The translations under genes and the position numbers were made by a program. From the NCBI RefSeq assembly GCF_023555385.1, contig NZ_JAJSED010000001.1, positions 1,647,501 through 1,711,500 on the forward strand: a stretch of DNA of 64,000 bases, written 5' to 3'. The DNA comes from Guyparkeria hydrothermalis (GTDB taxonomy: Bacteria; Pseudomonadota; Gammaproteobacteria; Halothiobacillales; Halothiobacillaceae). Below are positions 1 to 64,000 of the stretch, in pieces (the first letter of the stretch is position 1; each line of letters starts with the position of its first letter). The notes under the pieces were generated by a model, which was not told the DNA's origin, did not search any database, and worked only from the letters and a program-made list of their open reading frames with translations.

Positions 1-861
1 TCGGCCGGGGGCACCATCCGTGGCTCCCTGTACCAGTCCGCCGTCGCAGCGGGCGTTCCTCCGGCGCAGATCATGCAACTGGCGGAAGTGTTCGGCTGGA
101 AGCTCGATTTCCTGCGTGATGCCCGCGACGGCGACCAGTTCCGGCTGATCTACGAGGTACGCGAGCGCAAAGGCGAGCGCCTGGGCGTCGGCCACATCGT
201 GGCCGCCGAATACGTCAATCGCGGCAAGCGCTACAAGGCCGTTCGCTATACCTCGCCGGACGGCACCGCCGGCTATTACGAGCCGGATGGCAGCAGCCTC
301 GAGCGCGGCTTCCTGCGCTACCCGGTGGAGTTCTCGCGCATCAGCTCGAGCTTCAACCCGAATCGCCTCCATCCGATCCACAACACCGTGCGTCCCCACA
401 ACGGGGTCGACCTGGCCGCCCCCACCGGCACCTCGGTCAAGTCGGCCGCCTCCGGACGTGTCACCTTCGTTGGCTGGAAGCACGGTTACGGCAAGGTCGT
501 CCAGGTACGCCACGACAGCAAGAACGAGACGCTCTACGCCCACCTGTCCGGCTTCAAGGCAAACCTCAAGCGCGGCGCGAACGTGGACAAGGGCTCGACC
601 ATCGGCTACGTCGGCATGACCGGCGCGGCGACCGGCCCGCACTTGCACTACGAATTCCGGGTAAACGGCAAACCGCTCGATCCGCTCAAGGTCGACCTGC
701 CCGAAGCGAACCCGATCGCCTCGGAGGACCGCAAGGACTTCATCGCCCAGACCCGACAGCCGCTCGAGCAGCTCGCCCGCATTCAGATCGACGTCGAGGG
801 TGAGCAGCCGGTCCACCTGGCCAGCAACGAGCGTGCTGCCGGCGACACGAGTGGCGAGTGA
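1..861 (+). CDS. M23 family murein endopeptidase (5' truncated by window)
   Basis: The reading frame is open from base 1, so the N-terminus lies outside the window; 286 residues are visible. The C-terminal half is a LytM/M23 zinc peptidase domain with an HNGVD metal motif, a YAHLSG segment and the catalytic HLHYEF motif. The visible N-terminal part, with a FGWKLDFLRDARDGDQF stretch, resembles the domain before LytM in MepM/OapA-type proteins. Family role: cleavage of peptidoglycan cross-links in the periplasm, for cell-wall growth or daughter-cell separation. An Asp/Glu-rich tail of about 50 residues follows the catalytic domain. The next gene, anmK, recycles cell-wall sugars and overlaps its stop region, so the pair makes functional sense. 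The family is sure; the exact substrate bond is not visible. Confidence 0.9.
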   Translation, partial: SAGGTIRGSLYQSAVAAGVPPAQIMQLAEVFGWKLDFLRDARDGDQFRLIYEVRERKGERLGVGHIVAAEYVNRGKRYKAVRYTSPDGTAGYYEPDGSSLERGFLRYPVEFSRISSSFNPNRLHPIHNTVRPHNGVDLAAPTGTSVKSAASGRVTFVGWKHGYGKVVQVRHDSKNETLYAHLSGFKANLKRGANVDKGSTIGYVGMTGAATGPHLHYEFRVNGKPLDPLKVDLPEANPIASEDRKDFIAQTRQPLEQLARIQIDVEGEQPVHLASNERAAGDTSGE

Positions 862-2014
862 CCCTCAGCCTACCGGCCCCGAGTTCTACATCGGGGCCAT
901 GACCGGGACAAGCATCGACGGACTCGATCTCTGTCTCTGCGACTTCGCCACTCCGACCCCACGCCTGGTGGCCCACCACCAGCATTTGCTCGACGAATCG
1001 CTCGCCACAACCCTGCGCCAGCTTGCCCGCGCCCAGACGGGCGGCCCGCACCCCGAACCGGCTCAGGACGCCATCGACCGACTCGGCGTGGCCGACCGTC
1101 AACTGGCGGAGGCCGTGGCGGCGGGCGTGGATCGCCTGCTCGCTGACGCCAAGATCCCGGCCAGCGCAATCCGCGCGATCGGCTCGCACGGCCAGACCGT
1201 CCGCCACCGGCCGGGCTGGGGCGACACCTCGTTCACCCTGCAGCTCGGCGATCCCAGTCGCATTGCCGAGCTGACCGGCATTACCGTGACCGCCGACTTT
1301 CGCCGCCGCGACATGGCCGCCGGCGGCCAGGGCGCGCCACTCGCCCCGCCGGCCCATGCCGCCCTGTTTCCGCCCGGAGCCGAGGGCCGCATCGTGATCA
1401 ACCTCGGCGGGATCGCCAATGCCTCCATCTTGCTCCCGGGTGCGGAGCCGCTCGGCTTCGACACGGGCCCCGCCAACACCCTGATGGATGCCTGGCATGC
1501 ACGTCACCGCGGCGGCCCGTTCGATCACGACGGCCGCTGGGCCGCTAGCGGCCAGGTCAGCAAGCCACTGCTGACGACCCTGCTCTCCGACCCGTTCTTC
1601 GCCAGCCCGGCGCCGAAATCGACCGGCCCCGAACACTTTCACCTCGACTGGCTGCGGAGACGCGGCGCCGAGCAGCTGACCTCGCTGCCGGCCGAGGACG
1701 TGCAGGCAACCCTGCTGGAGCTGACGGTGGAAAGTGTCGCCGGCGCCATCGCCCCGTGGCTGGACGAGCGACCGGCCATGCCGGTCACGCTCTGCGGCGG
1801 CGGCGCCTACAACCAGCGACTGGTCGAACGGCTGCGTGAGCGGCTGGACACATCGGTGGAAAGCAGCGCCGCGCTGGGGATCGCGCCGGAATGCGTCGAA
1901 GGGGCGGCATTTGCCTGGCTGGCCAGACAGTTGCTCAACGGCAGGCCCGGCAACGCCCCCGCTGTCACGGGCGCGGCCGGGCCACGGGTGCTAGGAGGGA
2001 TCTACCCCGCCTGA
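851..2014 (+). CDS. anmK: anhydro-N-acetylmuramic acid kinase
   Basis: AnmK phosphorylates and opens 1,6-anhydro-MurNAc released during murein turnover, giving MurNAc-6-phosphate. The protein shows the diagnostic N-terminal GAMTGTSIDGLD segment, the GSHGQTVRHRP region, the FDTGPANTLMDAW motif and the C-terminal CGGGAYN nucleotide-binding motif. I place the start at the GTG at 851, which overlaps the end of the upstream peptidase and leaves a short lead before the conserved core. An in-frame GTG at 800 would add 17 residues that do not resemble the family. The length, about 387 residues, is slightly above the usual 370. It is probably cotranscribed with the M23 peptidase, linking wall hydrolysis with recycling. 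Confidence 0.93.
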   Translation: MASDPQPTGPEFYIGAMTGTSIDGLDLCLCDFATPTPRLVAHHQHLLDESLATTLRQLARAQTGGPHPEPAQDAIDRLGVADRQLAEAVAAGVDRLLADAKIPASAIRAIGSHGQTVRHRPGWGDTSFTLQLGDPSRIAELTGITVTADFRRRDMAAGGQGAPLAPPAHAALFPPGAEGRIVINLGGIANASILLPGAEPLGFDTGPANTLMDAWHARHRGGPFDHDGRWAASGQVSKPLLTTLLSDPFFASPAPKSTGPEHFHLDWLRRRGAEQLTSLPAEDVQATLLELTVESVAGAIAPWLDERPAMPVTLCGGGAYNQRLVERLRERLDTSVESSAALGIAPECVEGAAFAWLARQLLNGRPGNAPAVTGAAGPRVLGGIYPA

Positions 2015-2022
2015 TGGCGGGG
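2005..2022. terminator. hairpin between convergent anmK and gltA
   Basis: A perfect 7-bp stem (ccccgcc / ggcgggg) with a tgat loop overlaps the anmK stop codon and sits 8 bases from the end of the citrate synthase gene on the other strand. There is no clear U-tract, so termination is inferred from position and the GC stem. Confidence 0.45.
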
Positions 2023-2029
2023 TGGCCGA

Positions 2030-3184
2030 TCAGCGGGCGCCGATCGGCCGGTAGTCGCGCGGGCTTTCGCCGACGTAGACCTGGGTCGGGCGGTAGATGC
2101 GGTTGTTCGCAATCTGCTCCTTCCAGTGCGCCAGCCAGCCGGCCGTGCGCGAGATGGCAAAGATCGGCGTGAACTGGTCGCGCGGAATGCCGAGCTCGGC
2201 ATAGAGCAGACCCGAATAGAAGTCGACGTTCGGGTAGACGCCCTTGCCGGCGAGATGCTCGGCCGCCTGGGTCTCGAGCTCGCGGGCGATCTCGTACAGC
2301 GGCGAGAGCTGACCGCCGCGATGCTCGCGCAGTTGCTCGAGCAGACCCTGCAGGATGTCGGCGCGCGGGTCCTTGACCTTGTACTCGCGGTGGCCGAAGC
2401 CCCAGATCACCTCCTTGTTGGTCAACTTCTGCTGCAACCACGGGCCAACGTTCTCGACCGACCCGATCTCGTCGAGCATGTTCAGCACGCGCTGGTTGGC
2501 ACCACCGTGCAGCGGACCGGCCAGGGTGCCGATCGCCGAGGCAACCACCAGGTTGGGCGGGGCGAGGGTCGAGCCACAGACCAGCGAGGCGAAGGTCGAG
2601 GCATTGAGCGTGTGCTCGGCGTGCAGGATCAGGCAGGCATCCATGATGCGCGCCTCGATCGGGTCCGGCTCGCGCTCGGTCATCATGTAGAGAAAGTTCT
2701 CCGCATAGGAAAGGTCCGAGCGCGGCTGGACCGGGTCGTCACCCTTGCGGATGTGCTCCCACATCGCCACCAGCGTCGACATGCTGGCGAGGATCTTGAT
2801 GATCATCTGCTCGACGAACTCGCTGTCGGCGTTGATGCCGTTCGCCGTCATGCGCTCCTGCCCCGGATAGAACATCCCGAGACTGGCCACGCAGGTCTGC
2901 AGCGCTTCCATGGGATGCCCGTCGATGGGCAGGAACTTCATGATGTCGCGAACGTTGTACTTCACGCGCCGGTTGCGGCGCAGCTCGGCGTCGAATTCCG
3001 CCAGCTCGAGTGCCGTCGGCAAGTCGCCGTGGATCAGCACCCACGCGGTCTCCTCGAACGTGCTCTGGCGAGCCAGATCCACGATGCGGTAACCACGATA
3101 GGTCAGGAGACCGGCCTGACCGTCCAGATACGAAATGGCAGATTGCGCCGCCGGCACACCCTGCAAACCCGGTACGAAATCCAT
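2030..3184 (-). CDS. gltA: citrate synthase
   Basis: Condenses oxaloacetate with acetyl-CoA at entry to the TCA cycle. Visible family marks are the GQAGLLTYRGYRI N-terminal segment, LHGGANQRVLNML around the first catalytic His, GFGHREYKVKDPRA around the second, and the C-terminal NVDFYSGLLYAELGIP with the catalytic Asp. At 384 residues it is of the shorter type that lacks the long N-terminal extension of E. coli GltA. A 2-methylcitrate synthase (PrpC) cannot be excluded by eye, but no prp genes are nearby. The ATG at 3184 has an AAGGCG-like Shine-Dalgarno; a TTG further upstream lies inside a terminator hairpin and was not used. Confidence 0.9.
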   Translation of the reverse strand: MDFVPGLQGVPAAQSAISYLDGQAGLLTYRGYRIVDLARQSTFEETAWVLIHGDLPTALELAEFDAELRRNRRVKYNVRDIMKFLPIDGHPMEALQTCVASLGMFYPGQERMTANGINADSEFVEQMIIKILASMSTLVAMWEHIRKGDDPVQPRSDLSYAENFLYMMTEREPDPIEARIMDACLILHAEHTLNASTFASLVCGSTLAPPNLVVASAIGTLAGPLHGGANQRVLNMLDEIGSVENVGPWLQQKLTNKEVIWGFGHREYKVKDPRADILQGLLEQLREHRGGQLSPLYEIARELETQAAEHLAGKGVYPNVDFYSGLLYAELGIPRDQFTPIFAISRTAGWLAHWKEQIANNRIYRPTQVYVGESPRDYRPIGAR

Positions 3185-3215
3185 CGACAACGCCTTGTAA
3201 AAACCCTGGAAACGC

Positions 3216-3240
3216 AAGGCGCGGGCTGTGCCCGCGCCTT
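3216..3240 (-). terminator. strong hairpin after erpA
   Basis: An 11-bp perfect stem (aaggcgcgggc / gcccgcgcctt) with a tgt loop lies between the end of erpA and the start of gltA on the same strand. The following U-run is short (gcguuucc), so it may terminate erpA transcripts only partly and let some readthrough reach gltA. Confidence 0.55.
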
Positions 3241-3253
3241 GACCCGAACGGAA

Positions 3254-3628
3254 TCAGATCGAGAACGAGGAGCCGCAGCCGCAGGTGGTCGCGGCGTTGG
3301 GGTTGCGGATCACGAACTGCGCGCCGGAGACATCTTCTTTGTAGTCGATCTCCGCGCCCTCGAGGTACTGGATGCTCATCGGGTCGACCAGCAGGGTCAC
3401 CCCCGAGCGCTCCACCGCCGTGTCATCCGGCTGGGCCTCCTCCTCGAACATAAAGCCGTACTGGAAGCCCGAGCAGCCGCCCCCGGTGATGAACACGCGC
3501 AGCTTCAGATCGGGATTGCCTTCCTCCTCGATCAGGGACTGGACCTTGCGCGCCGCATTCTCGGTAAAAACCAGCGGCGTGGCGTCGGCGGCCGGTTCGG
3601 CCACCATGGTATCGGTTGCGTCAGCCAT
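3254..3628 (-). CDS. erpA: iron-sulfur cluster insertion protein ErpA
   Basis: An A-type carrier that delivers [2Fe-2S]/[4Fe-4S] clusters to apo-proteins. The 124-residue protein has the three conserved cysteines in [11 protein letters not shown] and the C-terminal [11 protein letters not shown] motif. An Asp-rich [16 protein letters not shown] segment lies between them, as expected for the HesB/IscA fold. I use the ATG at 3628 (MADATDTMV). The open frame extends 22 residues upstream, but that stretch has no family similarity. The gene lies 112 bases downstream of argC on the same strand. It may share a transcript with argC, although an independent promoter in that gap is possible. Confidence 0.93.
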
Positions 3629-3739
3629 CGCGTTCACCTCAATCGATTGCGCGCCCGGTCGGCCGGCATCAGCCTGCCGGACCGGCAAACCCACAGTCTA
3701 TCAGACCATTGGCCGATTCATGTCAGCCGGCCACCCCGT

Positions 3740-4771
3740 TTACGGCGACAGGGCGACCAACTCGAGACCGGCGGTTTCCGAGCAGCCAAGCATCAGGTTC
3801 ATGTTCTGCACCGCCTGGCCGGCCGCGCCCTTGACCAGGTTGTCGATGACGCTCGAGACCACGAGCATCGGGCCATCCAGGGGACGGTGGACCGCCATGC
3901 GGCACAGATTGTTCCCGCGCACGCTGCGGGTTTCCGGATGGCTGTTCGGCGGCATCACGTCGACGAATGGCTCCTCGGCATAATAGCGCTCGTAACGCTG
4001 CTGCAGATCGTCCGGCTCGCCCGCCAGCGGCAAGTAGACGGTTGACTCGATGCCGCGCACCATCGGCACCAGGTGCGGCACGAACGTCAGACCGATCTCG
4101 CGCTCGGCCACCGCGGTGAGCGTCTGGCGGATCTCCGGCTGGTGGCGATGACCGGCGGCGGCATAGGTGCGCACGCTCTCGCCGGCCTCGGCCATCAAGG
4201 TGTGCACCGCCGCGGAACGGCCGGCGCCGCTCGCGCCGGACTTGGTGTCAGCGACAATCCGCTCGTGCTCGACCCAGTCCATACCCATCACCGGCAGGAT
4301 GGCCAGCGTGGTGGCCGTGACATGGCAACCGGGGTTGGCGACCAGCTGCGCGCCGCGGATCTCGTCCCGGTAGAGCTCGGGCAGCCCGTATACCGCCTGA
4401 TCGACCCACTCGGGCGAGGCATGCTCCATCCCGTACCAGCGCGACCAGACATCGAGATCCTTGAGGCGATAGTCGGCCGCGAGGTCAATCACCCGCACGC
4501 CTTTCTCGAGCAACGCCGGGGCTTCCTGCATGGCAATGCCGTTGGGCGTGGCGAAGAACACCAGATCGCAGGCGTCCAGATCCGTCTCGCCGGGCTCGCT
4601 GAACACCAGGTCGGTATGACCGCGCAGGCTCGGATAGAGATCGTCCACCCGTCGCCCCGCCTCGCCGCGGGAGGTCATGGCCACCACCTCGACCTCCGGG
4701 TGATGGGCCAACAGGCGCATCAACTCGACCCCGGTATACCCGGTGCCGCCGACGATTCCGATCTTCTTCAT
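3740..4771 (-). CDS. argC: N-acetyl-gamma-glutamyl-phosphate reductase
   Basis: Third step of arginine synthesis: NADPH-dependent reduction of N-acetylglutamyl phosphate to the semialdehyde. The N-terminus carries the Rossmann motif [13 protein letters not shown]. The active-site cysteine is in [12 protein letters not shown] at about residue 150. The C-terminal half has the expected GHRHQPEI and [12 protein letters not shown] segments. Its length of 343 residues is typical of the family. No other arg gene lies in the window. An AGGAG sits 12 bases before the ATG, which is a long but acceptable spacing. Confidence 0.95.
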
Positions 4772-4937
4772 TGCTGTGCTCGACTCCTGGTGCGTGGGCT
4801 TTTCGACCGGGCGCCACCGAGCGGGCGGCAGCGTTCGAACCCGGCCGATAATCGTGGCATATTAGCAGGGCTTTGCGGCGGCTCTGCCGTCGCGTCCGAC
4901 CGCTCACCGCTCTTTCTTCCCCCGGGAGGCCCGGCCT

Positions 4938-6890
4938 GTGACCGCTCTGCTCGCCCGCATCCAGGACTGGCTCGGCCGACCGCTGAGTCGGTTCATCGAG
5001 CGGCTCCGGCTGCGGCTGGCCCAGCCGGATGCGCTACTGCAGGTGACGTTGCTGGGCCTGTTCGCGGGGCTCGTCGCCGCACTGATGGTGGTCGCCTTCC
5101 GCCTCGCGCTGGAAGGGCTCCAGGTCTACGGACTCGGGCTGCCCGGCGCCGAACGCTACGAATCCCTGCCGGCCGAATGGCGACTGCTGCTGCCCGTCGG
5201 CGGCGCCCTGATCCTGGGCCTCGCGTTCCACCTGTTGCCCATCGGCATGCGCAACGTCGGCGTGGGTCACGTGATCATCCGCTTTCACCGCTTCGGCGCC
5301 GACCTGCCGTGGCAGAACGCCATCGTGCAGTTCTTCGCCGGCATATGGGGCCTGCTGATCGGCCTGACCGGCGGGCGCGAGGGGCCGGGCATTCATCTCG
5401 GCGCCTTCGGCGGCAGCCTGATCGGCCACACCCTCGGCCTGCCGAACAACAGCGTGCGCACGCTGTCAGGCTGTGGCGTGGCCGCGGCCATCTCGGCCGC
5501 CTTCAACACGCCGCTGGCCGGGGTGATCTTCGCGCTCGAAGTGGTGATCAAGCAATACACGCTCGCGAGCTTCCTGCCGGTCATCCTCGCCTCGTCGATG
5601 GGCGCACTGCTCGCCACCACTGTCTTCGGCCCGGAGGCGGTATTCAACATCGAGATCCACCAGCAGATGTCCTTCTGGGAAGTGCCCACGCTGCTGGGAC
5701 TGGGCTTGGTGATCGGCGCGATGGCAGCCGGCTATATCCAGATCATCGAGGGCACCATCGCGCGCAGCTGGAAATGGCCGGTCTGGGCCCGGTTCACCGC
5801 CGCCGGGGTGGCGACCGGCATCGTCGGCTTCTGGGTGCCGGAGGTGCTTGGCATCGGCTACGACACCACGGATCTGGTTGCCGCCGCCGAACTGACGCTC
5901 GGCGCCCTGCTGGTGGTCGCGCTGGCGAAGTGGCTGCTGGCCAGCGTGACCGTCGGCCTGGGCCTGCCGGTGGGCACCATCGCCCCGATCCTGATGATCG
6001 GCGCCATGGTCGGCGGCACGCTCGGCAGCCTGCTCTATCACCTCGACCAGATCCCGCTGGCCGACGTGGCCTTCTACACGGTGCTGGGCATGGGCGCGAT
6101 GATGGGCGCGACCCTGCAGGCGCCGCTGGCCGCCCTGGCGGCAGTACTGGAACTGACCAGCGACACCGGCGCGATCCTGCCGGCGATGATCACCATCGTC
6201 GTCTCGGGACTGGTCAGCCGCATGGTCTTCGGCAAGGATGCGCTTTACGACGCCATGCTGCGGGCCAACGACCAGCAAATGCCGGGGCCGTCGCTGTGGT
6301 TCAACGGCGACAACATCGGCGTGTCGAGCATCATCGAGCGGCGAGTCGCCGAGGTGACCTGCCCCTGCAACCTGGCCCGCTTCGAACAGGCGCTGGAGGA
6401 CAAGCCGGCCTGGATCGTCCTGCGTGACGAGGAACGTAACGCCATGGGCGTGATCCGCTACGCCCCGGCCCGGGCCGCTTATGACCAGATCTTCAATCAG
6501 GCGCTGTTCGATGCACAGGCCGAGGCCGACCGGGCTGCCAGGGAACAAGCCGAGCCGAACCTGGATGAGGCGGCCACAACCCTCGACGAGGGCAGCGAGG
6601 CGCCTGCCACCCGGCCGGAGGAGACCGAAGAGGCGACCGCGCAGACGGCGGATGCCGAGGTGCTGGCCGCGAACGTACGCGAGAACGTCGTCATCGACCC
6701 GGCAGAGATCAGCGGTTTCTACCGTGCCGCCGACGTCGAAGTGGGCTTCACGCTCACCCAGGCGCAGCGCGTGATGCGGGAGCAGGATGTCGGCGTCCTG
6801 GTCGCGCGCCGCATGCTCGGCTCCAAGCAGGCCCGCACGCTGGGCGTGATGACCGCAGCGATGCTCGAGCAGGCAATCGTGGAACGTTGA
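4938..6890 (+). CDS. ClC family chloride channel/transporter with degenerate C-terminal CBS region
   Basis: A membrane protein with about ten hydrophobic segments in the first 420 residues. The ClC signature GREGPGIHLGAFGGS lies at about residues 146-160, with the gating glutamate in GREGP, followed by a FNTPLAGVIFALE segment. By eye, the position of the E. coli ClC proton-relay Glu203 is Val here (ALEVV), which may change coupling. The roughly 180-residue cytoplasmic tail has an Ala/Glu-rich insert and then a CBS-like strand-helix pattern (residues 595-650). The start is the GTG at 4938 with GGGAGGC upstream. ClcB-type antiporters in bacteria take part in acid resistance or anion homeostasis. 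It stands alone and is transcribed divergently from argC. Confidence 0.88.
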   Translation: MTALLARIQDWLGRPLSRFIERLRLRLAQPDALLQVTLLGLFAGLVAALMVVAFRLALEGLQVYGLGLPGAERYESLPAEWRLLLPVGGALILGLAFHLLPIGMRNVGVGHVIIRFHRFGADLPWQNAIVQFFAGIWGLLIGLTGGREGPGIHLGAFGGSLIGHTLGLPNNSVRTLSGCGVAAAISAAFNTPLAGVIFALEVVIKQYTLASFLPVILASSMGALLATTVFGPEAVFNIEIHQQMSFWEVPTLLGLGLVIGAMAAGYIQIIEGTIARSWKWPVWARFTAAGVATGIVGFWVPEVLGIGYDTTDLVAAAELTLGALLVVALAKWLLASVTVGLGLPVGTIAPILMIGAMVGGTLGSLLYHLDQIPLADVAFYTVLGMGAMMGATLQAPLAALAAVLELTSDTGAILPAMITIVVSGLVSRMVFGKDALYDAMLRANDQQMPGPSLWFNGDNIGVSSIIERRVAEVTCPCNLARFEQALEDKPAWIVLRDEERNAMGVIRYAPARAAYDQIFNQALFDAQAEADRAAREQAEPNLDEAATTLDEGSEAPATRPEETEEATAQTADAEVLAANVRENVVIDPAEISGFYRAADVEVGFTLTQAQRVMREQDVGVLVARRMLGSKQARTLGVMTAAMLEQAIVER

Positions 6891-6983
6891 CGCGCCTCCG
6901 CTCACGGCGGACACTTTGCTCCCCGGCGGCCAGTCCGCCTAGTGCGGGCCGACCGCCTGCTCACTGCCACACGAGGGTTCGAC

Positions 6984-7544
6984 ATGACGCACCGCATCCA
7001 CATCGACCACAGCCGACCCGACGGCAACGCGCCGGCCCATGATGCCGGCCGTCGCCGCCTGCTGCTGGGCGGCGCGGGCGCACTGCTATCGCTGGGCCTA
7101 GCCGGCTGCCAGTCAAAAGAGAGCATCGCGCTCGAGGGCGTGACCGTGCAGCACCTCGACGGCAAGCCGGTTGCCCTGGATTCGATCAAGGGCAAGCCCA
7201 CCGTGATCACCTTCTGGGCGACCACCTGCCCGGGTTGCGTCAAGGAAATCCCCCACATCCAGGACCTGCACGACAAGTACGCCGAGCGTGGCGTCAACGT
7301 GGTGGGGCTGGCCATGAGCTACGACCCGCTCGACCAGATCAACGCCATGGTCAAGCAGAAGGACATGACCTACACCATCTGGCAGGACAAGACGGGGCGT
7401 GGCGCCGAGGTCTTCGGCCCGGTGCGGGTCACGCCGACGACCTTCATCCTCGATCGCGAAGCCCGAATCGCCTATCAGAAGATCGGCCTGGTCGACATGG
7501 ATCGGGTCGAGGGGCTCATCGAGGGCTTGCTCGAATCGGCCTGA
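6984..7544 (+). CDS. TlpA/ResA-like thioredoxin-fold lipoprotein
   Basis: An exported thiol-disulfide oxidoreductase of 186 residues. It has a signal sequence with a RRRLLLGG twin-arginine-like start and a lipobox ending in LAGC, so it is predicted to be lipid-anchored in the periplasm. The redox site is WATTCPGC, a CxxC with Pro between the cysteines, in the usual TlpA context, and a cis-Pro is present in VTPTTFI. Members of this family reduce apocytochrome c or other periplasmic thiols. No ccm genes lie nearby, so the partner is unknown; several cytochrome c genes occur later in the window. The ATG at 6984 follows a GAGGG ribosome site. It ends in a good intrinsic terminator. Confidence 0.85.
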   Translation: MTHRIHIDHSRPDGNAPAHDAGRRRLLLGGAGALLSLGLAGCQSKESIALEGVTVQHLDGKPVALDSIKGKPTVITFWATTCPGCVKEIPHIQDLHDKYAERGVNVVGLAMSYDPLDQINAMVKQKDMTYTIWQDKTGRGAEVFGPVRVTPTTFILDREARIAYQKIGLVDMDRVEGLIEGLLESA

Positions 7545-7558
7545 TCTCCTGCGCCGAC

Positions 7559-7583
7559 AACGCCCCGCGAGCCGGGGCGTTTT
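7559..7583 (+). terminator. intrinsic terminator after the TlpA-like gene
   Basis: A 9-bp perfect stem (aacgccccg / cggggcgtt) with a cgagc loop is followed directly by further T residues. It lies 15 bases after the stop codon. Confidence 0.85.
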
Positions 7584-7615
7584 TCGTTACACTGGGAGCC
7601 TTTGCGCGCGGTGAA

Positions 7616-7745
7616 GTGTCCGCCGCCGTTGATTCTGCAACCTTCAGCGAGTCGGAAAGCGCTTAGCGGCAAGGCATGTCTCGCCGTGAATGGCAACGTC
7701 CTTCACAAGAGACATAACGCCGCCGATGAGCGCTTTCCGGCTCGC
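7616..7745 (+). repeat. structured repeat, family II, copy L
   Basis: About 130 bases with a repeat-specific fold. It opens with a 20-base box starting gtgtccgccgcc. Stem P1 follows (7647-7663 with 7729-7745, 17 bp including one G-U), then a conserved ggcaaggc linker. Stem P2 (7676-7682 with 7709-7715) closes a conserved apical loop beginning ccgtgaatggcaacg, and a conserved aacgccgc block precedes the P1 3' strand. The second copy lies immediately downstream in inverted orientation. The same boxes occur there at the same spacing, but the stem sequences differ and still pair. No coding potential was recognised. It fills the 379-base gap between the TlpA-like gene and map. Confidence 0.75.
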
Positions 7746-7750
7746 CCTCC

Positions 7751-7880
7751 GGGAGCGCGCCTGAGCCGACATTGCGGCGTTGCACCCCTTGCGAAGGACG
7801 TTGCCATTCACGGCAGAGCGCGCCTTGCCCTGTCGGCTCAGGCGCGCTCTGAATGTCACGGAATCAACGGCGGCGGACAC
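7751..7880 (-). repeat. structured repeat, family II, copy R
   Basis: Reverse-strand partner of the copy at 7616-7745, separated from it by five bases. The 20-base opening box is identical (7861-7880 on the plus strand), and so is the apical block (7793-7813). Its P1 stem (7831-7848 with 7753-7770) is a perfect 18-bp helix of a different sequence from copy L. Its P2 stem pairs GCGCUCU with GGGGUGC, using three G-U wobbles that exist only when this strand is read as RNA. The two copies together make a 265-bp locus with perfect terminal inverted repeats, immediately upstream of map. Confidence 0.75.
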
Positions 7881-7923
7881 TAGCGCCGCGGCTGACACAG
7901 TCAGGGGAGCCCGTTTCCAGGTC

Positions 7924-8682
7924 ATGAACATCTCCATCAAGACCCCCGAGGAAATCGAGAGGATCCGCATTGCCAGCCAGCTGGCAGCGGAGGTGCTGGT
8001 GCTGCTGCGCGAGCACGTCAAGCCCGGCGTGACCACCGGCGAGCTCAACGAAATCGCCCACAAGCACATCACCGAAGTCCAGGGCGGCACACCGGCCACG
8101 CTCGGCTACCACGGCTTCCCCGCCTCGATCTGCACCTCGCTCAACCATCAGGTCTGCCACGGCATCCCGGCTGACAAGACCTTGCGTGACGGCGACATCC
8201 TCAATATCGACGTCACCGTGATCAAGGACGGCTGGCACGGCGACACATCGGCGATGTACACGGTCGGCAAACCGTCCGTGCGCGCCCAGCGCCTGATCGA
8301 CGTCACCTACGAGGCCATGATGAAGGGCATCGAGATGGTGCGCCCCGACGCGACCCTCGGCGACATCGGCCACGCCATCCAGACGCATGCCGAAGCGAGC
8401 GGCTTTTCCGTGGTCCGCGAATACTGCGGCCACGGCATCGGCCGCAACTTCCACGAGGACCCGCAGGTGGTCCACTACGGCAAGCCGGGCGAAGGCGTGC
8501 ACCTCAAGGAAGGGATGGTGTTCACCATCGAGCCAATGATCAACGCCGGCAAGAAGGAGATCAAGCTGCTGGGCGACGGCTGGACGGTGGTCACCAAGGA
8601 CCACTCCCTGTCGGCCCAGTGGGAGCACACGGTCGCCGTGACCGCGGACGGGGTCGACATCCTCACCCAGCCGCCGGCCTGA
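7924..8682 (+). CDS. map: type I methionine aminopeptidase
   Basis: Removes the initiator methionine from nascent proteins. The 252-residue protein shows the metal-ligand set of the family: DILNIDVTVIKDGWHGD with the two Asp ligands, GHGIGRNFHEDP with His, FTIEPMIN with Glu, and SAQWEHTVAVT with the last Glu. The substrate-binding YHGFPASICTSLN segment is also present. The ATG at 7924 begins MNISIKTPEE, typical of proteobacterial Map; open frame upstream of it belongs to the repeat. The gene is followed after four bases by glnD. In other gammaproteobacteria map is often linked to glnD, which supports the pairing. Confidence 0.97.
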   Translation: MNISIKTPEEIERIRIASQLAAEVLVLLREHVKPGVTTGELNEIAHKHITEVQGGTPATLGYHGFPASICTSLNHQVCHGIPADKTLRDGDILNIDVTVIKDGWHGDTSAMYTVGKPSVRAQRLIDVTYEAMMKGIEMVRPDATLGDIGHAIQTHAEASGFSVVREYCGHGIGRNFHEDPQVVHYGKPGEGVHLKEGMVFTIEPMINAGKKEIKLLGDGWTVVTKDHSLSAQWEHTVAVTADGVDILTQPPA

Positions 8683-8686
8683 TCCC

Positions 8687-11383
8687 ATGCACACTGTTCC
8701 CGAAGGCCGCTTCGGCGACCAGACCACGTTTCCCGCCGACCGCCCGCTCGCCCGCCAGCTCGAGACACTCAACCAGCACTGGGCCGAGGCACTGGCCGAC
8801 GAGCACAGCGCCCGCGACTTCATCGACGAGGTCACCGCGCGCGTCGACAGCGCGCTGCGCAGCCTCTGGGACGACAAGCTTGCCGACACGCCCTGCGCGC
8901 TGGTCGCCGTGGGCGGCTACGGCCGGGGCGAGATGTTCGTCCATTCGGACATCGACATCATGGTGCTCACGCCGGATCACGCCCATGACGACGCGGTCCA
9001 GGCCTTTCTCTACACCCTGTGGGACACCGGCCTGTCCATCGGCTATGCGGTGCGCAGCCTCGAGGAGTGCGTGGAGGCAGCCGAGGATCCCACCGTCTAC
9101 ACCAGCCTGATCGAATCGCGGCTGATCGCCGGCGACGAGGACCTGCTCGCGCGGCTGGACACGGCCATCCGCGATGATGCGACCTTCGACCCGGCCTGGT
9201 TCTTCGCTGCCAAGCTCGACGAGCAGCAGGACCGCTACGAGTCGCACGACAACGTCGGCACCAAGATCGAGCCGCACATCAAGGAAGGCCCCGGCGGCCT
9301 GCGCGACCTGCACACCATCCGCTGGCTGGCCAACCGCATCGACGGCGCGCCCACGCTCGCCGGCATGCACCGCGCCGAGTTGCTGCGCGACGACGAATTC
9401 CAGGCCCTGGCGCGGGCCCAGTCGCTGCTGTTCCGCATCCGCATCGGCTTGCACGGCCTGTCCGAGCGCTCGGAGGAGCGCCTGCTGCTCACCCATCAGA
9501 AAACGCTCGCCGGCGCGTTCGGCTACCAGGGCGAGCAAGACGGCAACCTCGCGGTCGAGCGCTTCATGCAGCACTTCTTCCGCGCCACGATCGAGGTCGA
9601 GCGCCTGAACCAATTGCTGATCCAGCGGTGGCGCGAGCGGCTACACCCGGAAATCCTCGAGCCGGTCGAACGGCTCAACCCGCGCTTCATCATGCGCGGC
9701 CGGCTGATCGAGACCCGCGACGCGCAGGTGTTCATGCGCTCGCCCACCGCGATCCTCGAGCTGTTCCTGCTGCTCGCCGAGCATCCGGAACTCGAGGGCA
9801 TGACCGCGGCGACCGCCCGCCAGCTGCGCGCCAACCTGTCGGTGATCGACGCCGGCTTCCGCAAGAACCGCCAGGCCAAGGCCCTGTTCCTGCGCCTGCT
9901 GCGCGCGGATCGCGGCGTCTATCTCGCGCTGCGTAACATGAACCTCACCCGGGTGCTGGCCGCCTACATCCCGGCCTTCGCACCGATCGTCGGCCTGATG
10001 CAGTTCGACCTGTTCCATGCCTACACGGTCGATACCCATACCCTGCTGGTGATCCGCAATCTGCGTCGCCCCGCCCTGCCGGAACACCGGGACGAGAATC
10101 CTACCGCCGCCGAGGCCTTCTCTCGCATCCCGCATCCGGAGGTGCTTTACCTGGCCGGGCTGTTCCACGACATCGCCAAGGGCCGTGGCGGCGACCACGC
10201 CGAGCTCGGGGCAAGCGACGCGCGCGAGTTTGCCCGCGAACACGGCCTGCCCCGCGCCGACATCGACCTGGTCGGCTGGCTGGTCGAGCAACATCTTGCG
10301 CTGTCGTTCACCGCGCAACGCCAGGATATCGAGGACCCCGAGGTGATCCGTCGCTTCGCCGAGCAAGTCGGCACCCCGGAGCGGCTCGACTACCTCTACC
10401 TGCTGACGGTGGCCGACATCCGCGCCACCAACCCGCAGCTGTGGAATTCCTGGCGCGACACGCTCCTCAAGCGGCTGTTCGAATTGACTCACCAGCACTT
10501 CGCCGAGGGTGTGCGCTCCTCGGCGCAGATCGTGCGCGAGACCCGTCGTGACGCCAATCGCCAGGGCTCCAGCGAGGGCATGGACGCGGCCAAGCTCGCC
10601 GCCTGGCTCTCCGGCATGCCGGAGGAGTACTTCCTGCGCAACGAGATCGACAACATCCTGCGTCACTCGCGGGTGGCGGTCGACGCCGACCTGCCGGCGC
10701 TGACGATCAACGACGACCCGCAGCACCAAGCCACCCAGATCCTGATCCTCGCCCAGAACCACCCCGCCCTGTTCGCCCACGTGGTCGCCGGCATCGACCG
10801 CGAGGGCCTGAACGTCCAGTCGGCCAACATCACGGTGATCCCCCGCCCGCTGGTAGCCGAGAGCGGCCTGAATGCGGTCGATGACGAGGGCAATCGCGAG
10901 CAGCTGCCCGAATCGGAATTGATCCTGCTGGAGTTCTTCGTTCTCGACCGCGAGGGCCACGCGGTCAGCGACCCGGGCGCCATCGAGGCCCTGCACGAAC
11001 GACTCGAAGGTGTGATCCATCGTCCGGAACAGGCCCTGTCGGTGACGCGCCGACGCACCCCGGCGCAGCTCTCGAGCCTCGACGTCGACACCGAGGTGGA
11101 ATTCGTCGCCGACATCGCCCGGGCGCGCACCATGATCCAAGTGCTGGCCAAGGACCGCCCCGGCCTGCTCGCCGATCTCTCCGACACCCTCTGGCGCATG
11201 GGCGCGATCCTGCTGCACGCGCGCATCGCCACGCTGGGCGAGCGGGCCGAGGATGCCTTCTTCGTGGTGGATCAGTACGGCCATCCGATCAACGACCGCG
11301 ACCACCAGCAGGCGATCGCCGACGCGCTGATCCGGGCCGCCAAGGGCAGCCAGGACCAGAAGCAGGGCGAGAAGGAAGCATGA
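8687..11383 (+). CDS. glnD: bifunctional [protein-PII] uridylyltransferase/uridylyl-removing enzyme
   Basis: Primary nitrogen sensor: it uridylylates PII proteins when glutamine is low and removes UMP when it is high. Domain order in 898 residues: a nucleotidyltransferase with VAVGGYGRGEMFVHSDIDIM near residue 80, the GlnD helical linker (KEGPGGLRDLH near 200), an HD hydrolase with LAGLFHDIAKG near 490, and two C-terminal ACT domains (near 685-770 and 815-890). All key motifs look intact. It is the first element of the PII cascade that ends at ntrBC, found here about 35 kb away. It sits four bases after map and overlaps the following rluA by four bases (ATGA), indicating translational coupling. 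Confidence 0.97.
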   Translation: MHTVPEGRFGDQTTFPADRPLARQLETLNQHWAEALADEHSARDFIDEVTARVDSALRSLWDDKLADTPCALVAVGGYGRGEMFVHSDIDIMVLTPDHAHDDAVQAFLYTLWDTGLSIGYAVRSLEECVEAAEDPTVYTSLIESRLIAGDEDLLARLDTAIRDDATFDPAWFFAAKLDEQQDRYESHDNVGTKIEPHIKEGPGGLRDLHTIRWLANRIDGAPTLAGMHRAELLRDDEFQALARAQSLLFRIRIGLHGLSERSEERLLLTHQKTLAGAFGYQGEQDGNLAVERFMQHFFRATIEVERLNQLLIQRWRERLHPEILEPVERLNPRFIMRGRLIETRDAQVFMRSPTAILELFLLLAEHPELEGMTAATARQLRANLSVIDAGFRKNRQAKALFLRLLRADRGVYLALRNMNLTRVLAAYIPAFAPIVGLMQFDLFHAYTVDTHTLLVIRNLRRPALPEHRDENPTAAEAFSRIPHPEVLYLAGLFHDIAKGRGGDHAELGASDAREFAREHGLPRADIDLVGWLVEQHLALSFTAQRQDIEDPEVIRRFAEQVGTPERLDYLYLLTVADIRATNPQLWNSWRDTLLKRLFELTHQHFAEGVRSSAQIVRETRRDANRQGSSEGMDAAKLAAWLSGMPEEYFLRNEIDNILRHSRVAVDADLPALTINDDPQHQATQILILAQNHPALFAHVVAGIDREGLNVQSANITVIPRPLVAESGLNAVDDEGNREQLPESELILLEFFVLDREGHAVSDPGAIEALHERLEGVIHRPEQALSVTRRRTPAQLSSLDVDTEVEFVADIARARTMIQVLAKDRPGLLADLSDTLWRMGAILLHARIATLGERAEDAFFVVDQYGHPINDRDHQQAIADALIRAAKGSQDQKQGEKEA

Positions 11384-12045
11384 GTCCGATCGACCACACC
11401 TTGGCCGCCAACCAGCCACCGGGCGACTGGGCACTGATCGACGAGCAGCGCGACTTCCTGGTGGTTGCCAAGCCCGAGCGGATGCTCTCGGTGCCCGGCA
11501 TCGGCCCGGACAAGCAGGACTGCCTGATCACGCGGGTGCAGATGGAATTCCCCGAGGCGCGCATCGTCCATCGGCTCGACTGGGACACCTCGGGCCTGCT
11601 GGTACTGGCACGCAATGCCCGCGCCCACTCGTTTCTTTCCAAGGCCTTCGCCGACCGGCGGGTCGACAAGACCTACGTCGCACTGATCGACGAGTCGCTG
11701 GAGCCGGCCGAGGGCCTGATCGACCTGCCGATCGGCAAGGACCCCGAACGCCGGCCGCGCTACCGCATCGACCCGGAACGCGGCCGACCGTCGCAGACGC
11801 GCTACCGCGTGGCGGCTACCGAGAAGGCGGCCGTGCGGGTGATCCTCGAGCCGATCACAGGCCGCTCGCACCAGCTGCGCGTGCACCTGCTTGCCCAGGG
11901 GCGGCCGATCCAGGGCGACACGCTTTACCACCCCGAGGGCGAGCGGCACGACCGGCTGATGCTGCATGCCATGCGTCTGGCCTTCCCGGATCCGGAGCAC
12001 CCCACCAAGCCGATGGCCGACTACGAGTTGGACGCGCCGTTCTAG
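11380..12045 (+). CDS. rluA: RluA-family pseudouridine synthase
   Basis: Converts uridine to pseudouridine in structured RNA. The catalytic Asp lies in RIVHRLDWDTSGLLVLA, and the C-terminal RSHQLRVHLLAQGRPI motif is present. The 221-residue length and absence of an S4 domain match RluA (23S rRNA U746 and some tRNA U32) better than RluC or RluD. The start codon overlaps the glnD stop. The substrate cannot be proved from sequence alone. Confidence 0.87.
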   Translation: MSPIDHTLAANQPPGDWALIDEQRDFLVVAKPERMLSVPGIGPDKQDCLITRVQMEFPEARIVHRLDWDTSGLLVLARNARAHSFLSKAFADRRVDKTYVALIDESLEPAEGLIDLPIGKDPERRPRYRIDPERGRPSQTRYRVAATEKAAVRVILEPITGRSHQLRVHLLAQGRPIQGDTLYHPEGERHDRLMLHAMRLAFPDPEHPTKPMADYELDAPF

Positions 12046-12063
12046 CCGGCCGGCCTGCTCGAA

Positions 12064-12471
12064 TCAGCCCGATCCGAGCAACTCGATCGCATTGCCGTCG
12101 GGGTCACGAAAGAACAGCGCATCGCGTCCCGAGCGCGAGCCCGTGAACGGGACCCCGTTGGCATCCAGTCGTTCGGCGAACGGCGCGGTCGCGCCGACCC
12201 GCAGGGCGAAGTGCCGGTCACGCCCGCCATGCGCCGGGCGCCCCTCGCGCGGATCGGGACCGGGCAGTTCGAGCAGATGCAGGGCCTGGTCGCCGCCGAG
12301 CGACAGCCAGGCACCGGGGAAGCCGAGGTCGGGGCGCGGCAGGACCGCCAGCCCCAGCACCTCGGCATAGAAGCGGCAAGCCGCGTCGGCATCGCTCACC
12401 AGCAGGCTGACATGGTCTAGCCCGCGTACGTCACGGCGGTTCTCGGCTTCGCTCATACTGGCCTCGTTCAT
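12064..12471 (-). CDS. VOC (glyoxalase/bleomycin resistance) family protein
   Basis: A 135-residue single-module protein with two beta-alpha-beta-beta-beta repeats. It opens with LDHVSLLVSDADAACRFYAEVLGL and ends with FFRDPDGNAIELLG. Candidate metal ligands are the first His (DHV), the His in RHFALRV and the Glu in IELL. The fold is used by glyoxalase I, extradiol dioxygenases, fosfomycin thiol transferases and binding proteins, so the substrate is not assigned. An inner ATG six residues downstream (MSEAENRR) is an alternative start. It is convergent with rluA and divergent from dapC. Confidence 0.8.
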   Translation of the reverse strand: MNEASMSEAENRRDVRGLDHVSLLVSDADAACRFYAEVLGLAVLPRPDLGFPGAWLSLGGDQALHLLELPGPDPREGRPAHGGRDRHFALRVGATAPFAERLDANGVPFTGSRSGRDALFFRDPDGNAIELLGSG

Positions 12472-12514
12472 GTGTTCTCCCGGCTCGGCGGTCGCGGCGA
12501 TCGGATCAGGGGCC

Positions 12515-12520
12515 TATAAT
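12515..12520 (+). promoter_or_regulatory. candidate -10 element of dapC
   Basis: A perfect TATAAT occurs 41 bases before the dapC ATG in an otherwise GC-rich divergent intergenic gap. No good -35 was found at 16-18 bases, so an activator or a weak -35 would be needed. Confidence 0.4.
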
Positions 12521-12561
12521 GCCCGGCCGCGCCACCACCGCAAGACTCGACGACTCCCGGC

Positions 12562-13770
12562 ATGAATTCCAATCTCGACCGACTGCACCCCTACCCCTTC
12601 GAGAAACTCGCCGAGCTCAAGGCCGGCGCCGAACCGCCGACCGACCGCAAGCACATCCCGCTGTCGATCGGCGAGCCGCGCCACGCCCCGCCGGCGATCG
12701 TGCTCGACACCCTGCGCGATGCCCTGCCGGAGATTGCCCGCTACCCGGCGACGAAGGGCGAGCCGGCACTGCGCGAGGCGATGGCCGGCTGGCTGACCCG
12801 CCGCTTCAGCCTGGACGAGGGCCTGCTCGACCCGGAGGCCAACGTGCTACCGGTCGCCGGCACCCGCGAGGCGCTGTTCGCCATCGCCCAGGCGGTGGTC
12901 GACCGCAATACCGGCGATCAGCCGCCGGTGGTGCTGATGCCCAACCCCTTCTACCAGATCTACGAGGGCGCGGCCCTGCTGGCAGGCGCCGAGCCGTACT
13001 ACTACCCGACGCTGCCGGAGAACGGCTTTCTGCCCGATTTCGAGGCCATCCCAGAGTCGATCTGGCAGCGTGCCCAGCTGCTGTACGTCTGCTCGCCGGG
13101 CAACCCCAGCGGCGCGGTGATCGACGCACCGCGCTACCGCGAGCTGCTGGCCCGCGCCGCGCGCTTCAACGTGGTAATCGCCGCCGACGAGTGTTATTCC
13201 GAAATCTATTTCGACGAAGAACAGCCACCCACCGGCCTGCTCGAGGTGGCTGCCACCCGTGACGGCGACGAACCGTTCCGGAACGTGATCGTCTTCCACA
13301 GCCTCTCCAAGCGCTCCAATCTCCCCGGCCTGCGCTCCGGGCTGGTCGCCGGGGACGCCGCCGTCCTCAAGCGCTTCCTGCGCTATCGCACCTACCAGGG
13401 CTGCGCCCTGCCACTGCCGACCCAGCAGGCCAGCATCACGGCTTGGAACGACGAGGCGCACGTGCGCGCCAACCGCGACTTCTACCGCGAGAAATTCGAC
13501 GCGGTGCTCGACATCCTCGATCCGGTCGACGGCATCGAGGTGCGCCGCCCCGACGCGGGCTTTTACCTCTGGGCCCGCGTCGAGGGCGACGAGCGCGACT
13601 TCGCCCGCCGCCTGTTCGCCGAGCAGAACGTCACCGTCCTGCCGGGGCGATTCCTGTCGCGCGAGGCCGATGGCGTAAACCCCGGGGCGGGGTTCGTTCG
13701 GATGGCGTTGGTGGCCGAGCTCGAGGATTGCGTCGAGGCGGCCAAGCGGATTCGGGCGATGCTTTCCTAA
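12562..13770 (+). CDS. dapC: succinyldiaminopimelate transaminase
   Basis: PLP-dependent class I/II aminotransferase of the succinylase lysine/diaminopimelate pathway, converting N-succinyl-2-amino-6-ketopimelate to N-succinyl-LL-DAP. The 402-residue sequence starts MNSNLDRLHPYPFEKL, typical of proteobacterial DapC. It contains PNPFYQIYEGAALLAGA, the YVCSPGNPSGAV loop, ADECYSEIYFD with the PLP-contacting Asp and Tyr, and the Schiff-base lysine in FHSLSKRSNLPGLRSG. The next gene, dapD, encodes the enzyme acting just before it, and dapE lies about 6 kb on. About 870 bases of repeat-rich sequence separate dapC and dapD, so they are probably not one simple operon. Confidence 0.93.
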   Translation: MNSNLDRLHPYPFEKLAELKAGAEPPTDRKHIPLSIGEPRHAPPAIVLDTLRDALPEIARYPATKGEPALREAMAGWLTRRFSLDEGLLDPEANVLPVAGTREALFAIAQAVVDRNTGDQPPVVLMPNPFYQIYEGAALLAGAEPYYYPTLPENGFLPDFEAIPESIWQRAQLLYVCSPGNPSGAVIDAPRYRELLARAARFNVVIAADECYSEIYFDEEQPPTGLLEVAATRDGDEPFRNVIVFHSLSKRSNLPGLRSGLVAGDAAVLKRFLRYRTYQGCALPLPTQQASITAWNDEAHVRANRDFYREKFDAVLDILDPVDGIEVRRPDAGFYLWARVEGDERDFARRLFAEQNVTVLPGRFLSREADGVNPGAGFVRMALVAELEDCVEAAKRIRAMLS

Positions 13771-13880
13771 GGCGCCCCACCTGAGGGCGGCTCGGCCTAT
13801 CGACGTTCAAGTGAGGGTGGGTTTTCGCACGCCGCTTGGCCCAAACAGGCTGCGTTCGGAACGCGTTGCCCGCCGCGCGA

Positions 13881-14108
13881 GCCCCTTTTCTTGCGTGTCC
13901 AAGAAAAGGGGCAAAAAGAAGGACACCCCACGCCCTGGCCCTTCGGGCCTTCTTCCCCGGACCGTCGTCCGGGAAAGAAGCCTTGCGACCGGCGGCTGGC
14001 TTCGGGGTCGGCTCAACGTGACCTCCTGTCACGCCGAGCCTCAGAGCGACGTCCATGTCGCTCCGACCCCGATCCACCCACCGGTCGCAAGGCAGGACGA
14101 CAAGGGGG
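13881..14108 (+). repeat. structured repeat, family I, copy A
   Basis: A hairpin-rich element. H1 is a 13-bp stem (13881-13893 with 13900-13912) with loop cgtgtc. A ggacacccc block and a tggcccttcgggc block follow. H2 is a two-part stem (ggctc/gagcc and cgtgac/gtcacg, 14010-14040) around a ctcct loop. H3 is a 7-bp stem (14044-14050 with 14057-14063) with loop gtccat. A conserved tail near gacaagggg ends it. Three other copies in the window have the same order of parts with different but complementary stem sequences. It runs head-on towards copy B. Confidence 0.75.
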
Positions 14109-14199
14109 CTTGGTTCCCAACCATCCGGCAATGTCACTCAACTCTTCAAGGCAACTGCCCCCTAGGAACTGGGGTTTCAGGTGCAATCGGAGGGTCAAT

Positions 14200-14420
14200 C
14201 CCCTTGTGCCTTGCCTCGCGGGCGAGGGATTGCAGGGTCTGGCCGGCATGGACGCCGGCCAGAGGTTCGCCGCGACAGGACGTCGCGTCGAACCGACCCG
14301 TCCGCAATCGCTCGTTCGCGAGGCCGATCGGCGCGGATGCAATCCGTGACGATCGGGCCCGCAGGGCCAAGGTATCGGGGTGTCCTTCTTTTGGTCGGTT
14401 TTCTTGGACAAGCAAGAAAA
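14200..14420 (-). repeat. structured repeat, family I, copy B
   Basis: Inverted partner of copy A. Read on the minus strand: H1 (14399-14406 with 14413-14420) has loop cttgtc. H2 is ggttcg/cgaacc plus cgcgac/gtcgcg (14264-14294). H3 is a 10-bp stem with loop gtccat (14238-14263). The tail is ggcaaggcacaagggg. From H1 to H3, copies A and B have the same length, 183 bases. The stems of H1, H2 and H3 differ from those of copy A by paired changes. Confidence 0.75.
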
Positions 14421-14544
14421 TCGACTCGCACGCCCGACACCCGGGCTCGGCAAGAACCCCTCCGCGAAACCGGCGTGCGAAAACCCTGACGGTTCCTCTA
14501 CAGGCAACCCACACCTTGGGAAACAAACGCCAACAACGATCTGT

Positions 14545-14553
14545 TGTTACAAT
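14545..14553 (+). promoter_or_regulatory. candidate extended -10 promoter of the dapD leader
   Basis: The sequence tgttacaat fits an extended -10 (TGnTACAAT). It would start a leader of about 75 bases before the dapD ATG at 14637. It lies beside a small inverted repeat (aacaac / gttgtt). No consensus -35 is seen, which extended -10 promoters tolerate. Confidence 0.35.
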
Positions 14554-14580
14554 AACTGCCAGCAGATTTATCCCATTTCC

Positions 14581-14613
14581 CGGCCGACCCCAACAGGTCG
14601 GCCGCTCGTTTTT
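14581..14613 (+). terminator. terminator-like hairpin in the dapD leader
   Basis: A perfect 9-bp stem (cggccgacc / ggtcggccg) with a ccaaca loop is followed by gctcgttttt. It has the form of an intrinsic terminator, yet it lies only about 25 bases upstream of the dapD start codon and downstream of the nearest promoter-like site. It may end a short upstream transcript or act as an attenuator for dapD. Confidence 0.55.
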
Positions 14614-14636
14614 GCAAACATTTTCAGGAGCATCCG

Positions 14637-15467
<831 letters not shown>

Positions 15468-15500
15468 CCGCGGCCGGGGCATCCCGGCTCGTGACGCAAA

Positions 15501-15528
15501 AAGGCCCGGGACTTCCCGGGCCTTTTTT
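15501..15528. terminator. bidirectional intrinsic terminator after dapD
   Basis: A 10-bp perfect stem (aaggcccggg / cccgggcctt) with an actt loop has a T-run on the right and an A-run on the left. It can therefore serve both dapD and the convergent methyltransferase gene. Confidence 0.88.
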
Positions 15529-15540
15529 GTGCGCGGTGAA

Positions 15541-16140
15541 TCAGTTGCCCCGTCGCCCGACTCCGTGGGTGACGAACCCCGGGCCGTTGTGACCGGGCCC
15601 CTCGTTGAGCAGCACCTTACCCTCGGCGAGGATCAGCCACTCGACGCCGGGCAAATCCTGGGAGAGGTCGCTGGCGCGCACCAGCATGTCGGCCCGCTTC
15701 GGACCGCCACTCTGGTAGGCCAGCTGGCGCGGATGGAACAGCTCCACGACCAACAGCCCGCCCGGGCGCAGGGCGCTGACCGCACGACGATAGACATCCC
15801 GACGCGCCTCCGGCTCGAAGTGCAGGTAGATCAGGACGACCGCGTCGAAACCGTCTTCCTCCCAGTCCCAGGCGGTGAGATCGGCACAGTGCACCGCCAG
15901 GCTGACGTCACGCTCGTCCGCCAGCTGGCGCGCCTTGTCGCAACCGACCGTGGAGTAGTCGACCGTGGTGACGTCGAACCCCTTTTCGGCAAGCCAGACG
16001 CCGTTACGCCCCTCACCGTCACCCAGCACCAGCACCCGAGCGCCGGGCGGCAGGCGGTAGATCTGGCTGACGAGGAACTCGTTGGGATGGGTCCCATAGA
16101 GGAAGTCCACCTGCCCGTACTTCTCGTTCCAATCAATCAT
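15541..16140 (-). CDS. class I SAM-dependent methyltransferase
   Basis: A 199-residue protein starting MIDWNEKYGQVDFLYG. It carries SAM-binding motif I as ARVLVLGDGEGRNGVWLAE, an acidic motif II (VTTVDYST) and motif III near DAVVLIYLHFEP. The short size and FLYGTHPNEFL opening resemble TehB/thiol-methyltransferase-like proteins, sometimes linked to tellurite, selenium or thiol detoxification. The substrate is not evident. The start is the ATG at 16140; open frame upstream shows no family similarity. It is transcribed away from phoBR with a 55-base gap and may be an added downstream member of that operon. Confidence 0.75.
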   Translation of the reverse strand: MIDWNEKYGQVDFLYGTHPNEFLVSQIYRLPPGARVLVLGDGEGRNGVWLAEKGFDVTTVDYSTVGCDKARQLADERDVSLAVHCADLTAWDWEEDGFDAVVLIYLHFEPEARRDVYRRAVSALRPGGLLVVELFHPRQLAYQSGGPKRADMLVRASDLSQDLPGVEWLILAEGKVLLNEGPGHNGPGFVTHGVGRRGN

Positions 16141-16195
16141 TGCCGTTCCAGGGTTCCGACATGTCGCGTCCGTGTGCAGGGAGGGAGATCGCAGT

Positions 16196-17614
16196 CTAGC
16201 AGGCGGGGGCCGAGTCCGCGTCGGTAGGGAACACCACGCGGAAGCAGCTGCCCTTGCCGGGCGTGCTCTCGATCGCCAAGCGGGCCGAGTGACGCAAGGC
16301 GACGTGCTTGACGATCGCCAAACCCAGACCGGTGCCGCCGCGCGAACGCGAGCGACCGACATCGATGCGGTAGAACCGCTCGGTCAGGCGCGGAATGTGC
16401 CGCGCCTCGATACCGATGCCCGAATCGCAGACCGAAAACACCGGCCTGCCCCGCTCGTCACGCGACCAGCGCACCACCACCCGGCCACCGGCCGGGGTGT
16501 ACTTCACCGCATTGAAGACGAGATTGGAAAAGGCCGACTGCAACTCCCGCGGCACGCCCCACAGGATCAGCCCATCGTCGAGTTCCGACTCGATCCGGTG
16601 ACCCTCCTCGCCAGAGATCAGGCGCGCGTCGTTGAGGATCGGCTCGATCAGCCGCGCGACGTCGATCGGCTCGAACAGCTCCACGTCGGGCTGCGATGTC
16701 TCCAGACGGGAAAGCAGCAGCAGGTCCTCGACGATGCGCCGCATCCGGTCGGCCTGCTGGTGCATGTTCGACAGGATGCGGTGCATCTGCGGGTCCTGCC
16801 CCTCGTCGGTGTCGAGCAGCGTCTCGACGTAGCCGGCGAGCACCGTCAGCGGCGTGCGCAATTCGTGGGAGACGTTGGCGACGAAATCCTGCCGTACCCC
16901 CTGAAGCCGATGCAGGGCCGTGACGTCGCGACCGATCAGCAGGAAGCGGTCCGAGCCGTAGGGCTCCATGCGCAGGCTCAGGCTGCGGGCCTCATCCCCC
17001 GGCGCGGTGATCTCGAGCGGCGGGGTTTCCGGCCCGTGGGCCAGCCATTCGGTAAAGGCCGGTGCGCGCCAAAGATTGTCGACGCGCAGACCGATATCCG
17101 AGCGGCCGAACCCCAACATTTCGATCGCCGCCAGGTTGAGCCATTCGATCTGCCGGTCCTCGGTCAACACCACCATCGCATCCGGGACGGACATCGCGGA
17201 GTGGTGATATCGCTTGAGCAGCCGCACCAGACGTCGCTGGCGCCGGAACCAGGCCCGGCGAAGACGGCGCTGGCGCGCCTGGACGAGCCCGGGCAGCCCC
17301 CAGACCGGCCGCCGATGCCAGGTCACCGGCAGACTGCGGGCAAGATAGGCCAGCCGCACCAGCAGGCTCAGGGAATAGACGGCAAATCCCAGGGCCACCG
17401 CCCAGCCCCAGTGCGCGCCCCAGCCGACCGACTCGCCGACGATGCCCATCACCAGCGCCAGCAACGCGGCGGCAGCCAGCAGGGCCACCTCCTCGCGCCA
17501 GGCACGCAGCCTCGCCTGGGCCCGACGTGCCCGTCGGGCGCGGACACGGCGCTCGATCTGATCGCCCTCGTCCGGGTGGGTGGCCAACGGCAGCCTGGGA
17601 TCGGCCTGGTTCAT
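16196..17614 (-). CDS. phoR: phosphate regulon sensor histidine kinase PhoR
   Basis: Membrane histidine kinase of the phosphate-starvation system. Two hydrophobic segments lie at about residues 42-60 and 70-92. A PAS domain follows (SVPDAMVVLTEDRQIEWLNLAA). The HisKA phospho-acceptor is in ANVSHELRTPLTVLAGYVETL. The HATPase boxes are NLVFNAVKYTPAGG, CDSGIGIEARHI and GGTGLGLAIVKH. The 472-residue length includes an Arg-rich N-terminal cytoplasmic tail. It sits 23 bases after phoB on the same strand, the usual phoBR order. Confidence 0.93.
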   Translation of the reverse strand: MNQADPRLPLATHPDEGDQIERRVRARRARRAQARLRAWREEVALLAAAALLALVMGIVGESVGWGAHWGWAVALGFAVYSLSLLVRLAYLARSLPVTWHRRPVWGLPGLVQARQRRLRRAWFRRQRRLVRLLKRYHHSAMSVPDAMVVLTEDRQIEWLNLAAIEMLGFGRSDIGLRVDNLWRAPAFTEWLAHGPETPPLEITAPGDEARSLSLRMEPYGSDRFLLIGRDVTALHRLQGVRQDFVANVSHELRTPLTVLAGYVETLLDTDEGQDPQMHRILSNMHQQADRMRRIVEDLLLLSRLETSQPDVELFEPIDVARLIEPILNDARLISGEEGHRIESELDDGLILWGVPRELQSAFSNLVFNAVKYTPAGGRVVVRWSRDERGRPVFSVCDSGIGIEARHIPRLTERFYRIDVGRSRSRGGTGLGLAIVKHVALRHSARLAIESTPGKGSCFRVVFPTDADSAPAC

Positions 17615-17637
17615 CGATACCTCGTCTCTCGGCGGGT

Positions 17638-18324
17638 TCAGTGCGCCGAGAGACGGTACCCGACCCCGCGCACGGTCTGGATCAGGCCATCATACCCGCT
17701 GGGTGTAAGCACCTTGCGCAGGCGCAGGATGTGAACGTCGACGGTGCGTTCCTCGACGTAGGCGTTCTGCCCCCAGACTCGATCGAGCAGTTGCGCTCGT
17801 GTGAAGACGCGGTCCGGGTGCTTCATGAAGAAGGCAAGCAGGCGAAACTCGGTCGGGCCGATGTCGATCGGCTGGTCGGCCGCCGTCACCCGGTAGCTCT
17901 CCTGGTCGAGCTTGAGACCGGCCACGTCCAGCACCGGGTTTTCCGTCTCGGGGGAGGCGCGCCGCAGCACCGCCTTGATGCGGGCCATCAGCTCCCGGGG
18001 CGAGAAGGGCTTGGTGACATAGTCGTCCGCGCCGGCCTCCAGCCCGCTGACCTTGTCCTCCTCCTCGCCGCGCGCGGTGAGCATCACGATCGGCACGTCC
18101 TTGGTGAGCTCGTCGCGCTTGATGCGTCGGGCGAACTCGATGCCGCTGGCACCGGGCAGCATCCAGTCGAGCAGGATCAGGTCCGGCTGCCGATCGGCCA
18201 GGCACTCGTAGGCCTCCTGCACATCGGCTGCCTCCACCAGTTCGTAACCCGCGCGCCCCAGCGCGAAGGCCACCATCTCGCGAATCGGCTTTTCGTCTTC
18301 GACAATCAGTATGGTCTTTTGCAT
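17638..18324 (-). CDS. phoB: phosphate regulon response regulator PhoB
   Basis: OmpR-family regulator of 228 residues. The receiver domain has the acidic pair in VEDEKP, the phospho-acceptor Asp in [10 protein letters not shown], the Thr in VMLTARG and the Lys in [13 protein letters not shown]. The winged-helix DNA-binding domain has [19 protein letters not shown] and ends [14 protein letters not shown]...[12 protein letters not shown]. PhoB binds Pho boxes to induce phosphate scavenging. A good Pho box with a -10 lies upstream (18379-18414), consistent with autoregulation. Confidence 0.95.
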
Positions 18325-18378
18325 CGATCCGTCCCGGCCTCGGCCGGTCCTCGCGGCGTTGATGATTGGGTCTCGCGG

Positions 18379-18414
18379 GTATTACACGTCCCTGCGATGA
18401 CAACAACATGACAA
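18379..18414 (-). promoter_or_regulatory. Pho box and -10 element of phoBR
   Basis: Read on the minus strand, two TTGTCAT heptamers (18408-18414 and 18397-18403) are spaced with an 11-base period, exactly as in a Pho box. Twelve bases further is TAATAC (18379-18384), a good -10. The Pho box thus replaces the -35, and the transcript would begin about 50 bases before phoB. Two more ATGACAG/ATGACGG copies at 18416 and 18424 on the plus strand suggest an extended site. Confidence 0.7.
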
Positions 18415-18493
18415 GATGACAGCATGACGGCGCCGCGTCCGCCACAATCGGGCTAGAATACCGCCCTCTCGACGCTCGAAACCGGTGCCCAGC

Positions 18494-19330
18494 ATGACCA
18501 AAGCCGATCCAGACATCGTTGCGCTCGACGTGACCCGCGCCCTGGAAGAGGACGTCGGCACGGGCGACGTCTCCGCCCAGCTGATCCCGGCCAACCAGAC
18601 GGCTCACGCCCGCATCATCAGCCGCGAGCCGGCGGTGCTTTCCGGCATCAGCTGGGCGGACGCCACCTTCCGGCGTGTCTCCCCGGCGGTGCGTGTCGAG
18701 TGGGCGGCGGCCGACGGCGACGAGCTGTTCCCCGAGCAGAGCCTGTGCCTGGTCAGCGGCCCGGCACGCGCCATGCTCACCGCCGAGCGGGTCGCCCTCA
18801 ATTTCCTGCAGACACTGAGCGCGACCGCGACGGTCACGCGGCAATTCGTCGAGGCAGTCGAAGGCACCGGGGCGCAGATCCTCGATACCCGCAAGACCCT
18901 GCCGGGGCTGCGTTACGCGCAGAAACGGGCCGTGACCGACGGCGGCGGCATGAACCACCGCATGGGCCTGCACGACATGGTCATGCTCAAGGAGAATCAC
19001 ATTCGCGCCGCCGGCTCGATCACCGAAGCGGTGCGCGCCGCCGGCGTGATCGCCCGCGACCTGCCGCTGGAGGTGGAAGTGGAGACGCTCGAGCAGCTCG
19101 AGGAGTCGCTCACCGCCGGTGTCACGCGGGTATTGCTGGACAACTTCTCGCTGGATCAGCTGCGACAGGCGGTGGAGATGAACGGCGGGCGCGCCAAGCT
19201 GGAGTCGTCAGGCAATGTCTCGCTGGAGACGGTGCGCGACGTGGCCGAGACCGGGGTGGACTACATTTCCATCGGCGCGCTGACGAAGCACATCCAGGCC
19301 GTCGACCTGTCGATGCGCTTCATCGACTGA
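18494..19330 (+). CDS. nadC: nicotinate-nucleotide pyrophosphorylase (carboxylating)
   Basis: Quinolinate phosphoribosyltransferase of NAD synthesis: quinolinate plus PRPP gives nicotinate mononucleotide and CO2. The 278-residue protein has LEEDVGTGDVSAQLIP, the active-site ILDTRKTLPGLRYAQKRAV motif, and HRMGLHDMVMLKENHI with the substrate-binding basic residues. The C-terminal barrel strands ending VDYISIGALTKH are also present. The ATG at 18494 is preferred; a GTG at 18485 is possible. It is divergent from phoBR, and a TAGAAT about 40 bases upstream is a possible -10. Confidence 0.95.
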   Translation: MTKADPDIVALDVTRALEEDVGTGDVSAQLIPANQTAHARIISREPAVLSGISWADATFRRVSPAVRVEWAAADGDELFPEQSLCLVSGPARAMLTAERVALNFLQTLSATATVTRQFVEAVEGTGAQILDTRKTLPGLRYAQKRAVTDGGGMNHRMGLHDMVMLKENHIRAAGSITEAVRAAGVIARDLPLEVEVETLEQLEESLTAGVTRVLLDNFSLDQLRQAVEMNGGRAKLESSGNVSLETVRDVAETGVDYISIGALTKHIQAVDLSMRFID

Positions 19331-19345
19331 GTCGGACGACCGCGA

Positions 19346-19672
19346 TCAGTCGAACTCGTAGTAGTGGTGATCGAGGTAGGCGGTGACCGCATCGACCTCC
19401 TCGTCGAACCACGGCAGGCCGAAATTGGTCGCACAGCCCTGGACCATGGTGCGGAGGCTCTCGTAGTCCCCCATGTTCCCTTCGTCGGCACGTGCCTCGA
19501 ACCAGTCGTCGTCATGCGGAACCATGTGGCATTCGGAACAGTTTTCGGCGAACAGTTCCTCGCCCCAGGAGACGTCCGGCTCGGCGGCCACCGGGGCGGC
19601 CAGCAGAAGGCCGGCGACAAGGCTGAGTGCCAAGGTCGGGATTGATGTCGTTCGAGTCGTCCTGATCCACAT
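19346..19672 (-). CDS. small periplasmic c-type cytochrome
   Basis: A 108-residue protein with a signal peptide (hydrophobic core TLALSLVAGLLLAAPVAA). One CxxCH haem site, ENCSECHM, is followed by an acidic segment and a C-terminal helix ending YLDHHYYEFD. The extra Cys in QGCATNF and the lack of an obvious distal Met motif make the sixth ligand uncertain. Such short cytochromes are often electron shuttles or subunits of oxidoreductases. The adjacent divergent gene (ArsC-like) gives no clear redox partner. The ATG at 19672 is used, with a GGAG upstream. Confidence 0.75.
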   Translation of the reverse strand: MWIRTTRTTSIPTLALSLVAGLLLAAPVAAEPDVSWGEELFAENCSECHMVPHDDDWFEARADEGNMGDYESLRTMVQGCATNFGLPWFDEEVDAVTAYLDHHYYEFD

Positions 19673-19757
19673 GGCAAAGCCACTCCATTTTTGCTGCAAT
19701 TTGCTGCTGGGCCGGTTTGCCAGGCCACAACAAATTCGAGTTTAGAACCCCATCTTT

Positions 19758-19782
19758 GATAGGAAAATTAATTTTTCCTATC
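19758..19782. promoter_or_regulatory. 10-bp inverted repeat in a divergent A/T-rich gap (operator candidate)
   Basis: The perfect palindrome gataggaaaa / ttttcctatc with a ttaat spacer lies between the start of the cytochrome c gene on the minus strand and the ArsC-like gene on the plus strand. The surrounding 70 bases are strikingly A/T-rich for this genome, as expected of a shared promoter region. The cognate regulator is unknown. Confidence 0.5.
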
Positions 19783-19815
19783 CCGAAAAACAATTTTCAC
19801 TTGAAAGGCCTATCG

Positions 19816-20160
19816 ATGATCACCGTCTATGGCATTCCGAACTGCGACACCGTGAAGAAGGCCCGCAAGTGGCTGGATGCGCAGGGCTTGAGCTACGAGT
19901 TCCACGACTACAAGAAGGCCGGCGTGCCGGCAGAACGACTGGATGGCTGGCTCGATCGCTTCGGCTGGGAGACGGTGATCAATCGTCGGGGCATGAGCTG
20001 GCGCCGCCTGCCGGCCGAGGAACGCGAGGCCATGAACGCCGGGCGCGCCCGGGAAGCGGCCCTGGCCAATCCGAGCCTGATCAAGCGCCCGGTCGTGGAA
20101 AGCGGTGAACAAATTCTGATCGGCTTCGATGCCGACGAGTGGCAGGAGACACTGGCATGA
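19816..20160 (+). CDS. ArsC/Spx-family protein (YffB-like)
   Basis: A 114-residue thioredoxin-fold protein. It starts MITVYGIPNCDTVKKARKWLDAQGL, with a single Cys in the position of the ArsC catalytic site, and ends with RPVVESGEQILIGFDADEW. The pattern matches the YffB subgroup, often encoded beside dapE, as here (four-base ATGA overlap). YffB is glutathione-binding and of uncertain function; it is not a proven arsenate reductase. A GAAAGG ribosome site precedes the ATG at 19816. Confidence 0.85.
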   Translation: MITVYGIPNCDTVKKARKWLDAQGLSYEFHDYKKAGVPAERLDGWLDRFGWETVINRRGMSWRRLPAEEREAMNAGRAREAALANPSLIKRPVVESGEQILIGFDADEWQETLA

Positions 20161-21311
20161 GCGACCCAACCATCGATCTCGCGCGGGATCTCATCCGGCG
20201 CCCCTCGGTCACCCCGGACGACCAGGGCTGCCAGCCGCTGATCGCCGGACGCGTCGCGCCGCTCGGATTCGCGATCGAATCGCTGCGCTTCGAGGAAGTC
20301 GACAACCTCTGGGCCATGCACGGCCGGCAGGGGCCGCTGTTCGTCTTTGCCGGCCACACCGACGTGGTGCCGACGGGCGAGTCGTCACGCTGGACCTACC
20401 CGCCGTTCGGCGCGGAGATCCATGGCGGGCGGCTCTACGGCCGCGGGGCCGCGGACATGAAAGGCTCGGTGGCCGCCTTCGTGACCGCCGTCGAGCGCTT
20501 CCTCGCTCGCCAGCCTGAACCGGCCTTCCGGCTGGGCTTTCTGATCACCAGCGACGAGGAAGGGCCGGCCCAGCACGGCACCAAGCGCGTCATGCAGTGG
20601 CTGCGCGAGAAGGGCGTGTCGATCGACTGGTGCCTGGTGGGCGAACCATCCAGTCGCAACCGGCTCGGCGACGAGTTCAAAATCGGCCGGCGCGGGTCGA
20701 TCACCGGCAATCTCGTGATCGAGGGGCGCCAGGGCCACGTCGCCTACCCGCACCTGGCCGACAACCCGGTGCATCGCGCCGCGCCGTTCCTCGACGAACT
20801 GGTGAACATCGAGTGGGACCAGGGCAACGCCCACTTCCCGCCGTCCAGCCTGCAGATTGCCAACATCCACGCCGGCACCGGGGCGAACAACGTCATCCCC
20901 GGCGAGCTCGAGGTCCAGTTCAACCTGCGCTTCAACACCGAGACCTCGGTCGAGACGATCAAGGCGCGCGTCGCCGAACTGCTCAGGCGCCACGGCCTGT
21001 CCTACCGGATCGACTGGCATCTCTCGGGCGAACCGTTCCTCACCCGGGACGACGGCCCGATGGTCGGCGCGGTCGAACGGGCCGTCGGCGGCGTATTGGG
21101 CGATACCCCGACGCCCTCGACGGCCGGCGGCACCTCGGACGGGCGCTTCATCGCGCCGACCGGAACGCAGGTGATCGAACTGGGGCCGCTGAACGCCACC
21201 ATCCATCAGATCGACGAGCACGTCGCCGTCGAGGACCTCAAGACCCTCTCGGCCATCTACGAGCGACTGCTCGACGAACTCGATCAGGAAGCGCGGCGAC
21301 TGGCCGGATAA
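20157..21311 (+). CDS. dapE: succinyl-diaminopimelate desuccinylase
   Basis: Dizinc M20 hydrolase that releases succinate from N-succinyl-LL-DAP, third of the succinylase enzymes in this window. Key residues seen: His in FAGHTDVVPTG, Asp in GRGAADMKGSVA, the Glu pair in LITSDEEGPA, a dimerisation domain with GRRGSITGNLVI, and the C-terminal His in GPLNATIHQIDEHV. At 384 residues it matches the family. It is translationally coupled to the ArsC-like gene. Confidence 0.96.
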   Translation: MSDPTIDLARDLIRRPSVTPDDQGCQPLIAGRVAPLGFAIESLRFEEVDNLWAMHGRQGPLFVFAGHTDVVPTGESSRWTYPPFGAEIHGGRLYGRGAADMKGSVAAFVTAVERFLARQPEPAFRLGFLITSDEEGPAQHGTKRVMQWLREKGVSIDWCLVGEPSSRNRLGDEFKIGRRGSITGNLVIEGRQGHVAYPHLADNPVHRAAPFLDELVNIEWDQGNAHFPPSSLQIANIHAGTGANNVIPGELEVQFNLRFNTETSVETIKARVAELLRRHGLSYRIDWHLSGEPFLTRDDGPMVGAVERAVGGVLGDTPTPSTAGGTSDGRFIAPTGTQVIELGPLNATIHQIDEHVAVEDLKTLSAIYERLLDELDQEARRLAG

Positions 21312-21328
21312 GGCGGGCAGAAAGGGGT

Positions 21329-21359
21329 GGCGCCGCCCGGCGAGATGGAGGGCGGCGCC
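21329..21359. terminator. hairpin between convergent dapE and proB
   Basis: A 10-bp perfect GC stem (ggcgccgccc / gggcggcgcc) with an 11-base loop lies in the 60-base convergent gap. It has no U-tract. Confidence 0.4.
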
Positions 21360-21371
21360 GAATCGAAGTGC

Positions 21372-22490
21372 TTAGAGCAGGACCAGGTTGTCCCGGTGCA
21401 CCAGCTCGTTCTCCTCGCGGTAGCCGATGACCTCGGCGATCTCCTGGCTTGACCGCTGCACCAGGCGGGCGGCGTCAGCGCTGGGGTAGTTGACCAGCCC
21501 CCGGGCGAACTCGCGCCCGTCGGCATCGACGATCGACACCAGCTCGCCGCGGGCGAACTGCCCCGAAACTGCCGAGACCCCCACCGGTAGCAGCGAACGC
21601 CCCTGCTCGGCCACGGCGCGCGCCGCCCCGGCATCGACCCGCAGCTGGCCGCGCACCCGCAGCTGGCCGGCGAGCCACTGCTTGCGCGCGGCCAGACGGT
21701 TGGTGGCCGGGTGGAAATGCGTGCCCAGCGGTTCGCCCGCGGCCAGCCGGCAGAGCACGTCGGACTCGCTGCCCGCGGCGACGATGGTGGCCGCCCCGGA
21801 ACGGGCAGCGCGCTTGGCCGCGAGCACCTTGGTGTACATGCCGCCGCGACCGAGACGCCCGCCTTCCGGCGAGGCCATGGACTCCAGCACGGGATCGCCG
21901 GCGGTCACCTCAACGAGCAGGTTCGCGTCGGGCTGTTTGCGCGGATCGGCCTCGAACAGGCCCGGCTGGTCGGTGAGGATGACCAGCATGTCCGCCTCGA
22001 CCAGGTTGGCCACCAGCGCGGCCAGGGTATCGTTGTCGCCGAAGCGGATCTCGTCGGTGGCGACCGTGTCGTTCTCGTTGACCACCGGCACCACGCCCAG
22101 GTCCAGCAGGGTACGCAGGGTGCTGCGGGCGTTGAGGTAACGCTCGCGGTCGACCAGGTCCTCGTGGGTCAGCAGGATCTGCGCCGAGTGGGTGTCGAAG
22201 CGGGCCAGCCCTTCGGCATAGGCCTCGACCAGTCCCATCTGGCCGACGGCGGCAGCCGCCTGCAGCTTGGGCAGGGATTCGGGCCGCTCCTCCCAGCCGA
22301 GCCGAGCCATGCCTTCGGCGACCGCGCCGGAGGTGACGATCACGATCTCGCGACCCTCGCGACGCAACTCGGCCAGCTGACGCGCCCAGGCGGCGATCGC
22401 CTCCCGGTCCAGCCCACGGCCGTCGCCGGTGACCATCGCCGAACCGATCTTCACCACCCAGCGCTGGTAGCCCCTGACCTCGTCACGCAT
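21372..22490 (-). CDS. proB: glutamate 5-kinase
   Basis: First step of proline synthesis: ATP-dependent phosphorylation of glutamate. The amino-acid-kinase domain shows [18 protein letters not shown] at the N-terminus, [14 protein letters not shown], the [26 protein letters not shown] substrate region and [17 protein letters not shown]-terminal PUA domain (about residues 275-372) is present. It follows obgE by two bases, so it is the last gene of the rplU-rpmA-obgE-proB run. Proline also serves as an osmolyte, but nothing here shows osmotic control. Confidence 0.95.
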
Positions 22491-22492
22491 GC

Positions 22493-23650
<1,158 letters not shown>

Positions 23651-23693
23651 TCACCGGCCAGCCGAGCTGACCGTCGACTTACATCGCGCCAGC

Positions 23694-23951
23694 TTAGGCC
23701 GACTCGATGCTGACGAAACGGCGGCTCTTCGGACCCTTGGTCTCGAACTTCACCTGGCCGTCGGTCAGGGCGAACAGGGTGTAGTCGCGGCCGACGCCTA
23801 CGTTGCTGCCGGCGTGGAACTTGGTGCCACGCTGACGAACGATGATGCTGCCAGCGGAGACGGATTCGCCACCGAAGCGCTTCACGCCGAGGCGCTTGCT
23901 TTCACTGTCGCGACCGTTCCGGGTAGAGCCCGCTGCTTTTTTATGTGCCAT
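23694..23951 (-). CDS. rpmA: 50S ribosomal protein L27
   Basis: An 85-residue protein starting [20 protein letters not shown], with [21 protein letters not shown] and [20 protein letters not shown]. These are the full L27 signatures. The flexible N-terminus reaches the peptidyl-transferase centre. It lies 32 bases after rplU in the usual order. Confidence 0.98.
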
Positions 23952-23983
23952 GGTTCAAGTCTCCTGGTCTGGATACCGGGCGC

Positions 23984-24295
23984 TTAGGCGCTGATACCGG
24001 TAATCTTGATTTCGGTGTAGGCCTGACGATGGCCCTGACGCTTCATGTGGTGCTTGCGGCGGCGGAACTTGATGATGTCCACCTTCTTGCCGCGGCCCTG
24101 GCCGACGATCTCGGCGGTGACGCTCGCGCCATCAACGGTGGGGGTGCCCACCTTGATGTCAGAGCCGTCGCCGACCATCAAAACCTGATCCAGCGTCACG
24201 GTGCTGCCGGCTTCGCCAGAGAGCTTCTCGACGCGCACCTTGCTGCCTTGCTCGACGCGGTACTGCTTACCGCCGGTAACGACCACTGCGTACAT
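23984..24295 (-). CDS. rplU: 50S ribosomal protein L21
   Basis: A 103-residue protein starting [17 protein letters not shown]. The C-terminal basic signature [27 protein letters not shown] is the rRNA-binding region. It is the first gene of the operon, behind a consensus-like promoter and a leader of about 75 bases. Confidence 0.98.
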
Positions 24296-24375
24296 GCTGT
24301 AAAACCCGAATGTTTATGCGTAATGGGGCCGACGACTCATTGCTGCCACCGGCCGGCGTTGTTTGAAGGCGCGCA

Positions 24376-24404
24376 ATCTTAGCGACCCGCGCCAGACACG
24401 TCAA
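24376..24404 (-). promoter_or_regulatory. sigma-70 promoter of rplU-rpmA(-obgE-proB)
   Basis: On the minus strand TTGACG and TAAGAT are separated by exactly 17 bases, directly after the end of the KamA-like gene. This would give a leader of about 75 bases before rplU. The leader contains a GC-rich ccggccgg palindrome that might fold. Confidence 0.7.
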
Positions 24405-24408
24405 GGGC

Positions 24409-25827
24409 TTATGCCTCGACTTCCGCGGCGTCGATGACCTTGAGGCCACTGTCGGCCTGCATTGCCTCGTACTCGTCCTCGAAGAAGAACTTCTCCTCGC
24501 CGAAGGCCGGTGTCAGCTCGTTGAGCCAGGTGGCCTCCTCGTCGTACTTGGCGAAGAACGGCCGCTGCACCCAGTCCGGGTTGCGGCCCTGGACGAAGCG
24601 AAGGACGAACACCTTCTCGCCGTGAATCTCGGCCACGCCCTGTACCTCGACCTTGCCCGGCCCGGCGGACATGGATGGTCCGCGCGCCGTGCGCGCGAGG
24701 CCCGAGACCCGCTTCATCGCGTCGCGGTAGATGCGGTGCGCCTCGGCCAGCGGCACCTCGAAGCGGTACTTCGCGCCGGTGTCGCGCTCGACGAACATGT
24801 AGTACGGAATCATCCCCAGACGCACCTGCTCGCGCCACATGCGCGCCCAGACCTCGCCCGAGTCGTTGATGTGCTTGATCAGCGGGCTCTGGGTACGGAT
24901 CTCGGCGCCGGTCGCCCGGATGCGCTTGACCGCCTCGCGGAAGATGGGGTTTTCCATCTCCTGAAAATGGTTGATGTGTGCCATCACCGCGACGTGCTTG
25001 CCGGATTCGACCAGTCGCTCGAACAGGCCGAGCAGCTCGTCGGCATCCTTGTCGGTGACGAAGCGGTACGGCCAGAACGACAGGGCCTTGGTACCGATGC
25101 GCACGGTCTGTACGTGCTCGAGGCGCTCGTCGAGAAGGCCCTCGAGGTATGGCGTCAGGTGCTTGGTCTTCATCACCATCGGGTCGCCGCCGGTCATCAA
25201 GAGGTCGCTCAGGTGCGGATGCTCGGCGAGGTAGTCGAGCAACTGGCCGGCCTCCTTGGAGGCGATCTTGAGATCCTTGTCACCGACGAACTGCGCCCAG
25301 CGGAAGCAGAAGGTGCAATAACTGTGGCAGGTCTGGCCCTGGCTGGGGAAAAACAGCGCGGTCTCGCGGTACTTATGCTGCACGCCCTCGACCGTCTCGC
25401 CGTTGACCTCGGGGAGATTCATCTCCATCTGGCCGGCCGGATGCGGATTGAGCTTGTGCCGCAGCTTCCAGGCCAGCGCGGTGATCTCTTCCTTGGGCGC
25501 CTCGCGTCGGTGCAGCTCGGCCATCTGCTCGTACATCTCGGGGCTGAGCATGTCGCGCTGCGGGAAGGTCAGGGCGAAGATCGGGTCGTCGGGGGCACGA
25601 TCCCAGTCGATCAAGTTTTCGATGACGTAGTTGTTGACGCGAAACGGCAGCACGCTCGCGACCACCTTCATTTCGAACAGGGCCTCTTCGCCGAGGCGCT
25701 TGAGCGGTTCGATCTTGTCGAGGTGGCGGTCGGTGAAGACCTGCAGCTTGGGCGGCTGCCCGTCCTGCGTACCCGCCGCTTCCTGCTCGCGGGTTCCGGG
25801 GATGGTTCGCTTGGCAACAGTCGTCAT
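24409..25827 (-). CDS. KamA-family radical SAM protein (lysine 2,3-aminomutase-like)
   Basis: A radical SAM enzyme of 472 residues. The CxxxCxxC cluster motif CHSYCTFC is at about residues 167-174, followed by FRWAQFVGD and the SAM-contact motif LLMTGGDPMVMKT. KamA enzymes use SAM, PLP and a 4Fe-4S cluster to make beta-lysine, used in some halophiles for the osmolyte N-epsilon-acetyl-beta-lysine. A candidate PLP-binding Lys is in SAGPGKVEVQG, but the usual KamA cluster context (CxxYCRHC) is changed here. No partner acetyltransferase (ablB) is adjacent, so activity on lysine is not assured. It could also be a KamA paralogue acting on another substrate. The start is the ATG at 25827 (MTTVAKRT). 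Confidence 0.75.
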   Translation of the reverse strand: MTTVAKRTIPGTREQEAAGTQDGQPPKLQVFTDRHLDKIEPLKRLGEEALFEMKVVASVLPFRVNNYVIENLIDWDRAPDDPIFALTFPQRDMLSPEMYEQMAELHRREAPKEEITALAWKLRHKLNPHPAGQMEMNLPEVNGETVEGVQHKYRETALFFPSQGQTCHSYCTFCFRWAQFVGDKDLKIASKEAGQLLDYLAEHPHLSDLLMTGGDPMVMKTKHLTPYLEGLLDERLEHVQTVRIGTKALSFWPYRFVTDKDADELLGLFERLVESGKHVAVMAHINHFQEMENPIFREAVKRIRATGAEIRTQSPLIKHINDSGEVWARMWREQVRLGMIPYYMFVERDTGAKYRFEVPLAEAHRIYRDAMKRVSGLARTARGPSMSAGPGKVEVQGVAEIHGEKVFVLRFVQGRNPDWVQRPFFAKYDEEATWLNELTPAFGEEKFFFEDEYEAMQADSGLKVIDAAEVEA

Positions 25828-25882
25828 AAAACCTCGTCTGGTGCGCATGGAATGGGGGCCGTGCCGACCACAAGGCCGGCGA

Positions 25883-25910
25883 ATTCTAGCCCATTTCCCG
25901 AGAAAAACAA
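25883..25910 (-). promoter_or_regulatory. candidate promoter of the KamA-like gene
   Basis: On the minus strand TTGTTT and TAGAAT are separated by 16 bases, in the only A/T-rich part of the region. The -10 ends about 56 bases before the start codon. Confidence 0.45.
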
Positions 25911-26133
25911 CCGCTTATGCATATCCAGCCCACCTAGTGGACTCGATCAACGACCGCCCATCGAGGCTGCGGAACATGGAATCAACCACTTCGGCGTGAC
26001 GCCCCATCGTGACCGGCCTGTTACCCCAGCCACCTCGAGCGCTGCAGGCCGCACCGAGTGATCTGCACCGAGAAACTAAAGCTCACGCGCACGCGCCCAC
26101 GGGACGATTGTCCCGGCGCATATCAGCAACCAC

Positions 26134-26162
26134 TTGCATACGTGGATTTCGACTCCTATAGT
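26134..26162 (+). promoter_or_regulatory. sigma-70-like promoter before the Cys/His-rich small protein
   Basis: TTGCAT and TATAGT lie 17 bases apart. The normal 17-base spacer argues against a MerR/CueR-type promoter, which has 19-20. Transcription would begin only about 5 bases before the ATG at 26174. Confidence 0.6.
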
Positions 26163-26173
26163 TCAGCGCAGCT

Positions 26174-26503
26174 ATGAAATTTGCGCACCTGATCACATTG
26201 CTGCTGGCTCTGTGGGCACCGTTCAACGCGGTGACCGCAGGTGCGTCCATGCTCGATTGCCCGATGACCGACCTCGCGTCGGCACAGGCAGACACCTGCC
26301 CCGACCATGCAGAGGTCGCCGACACCTCCTCTCTCGGCTGCGACCACTGCGCTTCCTGTGGCGTGCACGGCGGCCTGTCCCTGCCGGCCTCGTTCACGCC
26401 CGTCGCCGCACCCCTGCTGCAGTCGGCACCGGACACGCACGTCACCGACCAGTCCGCGCCGGGCATCCCGGCCCCCCCCTTCCGTCCTCCCCTCTCGGCC
26501 TGA
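26174..26503 (+). CDS. small exported Cys/His-rich protein upstream of the RND metal efflux genes
   Basis: A 109-residue protein with a signal peptide (FAHLITLLLALWAPFNAVTAG). The mature part has a cluster CDHCASCGVHGG, plus earlier Cys residues in LDCPM and DTCPDHAE, ending in a Pro-rich tail. This composition suggests metal binding in the periplasm. Small proteins of this type are often found just before CusCBA-like operons, but I do not recognise a named family with certainty. No Shine-Dalgarno is visible and the promoter leaves almost no leader. Either translation is leaderless-like or the true start is internal. Confidence 0.6.
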   Translation: MKFAHLITLLLALWAPFNAVTAGASMLDCPMTDLASAQADTCPDHAEVADTSSLGCDHCASCGVHGGLSLPASFTPVAAPLLQSAPDTHVTDQSAPGIPAPPFRPPLSA

Positions 26504-26630
26504 TCGGCCGAGTTCTGACCGGGCAAGGTTTCTGACGAACTGACTGCCCTCGGCGCACGTCCACCGTGCCCGGTTTACACCTCGGCTGATCCAGCTCCCC
26601 GCTGACGTCTATTCAACCGAGGAATCGACC

Positions 26631-27875
26631 ATGATCCTGTCATTCAAGCATCTGCCGTTACTGGCACTAGCGACCGCCCTGGCGACGGCTCTGCCCGCGC
26701 CGGCACTGGCCGCCGACGGCCTGCTGACGCTCGAGGCGGCTGAACAGGCCGCCCGGCAGCAGGACGAGGGCCTCCAGGCAGCCGAGCACCGCCGCCAGAG
26801 CCTTGCCTCCGAGGCGGAGGCCGCCGACGAGCTGCCCGACCCGCGTCTGTCGGTCGCCCTGCAGAACGTCCCGACCGACAACTACAGCCTGAGCGACTCC
26901 CCGATGACCCAGACAGTGGTCACGCTCTCGCAGACCCTACCGCCGGGCGACACCCTGACCTACCGCGCCAAGGCCGCCAGTGCCGAGGTCTCCGGCCAGC
27001 AGGCGGCACTCACCACCGCCGACCGCAAACTGGCCCGCGAGGTCCGGCGCCTGTGGCTGGACGTCTATCGTCAGGTCACCCTCTCCCGCCTGCTCGAACA
27101 GGAGCAGCGCCTCTACCGCGAGTTGCTCGAGAGCGCCCGCACGGCCTACCAGGTCAACGAGGCCAGTGGCAGCGACCTGGTCAGGCTGCAGGCACGGCTG
27201 TCGCGAATCGCCGACGCCCTCGACCGCCGCCGCGGTGAGTCCGAAGCCGCCCGGGCCCGGCTGGCACGCTGGGTAGGCGACGCGGCGTCACGCCCCCTGC
27301 CCGACGAACTGCCGGAGGTGCTCCGCAATACCCCGGAGGGCTCGATCGACTACCAGCCGGAGCTCGAGCAGCTGCGTGCCGACGTGTCGGCCGCCCGGGC
27401 ACGGGTCGATGTTGCCCGCGAGCAGTTCGCCCCCGAGGTCGGTGTACAGGTTGGTTACGGCCTGCGGGCGGGCAGCGAGCCCAACACCTTGTCTGCCGGG
27501 GTCAGCATCAGCCTGCCCATCTTCAGCGAAAGCCGGCAGTCGCCACGGCTGCGCGGCGCGCAGCAGTCCGCCCAGGCAGCCCAGCTCGAGCTGGCGAAGC
27601 GCGCCCGCGACCTGTCTGCCCAGGCCGACGGCATCCGGGCACGCCTGGACGCGCTCGACCGGCGCATCACCCGTTACCAGAACAGCATCATTCCCGAACT
27701 GCAGCAGGTCGCCGACATGATCCGCGGCGAGATCGGCGCCGGTCAGGGCCAGTTCGAGGCCCTGATCGAAGCCGAGCGTGCCGTCGTCGAGGCGCGCCAG
27801 GAACAGCTGACGCTGCGACTCGACCGAGCCGACCAACTCATCGACCTGCGCTATCTCCTGGAGCCGAACGCATGA
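26631..27875 (+). CDS. TolC-family outer membrane factor of a metal RND efflux system (CusC-like)
   Basis: Outer-membrane/periplasmic duct subunit. The 414-residue precursor has a signal peptide cut after PAPALAA and two tandem OEP repeats rich in long amphipathic Ala/Glu/Arg/Gln helices (about residues 30-210 and 225-405). A conserved turn PTDNYSLSDSPMTQTVV and the SLPIFSESRQSPR segment are visible. Its stop overlaps the adaptor gene start (ATGA), so the three cus-like genes form one translationally coupled operon. The substrate is inferred from the neighbours, not from this protein. Confidence 0.88.
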   Translation: MILSFKHLPLLALATALATALPAPALAADGLLTLEAAEQAARQQDEGLQAAEHRRQSLASEAEAADELPDPRLSVALQNVPTDNYSLSDSPMTQTVVTLSQTLPPGDTLTYRAKAASAEVSGQQAALTTADRKLAREVRRLWLDVYRQVTLSRLLEQEQRLYRELLESARTAYQVNEASGSDLVRLQARLSRIADALDRRRGESEAARARLARWVGDAASRPLPDELPEVLRNTPEGSIDYQPELEQLRADVSAARARVDVAREQFAPEVGVQVGYGLRAGSEPNTLSAGVSISLPIFSESRQSPRLRGAQQSAQAAQLELAKRARDLSAQADGIRARLDALDRRITRYQNSIIPELQQVADMIRGEIGAGQGQFEALIEAERAVVEARQEQLTLRLDRADQLIDLRYLLEPNA

Positions 27876-29587
27876 ACCGTCACAACAAGATTCTTCGCAT
27901 CAGTCTGCTGAGTACCGCGCTGGTGACGCCGGCGGTGATGACTGGCCTGACCCCGGTACTCAGCCACGCCGTGGCCGCCGACAGCGTCGACCACTCGGGA
28001 CACGACCACGCCCAGTCGAGCGACGGCAACGACACCGTCACCCGCTGGACCTGTCCCATGCACCCGCAGATCGTCGAGGAGGAGCCCGGCTCCTGTCCCA
28101 TCTGCGGCATGGACCTGGTCGAGAAGGAATACCCCGCGCAGGAAGCATCCGCCGATGCGGCCGAGAGCGCCCGGGACAACACGAAGGACATGGACGCTCA
28201 CGAGGGGCATGACCAGATGTCTAGCGCCTCGTCGGGTGGCGAGACGGTTACCCGCTGGACCTGCCCCATGCACCCGCAGATCGTCGAGGAGGAGCCCGGC
28301 TCCTGCCCCATCTGCGGCATGGACCTGGTCGAAAAGGAGTACCCCGCCGAGGAAGCATCCGCCGATGCCGGCGATAGCGCCCCGAGCGCCCACGAGGGGC
28401 ACGACCACGCCTCGAGCGCGTCGGCCGGCAGCGAGACGGTCACCCGCTGGACCTGTCCGATGCACCCGCAGATCATCGAAGAGGAGCCCGGCTCCTGCCC
28501 CATCTGCGGCATGGATCTGGTCGAGAAGGAGTACCCGGCCTCCGAGGTGGATGCGGCCAGCGCCGAGAGTAGCGGCGGTGGCAGTGCCAGCCGTCCCAAG
28601 GCACCCAGCTTCCCGTCCGTCTCGGTCAGCCCGATCACCGTGCAGCACATGAACGTGGTGATCGAGAAGGCCAAGAAGCGGCCGCTGATGGAGACGATCC
28701 GCACGGTCGGCACGGTCGGCTACGACGAGGACCTGCTCGCCCACGTTCACCCGCGCGCCAAGGGCTGGGTCGAACGGCTCAACGTCGCCTCGGTGGGCGC
28801 CAAGGTGAAGAAGGGCGAGGTGCTGTTCGAGTATTACTCGCCGGACATCGTCGCCGCCCAGCAGGACTACCTGGTCGCACTGCGTCGCGGCATGAATGAC
28901 CTGATCGAGTCGTCCCGCGCCCGGCTCGAACTGCTCGACGTGCCCCAGTCGGTGATCGACGCGGTCCGCCAGCAGGGCAAGGTGCAGCGCACCATCCCGC
29001 TGCTCGCCCCGCAGGACGGCTACGTCGCCGAGATCAACCTGCGCGAGGGGATGTACATCCAGCCCGGGCTCGACCTCTACACCATCGCCCGACGCGACCG
29101 CGTCTGGGTGAACGTCGACGTGCTCGAGCGGCGCATGCAGTCGGTCAGCGAGGGGCAACAGGCCACCATGCGGGTCGACGGCATTCCGGGGCGCACCTTC
29201 GAGGGCACGGTCGACTTCGTCTACCCGGAGCTCGATCCGCAGTCGCGCACCCTGCGTGTACGGCTGGCCTTCGACAACGAGGACGGCCAGTTGCGGCCCA
29301 ACCAGTTCGCCGAGGTAACGCTCACGCCGGAGAAGACTCCGCCGGTACTCGCCGTGCCGGCAACCGCCATCATCCCGTCGCCGGGCGGGGCCCGCGTGGT
29401 GGTGCGCACCGGCGAGGGCCGCTTCCGGCCGGTGGCCGTGGAAACCGGGGCCGAGGCGGGTGGCTATACGGAGATCGTTTCCGGGCTGGAGCCGGGCGAG
29501 CAGGTGGTCGCCTCGGGTCAGTTCCTGATCGACTCCGAATCGAACGTCCAGGCCGCCTTCTCGCGCCTGTCCGGCAACGAGCAGTAA
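27872..29587 (+). CDS. metal RND efflux periplasmic adaptor with three heavy-metal-binding modules (CusB-like)
   Basis: Membrane-fusion subunit of 571 residues. A signal/anchor region (about residues 1-35) is followed by three near-identical heavy-metal-binding modules, each reading W-T-C-P-M-H-P-Q and then CPICGMDLVEKEYPA. Their Trp residues are at about 59, 129 and 193, joined by acidic/Ser-rich linkers. Then come the beta-barrel, lipoyl and helical hairpin segments (PRAKGWVERLNV, GEVLFEYYSPDIVAAQQDYL, LLAPQDGYVAEINLREGMYI). CusB-type adaptors normally carry none or one such module. Cu(I)/Ag(I) is the most likely metal from the Cys-Met-His modules. It overlaps cusC and precedes cusA by nine bases. 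Confidence 0.9.
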   Translation: MNRHNKILRISLLSTALVTPAVMTGLTPVLSHAVAADSVDHSGHDHAQSSDGNDTVTRWTCPMHPQIVEEEPGSCPICGMDLVEKEYPAQEASADAAESARDNTKDMDAHEGHDQMSSASSGGETVTRWTCPMHPQIVEEEPGSCPICGMDLVEKEYPAEEASADAGDSAPSAHEGHDHASSASAGSETVTRWTCPMHPQIIEEEPGSCPICGMDLVEKEYPASEVDAASAESSGGGSASRPKAPSFPSVSVSPITVQHMNVVIEKAKKRPLMETIRTVGTVGYDEDLLAHVHPRAKGWVERLNVASVGAKVKKGEVLFEYYSPDIVAAQQDYLVALRRGMNDLIESSRARLELLDVPQSVIDAVRQQGKVQRTIPLLAPQDGYVAEINLREGMYIQPGLDLYTIARRDRVWVNVDVLERRMQSVSEGQQATMRVDGIPGRTFEGTVDFVYPELDPQSRTLRVRLAFDNEDGQLRPNQFAEVTLTPEKTPPVLAVPATAIIPSPGGARVVVRTGEGRFRPVAVETGAEAGGYTEIVSGLEPGEQVVASGQFLIDSESNVQAAFSRLSGNEQ

Positions 29588-29596
29588 GGGGGCGCC

Positions 29597-32500
29597 ATGA
29601 TCGAACGCATCATCCATGCCTGCATCCGCTTCCGGGTGCTGGTCGTGCTGCTGTCCGCCCTGCTCGCCGCGATCGGCTGGGCGGCCTGGAAGGCGACGCC
29701 GCTGGACGCGATCCCGGACCTGTCGGACACGCAGGTGATCGTCAAGACGACCTTCCCCGGCCAGTCGCCGCAGGTGGTCCAGGACCAGGTCACCTACCCG
29801 CTGACCACGCGCCTGCTGGCCGTACCCGGCTCGACGGCGGTCCGGGGCTACTCGTTCTTCGGTGACTCCTACATCTACGTCACCTTCGAGGAAGGCACCG
29901 ACCTCTACTGGGCGCGCTCACGGGTACTCGAGTACCTCAATCAGGCCTCCGAGGACCTGCCGTCGGAGGTCACGCCCAAGCTGGGGCCGGATGCGACCGG
30001 CGTGGGCTGGGTGTTCCAGTACGCGCTCAACGACCCGACCGGGCAGCACGATCTCTCCGAGCTGACCACGCTGCAGAACTGGTTCCTCAAGTTCCAGCTC
30101 GAGTCGGTCGAGGGTGTGTCCGAGGTGGCCACCGTCGGCGGCATGGTCCGCGAGTATCAGATCATCGTCGATCCGCAGCGCCTGCGCGCGTTCAACATCT
30201 CGATCAACCGGCTGCGCGAGGCGATCTCCCAGGCCAACCGCGAGGTCGGTGGCGGCGTGATCGAGCGCGGTGGCGCGGAGTACATGATCACCAGCCGCGG
30301 CTACCTCAAGTCCGCGGACGACATCGAGCAGATCCCGGTGGGCGTGACCGACAAGGGCACCCCGATCACGGTCCAGGATCTCGGTCGGGTCGAGGTCGGT
30401 CCGGCCGAGCGACGCGGTGTAGCGGAACTCGACGGCAAGGGCGAAGTGGTCGGCGGCATCGTCGTCATGCGCAGTGGCGAGAATGCCCGCGAGGTGATAG
30501 CAGCGGTCAAGGAGAAGCTCGACGACGTCAAGTCGGGCCTGCCGGATGGCGTCGAAGTACTGACCACCTACGACCGCAGCGGCGTGATCGAACGCGCCGT
30601 GGCCTTCCTCGAGACGAAGCTGGTCGAGGAATTCCTGGTCGTGGCGCTGGTGAGCCTGATCTTCCTGTTTCACCTGCGTTCGGCGCTGGTGGCGATCGTC
30701 AGCCTGCCGCTGGGCATCCTGACGGCGTTCATCGTCATGAACTGGCAGGGCATCAACGCCAACATCATGTCGCTCGGCGGCATCGCGATCGCCATCGGCG
30801 CGATGGTCGACGCGGCCATCGTCATGATCGAGAACGCCCACAAGCATTTGGCGCGCTACCGGGAGACCCACGGCCATCCCCCCGAAGGCGAAGTCCACTG
30901 GGGGCTGATCGCCAAATCCGCCTCCGAGGTGGGACCGGCGCTGTTCTTCTCGCTGCTGGTGATCACGCTGTCGTTCGTGCCGGTATTCGCGCTGGAGGCG
31001 CAGGAAGGCCGGCTGTTCGCGCCGCTGGCCTACACCAAGACCTACGCGATGGCGGCGGCCGCCGGCCTGGCGGTCACCCTGATCCCGGTACTGATGGGCT
31101 ACTTCATCCGCGGGCGCATTCCCTCGGAAGAGAATAACCCGATCAACCGCTTCCTGATCTGGGGCTACCGACCGGTGTTGTCGGGCGCGCTGCGTTTCCC
31201 CAAGACCGTGCTCGCACTCGCCTTCGTCGCGCTGTTCTCGATGGTGTTGCCGTTTGCCGGGATCTCGGGGTTTCTCGCCCCGCTCAAGTGGGCCGGTGAT
31301 ACCGACTGGCAGGCAAAAGTTACCGACTGGCAGTCGGACCTCGAGGACCAATGGAGCGACTGGTTCGACGGCTCGCCCAAGCTGGCAAGCCTCGGTAGCG
31401 GTCTGGGTTCGGAGTTCATGCCGCAGCTCGACGAGGGGGACCTGCTGTACATGCCGACCACCCTGCCGGGCCTGTCGGTGGGCGAGGCACGCATCCTCCT
31501 TCAGCAGGTCGACAAGCTGATCAGCGAGGAGCCAGAGGTCGAGCGCGTGTTCGGCAAGATCGGTCGGGGCGTGACAGCCACCGACCCGGCCCCGCTGACC
31601 ATGATCGAAACCAGCATCACCTTGAAGCCACGCGACGAGTGGCGCGAAGGCGTGACGCTGGACGACCTAATCGCGCGGCTGAACAAGAAGGTGGACTTCC
31701 CCAGCCTGAACAACGCCTGGGTCATGCCGATCAAGACACGGATCGACATGCAGACCACCGGCATCCAGACGCCGATCGGCATCAAGATCACCGGTTCGGA
31801 CCTCGACCAGATCGAAGACGTCGGCAAGCAGGTGGAGACGGCCCTGAAGAAGCTGCCCGGCACGCGCAGCGCCTTCGCCGACCGCACCTCGGACGGCCGC
31901 TATGTGGTGATCACCCCGGACCGCGAAAAGGCCGCCCGTTTCGGTCTGAACATCGGCGACATCCAGAAGGTGATCAGCCTGGCCGTCGGCGGGGTCAAGG
32001 TGACCGATACCGTCGAGGGGCTGGAGCGTTACCCGGTCAGTCTGCGCTATCCGCAGACGGACAGGCACTCGGTGGAGAAGCTGCGCGACCTGCCGATCGT
32101 CACGCCGGGCGGCTCCTCGGTGGCTCTTGGCCAGGTCGCCACGGTCGAGATCCAGTCCGGTCCGCCGGTAATCAAGTCGGAGAACAGCCGCCCGGCCGGC
32201 TTCGTCTTCGTCACCACCAGCGGGGTCGATCTCGGCGGCTACGTCGCCCGGGCCAAGGAGGTCCTCAAGGAGGAGGTCGATCTGCCGCCGGGCTACGCCA
32301 TCGAGTGGGCCGGCCAGTACCGCTACATGGAGCGCGCCGCCGAGCGCCTCAAGCAGGTGGTTCCGCTGACGCTGGCGATCATTTTCGTGCTGCTGTATCT
32401 GACCTTCCGTCACGGCGGCAAGGCGATCATGATCATGGCCAGCCTGCCGTTCGCCCTGATCGGCAGCTTCTGGCTGCTGTGGGCGCTGGGCTACAACCTG

Positions 32501-32872
32501 TCGATCGCGGTGGCCGTCGGCCTGATCGCGCTGGCCGGCGTGGCCGCAGAGTTCGGCGTGGTGATGCTGATCTACCTCGATCAGGCGATCGAGCGCCAGC
32601 GCCGGGAGGGTCGCTTCAATACCCGCGCCGACCTGAAGGAAGCATTGATGGAAGGCGCGGTGCTGCGGGTTCGCCCCAAGGCAATGACCGTGGCGGTGAT
32701 CCTCGCCGGCCTGATGCCGATCATGATCGGTCACGGCACCGGCTCCGAGGTGATGTCACGTATCGCCGCGCCGATGGTCGGCGGCATGATCAGCGCACCG
32801 TTCCTGTCGATGATCGTGCTGCCGGTGATCTATTGGCTGTGGCAACGGCGCAAGCTGCCCGAGGCCGCCTAG
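29597..32872 (+). CDS. heavy-metal RND efflux pump, CusA/CzcA family
   Basis: Inner-membrane proton-driven pump of 1091 residues with 12 predicted membrane helices. It has the HME-RND signatures ATPLDAIPDLSDTQVIV, GVGWVFQYAL and the transmembrane IAIGAMVDAAIVMIENAHK motif with proton-relay acids. SEFMPQLDEGDLLYMPTT carries Met residues of the type used by CusA for Cu(I)/Ag(I). It is about 45 residues longer than E. coli CusA; much of the excess is a Trp/Asp-rich stretch at about residues 555-605, before the second periplasmic porter half. A strong terminator follows. The Cu/Ag assignment is inferred from the CxxM-rich adaptor and the Met sites. Confidence 0.92.
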   Translation: MIERIIHACIRFRVLVVLLSALLAAIGWAAWKATPLDAIPDLSDTQVIVKTTFPGQSPQVVQDQVTYPLTTRLLAVPGSTAVRGYSFFGDSYIYVTFEEGTDLYWARSRVLEYLNQASEDLPSEVTPKLGPDATGVGWVFQYALNDPTGQHDLSELTTLQNWFLKFQLESVEGVSEVATVGGMVREYQIIVDPQRLRAFNISINRLREAISQANREVGGGVIERGGAEYMITSRGYLKSADDIEQIPVGVTDKGTPITVQDLGRVEVGPAERRGVAELDGKGEVVGGIVVMRSGENAREVIAAVKEKLDDVKSGLPDGVEVLTTYDRSGVIERAVAFLETKLVEEFLVVALVSLIFLFHLRSALVAIVSLPLGILTAFIVMNWQGINANIMSLGGIAIAIGAMVDAAIVMIENAHKHLARYRETHGHPPEGEVHWGLIAKSASEVGPALFFSLLVITLSFVPVFALEAQEGRLFAPLAYTKTYAMAAAAGLAVTLIPVLMGYFIRGRIPSEENNPINRFLIWGYRPVLSGALRFPKTVLALAFVALFSMVLPFAGISGFLAPLKWAGDTDWQAKVTDWQSDLEDQWSDWFDGSPKLASLGSGLGSEFMPQLDEGDLLYMPTTLPGLSVGEARILLQQVDKLISEEPEVERVFGKIGRGVTATDPAPLTMIETSITLKPRDEWREGVTLDDLIARLNKKVDFPSLNNAWVMPIKTRIDMQTTGIQTPIGIKITGSDLDQIEDVGKQVETALKKLPGTRSAFADRTSDGRYVVITPDREKAARFGLNIGDIQKVISLAVGGVKVTDTVEGLERYPVSLRYPQTDRHSVEKLRDLPIVTPGGSSVALGQVATVEIQSGPPVIKSENSRPAGFVFVTTSGVDLGGYVARAKEVLKEEVDLPPGYAIEWAGQYRYMERAAERLKQVVPLTLAIIFVLLYLTFRHGGKAIMIMASLPFALIGSFWLLWALGYNLSIAVAVGLIALAGVAAEFGVVMLIYLDQAIERQRREGRFNTRADLKEALMEGAVLRVRPKAMTVAVILAGLMPIMIGHGTGSEVMSRIAAPMVGGMISAPFLSMIVLPVIYWLWQRRKLPEAA

Positions 32873-32897
32873 GCGCGGGCCGACAACCCGAAACGAA

Positions 32898-32927
32898 AAA
32901 AGGCCGGGATCTCCCGGCCTTTTCTTT
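32898..32927. terminator. bidirectional intrinsic terminator after the cus-like operon
   Basis: An 11-bp perfect stem (aaaaggccggg / cccggcctttt) with an atct loop is followed by cttttg. The A-rich left arm also serves the convergent DUF302 gene. Confidence 0.88.
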
Positions 32928-32945
32928 TGCCTGCTTCAGTCCGAC

Positions 32946-33419
32946 TCAGTCACCGGCCGCGGTATGGGCCAGACCATGCAGCGCCTTTTTCATCGTCGCC
33001 TGCACCGGCGCGGCACAGTCGCCAATGCCGTGACGTTCGACCAGGTACTCGGCCCGGTTGTAGCCGATCTTGACCGTCTCGCCGTCCTGCCAGATCAGCA
33101 TCTTCATCGGCAGGTCGATAGCGACGGTCGGAGCACACTTCATCAACTGCGTGCCGCCCTGCGGATTGCCGAAGATCACGACTCGCGTCGGGGGCATCTC
33201 GAGATCGACCGTCTGGGCATTGGCCCGATGATCGACCTGAGCCATGACACCCATGCCCTTGGCCTCGATCGCCTCGACCAGGCGCTGCTCGGTCTCGGCC
33301 ACATCGAACTCACTCTCGATGACGGTCATACCATCGGCCGCCAGCACGCCGGCCGGCAACCACAGTGCCGCGAGGGTGAAAACGGTCGATCGCAACACGC
33401 GTTCAATCCGTGTCTTCAT
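32946..33419 (-). CDS. DUF302 domain periplasmic protein
   Basis: A 157-residue protein with a signal peptide (VLRSTVFTLAALWLPAGVLAA). The DUF302 fold follows: VIESEFDVAETEQRLVEAIEAKGMGVMAQVDH, then RVVIFGNPQGGTQLMKCAPTVAIDLPMKMLIWQDG and VKIGYNRAEYLVERH. The family is small, exported and of unknown biochemical role; several members occur beside sulfur-oxidation or metal-handling genes. One Cys sits in MKCAP and a second in GDCAAP. It is convergent with the metal efflux operon. Confidence 0.85.
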   Translation of the reverse strand: MKTRIERVLRSTVFTLAALWLPAGVLAADGMTVIESEFDVAETEQRLVEAIEAKGMGVMAQVDHRANAQTVDLEMPPTRVVIFGNPQGGTQLMKCAPTVAIDLPMKMLIWQDGETVKIGYNRAEYLVERHGIGDCAAPVQATMKKALHGLAHTAAGD

Positions 33420-33501
33420 GACGAGCCTCCTCAGGTTGAATGCTTCCCAACCCTAGTCGTCATCTTGGCCCGCTGCCGAACGGCTGGCGGCCGCCCGCGG
33501 C

Positions 33502-35139
33502 TCAGCTGCGTTCGACCGGCTGCTGCGACTCGCGTATCTCGGTCAGGCAGGTTTCCGGCAGGAAATTGTCGGCACGGGCCTCGCTCAGTTCGAGCGCGTA
33601 GCGCTCAGGCGGGTCGTCGCCGAGGAAACAACCCTTTTTCACGTACGGGAAGATCTCGTCGTAACGGCAGATCGATTCCGGGCTGACCCGTCGGTACAGG
33701 TGCGTCCGGTTCAATTCCTCGGGATGACGCAGACCGGCCGACGACAGCAGTTCGGCGGTAGCGGCCAGGGTGCCTTGATGGAAATGGCAGACGCGCTCGG
33801 CCTTGTCGGGCACGACCAGCCCGCGGTAGAGGTCGGGGTTCTGCGTGGCCACGCCGGTGGGGCAGCGGTTGGTGTTGCAGGTCAGCGACTGCACGCAGCC
33901 GAGCGCGAGCATCATGCCGCGCGCGCTGTTGCAAAGGTCCGCCCCCAGGGCGAGGTTCTTCACCAGGTGAAAACCGGTGAAGATCTTGCCGGAGGCGATC
34001 ACCCGAATGTGCTGGCGAATGCCGAAGCCGGTCAGGCTGTCGTCGACGAAGGCCAGCGCCTCGCGCAGGGGCATGCCGACCGAGTTGGCGTACTCGATCG
34101 GCGCCGCGCCGGTGCCCCCTTCGCCGCCGTCGACGGTGATGAAATCCGGGTAGATGCCACGCTCGACCATGGCCTTGCCGATCGCGAGGAATTCGCTCTT
34201 GCGACCGATCGCGAGCTTGATTCCCACCGGCTTGCCATCGCTCAACTCGCGCAGTTCCTCGATGAAGTCGATCAGCCCCTGCGGGGAGTCGAAGGCACTG
34301 TGCGCCGGCGGGGACTCGATCCGGGTGCCGGACGGCACGTCACGAATCGCGGCGATCTCCGGGGTGTTCTTCTCTGCCGGCAGAATGCCGCCATGGCCGG
34401 GCTTGGCACCCTGCGAGATCTTGAGCTCGATCATCTTCACCGCCGGCAGGCGGGCCTTCTCACGGAAGGTCGTCGGGCAGAAACGCCCCTGATCGTCACG
34501 GCAACCGAAATAGCCGGTGCCGATCTGCCAGACGAGATCGCCGCCGTGTTCGAGATGATGCGGACTGAGCCCGCCCTCGCCGGTGTTGTGGCTGAAGCCG
34601 CCCAGCCGGGCGCCGCGATTGAGCGCCAGGATGGCCGCCGGGCTGAGCGAGCCGTAACTCATGGCGGAGATGTTCAGCACGCTCGCGGAGTACGGTTGCC
34701 GGCACTGCGGACCACCCACCGTGACGCGCAGGTCGGGATCGATCTCGCTGACATCGATGGCCGCCATCGACTGACCGAGCCATTCGTAGCCCAGCCGATA
34801 GGTATCAACACACGTGCCGTAGGGCACGGTCTCGCTCTGGCGTTTGGATCGCTGGTAGACCACCGAGCGAAACATGCGGCTGATCGGCCGGCCGTCGGTG
34901 TCCGATTCCAGCAGATACTGGCGGATGTATGGCCGCATCCGCTCCATCACCCAGCGACCCCGGGCAAGCAGGGGAAAATTCCGGCGCAGCGAATGCCGCG
35001 ACTGCAGCATGTCGTACACGCCGATTCCGACCAGGGGCACGGCCACCAGCAGGAGCCACCACAGCGGCGGCCAGAGCAATCCGAGAACGATAATGACCGC
35101 AAGGATCGAGGCGGCGGTGGCGAGAAAGCGCCGATGCAT
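33502..35139 (-). CDS. FMN-binding glutamate synthase family protein (GltB-like, membrane-anchored)
   Basis: A 545-residue protein. Two adjacent hydrophobic segments (about residues 8-45) anchor it to the membrane. The rest is the glutamate-synthase central/FMN barrel: SAMSYGSLSPAAILALNRGARLGGFSHNTGEGGLSPHH, MIELKISQGAKPGHGGILPAEK, DFITVDGGEGGTGAAP and the 3Fe-4S cysteines in CVQSLTCNTNRCPTG. It lacks the glutaminase domain and gltD is absent, so classical GOGAT activity is unlikely. These stand-alone proteins have no settled function. It stands alone, divergent from nothing obvious. Confidence 0.88.
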   Translation of the reverse strand: MHRRFLATAASILAVIIVLGLLWPPLWWLLLVAVPLVGIGVYDMLQSRHSLRRNFPLLARGRWVMERMRPYIRQYLLESDTDGRPISRMFRSVVYQRSKRQSETVPYGTCVDTYRLGYEWLGQSMAAIDVSEIDPDLRVTVGGPQCRQPYSASVLNISAMSYGSLSPAAILALNRGARLGGFSHNTGEGGLSPHHLEHGGDLVWQIGTGYFGCRDDQGRFCPTTFREKARLPAVKMIELKISQGAKPGHGGILPAEKNTPEIAAIRDVPSGTRIESPPAHSAFDSPQGLIDFIEELRELSDGKPVGIKLAIGRKSEFLAIGKAMVERGIYPDFITVDGGEGGTGAAPIEYANSVGMPLREALAFVDDSLTGFGIRQHIRVIASGKIFTGFHLVKNLALGADLCNSARGMMLALGCVQSLTCNTNRCPTGVATQNPDLYRGLVVPDKAERVCHFHQGTLAATAELLSSAGLRHPEELNRTHLYRRVSPESICRYDEIFPYVKKGCFLGDDPPERYALELSEARADNFLPETCLTEIRESQQPVERS

Positions 35140-35260
35140 ACGAGACAGCTACCTCCGGTTTCGACCGCCCCGATCGATCACGGGAGCAGCGGTCAGAAGA
35201 CTTTCGGAAGCGTAGCCGGAATGACCGCGCCCTGCTCAACCCCCGGCGGCGCGCATGGCC

Positions 35261-36811
35261 CTAGCGCTCGTCGGTTGGCGCGTCGTCCGGCGTGTTGGAC
35301 TCAATGAGCTCGGCCGCCGACAGCGGCCGCGTCTCCTGGGTGACCGGCTCGGGCGAGCCGATCTCCTTGTCGGCCGAGACGGTCTTGAGGTCGCGGAACT
35401 TGCGCGCGCTGGGCAGTACGCGGGATTCGAGCGACCCCACCGCGCTGTTGTAGGCGTTCACCGACTGGTTGAGGCTCTTGCCCACCTTGGTCCAGTGCTC
35501 GGCCAGGGTGCCGATGCGCTCGTAGAGCTCCTTGCCCAGTGCGGCGACCTCGGCGGCGTTCTGCGCCATCGCCTCCTGGCGCCAGCCGTAGGAGACCGCC
35601 TTCAGGAGCGCGATCAGCGTGGTGGGACTCGCCGGGATGACGCGGTTCTCCGCACCGTATTCGATCAGCCCGGCGTCCTCGGCCAGCGCGGCGGAAAAGA
35701 ACGCCTCGCCGGGAACGAACAGCACCACGAACTCGGGCGACGGGTCGAACTGGTCGAAGTAGCTCTTCTTCGCCAGCTGGCCGACGTGGGTGCGCACCTG
35801 ACGGGCATGGTCCACGAGCGCGGCCTTGCGCTCAGTCTCGTCGTTGGCCTCGACGGCACGCAGGTAGGCATCCACCGGCGCCTTGGCATCGACCACCACC
35901 TGCCGGCCGCCGGGCAGGTGCACGATCAGGTCGGGGCGCAGCCGCCCGCCCTCGGTGGTCTGGTTGACCTGCTCCTCGAAATCGCAGTGCTCGAGCATGC
36001 CGGCCATCTCGACCACGCGCCGGAGCTGCAACTCGCCCCAGCGCCCGCGGGCCTGCGGCTGGCGCAGCGCCTTGACCAGATCGGCCGTCTCGCGATGCAG
36101 GCGCGGCAGGTGGGTCTGCAGCAGGTCGTTGACCTGCTGGTTGAGCGCCGAGTAGGCGCTGGTGCGCGCCCGCTCGAGGCCGTCGAGCTTGGTGTCGAAC
36201 TTCTCCAGCCGTTCGCAGATCGGCCCGGTCAGCTGCTCGATCGCCTTGTGGCGGGCGGTGAGATCGTCCTTGGCCTGGTGCTGGAAGCGCTCGAGGTTCT
36301 CGCGGGCGAGCTTGAGGAAGGACTCGTTGTTGCGCGACAGCGCATCGGCGGACAGGCCCTTGAAGGCATCCGCCAGCTTCTCGCGCGCCTCGTCGAGCAA
36401 TTTCAATTTCTCGGCGGCGGCCTCACGCTCGCGCTCCAGGCGCTCGGTCAGCTCGGCGCGCTCGGCCTTGAGCGAGGCGGTCGTGGCACGCTCGACATCC
36501 AGTGCGGTCTGCGCCTCGCGCCGCTGGGTCTCGACCGAGTCACGCATCTCCACCAGGTGCTGGCGTTCCGCCTCGTGACGGGCCGCGAGAGTACGCGCCT
36601 CGCCCAGTTCATCGCGGGCGGTGCGCAGCGCCTCGGTCTCGGCCTCGAGCAATGTCTCCAGGCGCTGCTGCTCCTCGGTCAGCCGCTGGCGCTCGCCGGC
36701 CTCGCCGCGCAGACGGGCGGCCAGCCAGGCACTCGCCACCGCCGTGGTCAGCGCCACGGCGAACAGGGCCCAGGCAATCGGGTTGTCGATCAGCACGTCG
36801 ATGGCCGTCAC
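35261..36811 (-). CDS. rmuC: DNA recombination protein RmuC
   Basis: A 516-residue protein with one N-terminal membrane helix (PIAWALFAVALTTAVASAWLA). A long coiled coil follows (about residues 35-190, Glu/Arg/Leu-rich). The RmuC nuclease-like domain has GRWGELQLRRVVEMAGM, DLIVHLPGGRQVVVDAKAPVDAYL, EFVVLFVPGEAFF and VIPASPTTLIALLKAV. RmuC limits inversion at short repeats, which is notable in a genome with inverted repeats. It overlaps the ribF stop by four bases, so it is translated with ribF downstream on the same strand. Confidence 0.93.
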   Translation of the reverse strand: MTAIDVLIDNPIAWALFAVALTTAVASAWLAARLRGEAGERQRLTEEQQRLETLLEAETEALRTARDELGEARTLAARHEAERQHLVEMRDSVETQRREAQTALDVERATTASLKAERAELTERLEREREAAAEKLKLLDEAREKLADAFKGLSADALSRNNESFLKLARENLERFQHQAKDDLTARHKAIEQLTGPICERLEKFDTKLDGLERARTSAYSALNQQVNDLLQTHLPRLHRETADLVKALRQPQARGRWGELQLRRVVEMAGMLEHCDFEEQVNQTTEGGRLRPDLIVHLPGGRQVVVDAKAPVDAYLRAVEANDETERKAALVDHARQVRTHVGQLAKKSYFDQFDPSPEFVVLFVPGEAFFSAALAEDAGLIEYGAENRVIPASPTTLIALLKAVSYGWRQEAMAQNAAEVAALGKELYERIGTLAEHWTKVGKSLNQSVNAYNSAVGSLESRVLPSARKFRDLKTVSADKEIGSPEPVTQETRPLSAAELIESNTPDDAPTDER

Positions 36812-37803
36812 TTGCTCTCTCCTTCATCCACCGGCCAGGGGGCTCCCGTCCGGTGCGTGTCTATCAGCCGGCGCGCCTCATCGACGTCCGCCCGGATGTG
36901 CTCGACCAGCGCGTCGAGCGACTCGAAGCGCCGTTCGTCACGGATGTCGGCGAGGAATTCCACCGTCACCAGCTCGCCGTAGATATCGCCGTCGAAATCC
37001 AGCACGAACACCTCGAGGCGGGCCTCGCCGCCGTCGACGGTCGGGCGCGTACCGATATTGGCCACCCCGTAGTGCGGCCCGCCGTCGATACCGCTCATCC
37101 GCACCAGGAAGACACCACGCAGCGGCGACAGGCGGCGTCGCAGGGCGATGTTGGCGGTGGGGAAACCCAGTTGGCGGCCGCGCTTGTCGCCGTGCATCAC
37201 CCGCCCGCAGAGAAAGAACGGATGGCCGAGCAGTCGGGCGGCCGCTGCCACGTCACGCGCTTCGAGTGCGGCACGCACCCGGGTCGAGGAGACACGCTCG
37301 CCGTCGAGGGTCACGGTCACCGCCCGTTCGACGCCGAAATCCAGCGCCGGCCCCATGCGCTCCAGCAAGGCGAAATCCCCGGCACGCTTGGCGCCAAAGC
37401 GAAAATCATCACCAATCACCACATGGCGTGCGCCCAGGGCATCGACCAGCAACTCCTCGACGAAGGCTTCCGCCGACATGCCCGCCAGGGTCGCATTGAA
37501 AGGCATCAGCACCAGTCGGTCGACCACACCCAGCGCCTCGAAGGCGATAAAGCGTTCGCGCAGTCGCGTCAGCCGGGCCACCGGGGTCACCCCGTGGCGC
37601 TCGGCGAAGAATTCGCGGGGCAGCGGCTCGAAGATCACCACCACCAGCGGCAGATCCAGCGCCCGGGCCCGCTCGGCGGCCTGACGGATCACCGCCCTGT
37701 GGCCCCGATGCACGCCGTCGAAGTTGCCGATGGTGACCACCGCGCCGCCGGCTGGGGCGGCTTGTCGGTTCGGCGCACTGGGAGACAGACGAATCAGCTG
37801 CAT
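36808..37803 (-). CDS. ribF: bifunctional riboflavin kinase/FAD synthetase
   Basis: Makes FMN and then FAD from riboflavin. The 331-residue protein has the N-terminal adenylyltransferase domain (VVTIGNFDGVHRGHRAVI, VIGDDFRFGAKRAGD, RVSSTRVRAALEARD). The C-terminal flavokinase domain follows (GRVMHGDKRGRQLGFPTANIAL, GVANIGTRPTVDGGEARLEVFVLDFDGDIYGE). The ATG at 37803 (MQLIRL) is preferred to a further-upstream frame extension. It follows murJ by 44 bases, a common gammaproteobacterial order. Confidence 0.96.
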   Translation of the reverse strand: MQLIRLSPSAPNRQAAPAGGAVVTIGNFDGVHRGHRAVIRQAAERARALDLPLVVVIFEPLPREFFAERHGVTPVARLTRLRERFIAFEALGVVDRLVLMPFNATLAGMSAEAFVEELLVDALGARHVVIGDDFRFGAKRAGDFALLERMGPALDFGVERAVTVTLDGERVSSTRVRAALEARDVAAAARLLGHPFFLCGRVMHGDKRGRQLGFPTANIALRRRLSPLRGVFLVRMSGIDGGPHYGVANIGTRPTVDGGEARLEVFVLDFDGDIYGELVTVEFLADIRDERRFESLDALVEHIRADVDEARRLIDTHRTGAPWPVDEGESK

Positions 37804-37846
37804 GCGGTTTCCATTCTGGGCCAACAGGGGCGCAAGCACGAAGCCA

Positions 37847-39433
37847 TCACTGGCGTTCCGGCGACACGTGGCGATCGAAGGCGACCACCGCCAGCAGGCG
37901 CCGCGGCGTCTGCCCCAGCATGGCTGCGGCCACCACGAAGATCGCCATCCCCAGCGCGATCAATCCGAGCACCGCGCCCAAGCGCTCGAACCAGGCCCAG
38001 CCGGTCCAGACCTCGGCGGCCGGACTGATCCACAGCAGCAACCCGGCCATTGCCAGCGCCGCCAACGTGATCCGGCCGATGAAACGGCGCGTGCCGGGCT
38101 CCACCTGCCAGGCGCCACGCCGGCGCAGGGTCCAGCCGAGCAGCAACGCGTTCACCCAGGCGGCCATGACCGTGGTCAGGGCCAGGCCAACATGCGCCAG
38201 GTTTCCGCCCATCCAGACAATCCACGGCAACACCAGCAGGGCCTTGAAGACCAGGTTGGCGACCACCGAGATCACCGCGATGCGCACCGGCGTCACCGTG
38301 TCCTGCCGGGCGAAGAAGCCCGGCGCGAAGATCTTGATCAGCAGGAATGCCGGCAGGCCCAGCGCGTAGGCAGTCATCGCCAGCGAGACCATCGCCGTGT
38401 CACTCGGCGTGAAGGCATCGTACTGGAACAGCGTCGCCAGGATCGGCACCGACAGCCCGATCAGCCCGGCCATCGCCGGCACGCCAATCAGGAGCGTCAA
38501 CTTCAGTGCGCCATTGACGGTCCGATTGTAATCCTCGTCGCTGCCGCGGGCGAAAGCGCGCGAGAGTGCCGGCAGGATCACCGTGCCGATCGCCACGCCG
38601 AACACGCCCAGCGGCAGCTCCACCAACCGGTCGGAGTAGTACAGCCAGCTCACCGAGCCCGCCACCAGCAGGGAGGCGAGGATGGTGTCGACCAGCAGGT
38701 TGATCTGCGTGACCGAGGCGCCGAACATCGCCGGCAGCATCAGCCGCAGGGTCTTCTTCACCCCCGGATGCGGGGCGATGCGCGGGCGCGGTAGCAGCCC
38801 CAGCCGGGCGAGGAACGGCAGCAGGAAAAAGAGCTGCAGGATGCCGGCGATGAAGACACCCCAGGCCAGCGCGGTCACCGGCTCCTCGAAGAACGGGGCG
38901 GCGACCAGGGTCGCGGCGATCAGGCTCAGGTTCAGCCAGATCGGCGCCAGCGCCGGCATGGCGAACCGGCCGAAGGCATTGAGGCTACTGGCGGCGAAGG
39001 CGGTCAGCGAGATGAACAGCAGGTAGGGGAAGGTGATCAGCAGCATCCCCTCGGCCAGCTCGAGCTGGGCGAGATCGTCACTGAAGCCCGGCGCGAACAG
39101 CAGTACCAGCAAGGGCGCCCCGGCCATGCCCAGGGCGACGACCACCACCAGCACCGCCGCCAGCGTGCCGAACATGTGATCGACATAATCCTTGAGCTCG
39201 GCACGCGTGCCGGTCTCGCGGTATTCGGAGAGCACCGGCACGAACGCCTGCTGGAAGGCGCCCTCGGCGAACAGCCGGCGCAGGAAATTGGGAATCTTGA
39301 AGACGACGAAGAAGGCGTCCATCGCCGCGCTGGCACCGAACACCCGCGCAAGCAGCATGTCGCGGACGAAACCCAGTACCCGCGAGATCATCGTCATCCC
39401 GCCGAAGGCCGCGCTGCTCTTCCAGATGCTCAT
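37847..39433 (-). CDS. murJ: lipid II flippase MurJ
   Basis: Inner-membrane transporter of 528 residues with about 14 helices that flips lipid II for peptidoglycan synthesis. It starts MSIWKSSAAFGGMTMISRVLGFVRDMLLARVFG and has AFFVVFKIPNFLRRLFAEGAFQQAFVPV, both diagnostic. The start is the ATG at 39433; 14 upstream residues of open frame are not conserved. In many relatives rpsT (S20) lies upstream on the other strand; here that position is taken by unrelated sequence and an A/T-rich island, suggesting insertion or rearrangement. Confidence 0.95.
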   Translation of the reverse strand: MSIWKSSAAFGGMTMISRVLGFVRDMLLARVFGASAAMDAFFVVFKIPNFLRRLFAEGAFQQAFVPVLSEYRETGTRAELKDYVDHMFGTLAAVLVVVVALGMAGAPLLVLLFAPGFSDDLAQLELAEGMLLITFPYLLFISLTAFAASSLNAFGRFAMPALAPIWLNLSLIAATLVAAPFFEEPVTALAWGVFIAGILQLFFLLPFLARLGLLPRPRIAPHPGVKKTLRLMLPAMFGASVTQINLLVDTILASLLVAGSVSWLYYSDRLVELPLGVFGVAIGTVILPALSRAFARGSDEDYNRTVNGALKLTLLIGVPAMAGLIGLSVPILATLFQYDAFTPSDTAMVSLAMTAYALGLPAFLLIKIFAPGFFARQDTVTPVRIAVISVVANLVFKALLVLPWIVWMGGNLAHVGLALTTVMAAWVNALLLGWTLRRRGAWQVEPGTRRFIGRITLAALAMAGLLLWISPAAEVWTGWAWFERLGAVLGLIALGMAIFVVAAAMLGQTPRRLLAVVAFDRHVSPERQ

Positions 39434-39722
39434 GCCGTTTCGTCGCCCTCCTTTGTCGAGCGGACATTCTGGCATGAACCGCTCGGTGGGTAACGGCCGG
39501 TACCGGCAAAGACGGACAAGAGTCGGTCAACCGGATCAACAATCTGGTCAAGGAAACGAGGCGCGAATCCTCTGGCGTCGGCAAACCCGATCCCTCAAGC
39601 ACAGCCTCGCCAGCTGCTGGTCACGCCAGATCAACGAAGAACACCGAATGGGTTGAAAGATCACGAAGAGGATGCCTTGCTGATCGTCCAGCTCCGGTAT
39701 CACTACTGATTTAACGGCTAAG

Positions 39723-40172
39723 TTAGGTATTTCTCAGTTCCGTGGCTGCGATCACTCTTGGAATGAGATTATCAAGGCGCGAAATGGATTGCTCCTTGAA
39801 TTGATTGATAGGCTCCCACTTTGAACCCCCACTTTCCCCGGACTCCGCTGCTTCAATGCGCTTGTAAAACGCGAAGGACGTCTCATAGATTCCGTATATT
39901 TCATCAGCGATCTCTGCAGGAAAATAGAGTCTCGCGGGCATTGCGACCTTGACGTAAAAATCTTGGATCTCATCTTCGGTTGGATGAAGGTCGTAGTCTC
40001 CGAAGAGGTGCCTATAAAGAACGAGCCCCTCATAGATACGCTTTCGAGGCTCGTGAAGATTGACCCTGTTGCTCCACGCAGCCTGATCAACTGCTCTCTT
40101 AGCATAGAATGCGGAAGTAACTGATACCAGCAACGCCAGAATAGAGATGGCAATAATCTCAATTGAACCCAT
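39723..40172 (-). CDS. hypothetical protein with one N-terminal membrane helix (cassette-borne)
   Basis: A 149-residue protein of unrecognised family. The hydrophobic N-terminus (EIIAISILALLVSVTSAFYA) is followed by a charged helical domain with HEPRKRIYEGLVLYRHLFGD and repeated aromatic residues. The membrane-anchor-then-helical-domain layout is common for small accessory proteins. The gene is visibly richer in A/T than its neighbours. Its stop codon lies inside an ACCTAAC sequence like the R'' box of an integron attC site, and an attC-like sequence lies just upstream, so it looks like a gene cassette beside the AbiV gene. No function is proposed. Confidence 0.6.
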   Translation of the reverse strand: MGSIEIIAISILALLVSVTSAFYAKRAVDQAAWSNRVNLHEPRKRIYEGLVLYRHLFGDYDLHPTEDEIQDFYVKVAMPARLYFPAEIADEIYGIYETSFAFYKRIEAAESGESGGSKWEPINQFKEQSISRLDNLIPRVIAATELRNT

Positions 40173-40178
40173 GTGATC

Positions 40179-40262
40179 ACCTAACCCTTTTGTTCAGCGG
40201 CGCCCTTGTAGCGCAGCGAAAAGGGCATCCGGTGGAGGGCCGTCAGGCCCATAACGAACTGG
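40179..40262 (-). repeat. attC-like site, degenerate, between the two cassette genes
   Basis: Read on the minus strand, its 3' half is ccgctgaacaaaagggttagg, close to the attC L'-R' arrangement, with R' as GTTAGGT (complement at 40179-40185) and L' as CTGAACA. The middle holds two hairpins (cccttt/aaaggg-like and gggcc/ggccc). The 5' half, where R'' should be, is not recognisable. This is either a decayed or a strongly divergent site. Confidence 0.4.
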
Positions 40263-40264
40263 AA

Positions 40265-40951
40265 CTACTGATTATAACTTTCTTGGATGTCGAGAAATTC
40301 AGCGAAAGGAATCTCGCCTTCTTCGATAAGTCCCTCAGCCTCCATAGCCTTGAACCAACCATAAACAGCTTCTTTCTGCCGCCCCAACTGACTTTCCTTG
40401 ACTGGGGCAACATGTGCGACCCAAAGCTCAATTTCTCTTTCAGTATGGACTCTTTTTTTTGAGAGAATTTGAGCTACAGACAAAATGCTTTTCGCTGTGC
40501 TCTCATCGATAACCGCTGACGGAACAGACCAGTGAGCGTTACCAAGACAGTCTGTGTAGAAGCCTATTTGTTTCAGACTATCCAGAATTTCTGGGTGATC
40601 TCCCTGAGGGCCAGCAATCTGGTCAAACTCTTCTAGTTTGCGAGCGCCCTTAATGGCCAATTCCGGCAGAATCCACGCAACATTCTTCTTTGTGTGTGAA
40701 CGATACGATTTCCAGCCCGCTTTTAACGCTTTACCGTCTCGAGCAGTAGCCATCTCGCGTAAGATAGCAGACTTTCCGGACTCTTCTATCGCCAATATGG
40801 CTAGTGAAGCGGCGGAGGGATATCTCTGGGAGTCGAAGAGAATCTGTGCATCCTCAACCAGCCTGCGGGCATTTTCACTAGCAGCGTTCATGCCGTCAGC
40901 GATCTGTGAATAGCTCAGATGATTCTTGAACTGTTGCAGACAGTTGGCCAT
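40265..40951 (-). CDS. AbiV-family abortive infection protein
   Basis: A 228-residue protein matching the AbiV pattern: an N-terminal helical region with a long-helix NARRLVEDAQILFDSQRYPSAASLAILAIEESGKSAILREM, then a Lys/Arg/His-rich SYRSHTKKN segment and a C-terminal helical part. AbiV from Lactococcus blocks phage protein synthesis, and the family belongs to HEPN-like helical folds. A clear HEPN RxxxxH motif is not visible. The A/T-richer sequence, position between attC-like sites and lack of housekeeping neighbours suggest horizontal acquisition as a mobile cassette. Start ATG at 40951. Confidence 0.75.
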   Translation of the reverse strand: MANCLQQFKNHLSYSQIADGMNAASENARRLVEDAQILFDSQRYPSAASLAILAIEESGKSAILREMATARDGKALKAGWKSYRSHTKKNVAWILPELAIKGARKLEEFDQIAGPQGDHPEILDSLKQIGFYTDCLGNAHWSVPSAVIDESTAKSILSVAQILSKKRVHTEREIELWVAHVAPVKESQLGRQKEAVYGWFKAMEAEGLIEEGEIPFAEFLDIQESYNQ

Positions 40952-40968
40952 CGAACTCTATCCGTTGC

Positions 40969-41028
40969 TTATAACGATAAAACTAAGCGCGTGGCGTTTA
41001 CGCCGTCCGCTTGAGTGTCTTGTTAACG
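40969..41028 (-). repeat. attC-like integron recombination site upstream of the AbiV cassette
   Basis: On the minus strand it reads GTTAACA (R''-like), TCAAGCGGAC (L''), a GGCG-TAAA-CGCC hairpin, GCGCTTAG (L') and GTTATAA (R'). The arms are complementary over the R and L boxes with unpaired bases, as in attC folds. The order, spacing (about 60 bases) and box sequences resemble attC sites of chromosomal integrons. No integrase gene or attI is present in the window. Confidence 0.6.
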
Positions 41029-41164
41029 ATTTTTATCGCCTGTGTCTTTAAACAAACTGACTCGTTCCCTCTCGGCTTGAGCAAAAAAGAACCATGCAAA
41101 GTAACAAAGAGCCACAAGAAATAGACAGCCTTTATGCAGCGTTTGCGCAGTCTAAAGCCTTATG

Positions 41165-41203
41165 CGGCAGATACGCCGGATAACACCCCGGTCGCATCTG
41201 CCG
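41165..41203. terminator. imperfect hairpin downstream of the TesA-like gene
   Basis: The arms cggcagatacgccgg and ccggtcgcatctgccg pair over about 14 of 16 positions. It lies after the 3' end of the esterase gene on the minus strand. No U-tract follows, so termination is only possible. Confidence 0.35.
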
Positions 41204-41235
41204 ACGGCTTGGGTGTGTGCCGGGACACCACACCT

Positions 41236-41946
41236 TCATGGTGCCGGCTTCAGTTCATTCAGGTCCCATAGCGGCTCGACGACGCTCCAAACGTTTTCGA
41301 GCAGTTGCTTCTGTCCCTCGGCATTCGGATGCAGACCGTCTTCAAGCATTAATTCGCGGTCACTGGCCGCCCCTTCGAGCAGGAATGGCAGGCCCGGCAG
41401 GTCGTTCGTCTCGGCGAGGCGCGCGTACATGGCGGCGAAGGGATCGGCGTAGGCCGGGCCGTAGTTGGTCGGCAGCATGATGCCCAGCAGCACCACCTTG
41501 GCACCACGGGCCTCGACGCGGTCGATCAGGGTCTGCAGGTTGGCCTGGATGACATTTAGCGGCAGGCCGCGCAGGCCATCGTTGGCGCCCAGCTCGAGCA
41601 GCACCCAGTCGTAGTCGCCGGTCTCGAGCACCTCGGGCAGGCGGGTGAGCCCGCCGGAGGTGGTCTCGCCGCTGGCCGAGGCGTTGGTCACCTCGAAACG
41701 CCCTGGCGCCTGCGCATCGAGCCGCTCGCGCAGCAACGCGACCCAGCCGTCCTCGGCCGGAAGCTTGTAGGCTGCCGAGAGCGAGTCACCGAACACCAGT
41801 ACCTGAGTTGACGCGTGGGTCGGCGCGGGCGGGGTGTCGTCACCTATACTCGCGCCGACTCCGAAACACAGCAGCAATAGGGCGCCTTGAAAAATCGTCG
41901 CGAGCGAGCGAAGGACAAGGCGGGCGGAGCACAGCGACCGAGACAT
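41236..41946 (-). CDS. tesA: SGNH-family esterase/lysophospholipase (TesA-like)
   Basis: Periplasmic acyl-CoA thioesterase I/lysophospholipase L1/arylesterase family, 236 residues. An N-terminal hydrophobic segment (FQGALLLLCFGVGA) serves as signal peptide. The SGNH blocks are GDSLSAAY (Ser), Gly in ASGETTSGG, GANDGLRGLP (Asn) and DGLHPNAEGQ (Asp/His). I place the start at ATG 41946 because the frame upstream is low complexity. It is divergent from the ABC operon next to it, the usual TesA-YbbA-YbbP arrangement of E. coli, which supports the name. Confidence 0.87.
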   Translation of the reverse strand: MSRSLCSARLVLRSLATIFQGALLLLCFGVGASIGDDTPPAPTHASTQVLVFGDSLSAAYKLPAEDGWVALLRERLDAQAPGRFEVTNASASGETTSGGLTRLPEVLETGDYDWVLLELGANDGLRGLPLNVIQANLQTLIDRVEARGAKVVLLGIMLPTNYGPAYADPFAAMYARLAETNDLPGLPFLLEGAASDRELMLEDGLHPNAEGQKQLLENVWSVVEPLWDLNELKPAP

Positions 41947-42068
41947 ATCATGCAGATAGGCGAGGGAGCGAGCACCGCCCAACGCCGTCATTCGTGCGCG
42001 CAGCAGGTTTTTCGAGGTGCCCACCAGCCCGGCGATGCCGGCCGGCCATTGATATCCGAGCATTCCCC

Positions 42069-42800
42069 ATGTCCTCATCGAAAACTCCCCGCGACGACAG
42101 CCAGCCGATCCTGACCGTCGAGGGCGTGACGCAGACCGTGCGCACGCCCGAACCGCTGACCATTGTGCACGAGGCCCACCTGCAAATCTGCCCCGGCGAG
42201 GCCGTGGCGCTGGTGGGACCGTCGGGGGCGGGCAAGTCGACACTGCTGGCCCTGATGGCCGGGCTGGACACGCCCAGCACCGGGCGGATCCGGCTGGCGG
42301 GCGAATCGCTGGAGAACCTGGACGAGGACGGCCGCGCCGCGGTACGTGCCGGCCGGGTGGGCTTCGTGTTCCAGTCCTTCCAGCTGATCGATGGGCTCAA
42401 CGCGCTGGAGAACGTCGCCCTGCCGCTGGAACTGGCGGGCGAACGCCGCGCCGAGGCACGGGCTCGCGAGGCGCTGGTCGAGGTCGGCCTGGGCGAGCGG
42501 CTGGCCCACCTGCCCCGCCAGCTCTCCGGCGGCGAGCAGCAACGGGTGGCGCTGGCGCGCGCCTTCGTCATCGAACCGGACATCCTGTTCGCCGACGAGC
42601 CCACCGGGTCGCTGGACACTGCCACCGGCGAGCACGTCATCGACCTGCTGTTCCGTCTGCGCGAACGCCACCACACCACGCTAGTGCTGGTCACCCACGA
42701 CCCGGCGCTGGCCGCCCGTTGCGACCGGGGCTTCGATATCAACGCCGGCCGGGTAAGCGACTGGCAGCCCGACCCCGACGCCCTGCGGGGTCAAACATGA
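42069..42800 (+). CDS. ybbA: ABC transporter ATP-binding protein (LolD/YbbA type)
   Basis: A 243-residue ATPase with Walker A GPSGAGKSTLLALMAG, Q-loop VFQSFQLIDGLNALENV, signature LSGGEQQRVALARAF, Walker B ILFADEPTGSLD and an H-loop in VTHDP. The ENVALPLELAG region is typical of the MacB/LolD class that works with FtsX-fold permeases. The next gene overlaps by four bases and is such a permease; the divergent tesA-like gene gives the same three-gene context as E. coli tesA-ybbA-ybbP. The transported substrate is unknown. Confidence 0.85.
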   Translation: MSSSKTPRDDSQPILTVEGVTQTVRTPEPLTIVHEAHLQICPGEAVALVGPSGAGKSTLLALMAGLDTPSTGRIRLAGESLENLDEDGRAAVRAGRVGFVFQSFQLIDGLNALENVALPLELAGERRAEARAREALVEVGLGERLAHLPRQLSGGEQQRVALARAFVIEPDILFADEPTGSLDTATGEHVIDLLFRLRERHHTTLVLVTHDPALAARCDRGFDINAGRVSDWQPDPDALRGQT

Positions 42801-45262
42801 TGCCCCGCGCGATGCGCAACGCGCGGCTGGCCTGGCAGGGGCTGGTCCGCGAGGTGCAGAGCGGGCTGCTTACACCGATGCTGCTCGCCCTGCTGGTGGC
42901 CGTGTCGGCGGTGACGGCCGTCGGCTTCTTCGTCGACCGGGTCGACGGGGCGATGCGCGCCCAGGCCGCCCAGTTCCTTGCCGCCGATGCCCGGGTGGAA
43001 TCCCCCGATCCGCTCGACGAGGGGGCTGAGGCGGCCGCTGACCTCGGGTTGACCACCAGCCGGCACGTCACCTTTCCCACCGTGGTGCTCGCCGGGCAGA
43101 ACAGCCAGCTGGTCGGTTTGAAGGCGGTCGACGGCGACTATCCACTGCGTGGCGACCTGCGCATCGACGACGGCGAGACGGTGGCCACCGTCGAGCACGG
43201 GCCGCCACCGGGAGAGGTCTGGCTCGCCCGGCGCGCGCTGCTCTCGCTGGATGCGGCGATCGGCGACTCGATCGCGGTGGGACAGACGCAGCTGACTATC
43301 GCCGCGGTGCTCGAACGCGAGCCGGACGTGGGCAACATCTTCGCCCAGGCCGCCCCGCGACTGATGATCCACCGCGACGACCTGGCCGCCACCGGGCTGG
43401 TGACCGATACCAGCCGCGTCGAGCACTCCCTGCTGCTGGCAAGCGATGCGGGGGATCGCGATGCCCGCCTGGACGCGTTCGCCGAACGGCTGCCCGAGCG
43501 GCTGCGACTCGAACGCCCCGAGTCCAGTCAGCCGGCCTTCGAGACCGCCTTCGACCGCGCCGCGCGCTTTCTCGGCTTGGCCTCGGTGGTCGCCGTGCTG
43601 CTCGCCGGGGCCGCATTGGTGATCGCCGCGCGCCACTACAACCGCGTCCAGCAGGGCGCGGCGGCCCTGATGCGCGCAATGGGCGCCTCCTCGAGACAGA
43701 TCGGGGGGATCTACCGCTGGCGCCTGCTGATGCTGGCGCTGCTGGCCGCCATCCCGGGCATTGCCATCGGGGCGATGACGCAGCTGCTGCTCGCCGATCT
43801 GATGGCACAGGTACTGGACGTCGACCTGCCAGCGCCCGGCCTGACCCCGGTGGCGCTGGGGCTGGCGGTCGCCCTGGTCGCCTTGTTCGGTTTCGCCCTG
43901 CCGAGCCTGGTGCAGCTCAAGCACACCCCGCCGCTGCGCGTGCTGGTCGAACACGTGGTCGCACCCAGCCCGGCGGCCACCCTGCTGTTCGGCGCCGGCA
44001 TTGCGGCGATCACGCTGCTGGTCTGGTTCCAGGCCCGCGACGCGGCACTGACCCTGTGGGTGACCGTCGGGCTGGGGACGAGCCTGCTGGTCTTCCTCGC
44101 CGCGGCCTGGCTTCTGGTCACGTTGCTGCGCCGCTGGCCGGCCCGCGGCGTGGCCCGTTTCGGGCTGGCGCGCATGGCCCGCGCCCGTTGGGCCTCGGCC
44201 ACGCAGATCGCCGCGCTGGCACTGGGCGTGACCGCCGTGCTGCTGCTCTCCGTGGTCCGTTCGGACCTGATCGACGCCTGGGAGCGCCAGATCCCAGCCG
44301 ATGCGCCCAGTATCTTCGCGATCAACATCCAGCCGGAACAGGTCGACGGCATGCGCGCCTTCCTCGATCGCGCCGGGATCGAGAACGCGGGCTTCTATCC
44401 GATGGTGCGCGCCCGCTGGACCGAGATGGGCGAGGAGCCAGTGGACAAGGCGCAATACGAGGGCCGCGCCCACCGGCTGGCCACGCGCGAATTCAACCTC
44501 TCCGTGGGAACGGAGGCCGCCGCCCACAACCGCGTCACTGCCGGCGATCTGGAGGCGGAAGGCTTCTCGGTGGAGGAAGGCATTGCCGAGACGCTCGGCT
44601 GGTCGCTGGGCGATCGGCTGACCTTCACCGTCGACGGCCGCGAGCTCAGCGGCGCGATCACCTCGCTCCGCGCGGTCGACTGGGATTCGATGCGGCCGAA
44701 TTTCTTCGTCATCGCCAGCCCCGCGCTGATGGACGGGGTGGCCGCGCAGTACATCACCAGTTTCCACTTCCCCGACGGGGCGCCAGAGACGCAGGTGGCC
44801 CTGCTGCGCGAATTCCCGACGGTGACCTTGTTCGATGTCTCGCGGATTCTCGACGAGGTACGCACGCTGATCGACCGAGCCAGCCAGGCGGTCGAGTACG
44901 TCTTCGCCTTCACGCTGGCCGCGGGGCTGGTGGTGTTGCTGGCCGCCTTCGGCGCGAGCGAGCGCCAGCGCATCCACGACGCCGCCGTGCTGCGGGTCAT
45001 GGGCGCGAGTCGCGCCAAGGTGGTCGCCGCCCTGTGGATCGAATTCCTCGCCCTGGGACTGCTGGTGGGACTTCTGGCGGCCGTCGCCGCCATGGCCGTC
45101 GGTGCGACGCTCTCGGCGCGGGTGTTCGACCTGCCGCTGGCGCTCAACCCGTCGCTGCTGCTCTGGGGACTGGGCACTGGCCTGCTACTCGCGACCATAG
45201 TCACGCCACTGCTGGGACGGCGCATGACGCGGGTGCCGCCGGCACGGGCGCTGCAGCGCTGA
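42797..45262 (+). CDS. ybbP: FtsX-family ABC transporter permease (YbbP type)
   Basis: An 821-residue membrane protein. One N-terminal helix and a large periplasmic domain (about residues 45-255) precede three helices with the FtsX-domain ALMRAMGASSRQIGGIYRWRL. A second helix group and a second periplasmic region (residues 490-695) follow, and the C-terminal FtsX domain has VLRVMGASRAKVVAALWIEF. Ten helices and two FtsX domains match YbbP, an exporter-type permease without a cytoplasmic ATPase domain. It is coupled to ybbA through an ATGA overlap. Confidence 0.88.
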   Translation: MMPRAMRNARLAWQGLVREVQSGLLTPMLLALLVAVSAVTAVGFFVDRVDGAMRAQAAQFLAADARVESPDPLDEGAEAAADLGLTTSRHVTFPTVVLAGQNSQLVGLKAVDGDYPLRGDLRIDDGETVATVEHGPPPGEVWLARRALLSLDAAIGDSIAVGQTQLTIAAVLEREPDVGNIFAQAAPRLMIHRDDLAATGLVTDTSRVEHSLLLASDAGDRDARLDAFAERLPERLRLERPESSQPAFETAFDRAARFLGLASVVAVLLAGAALVIAARHYNRVQQGAAALMRAMGASSRQIGGIYRWRLLMLALLAAIPGIAIGAMTQLLLADLMAQVLDVDLPAPGLTPVALGLAVALVALFGFALPSLVQLKHTPPLRVLVEHVVAPSPAATLLFGAGIAAITLLVWFQARDAALTLWVTVGLGTSLLVFLAAAWLLVTLLRRWPARGVARFGLARMARARWASATQIAALALGVTAVLLLSVVRSDLIDAWERQIPADAPSIFAINIQPEQVDGMRAFLDRAGIENAGFYPMVRARWTEMGEEPVDKAQYEGRAHRLATREFNLSVGTEAAAHNRVTAGDLEAEGFSVEEGIAETLGWSLGDRLTFTVDGRELSGAITSLRAVDWDSMRPNFFVIASPALMDGVAAQYITSFHFPDGAPETQVALLREFPTVTLFDVSRILDEVRTLIDRASQAVEYVFAFTLAAGLVVLLAAFGASERQRIHDAAVLRVMGASRAKVVAALWIEFLALGLLVGLLAAVAAMAVGATLSARVFDLPLALNPSLLLWGLGTGLLLATIVTPLLGRRMTRVPPARALQR

Positions 45263-45275
45263 GGTCCGCGCACCC

Positions 45276-46019
45276 TCAGGCAAACAGCGCGTCGATCTCC
45301 TCCCAGAGTGCACGATACGCCTGGTTGGCCGGATGGCGCGGCTCGCGGTAGACGCTCGGCTGCTGGTCCTCGCCCATGCGCTCGACCACCGAGGCGTAGG
45401 GGATTTCGGTCTCCAGCAGCTCGGGGATGTCGTGGCGATGGCGCTCACGGAATTCACGGTGCATGCGCCGACGTCGATCGACCAGCGCCAGATAGGTGCG
45501 CAAGTGTTCCGGATGAATCTTGCGCTCGTCGAGGTGCTGCTTGAGCTGGTACCAGGTGCGCTCGGAGAGGTGCGTCGGCACCATCGGCACCAGCACCATG
45601 TCGGCGGCACGCAGGACGTTGTCCGCCAGCAGGGACAGGCCCGGCGGCGCATCGATCCAGATCTCCTCGAATTGATCGGTCAGCGGGTCCAGGAGCTTGG
45701 CCAGCCGGTAGCCGGCATCCTTCTTGTCGGCCAGATGATGCTCGATCGCCTGCTGGCCGGGCAACGCCGGCAGCACCCAGAGGTGGTTGTGAATGGTGGG
45801 CCTGACCGCCTTGGCGATACCCTTTGGCTTGAGTAGCTTCTTGACCGGCCGCTCGGCAGAGGGCTCGGCCTGCAGGTACCACGAGGCGGCACGTTGCGGG
45901 TCGAGATCCCACACCAGCACTCGCCGCCCGGCGGCCGCCGACAGCGCGGCAAGATTGACCGTCGAGGCGGTCTTGCCCACCCCGCCCTTGACCGAATACA
46001 GCGCGACCGTCTGGGCCAT
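45276..46019 (-). CDS. ParA/MinD-family ATPase (solitary)
   Basis: A 247-residue deviant-Walker ATPase with KGGVGKTASTVNLA (signature Lys), VWDLDPQRAASWYL, and the switch II region WIDAPPGLSLLADNVLRAADMVLVPMVPTHLSERTW. No ParB, centromere-like repeat or flagellar/chemotaxis partner lies beside it. Short solitary ParA proteins position diverse cargoes (chromosomes, carboxysomes, chemoreceptors); the cargo here is unknown. It lies between the ABC operon (convergent) and ntrBC (same strand, 90 bases away). Confidence 0.85.
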   Translation of the reverse strand: MAQTVALYSVKGGVGKTASTVNLAALSAAAGRRVLVWDLDPQRAASWYLQAEPSAERPVKKLLKPKGIAKAVRPTIHNHLWVLPALPGQQAIEHHLADKKDAGYRLAKLLDPLTDQFEEIWIDAPPGLSLLADNVLRAADMVLVPMVPTHLSERTWYQLKQHLDERKIHPEHLRTYLALVDRRRRMHREFRERHRHDIPELLETEIPYASVVERMGEDQQPSVYREPRHPANQAYRALWEEIDALFA

Positions 46020-46108
46020 GCGACTCCCTGCTCCTGCCTCTGGTTAGCCTGCCCGCGAGCATAGCACCGGGTCAGGCCGAATCCTGTTACAGGCGGCGGG
46101 CAATCGCC

Positions 46109-47554
<1,446 letters not shown>

Positions 47555-47561
47555 GGCAGGT

Positions 47562-48671
47562 CTACTCGTTCGAAGAATCGGATGACACCGAACCCGGCGA
47601 ATCATCATCGGGGTGGATCGGCAGAATCAGGGAAAAACGCGTGAGCCGGCGCTTGGGCACGAACTCGATCATGCCCTGGTGGCGTTCGGCGATGGTCTGG
47701 GCCAGCGACAAGCCAAGACCGCTGCCGCCCGCCCGGCCGCTGACCATCGGCAGGAACAGGGTCTCGACTAGCTCGTCGGGCACACCCGGCCCGTTGTCCT
47801 CGACATCGATGCGCACCGCCAGGCGGTGACGCTTGCCGTGGATGGTGAACTGGCGCAGCACGCGGGTGCGGAATGTCAGGCGGGGGTTGGGGGTCTCGCC
47901 CTCGCGCATCGCCTGGACCGCATTGCGGGCGAGGTTGAGCAGCACCTGGACCAGCTGGTCGCGGTCGGCCCATACGTCGGGCAGGCTGGGGTCGTAGTCG
48001 AGCTTCCAGTCGAGCGGTCGGTCACCCGCCTCGATGCGCAGCAGTTGTCGCACCTGCTCAAGCGGCTCGTGGACGTTGACCCATTCGAAATTGGGCCGGT
48101 CGATCGGCCCCAGCATGCGATCGATCAGTCCGCGCAGGCGGTCGGTCTCCTGCAGGATGATGCGGGTGTACTCGGTCAGGCGCTCATCGGGCAGCTCACG
48201 TTCGAGCAACTGGGCGGCGCCCCGTACGCCCCCGAGCGGGTTCTTCAGCTCGTGGGCCAGCCCGCGCATCATCTGGCGGGTGGTCATCTGCAGGGAATTG
48301 ATGCGCGCATCGCGCGAGATGCGCAGGTGACGTTCGATGTCGTTGAGCTCGAGCATCACCCGGGCACGGGGGTAGTCAGGCCGCGGCGTGATGGCGCAGT
48401 CGGCGATCCGGACCAGCTCGTGCGCGAGCACCAGCTCCACTTCGCGCAACGTCATCACCTGGCTGGTGGACAGCGCCTCACGGATCGTGTCGACCAGCAG
48501 GGGATTGGCCTCGAAGACCGCGTCGAACCCAGACTTCAGCGCCGCGGTATAACTGGTGCCGAGGAACTGCTCCGCCGCCGAATTGAGATAGATCGGCCGG
48601 TTGCGCTCGTCGAGCACCACGATCGCGGTGTTGAGTGTGTCGGCAAGGCGGGGCTCGGTTCTCGGGTTCAT
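47562..48671 (-). CDS. ntrB: nitrogen regulation sensor histidine kinase NtrB
   Basis: A 369-residue soluble kinase. A PAS-like N-terminus (NTAIVVLDERNRPIYLNSAAEQFLG) is followed by HisKA with GLAHELKNPLGGVRGAAQLLE and the HATPase N box NLARNAVQAM and G boxes DNGPGVPDELVE and GGSGLGLSLAQT. There are no membrane helices, as expected of NtrB, whose activity is set by PII. The ATG at 48671 has GGAG six bases before it; a GTG four codons upstream is less likely. A sigma-54-like promoter lies upstream. Confidence 0.94.
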   Translation of the reverse strand: MNPRTEPRLADTLNTAIVVLDERNRPIYLNSAAEQFLGTSYTAALKSGFDAVFEANPLLVDTIREALSTSQVMTLREVELVLAHELVRIADCAITPRPDYPRARVMLELNDIERHLRISRDARINSLQMTTRQMMRGLAHELKNPLGGVRGAAQLLERELPDERLTEYTRIILQETDRLRGLIDRMLGPIDRPNFEWVNVHEPLEQVRQLLRIEAGDRPLDWKLDYDPSLPDVWADRDQLVQVLLNLARNAVQAMREGETPNPRLTFRTRVLRQFTIHGKRHRLAVRIDVEDNGPGVPDELVETLFLPMVSGRAGGSGLGLSLAQTIAERHQGMIEFVPKRRLTRFSLILPIHPDDDSPGSVSSDSSNE

Positions 48672-48734
48672 GCACTGCTCCACCGGGCTCGGGCGGCCGG
48701 CAGGACGCTCCTGCCGGGCGGGTGGCTATTTTGG

Positions 48735-48752
48735 TGCAATTAGCGTGCCCGG
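48735..48752 (-). promoter_or_regulatory. candidate sigma-54 promoter of ntrBC
   Basis: On the minus strand the sequence is ccGGGCACGctaaTTGCA. GG and GC are exactly 10 bases apart, and it differs from the TGGCACG-N4-TTGCA consensus at one position. Transcription would begin near 48725, about 54 bases before the ntrB ATG. The overlapping plus-strand ttggtgca also resembles one half of an NtrC operator. Confidence 0.5.
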
Positions 48753-48882
48753 CCGGACGACACGGCACGGAAACGGAGAAAACGCGCCGGGACGGGGCTG
48801 GACAAGCGCCGAGGCGGGGCAACGACTCAGACGAACGCGCTAAACGCACCCACTTAGTGCATGAAGATAGCCCAACGCTCCG

Positions 48883-49503
48883 TTATTGTGCAGACGTGAC
48901 CAACGAGAACGTCACCGCTGCGCTCTCACGGAGCACCTCGCCGTCGCGGCGGATCTGGGCGATCAGCTGGTGGCGCCCCGAGGCAAGACCGTTGATCAGG
49001 TGACGCCGACCGCTGGAGTCCTGGATACGCGGCTGGCCATCGACCAGGATGAACACCCGGTCGTCCCGCTGCAGCGCGGGCTCGATGGCAAGCGCGATCG
49101 TGATGCTGTTGTGAGGGCGACTGGCCACCTCGCCGTCGACGGGCTCGACGATCTCGAAGCGCTGGTAGGCCGTCGGCTCGGGCGCAGGCTGGTTGGGGGC
49201 ACCGGCATCCGGGGTCGAAGGAGCCGCCCCGGTCGACGGGGTCGTCTCGGGGGCCGTCTGCTCCGGCGCGTCGGCCGGCGACGATTCGGGCAGCTCGACC
49301 GGCTCCATCGGAATGACGGGCGCCGATTCGACTTCGTGCACCTTGGCGCCGGCCACCGGCTCGTCGGTGAATACCGTCTCGCCGGCACTGTTGGTGTACT
49401 GGTAGACCTTGGCGGCCGAGCCCGGCAGGGCCACGCCGATCAGCGCGACCAGGCCCAGCGGCAAAGCCAGCAGGCGGGGGTTCCATCCGGTGACGTCGGG
49501 CAT
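48883..49503 (-). CDS. DUF4124 domain-containing exported protein
   Basis: A 206-residue protein with an N-terminal signal (LLALPLGLVALIGVALPGSAA). The short DUF4124 module follows: KVYQYTNSAGETVFTDEPV. Then come a Pro/Ala/Thr-rich linker (about residues 70-115) and a C-terminal beta-rich domain with HNSITIALAIEPALQRDDRVFILVDGQPR. DUF4124 proteins are often encoded just upstream of ntrBC in gammaproteobacteria, as here, but no biochemical role is known. The 211-base gap to ntrB holds the sigma-54-like promoter. Confidence 0.85.
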   Translation of the reverse strand: MPDVTGWNPRLLALPLGLVALIGVALPGSAAKVYQYTNSAGETVFTDEPVAGAKVHEVESAPVIPMEPVELPESSPADAPEQTAPETTPSTGAAPSTPDAGAPNQPAPEPTAYQRFEIVEPVDGEVASRPHNSITIALAIEPALQRDDRVFILVDGQPRIQDSSGRRHLINGLASGRHQLIAQIRRDGEVLRESAAVTFSLVTSAQ

Positions 49504-49532
49504 GATTCCCTCCCTCGACGAGTAAGACGGGC

Positions 49533-50726
49533 TCAGTCGCCGGGCGGCGTGATCAGGCCCCGGAGTTGATCGAGGCGCGACTCGAGCGAATTGGCATCCG
49601 GCGCGGTGACGGTCACGTGACCGAGCTTCCGCCCCGCTCGCGGCGTCTTGCCGTAATCGTGCCAGCTGGTACCCGGCACGGCCAGCACGGCCTCCGGGTC
49701 CGGTAGGCGCCCGACCAGGTTAAGCATGGCGACTTCGCCCAGCGGGTCGGTATCGCCCAGCGGCCAGCCCAGCAGGGCACGGACATGATTCTCGAACTGC
49801 GAGGTGCAGGCCCCGCCGAGACTCCAATGCCCACTGTTGTGCACGCGCGGCGCCATTTCGTTGATCACCAGCCGTCCGTCGACGACGAAGAACTCGATCG
49901 TCAGCACGCCGACGTAGTCGAGCTTCTCCATTACCCGCTTCGCCGCACGCTCGGCTTCGGCCTGCAGCGGATCGCCCCGGTGGGCGGTGGTCTGCCAGAG
50001 AATGCCGTGATGGTGGACGTTGGTTACCAGCGGGTAGACGCGTTGCTCGCCACTGCGGCTGCGCAGGGCGACGATCGAGACCTCGCGCTCGAAGTGCTGC
50101 ATCTTCTCCAGCACCGCCGGCACGCCGCCGAGCGCCTCCCAGGCCGAGGCCGCCTCGCCGGGGTTGCCCGGCCCGCCCTCGTGGGCGGCATGGGCAGGAT
50201 CGGCCAACCGTACCTGGCCCTTGCCGTCGTAACCGAAGCGACGCGTCTTGAGGATTGATGCACCGCCGAGATGCGCCACGCCCTGAACGATGTCGCGCAC
50301 CGAGTCGACCTGCACCCAGGGGGCGACCGTCAGACCGAGGCCCTCGAAGAACTGCTTCTCCTCCAGTCGGTCCTGGGCGACGGCCAGCGCCGCAGGGCTG
50401 GGCATCAGGCAGTTGCGCGCAGCGACCCGTTCGGCGGATGCCTGCGGAATATTCTCGAACTCCAGGGTGACCAGATCACACTCGACCGCCAGGCGCTCGA
50501 GCGCCTCGGTATCGTCGAACTCGGCCTGAATGTGTCGGCCCACCGAGGCGGCCGGCGGCTCGAAGGCCGGATCGAGAAAGGTGAAGCGATGACCCATGGC
50601 CACGCCGGCCAGCCCCAGCATCTGCCCCAGCTGGCCGCCGCCGATCACGCCGATATGAAGCCCCGCCGGCTCGCCGGTACGACCCTCGACGCGCGGCACC
50701 TCGCACTGACCCTCTGCGTCACCCAT
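49533..50726 (-). CDS. purK: 5-(carboxyamino)imidazole ribonucleotide synthase
   Basis: ATP-grasp enzyme of purine synthesis that makes N5-CAIR from AIR, ATP and bicarbonate. The 397-residue protein shows IGVIGGGQLGQMLGLAGVAMGH, the ATP-grasp DLVTLEFENIP and LKTRRFGYDGKGQVRLADP, and FFVVDGRLVINEMAPRVHNSGHWSLGG with metal-binding Glu/Asn. The ATG at 50726 is five bases past the purE stop. A longer open frame runs back through purE in another register and is not real. Confidence 0.95.
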   Translation of the reverse strand: MGDAEGQCEVPRVEGRTGEPAGLHIGVIGGGQLGQMLGLAGVAMGHRFTFLDPAFEPPAASVGRHIQAEFDDTEALERLAVECDLVTLEFENIPQASAERVAARNCLMPSPAALAVAQDRLEEKQFFEGLGLTVAPWVQVDSVRDIVQGVAHLGGASILKTRRFGYDGKGQVRLADPAHAAHEGGPGNPGEAASAWEALGGVPAVLEKMQHFEREVSIVALRSRSGEQRVYPLVTNVHHHGILWQTTAHRGDPLQAEAERAAKRVMEKLDYVGVLTIEFFVVDGRLVINEMAPRVHNSGHWSLGGACTSQFENHVRALLGWPLGDTDPLGEVAMLNLVGRLPDPEAVLAVPGTSWHDYGKTPRAGRKLGHVTVTAPDANSLESRLDQLRGLITPPGD

Positions 50727-50730
50727 CGGC

Positions 50731-51228
50731 TCAGGCCTCGCCCGGTTCGGGCTTGTCGAGTACCGCCTCGGTCTGGCGCTCGCGCCAGTCATCGAGGCGC
50801 CCGGCCAGCCCTTCATCGTGGGTGGCGAGCGTCGCGGCGGCCAGCAGCGCGGCATTGATCGCCCCGGAACGGCCGATCGCGAGCGTGCCCACCGGCACGC
50901 CGGCCGGCATCTGCACGATCGACAGCAACGAATCCATGCCAGAGAGCGCCTTGGACTGGACCGGCACGCCGAACACCGGCAGACGGGTCTTGGCAGCGAC
51001 CATGCCCGGCAGGTGGGCCGCACCGCCGGCCCCGGCAATAATGATCTTCAGGCCCCGGCCGACGGCCGACTCGGCGTAATCGAACAGCTTGTCGGGCGTA
51101 CGGTGCGCCGAGACCACTTCCTTCTCGTAAGGGATCTCGAGAGCCTCGAGTGTCTCGCAGGCGTGGCTCATGGTTTCCCAGTCCGACTGGGAGCCCATGA
51201 TCACGCCAACCAGCGGCTGGGCACTCAT
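50731..51228 (-). CDS. purE: 5-(carboxyamino)imidazole ribonucleotide mutase
   Basis: Class I PurE, converting N5-CAIR to CAIR. The 165-residue protein has [14 protein letters not shown], the catalytic-His segment [38 protein letters not shown] and [20 protein letters not shown]. It forms a purEK pair with the gene below, and its start overlaps the end of the SirB2 gene upstream on the same strand. Confidence 0.96.
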
Positions 51229-51641
51229 ACGCCGGTCACCATGGCCGGCAGGACGTCCTGAAGCTGCGGGTGCGTGTTCGCCACACCCACCGCGGCGATG
51301 TACAGGAACACCAGAATCGCGAGGATCCAGGCACTGGCGCGCACGCCGCGGGTCTTGCCGAAGCGCATCGCGAACAGGCCCAACCCGATGTAGACGATCA
51401 GGCCGACGATCTTGACGGTGAGGAACTGCGGGTGGACACCGTTACTCCAGAAGAGCAGCCAGGCAGCAACCAGCGCGCTGACCAAGAGGACGGTATCGAC
51501 GACGTGCGGCGTGATCTTCACCCACTTCTTCTTCAGCATTGACGAGCCGGCGAGCATCCAGCCGCCGCGCACGATAAAGCCGAGCAGCGACAGCACCGCC
51601 GCCAGGGCGTGCAGGTGAATCCAGAACGAGGCTTGAGCCAT
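51225..51641 (-). CDS. SirB2 family membrane protein
   Basis: A 138-residue protein with four hydrophobic helices. It starts [26 protein letters not shown], with [26 protein letters not shown] and [14 protein letters not shown] at the end; this is the SirB2 pattern. The His residues in HLHA and THPQ are conserved in the family. Function is unknown; the name comes from Salmonella invasion regulation and does not imply virulence. It is four-base coupled to purE. Confidence 0.82.
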
Positions 51642-51790
51642 GGGCAATCTTCCCGATTGATATGTCCGTGAAAGCCGCGAAACGCGGAAAGGGAGAAGCA
51701 TAAATCATCGGCGCTCACCCCCCAAGGTCGCTACACTGGGCTCCTCCTTGGGGCGCTTTCTCGCCAAGGTGATCGACACGAGGTGAAGCC

Positions 51791-52459
51791 ATGCAGCTAC
51801 CCAACCACCTGGTCTCCCTGCCATTGGCAACCATCGGCTGGCTGATCGCACTGGGCAGCGTCGCCTGGGCGGTACGCGCCGCGCCGTGGTCCGCCCTGCG
51901 CGCCGAGCCGGCCCGCCTCAACCTGGTGGGACTGGCCGCGCTGTTCCTGCTGGGCATGTGGTCGCTCAAGGCCACGCTGATGCCGGGACTGACGCTGCAT
52001 TTCCTCGGCGCGGCCACCGTTACGCTGGTGATCGGTCTGGAGCTGACCCTGATCGCCGGGCTAGCCGCCGCGATCGTGCTGCCCCTGGCCTTCGGCGGCG
52101 GCATGGCGATCACCGGCTGGCACTTCGTCCTCAGCGCGCTGCTACCGGCACTGATCACCTATGCCATAACACGGGCGTCGCAGCGCTGGATGCCGCCGAA
52201 CTTCTTCATCTACCTGTTCATCGGCGTGTTCCTCTCGGCCGTACTGGGCGTGATCGTCCACGGGTTCGGCACCGCGCTGCTGGTGATGGCGATGGGGCTC
52301 TACGACGCCGACATCATCTGGAACAACTACCTGCGCATCCTGCCGCTACTGGCGTTCCCGGAGGGTGTGATCAACGGCATGATCATGACCGCGCTGGCGC
52401 TGGTGATCCCGCAATGGGTCATCTCCTTCGACGACCACCACTACATCGACGGCCGCTAA
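51791..52459 (+). CDS. CbiM-like energy-coupling-factor ABC transporter permease
   Basis: A 222-residue membrane protein with six to seven helices. It resembles the stand-alone CbiM-like proteins (predicted metal-uptake S-component/permease), with MPGLTLHFLGAATVTLVIG, a conserved WHFV segment and FPEGVINGMIMTALALVIPQW. Real CbiM binds Ni/Co through an N-terminal Met-His; the N-terminus here (MQLPNHLVS) has no His at position 2, so metal transport is unproved. No CbiQ/CbiO is nearby. It is divergent from the SirB2 gene. Confidence 0.7.
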   Translation: MQLPNHLVSLPLATIGWLIALGSVAWAVRAAPWSALRAEPARLNLVGLAALFLLGMWSLKATLMPGLTLHFLGAATVTLVIGLELTLIAGLAAAIVLPLAFGGGMAITGWHFVLSALLPALITYAITRASQRWMPPNFFIYLFIGVFLSAVLGVIVHGFGTALLVMAMGLYDADIIWNNYLRILPLLAFPEGVINGMIMTALALVIPQWVISFDDHHYIDGR

Positions 52460-52686
52460 GGCATGCGCGGCGATTATGCAGGCCCGTCGCGGTGTTGCGC
52501 CCTGCCGTCGCAACTTGCAACATGCAACTCGCGGCTCGATCATCAGTCGAAGCCCTGGTAAGTAAGCGTCTGTTTATGAAGGGGCTTGCTACCCGTTTCG
52601 GATGGCATGGATCCTGCTAATCCCTTCACTAGCCGAGCAGGAGTGAGCTCGGGTAATTCAACGACACGAGATATCAGGAGTTCCCC

Positions 52687-53028
52687 ATGAAAAAACTGAC
52701 CGCGATTGCTCTCGCTTCGGGTCTGGCCGTCGCCTCCTCGCAGGCCATGGCTGCCGACGCCGCTGCCGGCAAGAAGCTCTACGAACAGAGCTGCGCTTCC
52801 TGCCACGGCATGAAGGCTGAAGGCCAGGGCATGTTCCCGAAGCTGGCCGGCAAGAGCGCCGAGCACATCACCACCGCGCTGACCCACTACAAGAACGGCG
52901 ACCAAGCCGCTCTGAAGGAAATGGGCGGCAACCTGGGTGGCTCCAACTACTCCATCATGGCGCCGAATGCCGCCGGCCTGTCCGAGAGCGACATGGAGAA
53001 CCTGGGCGCCTACATCAGCAGCCTCTGA
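52687..53028 (+). CDS. periplasmic cytochrome c (c553/c5-like)
   Basis: A 113-residue protein with signal peptide MKKLTAIALASGLAVASSQAMA. The single haem site is YEQSCASCHGMKAEGQG, with FPKLAGKS and a distal methionine candidate in NYSIMAPNAAGLSESDMENLGAYI. This is a typical soluble class I electron carrier. The same FPxL...MAPNA...LSE/DxD pattern occurs in each module of the three-haem protein at 54643-55842, so the two share recent ancestry. A clear AGGAG lies before the ATG and a strong terminator after. Confidence 0.92.
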   Translation: MKKLTAIALASGLAVASSQAMAADAAAGKKLYEQSCASCHGMKAEGQGMFPKLAGKSAEHITTALTHYKNGDQAALKEMGGNLGGSNYSIMAPNAAGLSESDMENLGAYISSL

Positions 53029-53057
53029 TCGCCTAGCCGATACGGCACCGCAGGAAA

Positions 53058-53087
53058 AAGCCCGGACCGACTGGTCCGGGCTTTTTT
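53058..53087. terminator. bidirectional intrinsic terminator after the cytochrome c gene
   Basis: An 11-bp perfect stem (aagcccggacc / ggtccgggctt) with a gact loop has T-tracts on the right and A residues on the left. It also serves the convergent fetB gene. Confidence 0.9.
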
Positions 53088-53116
53088 GTGTCCAGCATAT
53101 GCCTGAGCGAGCGAAC

Positions 53117-53914
53117 TCATCGGCCACGCAGCCGGTCGAGACGCAGGCGGTCACGGGCATCGAACAACCGGCGGGCACCCAACTGCACCGCCACCAGCGA
53201 GCCGAACCCCGTCGCCGCGGCAATCAGAAACATGATCAGGATCTGGTACTTCACCGCCTCGATCGGTGGCGAGCCGGCGAGGATCTGACCGGTCATCATG
53301 CCGGGCAGACTGATCACCCCGGCCGCGGCAAGCATGTTGAGCGTCGGGATCAGCCCGGCACGCATCGAGTCCGAACGCAGTTCGGCAGTCGCGTCGCGCA
53401 CCGAATGGCCCAGCACCAGCCGCGCCTCGATCTCGCGGCGGCTCTGCCAGGCCGTCTGGGTGAGGTTGTTCAGCGCCAGACCAATCCCGGTCATGGTGTT
53501 GCCGAGGATCATCCCCAGCAGCGGGATGGCGTACTGCGGCGTGTACCAGGGGTCGGTCTCGATCATCAAGGTCAGCGCCAGCACGGTCACGATCAGCGCC
53601 GTGGCACTCATCGCCGCCAGACCGATGCCGTAACCGTGCCAGCCGCGGATGGCGCGCTTCTGCCGCGCGACCACCTCGTGGCCGGCCAGCCCCATCATCA
53701 CCACCGCGATCAGCGCGATCCACGGCAGCGTGGCGGCATCGAACACCGCCTCGAGAATCACGCCCACCAGCAGCAGCTGCAGCACCATGCGCACGCTGTT
53801 GAATGCGAGGGTGCGGAACAGGCCAAGGCCCAGGAGCACCTGCACCACGCCCAACGCCAGGACCAGCCCAGCCGCCAGCGCGAGATCGAAGGGGGTCAGG
53901 CTATACAGATCCAT
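53117..53914 (-). CDS. fetB: iron-export ABC transporter permease FetB
   Basis: A 265-residue permease with about six to seven helices. It has LVLALGVVQVLLGLGLFRTLAFNSVRMVLQLLLVG, IPLLGMILGNTMTGIGLALNN, the EARLVLGHSVRDAT cytoplasmic loop and NMLAAAGVISLPGMMTGQILAGSPP, all features of the FetB/YbbM family linked in E. coli to iron efflux under oxidative stress. It overlaps the ATPase gene fetA by 14 bases. Confidence 0.9.
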   Translation of the reverse strand: MDLYSLTPFDLALAAGLVLALGVVQVLLGLGLFRTLAFNSVRMVLQLLLVGVILEAVFDAATLPWIALIAVVMMGLAGHEVVARQKRAIRGWHGYGIGLAAMSATALIVTVLALTLMIETDPWYTPQYAIPLLGMILGNTMTGIGLALNNLTQTAWQSRREIEARLVLGHSVRDATAELRSDSMRAGLIPTLNMLAAAGVISLPGMMTGQILAGSPPIEAVKYQILIMFLIAAATGFGSLVAVQLGARRLFDARDRLRLDRLRGR

Positions 53915-54503
53915 GCAGCACCCCTCCCTCGGGTGTCATTTCCAGCCAGCGGCGCGCCTGGGAACGCACCTCCTCGGGGTTGTGGCTGATCCAGACGGCG
54001 ACTGCCTCGTGCTCCCGCACGTAGTCGAGCAACAGCCCGGCCATCGCGGCGGCGTTGTCGCGGTCGAGGTTCGCCGTCGGCTCGTCGAGAAGCAGCACCC
54101 GCGGCTCCAGCACCAGGGCGCGCAACACGGCCAGGCGCTGGCGCTCGCCGGAGGAGAGCCGATCGACCGGCGACTCCCACAGCGCCGGACGCAGCCGCAG
54201 CCGTTCCCACCAGCTCTCCGACGGTCGGCGGACGAAATGCTCGGCCACCGTGTCCGCCCACCAGCCGGACTCCGCCGGCACCAGTACCACCTGCCGGCGC
54301 CAGTCGGTCGCCGGCAGGGTCTGCTGCTCGGTCCCGTCCAGCCGGATCTCGCCCTCGTGGGGCGACAGATCCGCCAGCGCACGCAGCATCTGGCTCTTGC
54401 CCACCCCAGATTCGCCCTGCACGGTCAGAACCTCGCCGGCCGCCAGCGCGAAGGAAACGGGCGGCACATTGCGCCCTTGCAGGCCCCTCACCTCGAACAA
54501 CAT
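53901..54503 (-). CDS. fetA: iron-export ABC transporter ATP-binding protein FetA
   Basis: A 200-residue ATPase with Walker A GESGVGKSQMLRALA, a Q-loop-like QVVLVPAESGWWADTV in place of a normal Q, signature LSSGERQRLAVLRAL, Walker B VLLLDEPTANLD and the His switch in WISHNPEEV. The short size fits FetA/YbbL. With fetB it forms a complete half-transporter operon; the fetA stop codon lies inside the fetB N-terminal coding region. Confidence 0.87.
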   Translation of the reverse strand: MLFEVRGLQGRNVPPVSFALAAGEVLTVQGESGVGKSQMLRALADLSPHEGEIRLDGTEQQTLPATDWRRQVVLVPAESGWWADTVAEHFVRRPSESWWERLRLRPALWESPVDRLSSGERQRLAVLRALVLEPRVLLLDEPTANLDRDNAAAMAGLLLDYVREHEAVAVWISHNPEEVRSQARRWLEMTPEGGVLHGSV

Positions 54504-54570
54504 GCAGCTCCCCAGCTAGAAAACGCCACCCGCCGATCCGCCGGGCTCATGCGGGCGTCTCGCCCGCCCC

Positions 54571-54600
54571 AAAACAAAACGCCGGCCCAGGGGCCGGCGT
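54571..54600 (-). terminator. intrinsic terminator of the three-haem cytochrome gene
   Basis: On the minus strand a 9-bp stem (acgccggcc / ggccggcgt) with a 4-base loop is followed by gttttgtttt, a good U-tract. It stands between the cytochrome gene end and fetA. Confidence 0.85.
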
Positions 54601-54642
54601 CGTTGCCTGATTCAGGCCACCTCGTGGTGGCCGGGGGCGCGA

Positions 54643-55842
54643 TTACTCGCCGCCCTGTTCCAGCGTCGCGATGTACGCGGCCAGGCCTTCGATGTCGTAG
54701 TCGGACAGGTGCTTGGCCTGCGGGATCATCGCGTAGGAGTTCGGACCCATTTCCTGGCCCTTGCGGTAGATCTTCAGCAGGCTGGCGGCCTGGTCCATGC
54801 CCATGCCGGCCAGCTTCGGCGCGTTGAAGAGCTCGGCGCCCTCGCCCTTCTCGCCGTGGCAGATGGCGCAGTTGGAGAACAGTGCCTCGCCGTGCTTGAC
54901 GGTGGACTCGTCCACGATGGTCGGCTCGGCCGGCTTCTTCTCGGCCTTGGCCTTGTCGCCACCGGCAGACTTGCCACCCTCGGCACCGCCACCGTTGCTG
55001 CCGCCGAACTTGTCGGCGATGTAGACGGACACGTTGGCGATGTCCTCGTCGGACAGGTTGGAGGCATTCGGTGCCATGGTGCCGTAGCGGTCACCCAGGC
55101 CGACCGACTTCAGGTATTCCTGGTCGCCGTCGCGGTAAGCGATCAGCTTCTTCTGAAGGTCGGCCGCATCCATGCCGGTCAGTGCCGGGAAGGCGCCGCC
55201 CTGGCCGTTGCCATCCGCACCGTGACAGGCCTGGCAGGAGGCGTAGACCTTCTCGCCGGCGCTGACGTCACCGTCAACGGCGCCACCGCCATTGCCGCCG
55301 TTGCCGCCGGCATCGGCCGAACCGCCGGCACCGCCACCGAAGGCGTCGCCGATGTAGGCAGCCAGGTCGGCAACGTCCTCGTCGGACAGGCCGGAAGCGT
55401 TCGGCGCCATGGTGCCGTAGCGGTCACCCAGACCAACCGACTTCAGGTACTCCTGGTCGCCGTCGCGGTAAGCGATCAGCTTCTTCTCGGTCTCGGCGGC
55501 GGACAGGCCGGTCAGCGCCGGGAAAGCACCGCCCTGACCCTTGCCGTCAGCACCGTGGCACGCTGCGCAGCTGGCGAACTTCTGCTCGCCAGCGGCAACG
55601 TCACCACCGGAGCCGCCCGCGGAACCACCCTCGTCAGCCGACCCGCCGGTCGACTCGGCCTTGGCCGTCTTGGTGGCTTCCTTGCTTTCCGGCTTCTCGA
55701 CCACTGCGCCTTCAAGCGAGTTCTCGTCGACGGTGTTCATCAGCGCGTTGACCATGTAAAGCACGGCAACCAGCACGAGCAGCGCCGAGACGAAGCCGAT
55801 CAGCTTCGACATCGGATCGACCTTGGGGGTATGTTGAGCCAC
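54643..55842 (-). CDS. membrane-anchored three-domain cytochrome c
   Basis: A 399-residue protein with an N-terminal membrane anchor (LIGFVSALLVLVAVLYMVNALM). Acidic and Gly/Ser-rich linkers join three class I cytochrome c domains, each with one CxxCH: CAACH, CQACH and CAICH. Domains 1 and 2 are nearly identical over their cores (KKLIAYRDGDQEYLKSVGLG, MAPNAS); domain 3 is more diverged (MIPQAKHLSDYDIEG). The layout resembles linkers between bc1 complex and terminal oxidase or a sulfur-oxidation enzyme. The GTG at 55842 has GGAGGA upstream. No oxidase genes are adjacent. Confidence 0.9.
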   Translation of the reverse strand: MAQHTPKVDPMSKLIGFVSALLVLVAVLYMVNALMNTVDENSLEGAVVEKPESKEATKTAKAESTGGSADEGGSAGGSGGDVAAGEQKFASCAACHGADGKGQGGAFPALTGLSAAETEKKLIAYRDGDQEYLKSVGLGDRYGTMAPNASGLSDEDVADLAAYIGDAFGGGAGGSADAGGNGGNGGGAVDGDVSAGEKVYASCQACHGADGNGQGGAFPALTGMDAADLQKKLIAYRDGDQEYLKSVGLGDRYGTMAPNASNLSDEDIANVSVYIADKFGGSNGGGAEGGKSAGGDKAKAEKKPAEPTIVDESTVKHGEALFSNCAICHGEKGEGAELFNAPKLAGMGMDQAASLLKIYRKGQEMGPNSYAMIPQAKHLSDYDIEGLAAYIATLEQGGE

Positions 55843-55932
55843 GAGAGTCCTCCAGAATCTTTATCGTTTTAGCCAGCGCAACGGCGCGTAGTATATCGGC
55901 AAAAATCAGCATTTGACAGGATCGCGGCCTGC

Positions 55933-58059
55933 ATGTCTTCCCCCGCCCCGAAAAAACCCCGCAAGCCCGGCAGGGCAAGCGGCACGAAGCGCACCAGAAA
56001 GGGGCCGGCAGGACTGGCATCGCCTGTCGCCGAGCTGTCGGGCGTTGGCCCGAAGGTCGCCGAAAAACTCGCGCGGCTGACCATCGAGACCATCGGGGAT
56101 CTGCTCTGGCATCAGCCGCTGCGTTACGAGGACCGTGGCACAAAGCAGCCACTTTCGCCGCAACACATCGGCGAATCGGCCCTTTTCGAGGTGCAGATCA
56201 ACGAGGTGCGTCCGCTGTTCCGAGGCAAGGCCCGTCTGGTCTGCCAGGCCGTTGGCGAAGGGCCACACGGCCCGACCCCGCTCACCATCTGGTTCTTTGG
56301 CCGCTTCGGGCCCACCCCGCAAGCCGGGCGGACCTATCTGTTGTTCGGCGAACTGCAGCAGGGCCCGAACGGGCTGGAAATGGCGCAACCGGAACTGGTC
56401 ACCCCGAGCCAGATCGGCCATATCCGCCCGGTCTATCCGGCCACCGAGGGGGTCGCCCAACCCAAATTGCGCCAACTGGTGGAGGGCGCGCTCGAAATCG
56501 CCGTGCGCGAGCTTTCCGACCCGCTGCCCGCCGCCATCCGGGAGGCCCGTGGCTGGCCATCGCTGATGAAGGCATTACAACGCATCCATCTCCCCAAGCG
56601 CCGCGACGGCGTGCCGTCGCGCCTTGAGCCGGCCTTCCAGCGGCTGATCACCGAGGAACTGGCCACCCACATTCTCGCCCTGCGCCAGCGCCGTGCGGTC
56701 ACCCGCCAGGTCGCCGCCCCGGCGATCCCGCCGCGCGAGCACCTGTTCGACGAACTGCTCGGCCATCTCGGCTTCACCCCCACCGGCGCACAACAGCGCG
56801 TGATCGGCGAGATCAAGGCGGATCTCGCCCAGGAACTGCCCATGCTGCGACTGGTGCAGGGCGACGTCGGATCGGGCAAGACGCTGGTGGCCGCGGCCGC
56901 CGCGCTGGACGTGATCGATGCCGGTTACCAGGTCGCGCTGATGGCTCCCACCGCCCTGCTCGCCGAGCAGCACGCGCGCAACTTCGCCCAGTGGTTCGAG
57001 CCGCTCGGGCTTTCCGTGCTGCTGCTCTCCGGCCAGCAGTCCGCGGCCCAGCGTCGCGAGGGGCTGGCACAGCTGGCCGATGGCCGCGCCCAGATCGTCA
57101 TCGGCACCCATGCCCTGTTCCAGGAATCGGTCGACTTCCACCGACTCGGGCTGGTAATCGTCGACGAGCAGCACCGCTTCGGCGTCCACCAGCGTCTGGC
57201 GCTGACCGACAAGGGGGCGAGTCGGGACGGCGGCGCGCGCCGGCCGCACCAGCTGATCATGACCGCCACCCCCATCCCGCGCACGCTCGCCATGACGCAG
57301 TTCGCCGACCTCGACGTCTCGGTCATCGACGAGCTGCCGCCGGGTCGCACGCCGGTGACCACCGTGGTGGTGCGCGCCGACCGGCGCGGCGAGGTAATCG
57401 ATCGCATCAGCCAGGTCTGCGCCGAGGGCCGACAGGCCTACTGGGTCTGCCCGCTGATCGAGGAAGGCCAGATCGAGGCGCAGGCGGCCGAATCCACCTT
57501 CGCCATGCTCGGCGAAGAGTTGCCGCACCTGTCGATTGGCATGGTGCACGGGCGGATGAATGCCGCCGAGAAGCAGCGCGAGATGGCCCGCTTCAAGGCC
57601 GGCGACTACCACCTGCTGGTGGCGACCACCGTGATCGAGGTGGGCGTGGACGTGCCCAATGCCTCGTTGATGATCATCGAGAACGCCGAGCGCATGGGTC
57701 TCGCGCAACTGCACCAGCTGCGCGGGCGCGTCGGGCGCGGCGCGACCGCCAGCCACTGCGTGCTGCTGTTCGACGAACCCTTGAGCGATCGCGCGCGGGC
57801 GCGACTGGGGCTGATGCGCGAGACCGAGGACGGCTTCCGCCTGGCCGAGGCGGACCTCGAACAGCGCGGCCCCGGCGAGGTGCTCGGTACCCGCCAGGCC
57901 GGCATCGCCAAGCTCAAGATCGCCGATCTGCAGGAGGACCAGGGCAAACTCGAGGAGGCAGGCCAGCTGGCCGACGAGCTGCTGGAACGGTTCCCCGAGT
58001 CGGTCAACCCCTTGATCGCCCGCTGGGTGGGCGCGGCGGGGCAGTACGGCCAGGTCTGA
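55933..58059 (+). CDS. recG: ATP-dependent DNA helicase RecG
   Basis: Branch-migration helicase for stalled forks, 708 residues. The N-terminal wedge/OB domain includes LLWHQPLRYEDRGT and NEVRPLFRGKARL. Motif I is VQGDVGSGKTLVAAAAA, with Ia AALMAPTALLAEQHARNF, motif II VIVDEQHRFGVHQR, motif III MTATPIPRTLAMT, motif IV VWVCPL-like, motif V TTVIEVGVDVPNASLMIIENAERMGLAQLHQLRGRVGR. The C-terminal TRG segment is present. It begins with ATG at 55933 and is divergent from the three-haem cytochrome gene. Confidence 0.97.
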   Translation: MSSPAPKKPRKPGRASGTKRTRKGPAGLASPVAELSGVGPKVAEKLARLTIETIGDLLWHQPLRYEDRGTKQPLSPQHIGESALFEVQINEVRPLFRGKARLVCQAVGEGPHGPTPLTIWFFGRFGPTPQAGRTYLLFGELQQGPNGLEMAQPELVTPSQIGHIRPVYPATEGVAQPKLRQLVEGALEIAVRELSDPLPAAIREARGWPSLMKALQRIHLPKRRDGVPSRLEPAFQRLITEELATHILALRQRRAVTRQVAAPAIPPREHLFDELLGHLGFTPTGAQQRVIGEIKADLAQELPMLRLVQGDVGSGKTLVAAAAALDVIDAGYQVALMAPTALLAEQHARNFAQWFEPLGLSVLLLSGQQSAAQRREGLAQLADGRAQIVIGTHALFQESVDFHRLGLVIVDEQHRFGVHQRLALTDKGASRDGGARRPHQLIMTATPIPRTLAMTQFADLDVSVIDELPPGRTPVTTVVVRADRRGEVIDRISQVCAEGRQAYWVCPLIEEGQIEAQAAESTFAMLGEELPHLSIGMVHGRMNAAEKQREMARFKAGDYHLLVATTVIEVGVDVPNASLMIIENAERMGLAQLHQLRGRVGRGATASHCVLLFDEPLSDRARARLGLMRETEDGFRLAEADLEQRGPGEVLGTRQAGIAKLKIADLQEDQGKLEEAGQLADELLERFPESVNPLIARWVGAAGQYGQV

Positions 58060-58210
58060 TTACGGAATCACCCGCGGGTTAATGCCGCGGGGCAAACCCG
58101 CCGATCGCGCTGGTCACATGCGGCCAAGCGGGTATGATTTACCCAGCGTCGTCTATCGACGGATGGACCCGACCCCGCACCGAACAACCGGAACGACGAA
58201 TGGGCACCGC

Positions 58211-60334
58211 ATGAAGAACGCCCTGCTGCTTGGCTGGATATCCCTGCTGCTCTTTTCCGGGAGCCTGCAGGCGGCGCCCCTTTCCCCCGAAGAACAGGCC
58301 TTCCTCGACCGACACCCCACCGCAACCATCGCCATGATGGTCGACCACCCGCCGTTCAGCGTGATCCGGGATGGCAGCGGTGCCGGCTTCGAACACGACG
58401 TGCTGCGACTGGTCTCCGAGAAGACCGGCCTCGAGTTCAGGAAGGAGTTCGGCGTGTGGAGCGATGCCCTACCGCGCTTTCGGAGCGGGCAGGTCGACAT
58501 GATCGCCAGCATCTCCTACCGCGAGGACCGCACCGGGTTCACGCTCTACACCGAGCCGTACTACACCATCCCGGTATTCGTCTTCGTGCGCGATGACTTC
58601 GGCGCCTACACGGGCATCGAGGACCTTGCCGGCAGGAAGGTCGGGGTCATCGAGGGCATCTTCTACGAGGCGGACCTGCGCCAGGCGGCCGACGTCGAGC
58701 TGCGCGGCTTCGAGACCTACCAGGAAATGACCCGCGCCCTGGTGCTGGGACAGATCGACGCCTTCGTCCAGAACCTCACCAACATCAATCAGGTCATCCA
58801 GCGTCGCGCCTACACCAACATCCGCATCGGCGGCGAGCTCAAGATCCCCGGGCTGGCCGAAGAGGACCTCCGTTTCGGCATCAACCCGGACAAGCCCGAG
58901 CTGCGCTCGATCGTGCAGAAGGGGCTGGACGAGATCACGCTGACCGAATGGGAGGCCCTGACCAGCAAATGGCTTGCCGGCCGCCAGAACGGGTTTCTCC
59001 AGGATGCACGCCTGACCGAGGAGGAACGCGCCTACCTGCGCGAGGCTGGGCCGATCGACATCTGCATCGATCCCAACTGGATGCCATTCGAGCGTTTCGA
59101 CACGCACGGTGACTACGTCGGTATCAGCGCCGACTATTTCGAGCTGTTCGAAAAGACGCTCTCGACCCGCTTCCGCCCGCTGCCCACCGCGACCTGGACC
59201 GAGTCGGTGGACGCGCTCAAGGCCGGCCGGTGCGACCTGTTCAGCCTTGCCATGCGCACCCCGGAGCGGGAGAAATACCTTGAGTTCACCGACAGCTACA
59301 TCGAGACCCCGCTGGTGATCGCCACCAAGGCCGACGTCGCCTTCATCACCGGCCTGGACGACCTGCAGGGACGCAAGATCGCGATCCCGGCACTGTACGC
59401 CTTCGCCGAACTGCTCAAGGACGACTACCCGGACCTCGAGCTGATCGAGGTCACCGACATCGACGGCGGACTGGACATGGTTCGTGACGGCGAGGTGTTC
59501 GGCTACATCGGCACGCTCGCAACCATCGGCTACAAGCTGCAGACCGAGTACACCGGCGAGCTGCGCATCACCGGCGATACCGGTAAGTCATGGGACATGG
59601 GCGTGGCGGTGCGCGAGGACCGCCCCGTCCTGCACGGCATCATGCAGAAGGCCGTCGCCAGTGTCACCGACGAGCAGAAGCGGGCCATCAACAACAAGTG
59701 GATCTCGGTGCGCTACGAGGAACGCATCGACTACATGCTGCTCTGGCAGGTGATCGGCTTCTTCATCGTCGTGCTGCTGGCCGGGCTGTTCGTCTACCTC
59801 CGCCAGAGCGGCCTGAAACGCCAGCTCGAGGAGGCATACCGTCGAGCCGAACGACTGGCCGTCACCGACAAGCTCACCGGGGTGTGCAACCGCCACCGGC
59901 TCGACGAGGTGCTGGGCGAGGAAGCCCGCAAGGCCGAACGCTACGGCGATGTCTTCGGCGTGGTCCTGCTCGACGTCGACCACTTCAAGCGCATCAACGA
60001 CCGCTTCGGCCACCGCACCGGCGACATCGCCCTCAAGGAGTTCGTCGACGTGCTGAGAGAGAACTGCCGCCAGACCGACGTACTCGGCCGCTGGGGCGGC
60101 GAGGAATTCCTCGTCATCGTCCCGCATGCCGATCAGACGACGCTTCTTACCTTAGCCAAGAAGCTGCGCACCGCCATCGAGACCACGTCATTCAGCGAGG
60201 TCGGGCAAGTCACCACCAGTATCGGCGCGAGCCTCTATCACGACGGCGACACCCCTGACACCCTGATCAAACGCGCCGACGACGCCCTATACGAGGCCAA
60301 GAGGCAGGGGCGCAACAGCGTCGCGTTCCGATAA
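58211..60334 (+). CDS. diguanylate cyclase with two periplasmic substrate-binding-type sensor domains
   Basis: A 707-residue protein. The signal peptide is MKNALLLGWISLLLFSGSLQAA. Two SBP_bac_3-type domains follow: about residues 24-255 (TATIAMMVDHPPFSVIRDGSG, RSGQVDMIASISYREDRT) and about 268-495 (GPIDICIDPNWMPFERFDTHGDYVGIS). One helix (about 510-531) precedes a GGDEF domain with VVLLDVDHFKRINDRFGH and active-site GGEEF at about residue 629. An I-site RQTD lies five residues before the GGEEF, so product inhibition by c-di-GMP is likely. Expected role: coupling binding of an amino-acid-like ligand to c-di-GMP synthesis. The ATG at 58211 is chosen since the signal peptide starts there. Confidence 0.87.
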   Translation: MKNALLLGWISLLLFSGSLQAAPLSPEEQAFLDRHPTATIAMMVDHPPFSVIRDGSGAGFEHDVLRLVSEKTGLEFRKEFGVWSDALPRFRSGQVDMIASISYREDRTGFTLYTEPYYTIPVFVFVRDDFGAYTGIEDLAGRKVGVIEGIFYEADLRQAADVELRGFETYQEMTRALVLGQIDAFVQNLTNINQVIQRRAYTNIRIGGELKIPGLAEEDLRFGINPDKPELRSIVQKGLDEITLTEWEALTSKWLAGRQNGFLQDARLTEEERAYLREAGPIDICIDPNWMPFERFDTHGDYVGISADYFELFEKTLSTRFRPLPTATWTESVDALKAGRCDLFSLAMRTPEREKYLEFTDSYIETPLVIATKADVAFITGLDDLQGRKIAIPALYAFAELLKDDYPDLELIEVTDIDGGLDMVRDGEVFGYIGTLATIGYKLQTEYTGELRITGDTGKSWDMGVAVREDRPVLHGIMQKAVASVTDEQKRAINNKWISVRYEERIDYMLLWQVIGFFIVVLLAGLFVYLRQSGLKRQLEEAYRRAERLAVTDKLTGVCNRHRLDEVLGEEARKAERYGDVFGVVLLDVDHFKRINDRFGHRTGDIALKEFVDVLRENCRQTDVLGRWGGEEFLVIVPHADQTTLLTLAKKLRTAIETTSFSEVGQVTTSIGASLYHDGDTPDTLIKRADDALYEAKRQGRNSVAFR

Positions 60335-60419
60335 TCAGCGCAGAGCGTGAGGACACGGGAAGCCATCACGGAACAACCGGCCGTGCCCGGTCGGGCCGCC
60401 GCCTCCGTATTCGGCTCAG

Positions 60420-61691
60420 CTAGGACTTGCTGACTCCGGCCGTGACGGGGTCCAGCGGATTTCCCTCCGCGTCGCGGAGCTGGTGGTCATAAGCACCCTG
60501 GAGACCGGTTTCATAGTCAGGCTCTTCCTCGGGCTCCTCGCCGATGGTGCGCGGGTACAGCGGCGACAGGATCGCGACCACCACGCCGATCGCGGCGAAT
60601 ATGGCAAACGCGTCGGCGTAACCGACCGCCTCGACCAGCACGCCGACCACGGGCGAACCGGCTGCCTGCCCGAGCGCGACCGCCACGAACGGCAGCACCG
60701 GCCCCAGCGACAGGTGCCCCGGCAACAGGCGGATGCCGGTCATCAGGTAGAGCCCCGTCAGGCTCATGTAGGCCAGCCCGAAGACCAGCGCGGAGAACGT
60801 CGCCAGGAACAAGTTATCAGGGCTGGCGGCAAGCAATGCCAGGCTGGTCGCGAGCATCATGAGCATCAGGGCCTGGGTGATGGGCGGGTTGTTGCGATCG
60901 GCCAAGTCGGCGACCACCGCCCCGCCGAGACCGGCGACGCCCACCGCCAGCCACAGCCAGCCGGTGGCGTTGGGCGGCAGCTCGCCCAGGGTGACCACCA
61001 GGTCCGGCGCGAAGACCCAGTAGGCGTTGGCGACGAACCCCATCAGGAAGGAGAACACCGACAGCCGCCCAAGGCGCCACCACTGCAGGCGGCTGATCGG
61101 CGGCGGTGGGGCGGCGTCCGACGGCGTGACCCGCGATACCGAGGGAATGACACGCCAGGTGGCGACGATGCCGACGACGGCCAGCAGCGCAAAGATGCCG
61201 TAGGCAAACCGCCAGGCGTCGGCCAGGAACAGCACCGCCGGCACGGAGACGGCCACGCCAATGCTGGTGCCCGCATTCATGATCGCGCTCACCCGACCGT
61301 GCATCGAGCGCTCCACCACCGCCTGCATGGCACCCGACAGCGCCGGCATCATCAGACCGGTGGCGATACCGCAGGCGAACACCCCCACGCCAAGCGACAC
61401 CGCGTCAGGCGCCTGGCCGATCACCAGCAGGCCGCTGGCAGCAATCGTCCCGGAGAGCATCGCCGTGTAGCGGGACCCCATCCGGACAGCCAGAAAAGGC
61501 GCGACAAACGAGGCCAGCACGAAACTGACCAGCGGTAGCGCGCCGATCACACCGATCACCTCCGGCGAGAGTCCCAAATCCGCCTTGATCGGTGGCACGA
61601 ACAGGCCGAAGGCGAAGCGCGCCAGCCCGTAGGCGATCGCGGTCAGCCCGGCACCGAACAGCGCGAACCTCATGCTCGGAGAAAACGTCAT
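60420..61691 (-). CDS. major facilitator superfamily transporter
   Basis: A 423-residue transporter with 12 predicted helices. The N-half begins FALFGAGLTAIAYGLARFAFGLFVPPIK, followed by VPAVLFLADAWRFAYGIFALLAV. A cytoplasmic loop after helix 6 is Pro-rich, and an acidic tail (EEPEEEPDYETG) ends the protein. The YGxARFAFGLFVPPI motif is common in the YbfB/CynX-like uncharacterised MFS group. The substrate is unknown. Start ATG 61691 (MTFSPSM); the frame upstream is not conserved. Confidence 0.85.
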   Translation of the reverse strand: MTFSPSMRFALFGAGLTAIAYGLARFAFGLFVPPIKADLGLSPEVIGVIGALPLVSFVLASFVAPFLAVRMGSRYTAMLSGTIAASGLLVIGQAPDAVSLGVGVFACGIATGLMMPALSGAMQAVVERSMHGRVSAIMNAGTSIGVAVSVPAVLFLADAWRFAYGIFALLAVVGIVATWRVIPSVSRVTPSDAAPPPPISRLQWWRLGRLSVFSFLMGFVANAYWVFAPDLVVTLGELPPNATGWLWLAVGVAGLGGAVVADLADRNNPPITQALMLMMLATSLALLAASPDNLFLATFSALVFGLAYMSLTGLYLMTGIRLLPGHLSLGPVLPFVAVALGQAAGSPVVGVLVEAVGYADAFAIFAAIGVVVAILSPLYPRTIGEEPEEEPDYETGLQGAYDHQLRDAEGNPLDPVTAGVSKS

Positions 61692-61965
61692 CTCTGCCCC
61701 GCCTTGCTCGTGTTGAGACTCTCGGCCCGCAGGCCGTCCGGACGCAAAAAACACAAGATTAGAGCCTAGGCGGCGATCTGGCCGGGTTCAAACGAGCGAC
61801 CGGTTTGTGCGAATGGTTATCCGGTTCCGTTGTCGGGCCGCTAGCTTCGTGATCCAACCGGATTTAGGCGAAAGGGGGAGAATGCCTTGCGGCGGAGATG
61901 GAACGGTTTCGGGCGTTTGTTTCGCTCAGCGGTTTCGGTCGCACCGCACTACCTACGCCCGAGGC

Positions 61966-62161
61966 ACTTTCTATTGCTTGTCCAATAGAAAGTCCCCAAA
62001 GACAAGGACACCCCGGCGCCTTGGCCCTTCGGGCTTCCCTCGTCACCGCCGGGTTGCGAACGGGTCGGTTCGACGCGACCTCCTGTCGCGGCGAACCTCT
62101 GGGCGGCGTCCATGCCGCCCAGACCCTGCAACCCGTCGGCAACGAGGCAAAGCGCAAGGGG
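61966..62161 (+). repeat. structured repeat, family I, copy C
   Basis: Same architecture as copy A. H1 is an 11-bp stem (61966-61976 with 61983-61993) with loop cttgtc. A ggacacccc block and a tggcccttcgggc block follow. H2 is ggttcg/cgaacc and cgcgac/gtcgcg around ctcct (62067-62097). H3 is a 10-bp stem with loop gtccat (62098-62123). The tail ends gcaaggggc. It points at copy D. From H1 to H3 it is 158 bases, shorter than A and B because the middle segment is reduced. Confidence 0.75.
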
Positions 62162-62231
62162 CCCCAGGGAGTGCCAACTGAAAACTCCGAAACAACGAAT
62201 CACTTTGACTACTTGGCTGAACGCACCGGCT

Positions 62232-62295
62232 TTCGCGGCCAAGGGCCGCTCCCACAACCACCAGATCCCGCGTGGGAGCGAGCCCCGCTCGCGAA
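62232..62295. repeat. REP doublet (REPIN-like) between copies C and D
   Basis: Two short palindromic units in inverted orientation face each other: 62232-62256 (read on minus: tgtgggagcggccc...cgcgaa) and 62272-62295 (gtgggagcgagc...cgcgaa). The common ends gtgggagc and cgcgaa flank stems that differ between the units yet pair within each. This matches the REP/REPIN type known from Pseudomonas, which RAYT transposases mobilise. Confidence 0.65.
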
Positions 62296-62373
62296 ACGCG
62301 CCAACAGCGCGTGCCCAGCCCTAAGCCGCACCAAACCAATTGTTCGTGGCAATGAACCGACTGAGGCGGAAGT

Positions 62374-62572
62374 CCCCTTCGCCCTTGCCGAGCGGCCGGG
62401 GTGACGCAGGGACGGCGCAACAAGGACGTTGCGCCGAGGTTCGCCGCGACACGACGTCGCGTCGAACCGTGCCCGTCCGCGGCAGCACGGACGGGAGGGA
62501 AGCCCGCAGGGCCAAGGCGAGGGGTGCCCTTCTCTTTGGGCCCTTTCTCTTGGGCAAGCAAGAGAAAGGGCC
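62374..62572 (-). repeat. structured repeat, family I, copy D
   Basis: Inverted partner of copy C. H1 is a 14-bp perfect stem (62539-62552 with 62559-62572) whose minus-strand loop is cttgcc. H2 is ggttcg/cgaacc and cgcgac/gtcgcg (62438-62468). H3 is ggcgcaac/gttgcgcc with loop gtcctt (62414-62435). The tail is ggcaagggcgaagggg. H1-to-H3 length is 159 bases, within one base of copy C. Confidence 0.75.
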
Positions 62573-62700
62573 TCGCGCGCTTGGCAACGAAGCCCAACCG
62601 AGTAGCTCAGCAAATCAAGCGTGCGAAGTCTTAGTTATTCAAAAAAGTTCTCCCGCTCTTTTCAGGGCTAGGCCACCCCATCCGTTAGGGACGAGTTCCG

Positions 62701-63489
62701 CTACACTTTTGAAAGTGCGGATTCCAAAAGTGCCTTCTTTCTCTTCCGGTCAATCTCCGGGTCTTCTTTTTGGAGATACTCAACTGCGGACAAGTCATCG
62801 CCACGTTTTCTGTTTTGGCGCGGTTCTAATGCTTCAATAAGCACCGCTTCCATAGCAGGCACGATCTTTTTCGCGACATAGCTGTCCGGAAGACCGCAAA
62901 GATCCCCTTTGTCAGAGACAGGGAGCAATCCAAACCAAGAAAACCTGTCCCACCTTGTGGACAGACGATCGGCAGTGTGCTCATACAGGCGTTTGCCCAA
63001 AGGTCTATCGGTTGACCTCCCGACGTAAATAATTTCTCTGCCGTCGTAAAGGAGATAAATGCCGACCTGATCGCAAAAATTTACCGCCTCTGCTCCAATC
63101 TGCTGCATCCCTAGAATTCTTGGACGTGCGCCCCAATCAACGTAGTCCCGCCGCCAGTACATTCCGAAGGACGAAATTATGTCGTATTGGCTTTCAGAAC
63201 CGTTCTCATCATCAAACTGCCCTTTCACTGGCACCGGCTTGTCACTGGAGCCATCCTTCTCACGAAGCATAAACTCTCCCCGGCCAACCTTTTGGAAGGG
63301 GGAGTTCTCGCCGTCCTTGCTGATTGAAGAGGTTAAATTTGCACTCACTGTCGCCGGCGGCGTAGCCCCGACATTGGTCCTCAGGCCTCGGCTAACAATT
63401 TCGTCAGCGATATCTTTGTAGTGCATTGCGCCGCCAGTGTCTTTCAGCACTTTTTCTATGGCCTTCCGCCAAGTCAATTCTTTCGGCAC
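62701..63489 (-). CDS. HARE-HTH domain protein fused to a GIY-YIG nuclease domain
   Basis: A 262-residue protein. The N-terminal winged-helix HARE-HTH domain (about residues 5-75) reads WRKAIEKVLKDTGGAMHYKDIADEI and ends RGEFMLRE. A linker (76-140) leads to a GIY-YIG nuclease domain with VGIYLLYDGREIIYVGRSTDRPLGKRLYEHT (GIY, YVG, catalytic Arg and His) and a downstream Glu in MEAVLIEALEP. HARE-HTH occurs in restriction enzymes and chromatin proteins that recognise modified or specific DNA, so this is a likely restriction or nicking nuclease. No methyltransferase is adjacent. The sequence is visibly richer in A/T than the surroundings, suggesting transfer. Function beyond DNA cleavage is not assigned. 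Confidence 0.75.
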   Translation of the reverse strand: MPKELTWRKAIEKVLKDTGGAMHYKDIADEIVSRGLRTNVGATPPATVSANLTSSISKDGENSPFQKVGRGEFMLREKDGSSDKPVPVKGQFDDENGSESQYDIISSFGMYWRRDYVDWGARPRILGMQQIGAEAVNFCDQVGIYLLYDGREIIYVGRSTDRPLGKRLYEHTADRLSTRWDRFSWFGLLPVSDKGDLCGLPDSYVAKKIVPAMEAVLIEALEPRQNRKRGDDLSAVEYLQKEDPEIDRKRKKALLESALSKV

Positions 63490-63569
63490 ACCATCTCCTT
63501 TCGAATAGGCTCGACTACCTGCAATTAAACATACCTAAAAGGAGGGATAAGAGCCCTTCACCTTACCCC

Positions 63570-64000
63570 TCAATTCTGACCACTGGCATCTGCACCACCA
63601 AACAACTCGTCAATCAATGGCTCGATCTTGCTGCGTGTCGGACCGAACTTGTCCATCCGGCCGCCGCCGTTGCGGGCGTCGTACGTGGCTCGACCTTCAA
63701 GACCCTCGCGGTCGTAGACCTGGATATCGGCATAGGAGAGGTACATCGCCATATCCCAGCGCCAGTTGGCGGTGTATTCGAGGAAGTGCGAGCAGTCCGC
63801 CGGGCGTTCTCCGGAATAGACCTCGGTGGTCAGGCCGTGCGCCTCGATCAGTTCGCACATGGTCGGCTCGAACCCGTCCATGAGCACGGCGGGGTTGGTT
63901 TCTACGCAGACGCGCTCGATATTCGCGTCCGTTACCGGCTGGACGGACTGCGTGATGGAGCAGCCCATCAGTCCCAACGTCATCCCTGCAGCCGCGGCCG
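63570..64000 (-). CDS. Sbal_3080-family lipoprotein (5' end beyond window)
   Basis: A small exported lipoprotein. The frame is open to the window edge, where AAAAGMTLGLMGC reads as the end of a signal peptide with a lipobox Cys; the true start lies outside. The mature part begins SITQSVQPVTDANIERVCVETNPAVLMDG. It contains YTANWRWDMAMYLSYADIQVYD and RNGGGRMDKFGPTRSKIEPLIDELF, which I recognise from the Sbal_3080 lipoprotein family. Function is unknown. An inner ATG at 63983 is only an internal methionine of the signal sequence. Confidence 0.75.
   Translation of the reverse strand, partial: AAAAGMTLGLMGCSITQSVQPVTDANIERVCVETNPAVLMDGFEPTMCELIEAHGLTTEVYSGERPADCSHFLEYTANWRWDMAMYLSYADIQVYDREGLEGRATYDARNGGGRMDKFGPTRSKIEPLIDELFGGADASGQN

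Follow-up and report, generated by a model that had tools for sequence, protein, structure and literature searches.

About 40 nt upstream of the start codon of map, the gene for methionine aminopeptidase, the window (the whole stretch of 64,000 nucleotides from Guyparkeria hydrothermalis that was analysed) contains a compact element with inverted ends (Table 1). Its terminal inverted repeats are 33 nt long and 88% complementary, and they close a three-arm structure made up of the outer stem P0 and the hairpins L and R. Both hairpins contain GGCAAGGC, the apical block GCCGTGAATGGCAACGTCCTTC and AACGCCGC at identical spacing. An earlier note on this DNA had described these shared blocks, their places and spacing as well as the P2 pairing with three G-U pairs in R, and all of this is present in the sequence. 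The P1 stems described there are indeed unrelated in sequence and self-complementary within each half; their length is 19 bp and not 17–18 bp. The note took L and R for two separate elements spanning 7616–7880, but they are the halves of one element with inverted ends at 7615/7617 and 7879/7881, followed by CTAG at 7880–7883.

Table 1. Features of the element upstream of map and of related structures in the window
Feature	Position	Strand	Characteristics and basis
Whole element (TGTCCGCC...GGCGGACA)	7617..7879		263 bp; inverted ends, site empty in congeners, family alignments
Left counterpart of CTAG: GAAG	7613..7616		
Left terminal inverted repeat = outer stem P0	7615..7647	+	holds the 5' box; TTCAG at its end, then P1
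20-base box GTGTCCGCCGCCGTTGATTC	7616..7635		reverse complement at 7861..7880
Hairpin unit L	7646..7745	+	P1 19 bp; core GGC-AA-GGC / AAC-GCC-GCC; P2 ATGTCTC/GAGACAT; apical GTGAATGGCAACGTCCTTCAC
Spacer separating hairpins L and R	7746..7750		read from sequence
Hairpin unit R	7751..7849	-	P1 19 bp, sequence unrelated to that of L; same core; P2 GCGCTCT/GGGGTGC
Right terminal inverted repeat	7849..7881	-	end-to-end complementarity
CTAG, likely right-hand target sequence	7880..7883	+	proposed for the window copy from CTAG/YTAR flanks of relatives
map (methionine aminopeptidase), first gene downstream	7924..8682	+	ORF; orthologues in 10 congeners
TwoAYGGAY inverted pair	13970..14103 and 14204..14327	- and +	
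Single-hairpin relative	41882..42022	+	core and bulges without partner
TwoAYGGAY inverted pair	62028..62157 and 62407..62477	- and +	

The element is absent from the orthologous site in five congeners (G001, G003, G004, G007 and G010). In G001 and G003 the interval from TTTGCGCGC to ACACAG measures 18 nt; it is likewise 18 nt in G000 when the element is subtracted. A spreading element, as suspected in the earlier note, is borne out by this insertion polymorphism. A promoter-like TTACACT, conserved in congeners, is located upstream of the insertion, and therefore the element is probably part of the map leader. The GAAG found as left counterpart of CTAG might be a decayed duplication, or it might never have been a duplication. 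No Pfam match was found for the 93-aa ORF that runs over the element. The window element shares several properties with MITEs: it is short (263 bp) and non-coding, has terminal inverted repeats, occurs in dispersed multiple copies and shows insertion polymorphism.

According to a codon-usage ORF score, all 43 scorable insertions of the family are intergenic. The genes flanking them are co-directional in 26 cases, divergent in nine and convergent in eight, which is about what is expected from random intergenic insertion. The lack of a preference for gene orientation therefore argues against a specific cis-regulatory role.

Fold and covariation in the genome and across the class

Both hairpins fold better than their dinucleotide shuffles (z = -6.2 for L and -4.6 for R, with none of 200 shuffles equal). 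The genome itself (2.39 Mb) carries six such units at five loci. In these six units 13 of the 31 pairs show changes on both sides and 95% of the cells are paired; none of 500 shuffles reaches the observed covariation, and the pairing falls to about 40% when the register is shifted by a single column. The pairing in L and R is not due to chance, and the covarying structured pair reported in the earlier note is real.

To follow the family further we used a covariance model (R2) built from units of a sister genus only (subfamily S3, see below), with a cut-off of E <= 1e-5. This independent model recovers hairpin L with 60.2 bits (E 9e-15) and hairpin R with 70.5 bits (E 9e-18), the E-values being rough, as are those of the model R1. 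The latter was built from the six own-genome units and gives L 97.1 bits, L being part of its input. Across 276 gammaproteobacterial genomes, R2 matched 63 genomes, belonging to 49 of 215 genera and in many cases containing more than 10 copies. Adjacent matches lie tail-to-tail in 39 of 41 cases, with a start-to-start spacing of mostly 103–108 nt. Since this geometry is not built into R2, it is a feature independent of the model, and inverted pairing, in which the earlier note had seen a possible part of how such elements spread or work, belongs to the build of the element.

The earlier note had named copies with unpaired P1 or P2 as evidence against the structure; in 96 distinct class-wide units 96.4% of the pair cells are intact, and double changes occur in 23 of 26 pairs. 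Covariation amounts to 0.746, compared to 0.204 in shuffled alignments and at most 0.111 with a slid register, in class-wide alignments that were fitted to the model. The sequence of P1 is almost random across the class, while the core CAAGGC...GCAATGG...CCTTG...AACGCC is fixed. The ends differ completely among subfamilies (CTAGTACTCTTTCAAGG, CTAGTGTCCTGTC, CTAGTGTAGTG, TATTAACCCGGCAAC, TTACTAAGAC); they form near-perfect inverted repeats and most of them lead into TTCAG and then P1. A single unit duplicated by inversion, with stems paired by chance, is ruled out by the independent copies and the independent model.

The only plasmid match was found in an unannotated intergenic stretch of pAcX50f from Azotobacter chroococcum (71.7 bits), and the E. 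coli, phage and viral contig sequences searched gave no match. With Rfam at the gathering cut-off, the window yielded only TwoAYGGAY RNA, located elsewhere in the window, and no match to the element; a relaxed scan of the element and its relatives gave miRNA-type chance matches far below the cut-off. No description of these elements was found in the open literature searched, and the paper on the Guyparkeria pangenome is silent on transposons and on repeats of this kind; a name for them may already exist elsewhere, for instance as a MITE entry in ISfinder. This is a real, class-wide and apparently undescribed family.

The window also contains a relative with a single hairpin, which has the CAAGGCG...AACGCCGTC core and the bulges and scores 28.5 bits with R2 (E 1.8e-5; fold z = -5.7). 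It suggests that single and paired elements may together form a larger superfamily. In genomes with high copy numbers (G201, G213) many contigs terminate within these elements, and therefore short-read assemblies under-count the copies.

Subfamilies, target sites and mobility

A search with R1 in 27 genomes of the bacterial family yielded 374 matches in 16 of them, with a maximum of 64 per genome. The copies fetched are nearly all composites of about 263–270 bp with inverted ends of 32–36 nt. They fall into three local subfamilies according to their ends: S1, the commonest one, with GGAAnnTCTGCACGAWTC, S2 with TGTCCGCC, to which the window copy belongs, and S3 of the sister genus with TGTACTGTTTCG. 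S1 elements are flanked by 4-bp duplications with the consensus CTAG/YTAR, and identical non-palindromic flanks (TTAG, TTTA, CTTG, CAAG, CTGG) were also found; a reading as 2-bp TA duplications has been superseded by this one. The sister genus contains a complete IS5-family IS of 1211 bp with GGAAGGTCTG ends and TTAA flanks, the transposase of which matches NF033581 (298 bits). MITEPsy1, a Pseudomonas syringae element ascribed to ISPsy2, likewise has GGAAGGTCTG ends and a CTAG/YTAA duplication (PMC3189936), and a YTAR target has also been given for IS5 (PMC10359306). Because its GGAAGGTCTG ends and its CTAG/YTAR duplications match the IS5-family IS and MITEPsy1, S1 is, judged by sequence, an IS5/ISPsy2-type MITE. 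Both kinds of MITE are non-coding and multi-copy; MITEPsy1 has a length of 100 nt with 18-nt ends, whereas S1, 266 bp long, has two structured hairpins between its ends. Unlike MITEPsy1, the window copy ends with the S2 sequence, which is not shared with IS5-group IS, and in contrast to its S1 relatives it has CTAG on the right side only.

At loci L135 and L143 of genome G016 we observed a complete 1211-bp IS5-family IS with GGAAGGTCTGATC ends, and a 227-bp MITE, bounded by GGAACCTCTGATTGAATC and flanked by CTAA, that adjoins another IS end. IS630 (PF13358), considered as a local mobiliser, was found in no own-genus genome, and these genomes contain just one DDE_Tnp_1 match. No long autonomous copy bounded by the ends was found in the three genomes scanned for ends. 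In another genome (G009) the 5' box has a 92% match, which is due to chance and has no hairpin. Ends and flanks mark the family as non-autonomous, MITE-like elements.

It might also be considered that the elements move as single-stranded DNA, in the fashion of REPINs, with the help of a hairpin-recognising HUH/Y1 RAYT-like transposase, the strand bias described below then reflecting folding of single-stranded DNA. REPINs also combine two inverted hairpins into one mobile unit and reach high copy numbers in gammaproteobacteria (PMC3116915); a strand-specific wobble would fit single-stranded DNA as well, and a target duplication is not evident at the window copy. However, the present family differs from REPINs in its length of about 265 bp, in its core, in its long terminal inverted repeats (33 nt in the window copy) and in the 4-bp target duplications and ISPsy2/IS5-like ends of S1, and the GTAG-type motif at the hairpin base of REPINs is absent, with the TTCAG junction in its place. 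We regard this route as quite improbable.

Old insertions persist, to judge from an S2 element located directly upstream of a tRNA gene that is common to G004 and G002 (L105, L106). The stems of these orthologous elements differ by compensatory and wobble changes, and the core has been lost from the second hairpin.

Strand asymmetry and proposed renewal of the stems

In the model-fitted class-wide alignments, G-U pairs exceed A-C pairs by far (P1 102:5, P2 37:7, P3 41:1; in sum 180:13), and 49 of the 96 units have a U-G wobble at one specific position of P1. For S1 we used a tree-based count of events in registers defined by Watson-Crick pairs, raw counts fitted to R1 having overstated the G-U bias of the partner hairpin. 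This count gave 57:24 for hairpin A, 41:38 for the partner hairpin and 23:28 for the ends, and in the ends 70 of 160 changes were double changes from one Watson-Crick pair to another. The preference for G-U is evidence supporting folding as a single strand; it does not settle that this strand is RNA, because single-stranded DNA, too, can form a G-T wobble. The earlier claim that the element is not a DNA palindrome but a transcribed RNA thus agrees with the class-wide excess and with hairpin A of S1; the partner hairpin and the ends of S1 do not follow it, and the claim is not established.

Whole elements can be inverted in place, which was observed in two of seven orthologous sets. The same S1 insertion lies in opposite orientation in different species (L006 compared to L074/L070 and L005 compared to L094), with identities of 92.1% and 93.6% after reverse complementation and of 52.8% and 51.3% as they stand. 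PMC8604942 describes template switching between inverted arms as a process that homogenises the arms and inverts the spacers, and template switching has been reported to create and maintain hairpins (PMC8794818). Since the ends evolve in concert and the elements flip in place, this process explains part of the covariation.

Thus, the elements might be DNA palindromes without any RNA function, in which template switching between the arms during replication, and a requirement of transposition for symmetrical DNA, keep the stems perfect and the cores serve as sites for the transposase or an accessory protein. The recorded mechanism, the flipping in place and the S1 counts for ends and partner hairpin all agree with such a scheme, and the ends are well explained by template switching. 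What it leaves unexplained are the asymmetric AA/AAC bulges, which stay uncorrected, the fixed wobble position and the absence of reversed hairpins: although the P1 arms lie closer together than the ends of the element, no hairpin reversed relative to its element or within its P1 arms was found among the copies aligned. Together with the class-wide G-U excess and the bias in hairpin A of S1, this makes a pure DNA palindrome somewhat unlikely. We conclude that homogenisation at the DNA level and selection on a single strand are both at work, and this strand is likelier to be RNA than single-stranded DNA.

The identity of P1 between the two halves averages 0.29–0.35, compared to 0.66–0.75 for the cores, and S3 gives a similar picture. 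Identical P1 stems would cross-pair and collapse the three-arm fold, so the dissimilarity of the stems probably reflects a constraint on the design and is not a sign of separate origins.

A proposed mobile hairpin payload among known repeat families

Correia (CREE/NEMIS) and ERIC elements resemble the present ones as non-coding intergenic palindromes that have terminal inverted repeats and are able to fold if transcribed. The end sequences and the sizes differ, and neither Correia nor ERIC elements have a conserved module of two hairpins whose stems covary and are randomised in sequence. By analogy, the module could be a read-through RNA that acts as generic double-stranded RNA, for instance as RNase III site or mRNA stabiliser, and has no specific ligand. 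The intergenic insertions and the very stable folds would suit this, and RNase III acts on Correia elements (PMC2649163). A generic stem, however, needs no class-wide conserved core, no bulges and no wobble position, which makes this explanation unlikely.

The reading we favour, with a probability of slightly more than one half (roughly 0.55), is a non-autonomous MITE-like element that is mobilised in trans, carries two hairpins as payload, functions as a single strand and has arms that are renewed and then selected. The payload would be two inward-facing hairpin modules and not a gene. DDE-type transposases would move the copies in trans, reading only the outermost bases and the CTAG/YTAR target; for S1 this may be an ISPsy2/IS5-type enzyme. 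The module would act in folded, single-stranded form, most probably as an RNA derived from read-through or from flanking promoters, and a putative protein would bind its conserved core, that is the AA/AAC bulges flanking GGC/GCC, the GCAAUGG...CCUUGC apical stem and the P1 U-G wobble. Pairing of the arms would be renewed by template switching between them and subsequently held by selection, and different P1 stems would prevent pairing between the halves. Against this proposal count the absence of a G-U bias in the partner hairpin and ends of S1, the lack of an orientation preference and of an autonomous copy, and the missing left CTAG at the window copy.

The earlier note had set the element apart from another family of inverted pairs in the window; that family is TwoAYGGAY RNA (RF01731), and the two are indeed not related. 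Both occur as inverted pairs in the same genomes and sometimes adjoin each other, but in TwoAYGGAY the 5' ends face each other, in the present element the 3' ends, and there is no match in sequence or structure. The TwoAYGGAY pairs are enclosed by inverted repeats and adjoin S1 elements at three loci (L098, L101 and L126); they look as if they might be mobile as well.

In a wider and more tentative version, which we consider possible but doubtful, these would be class-wide selfish elements with a function of their own and with paired protein-binding structured RNAs, or single-stranded DNA hairpins, as sole payload. Transposon vehicles that differ in their ends would have exchanged the module, and template switching would continually rewrite the stems of the module but leave its core and geometry conserved.

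The presence of RNA-type covariation in about one fifth of the sampled gammaproteobacterial genera, missing from Rfam, reveals a gap in the annotation of both mobile elements and non-coding RNAs. Hundreds of copies with inverted, homogenised arms provide a natural experiment in which selection on an RNA fold can be compared with the maintenance of hairpins by template switching, an open question for the covariation-based discovery of RNAs. Should a protein bind to the core, the element would be a ready-made class-wide probe for that protein.
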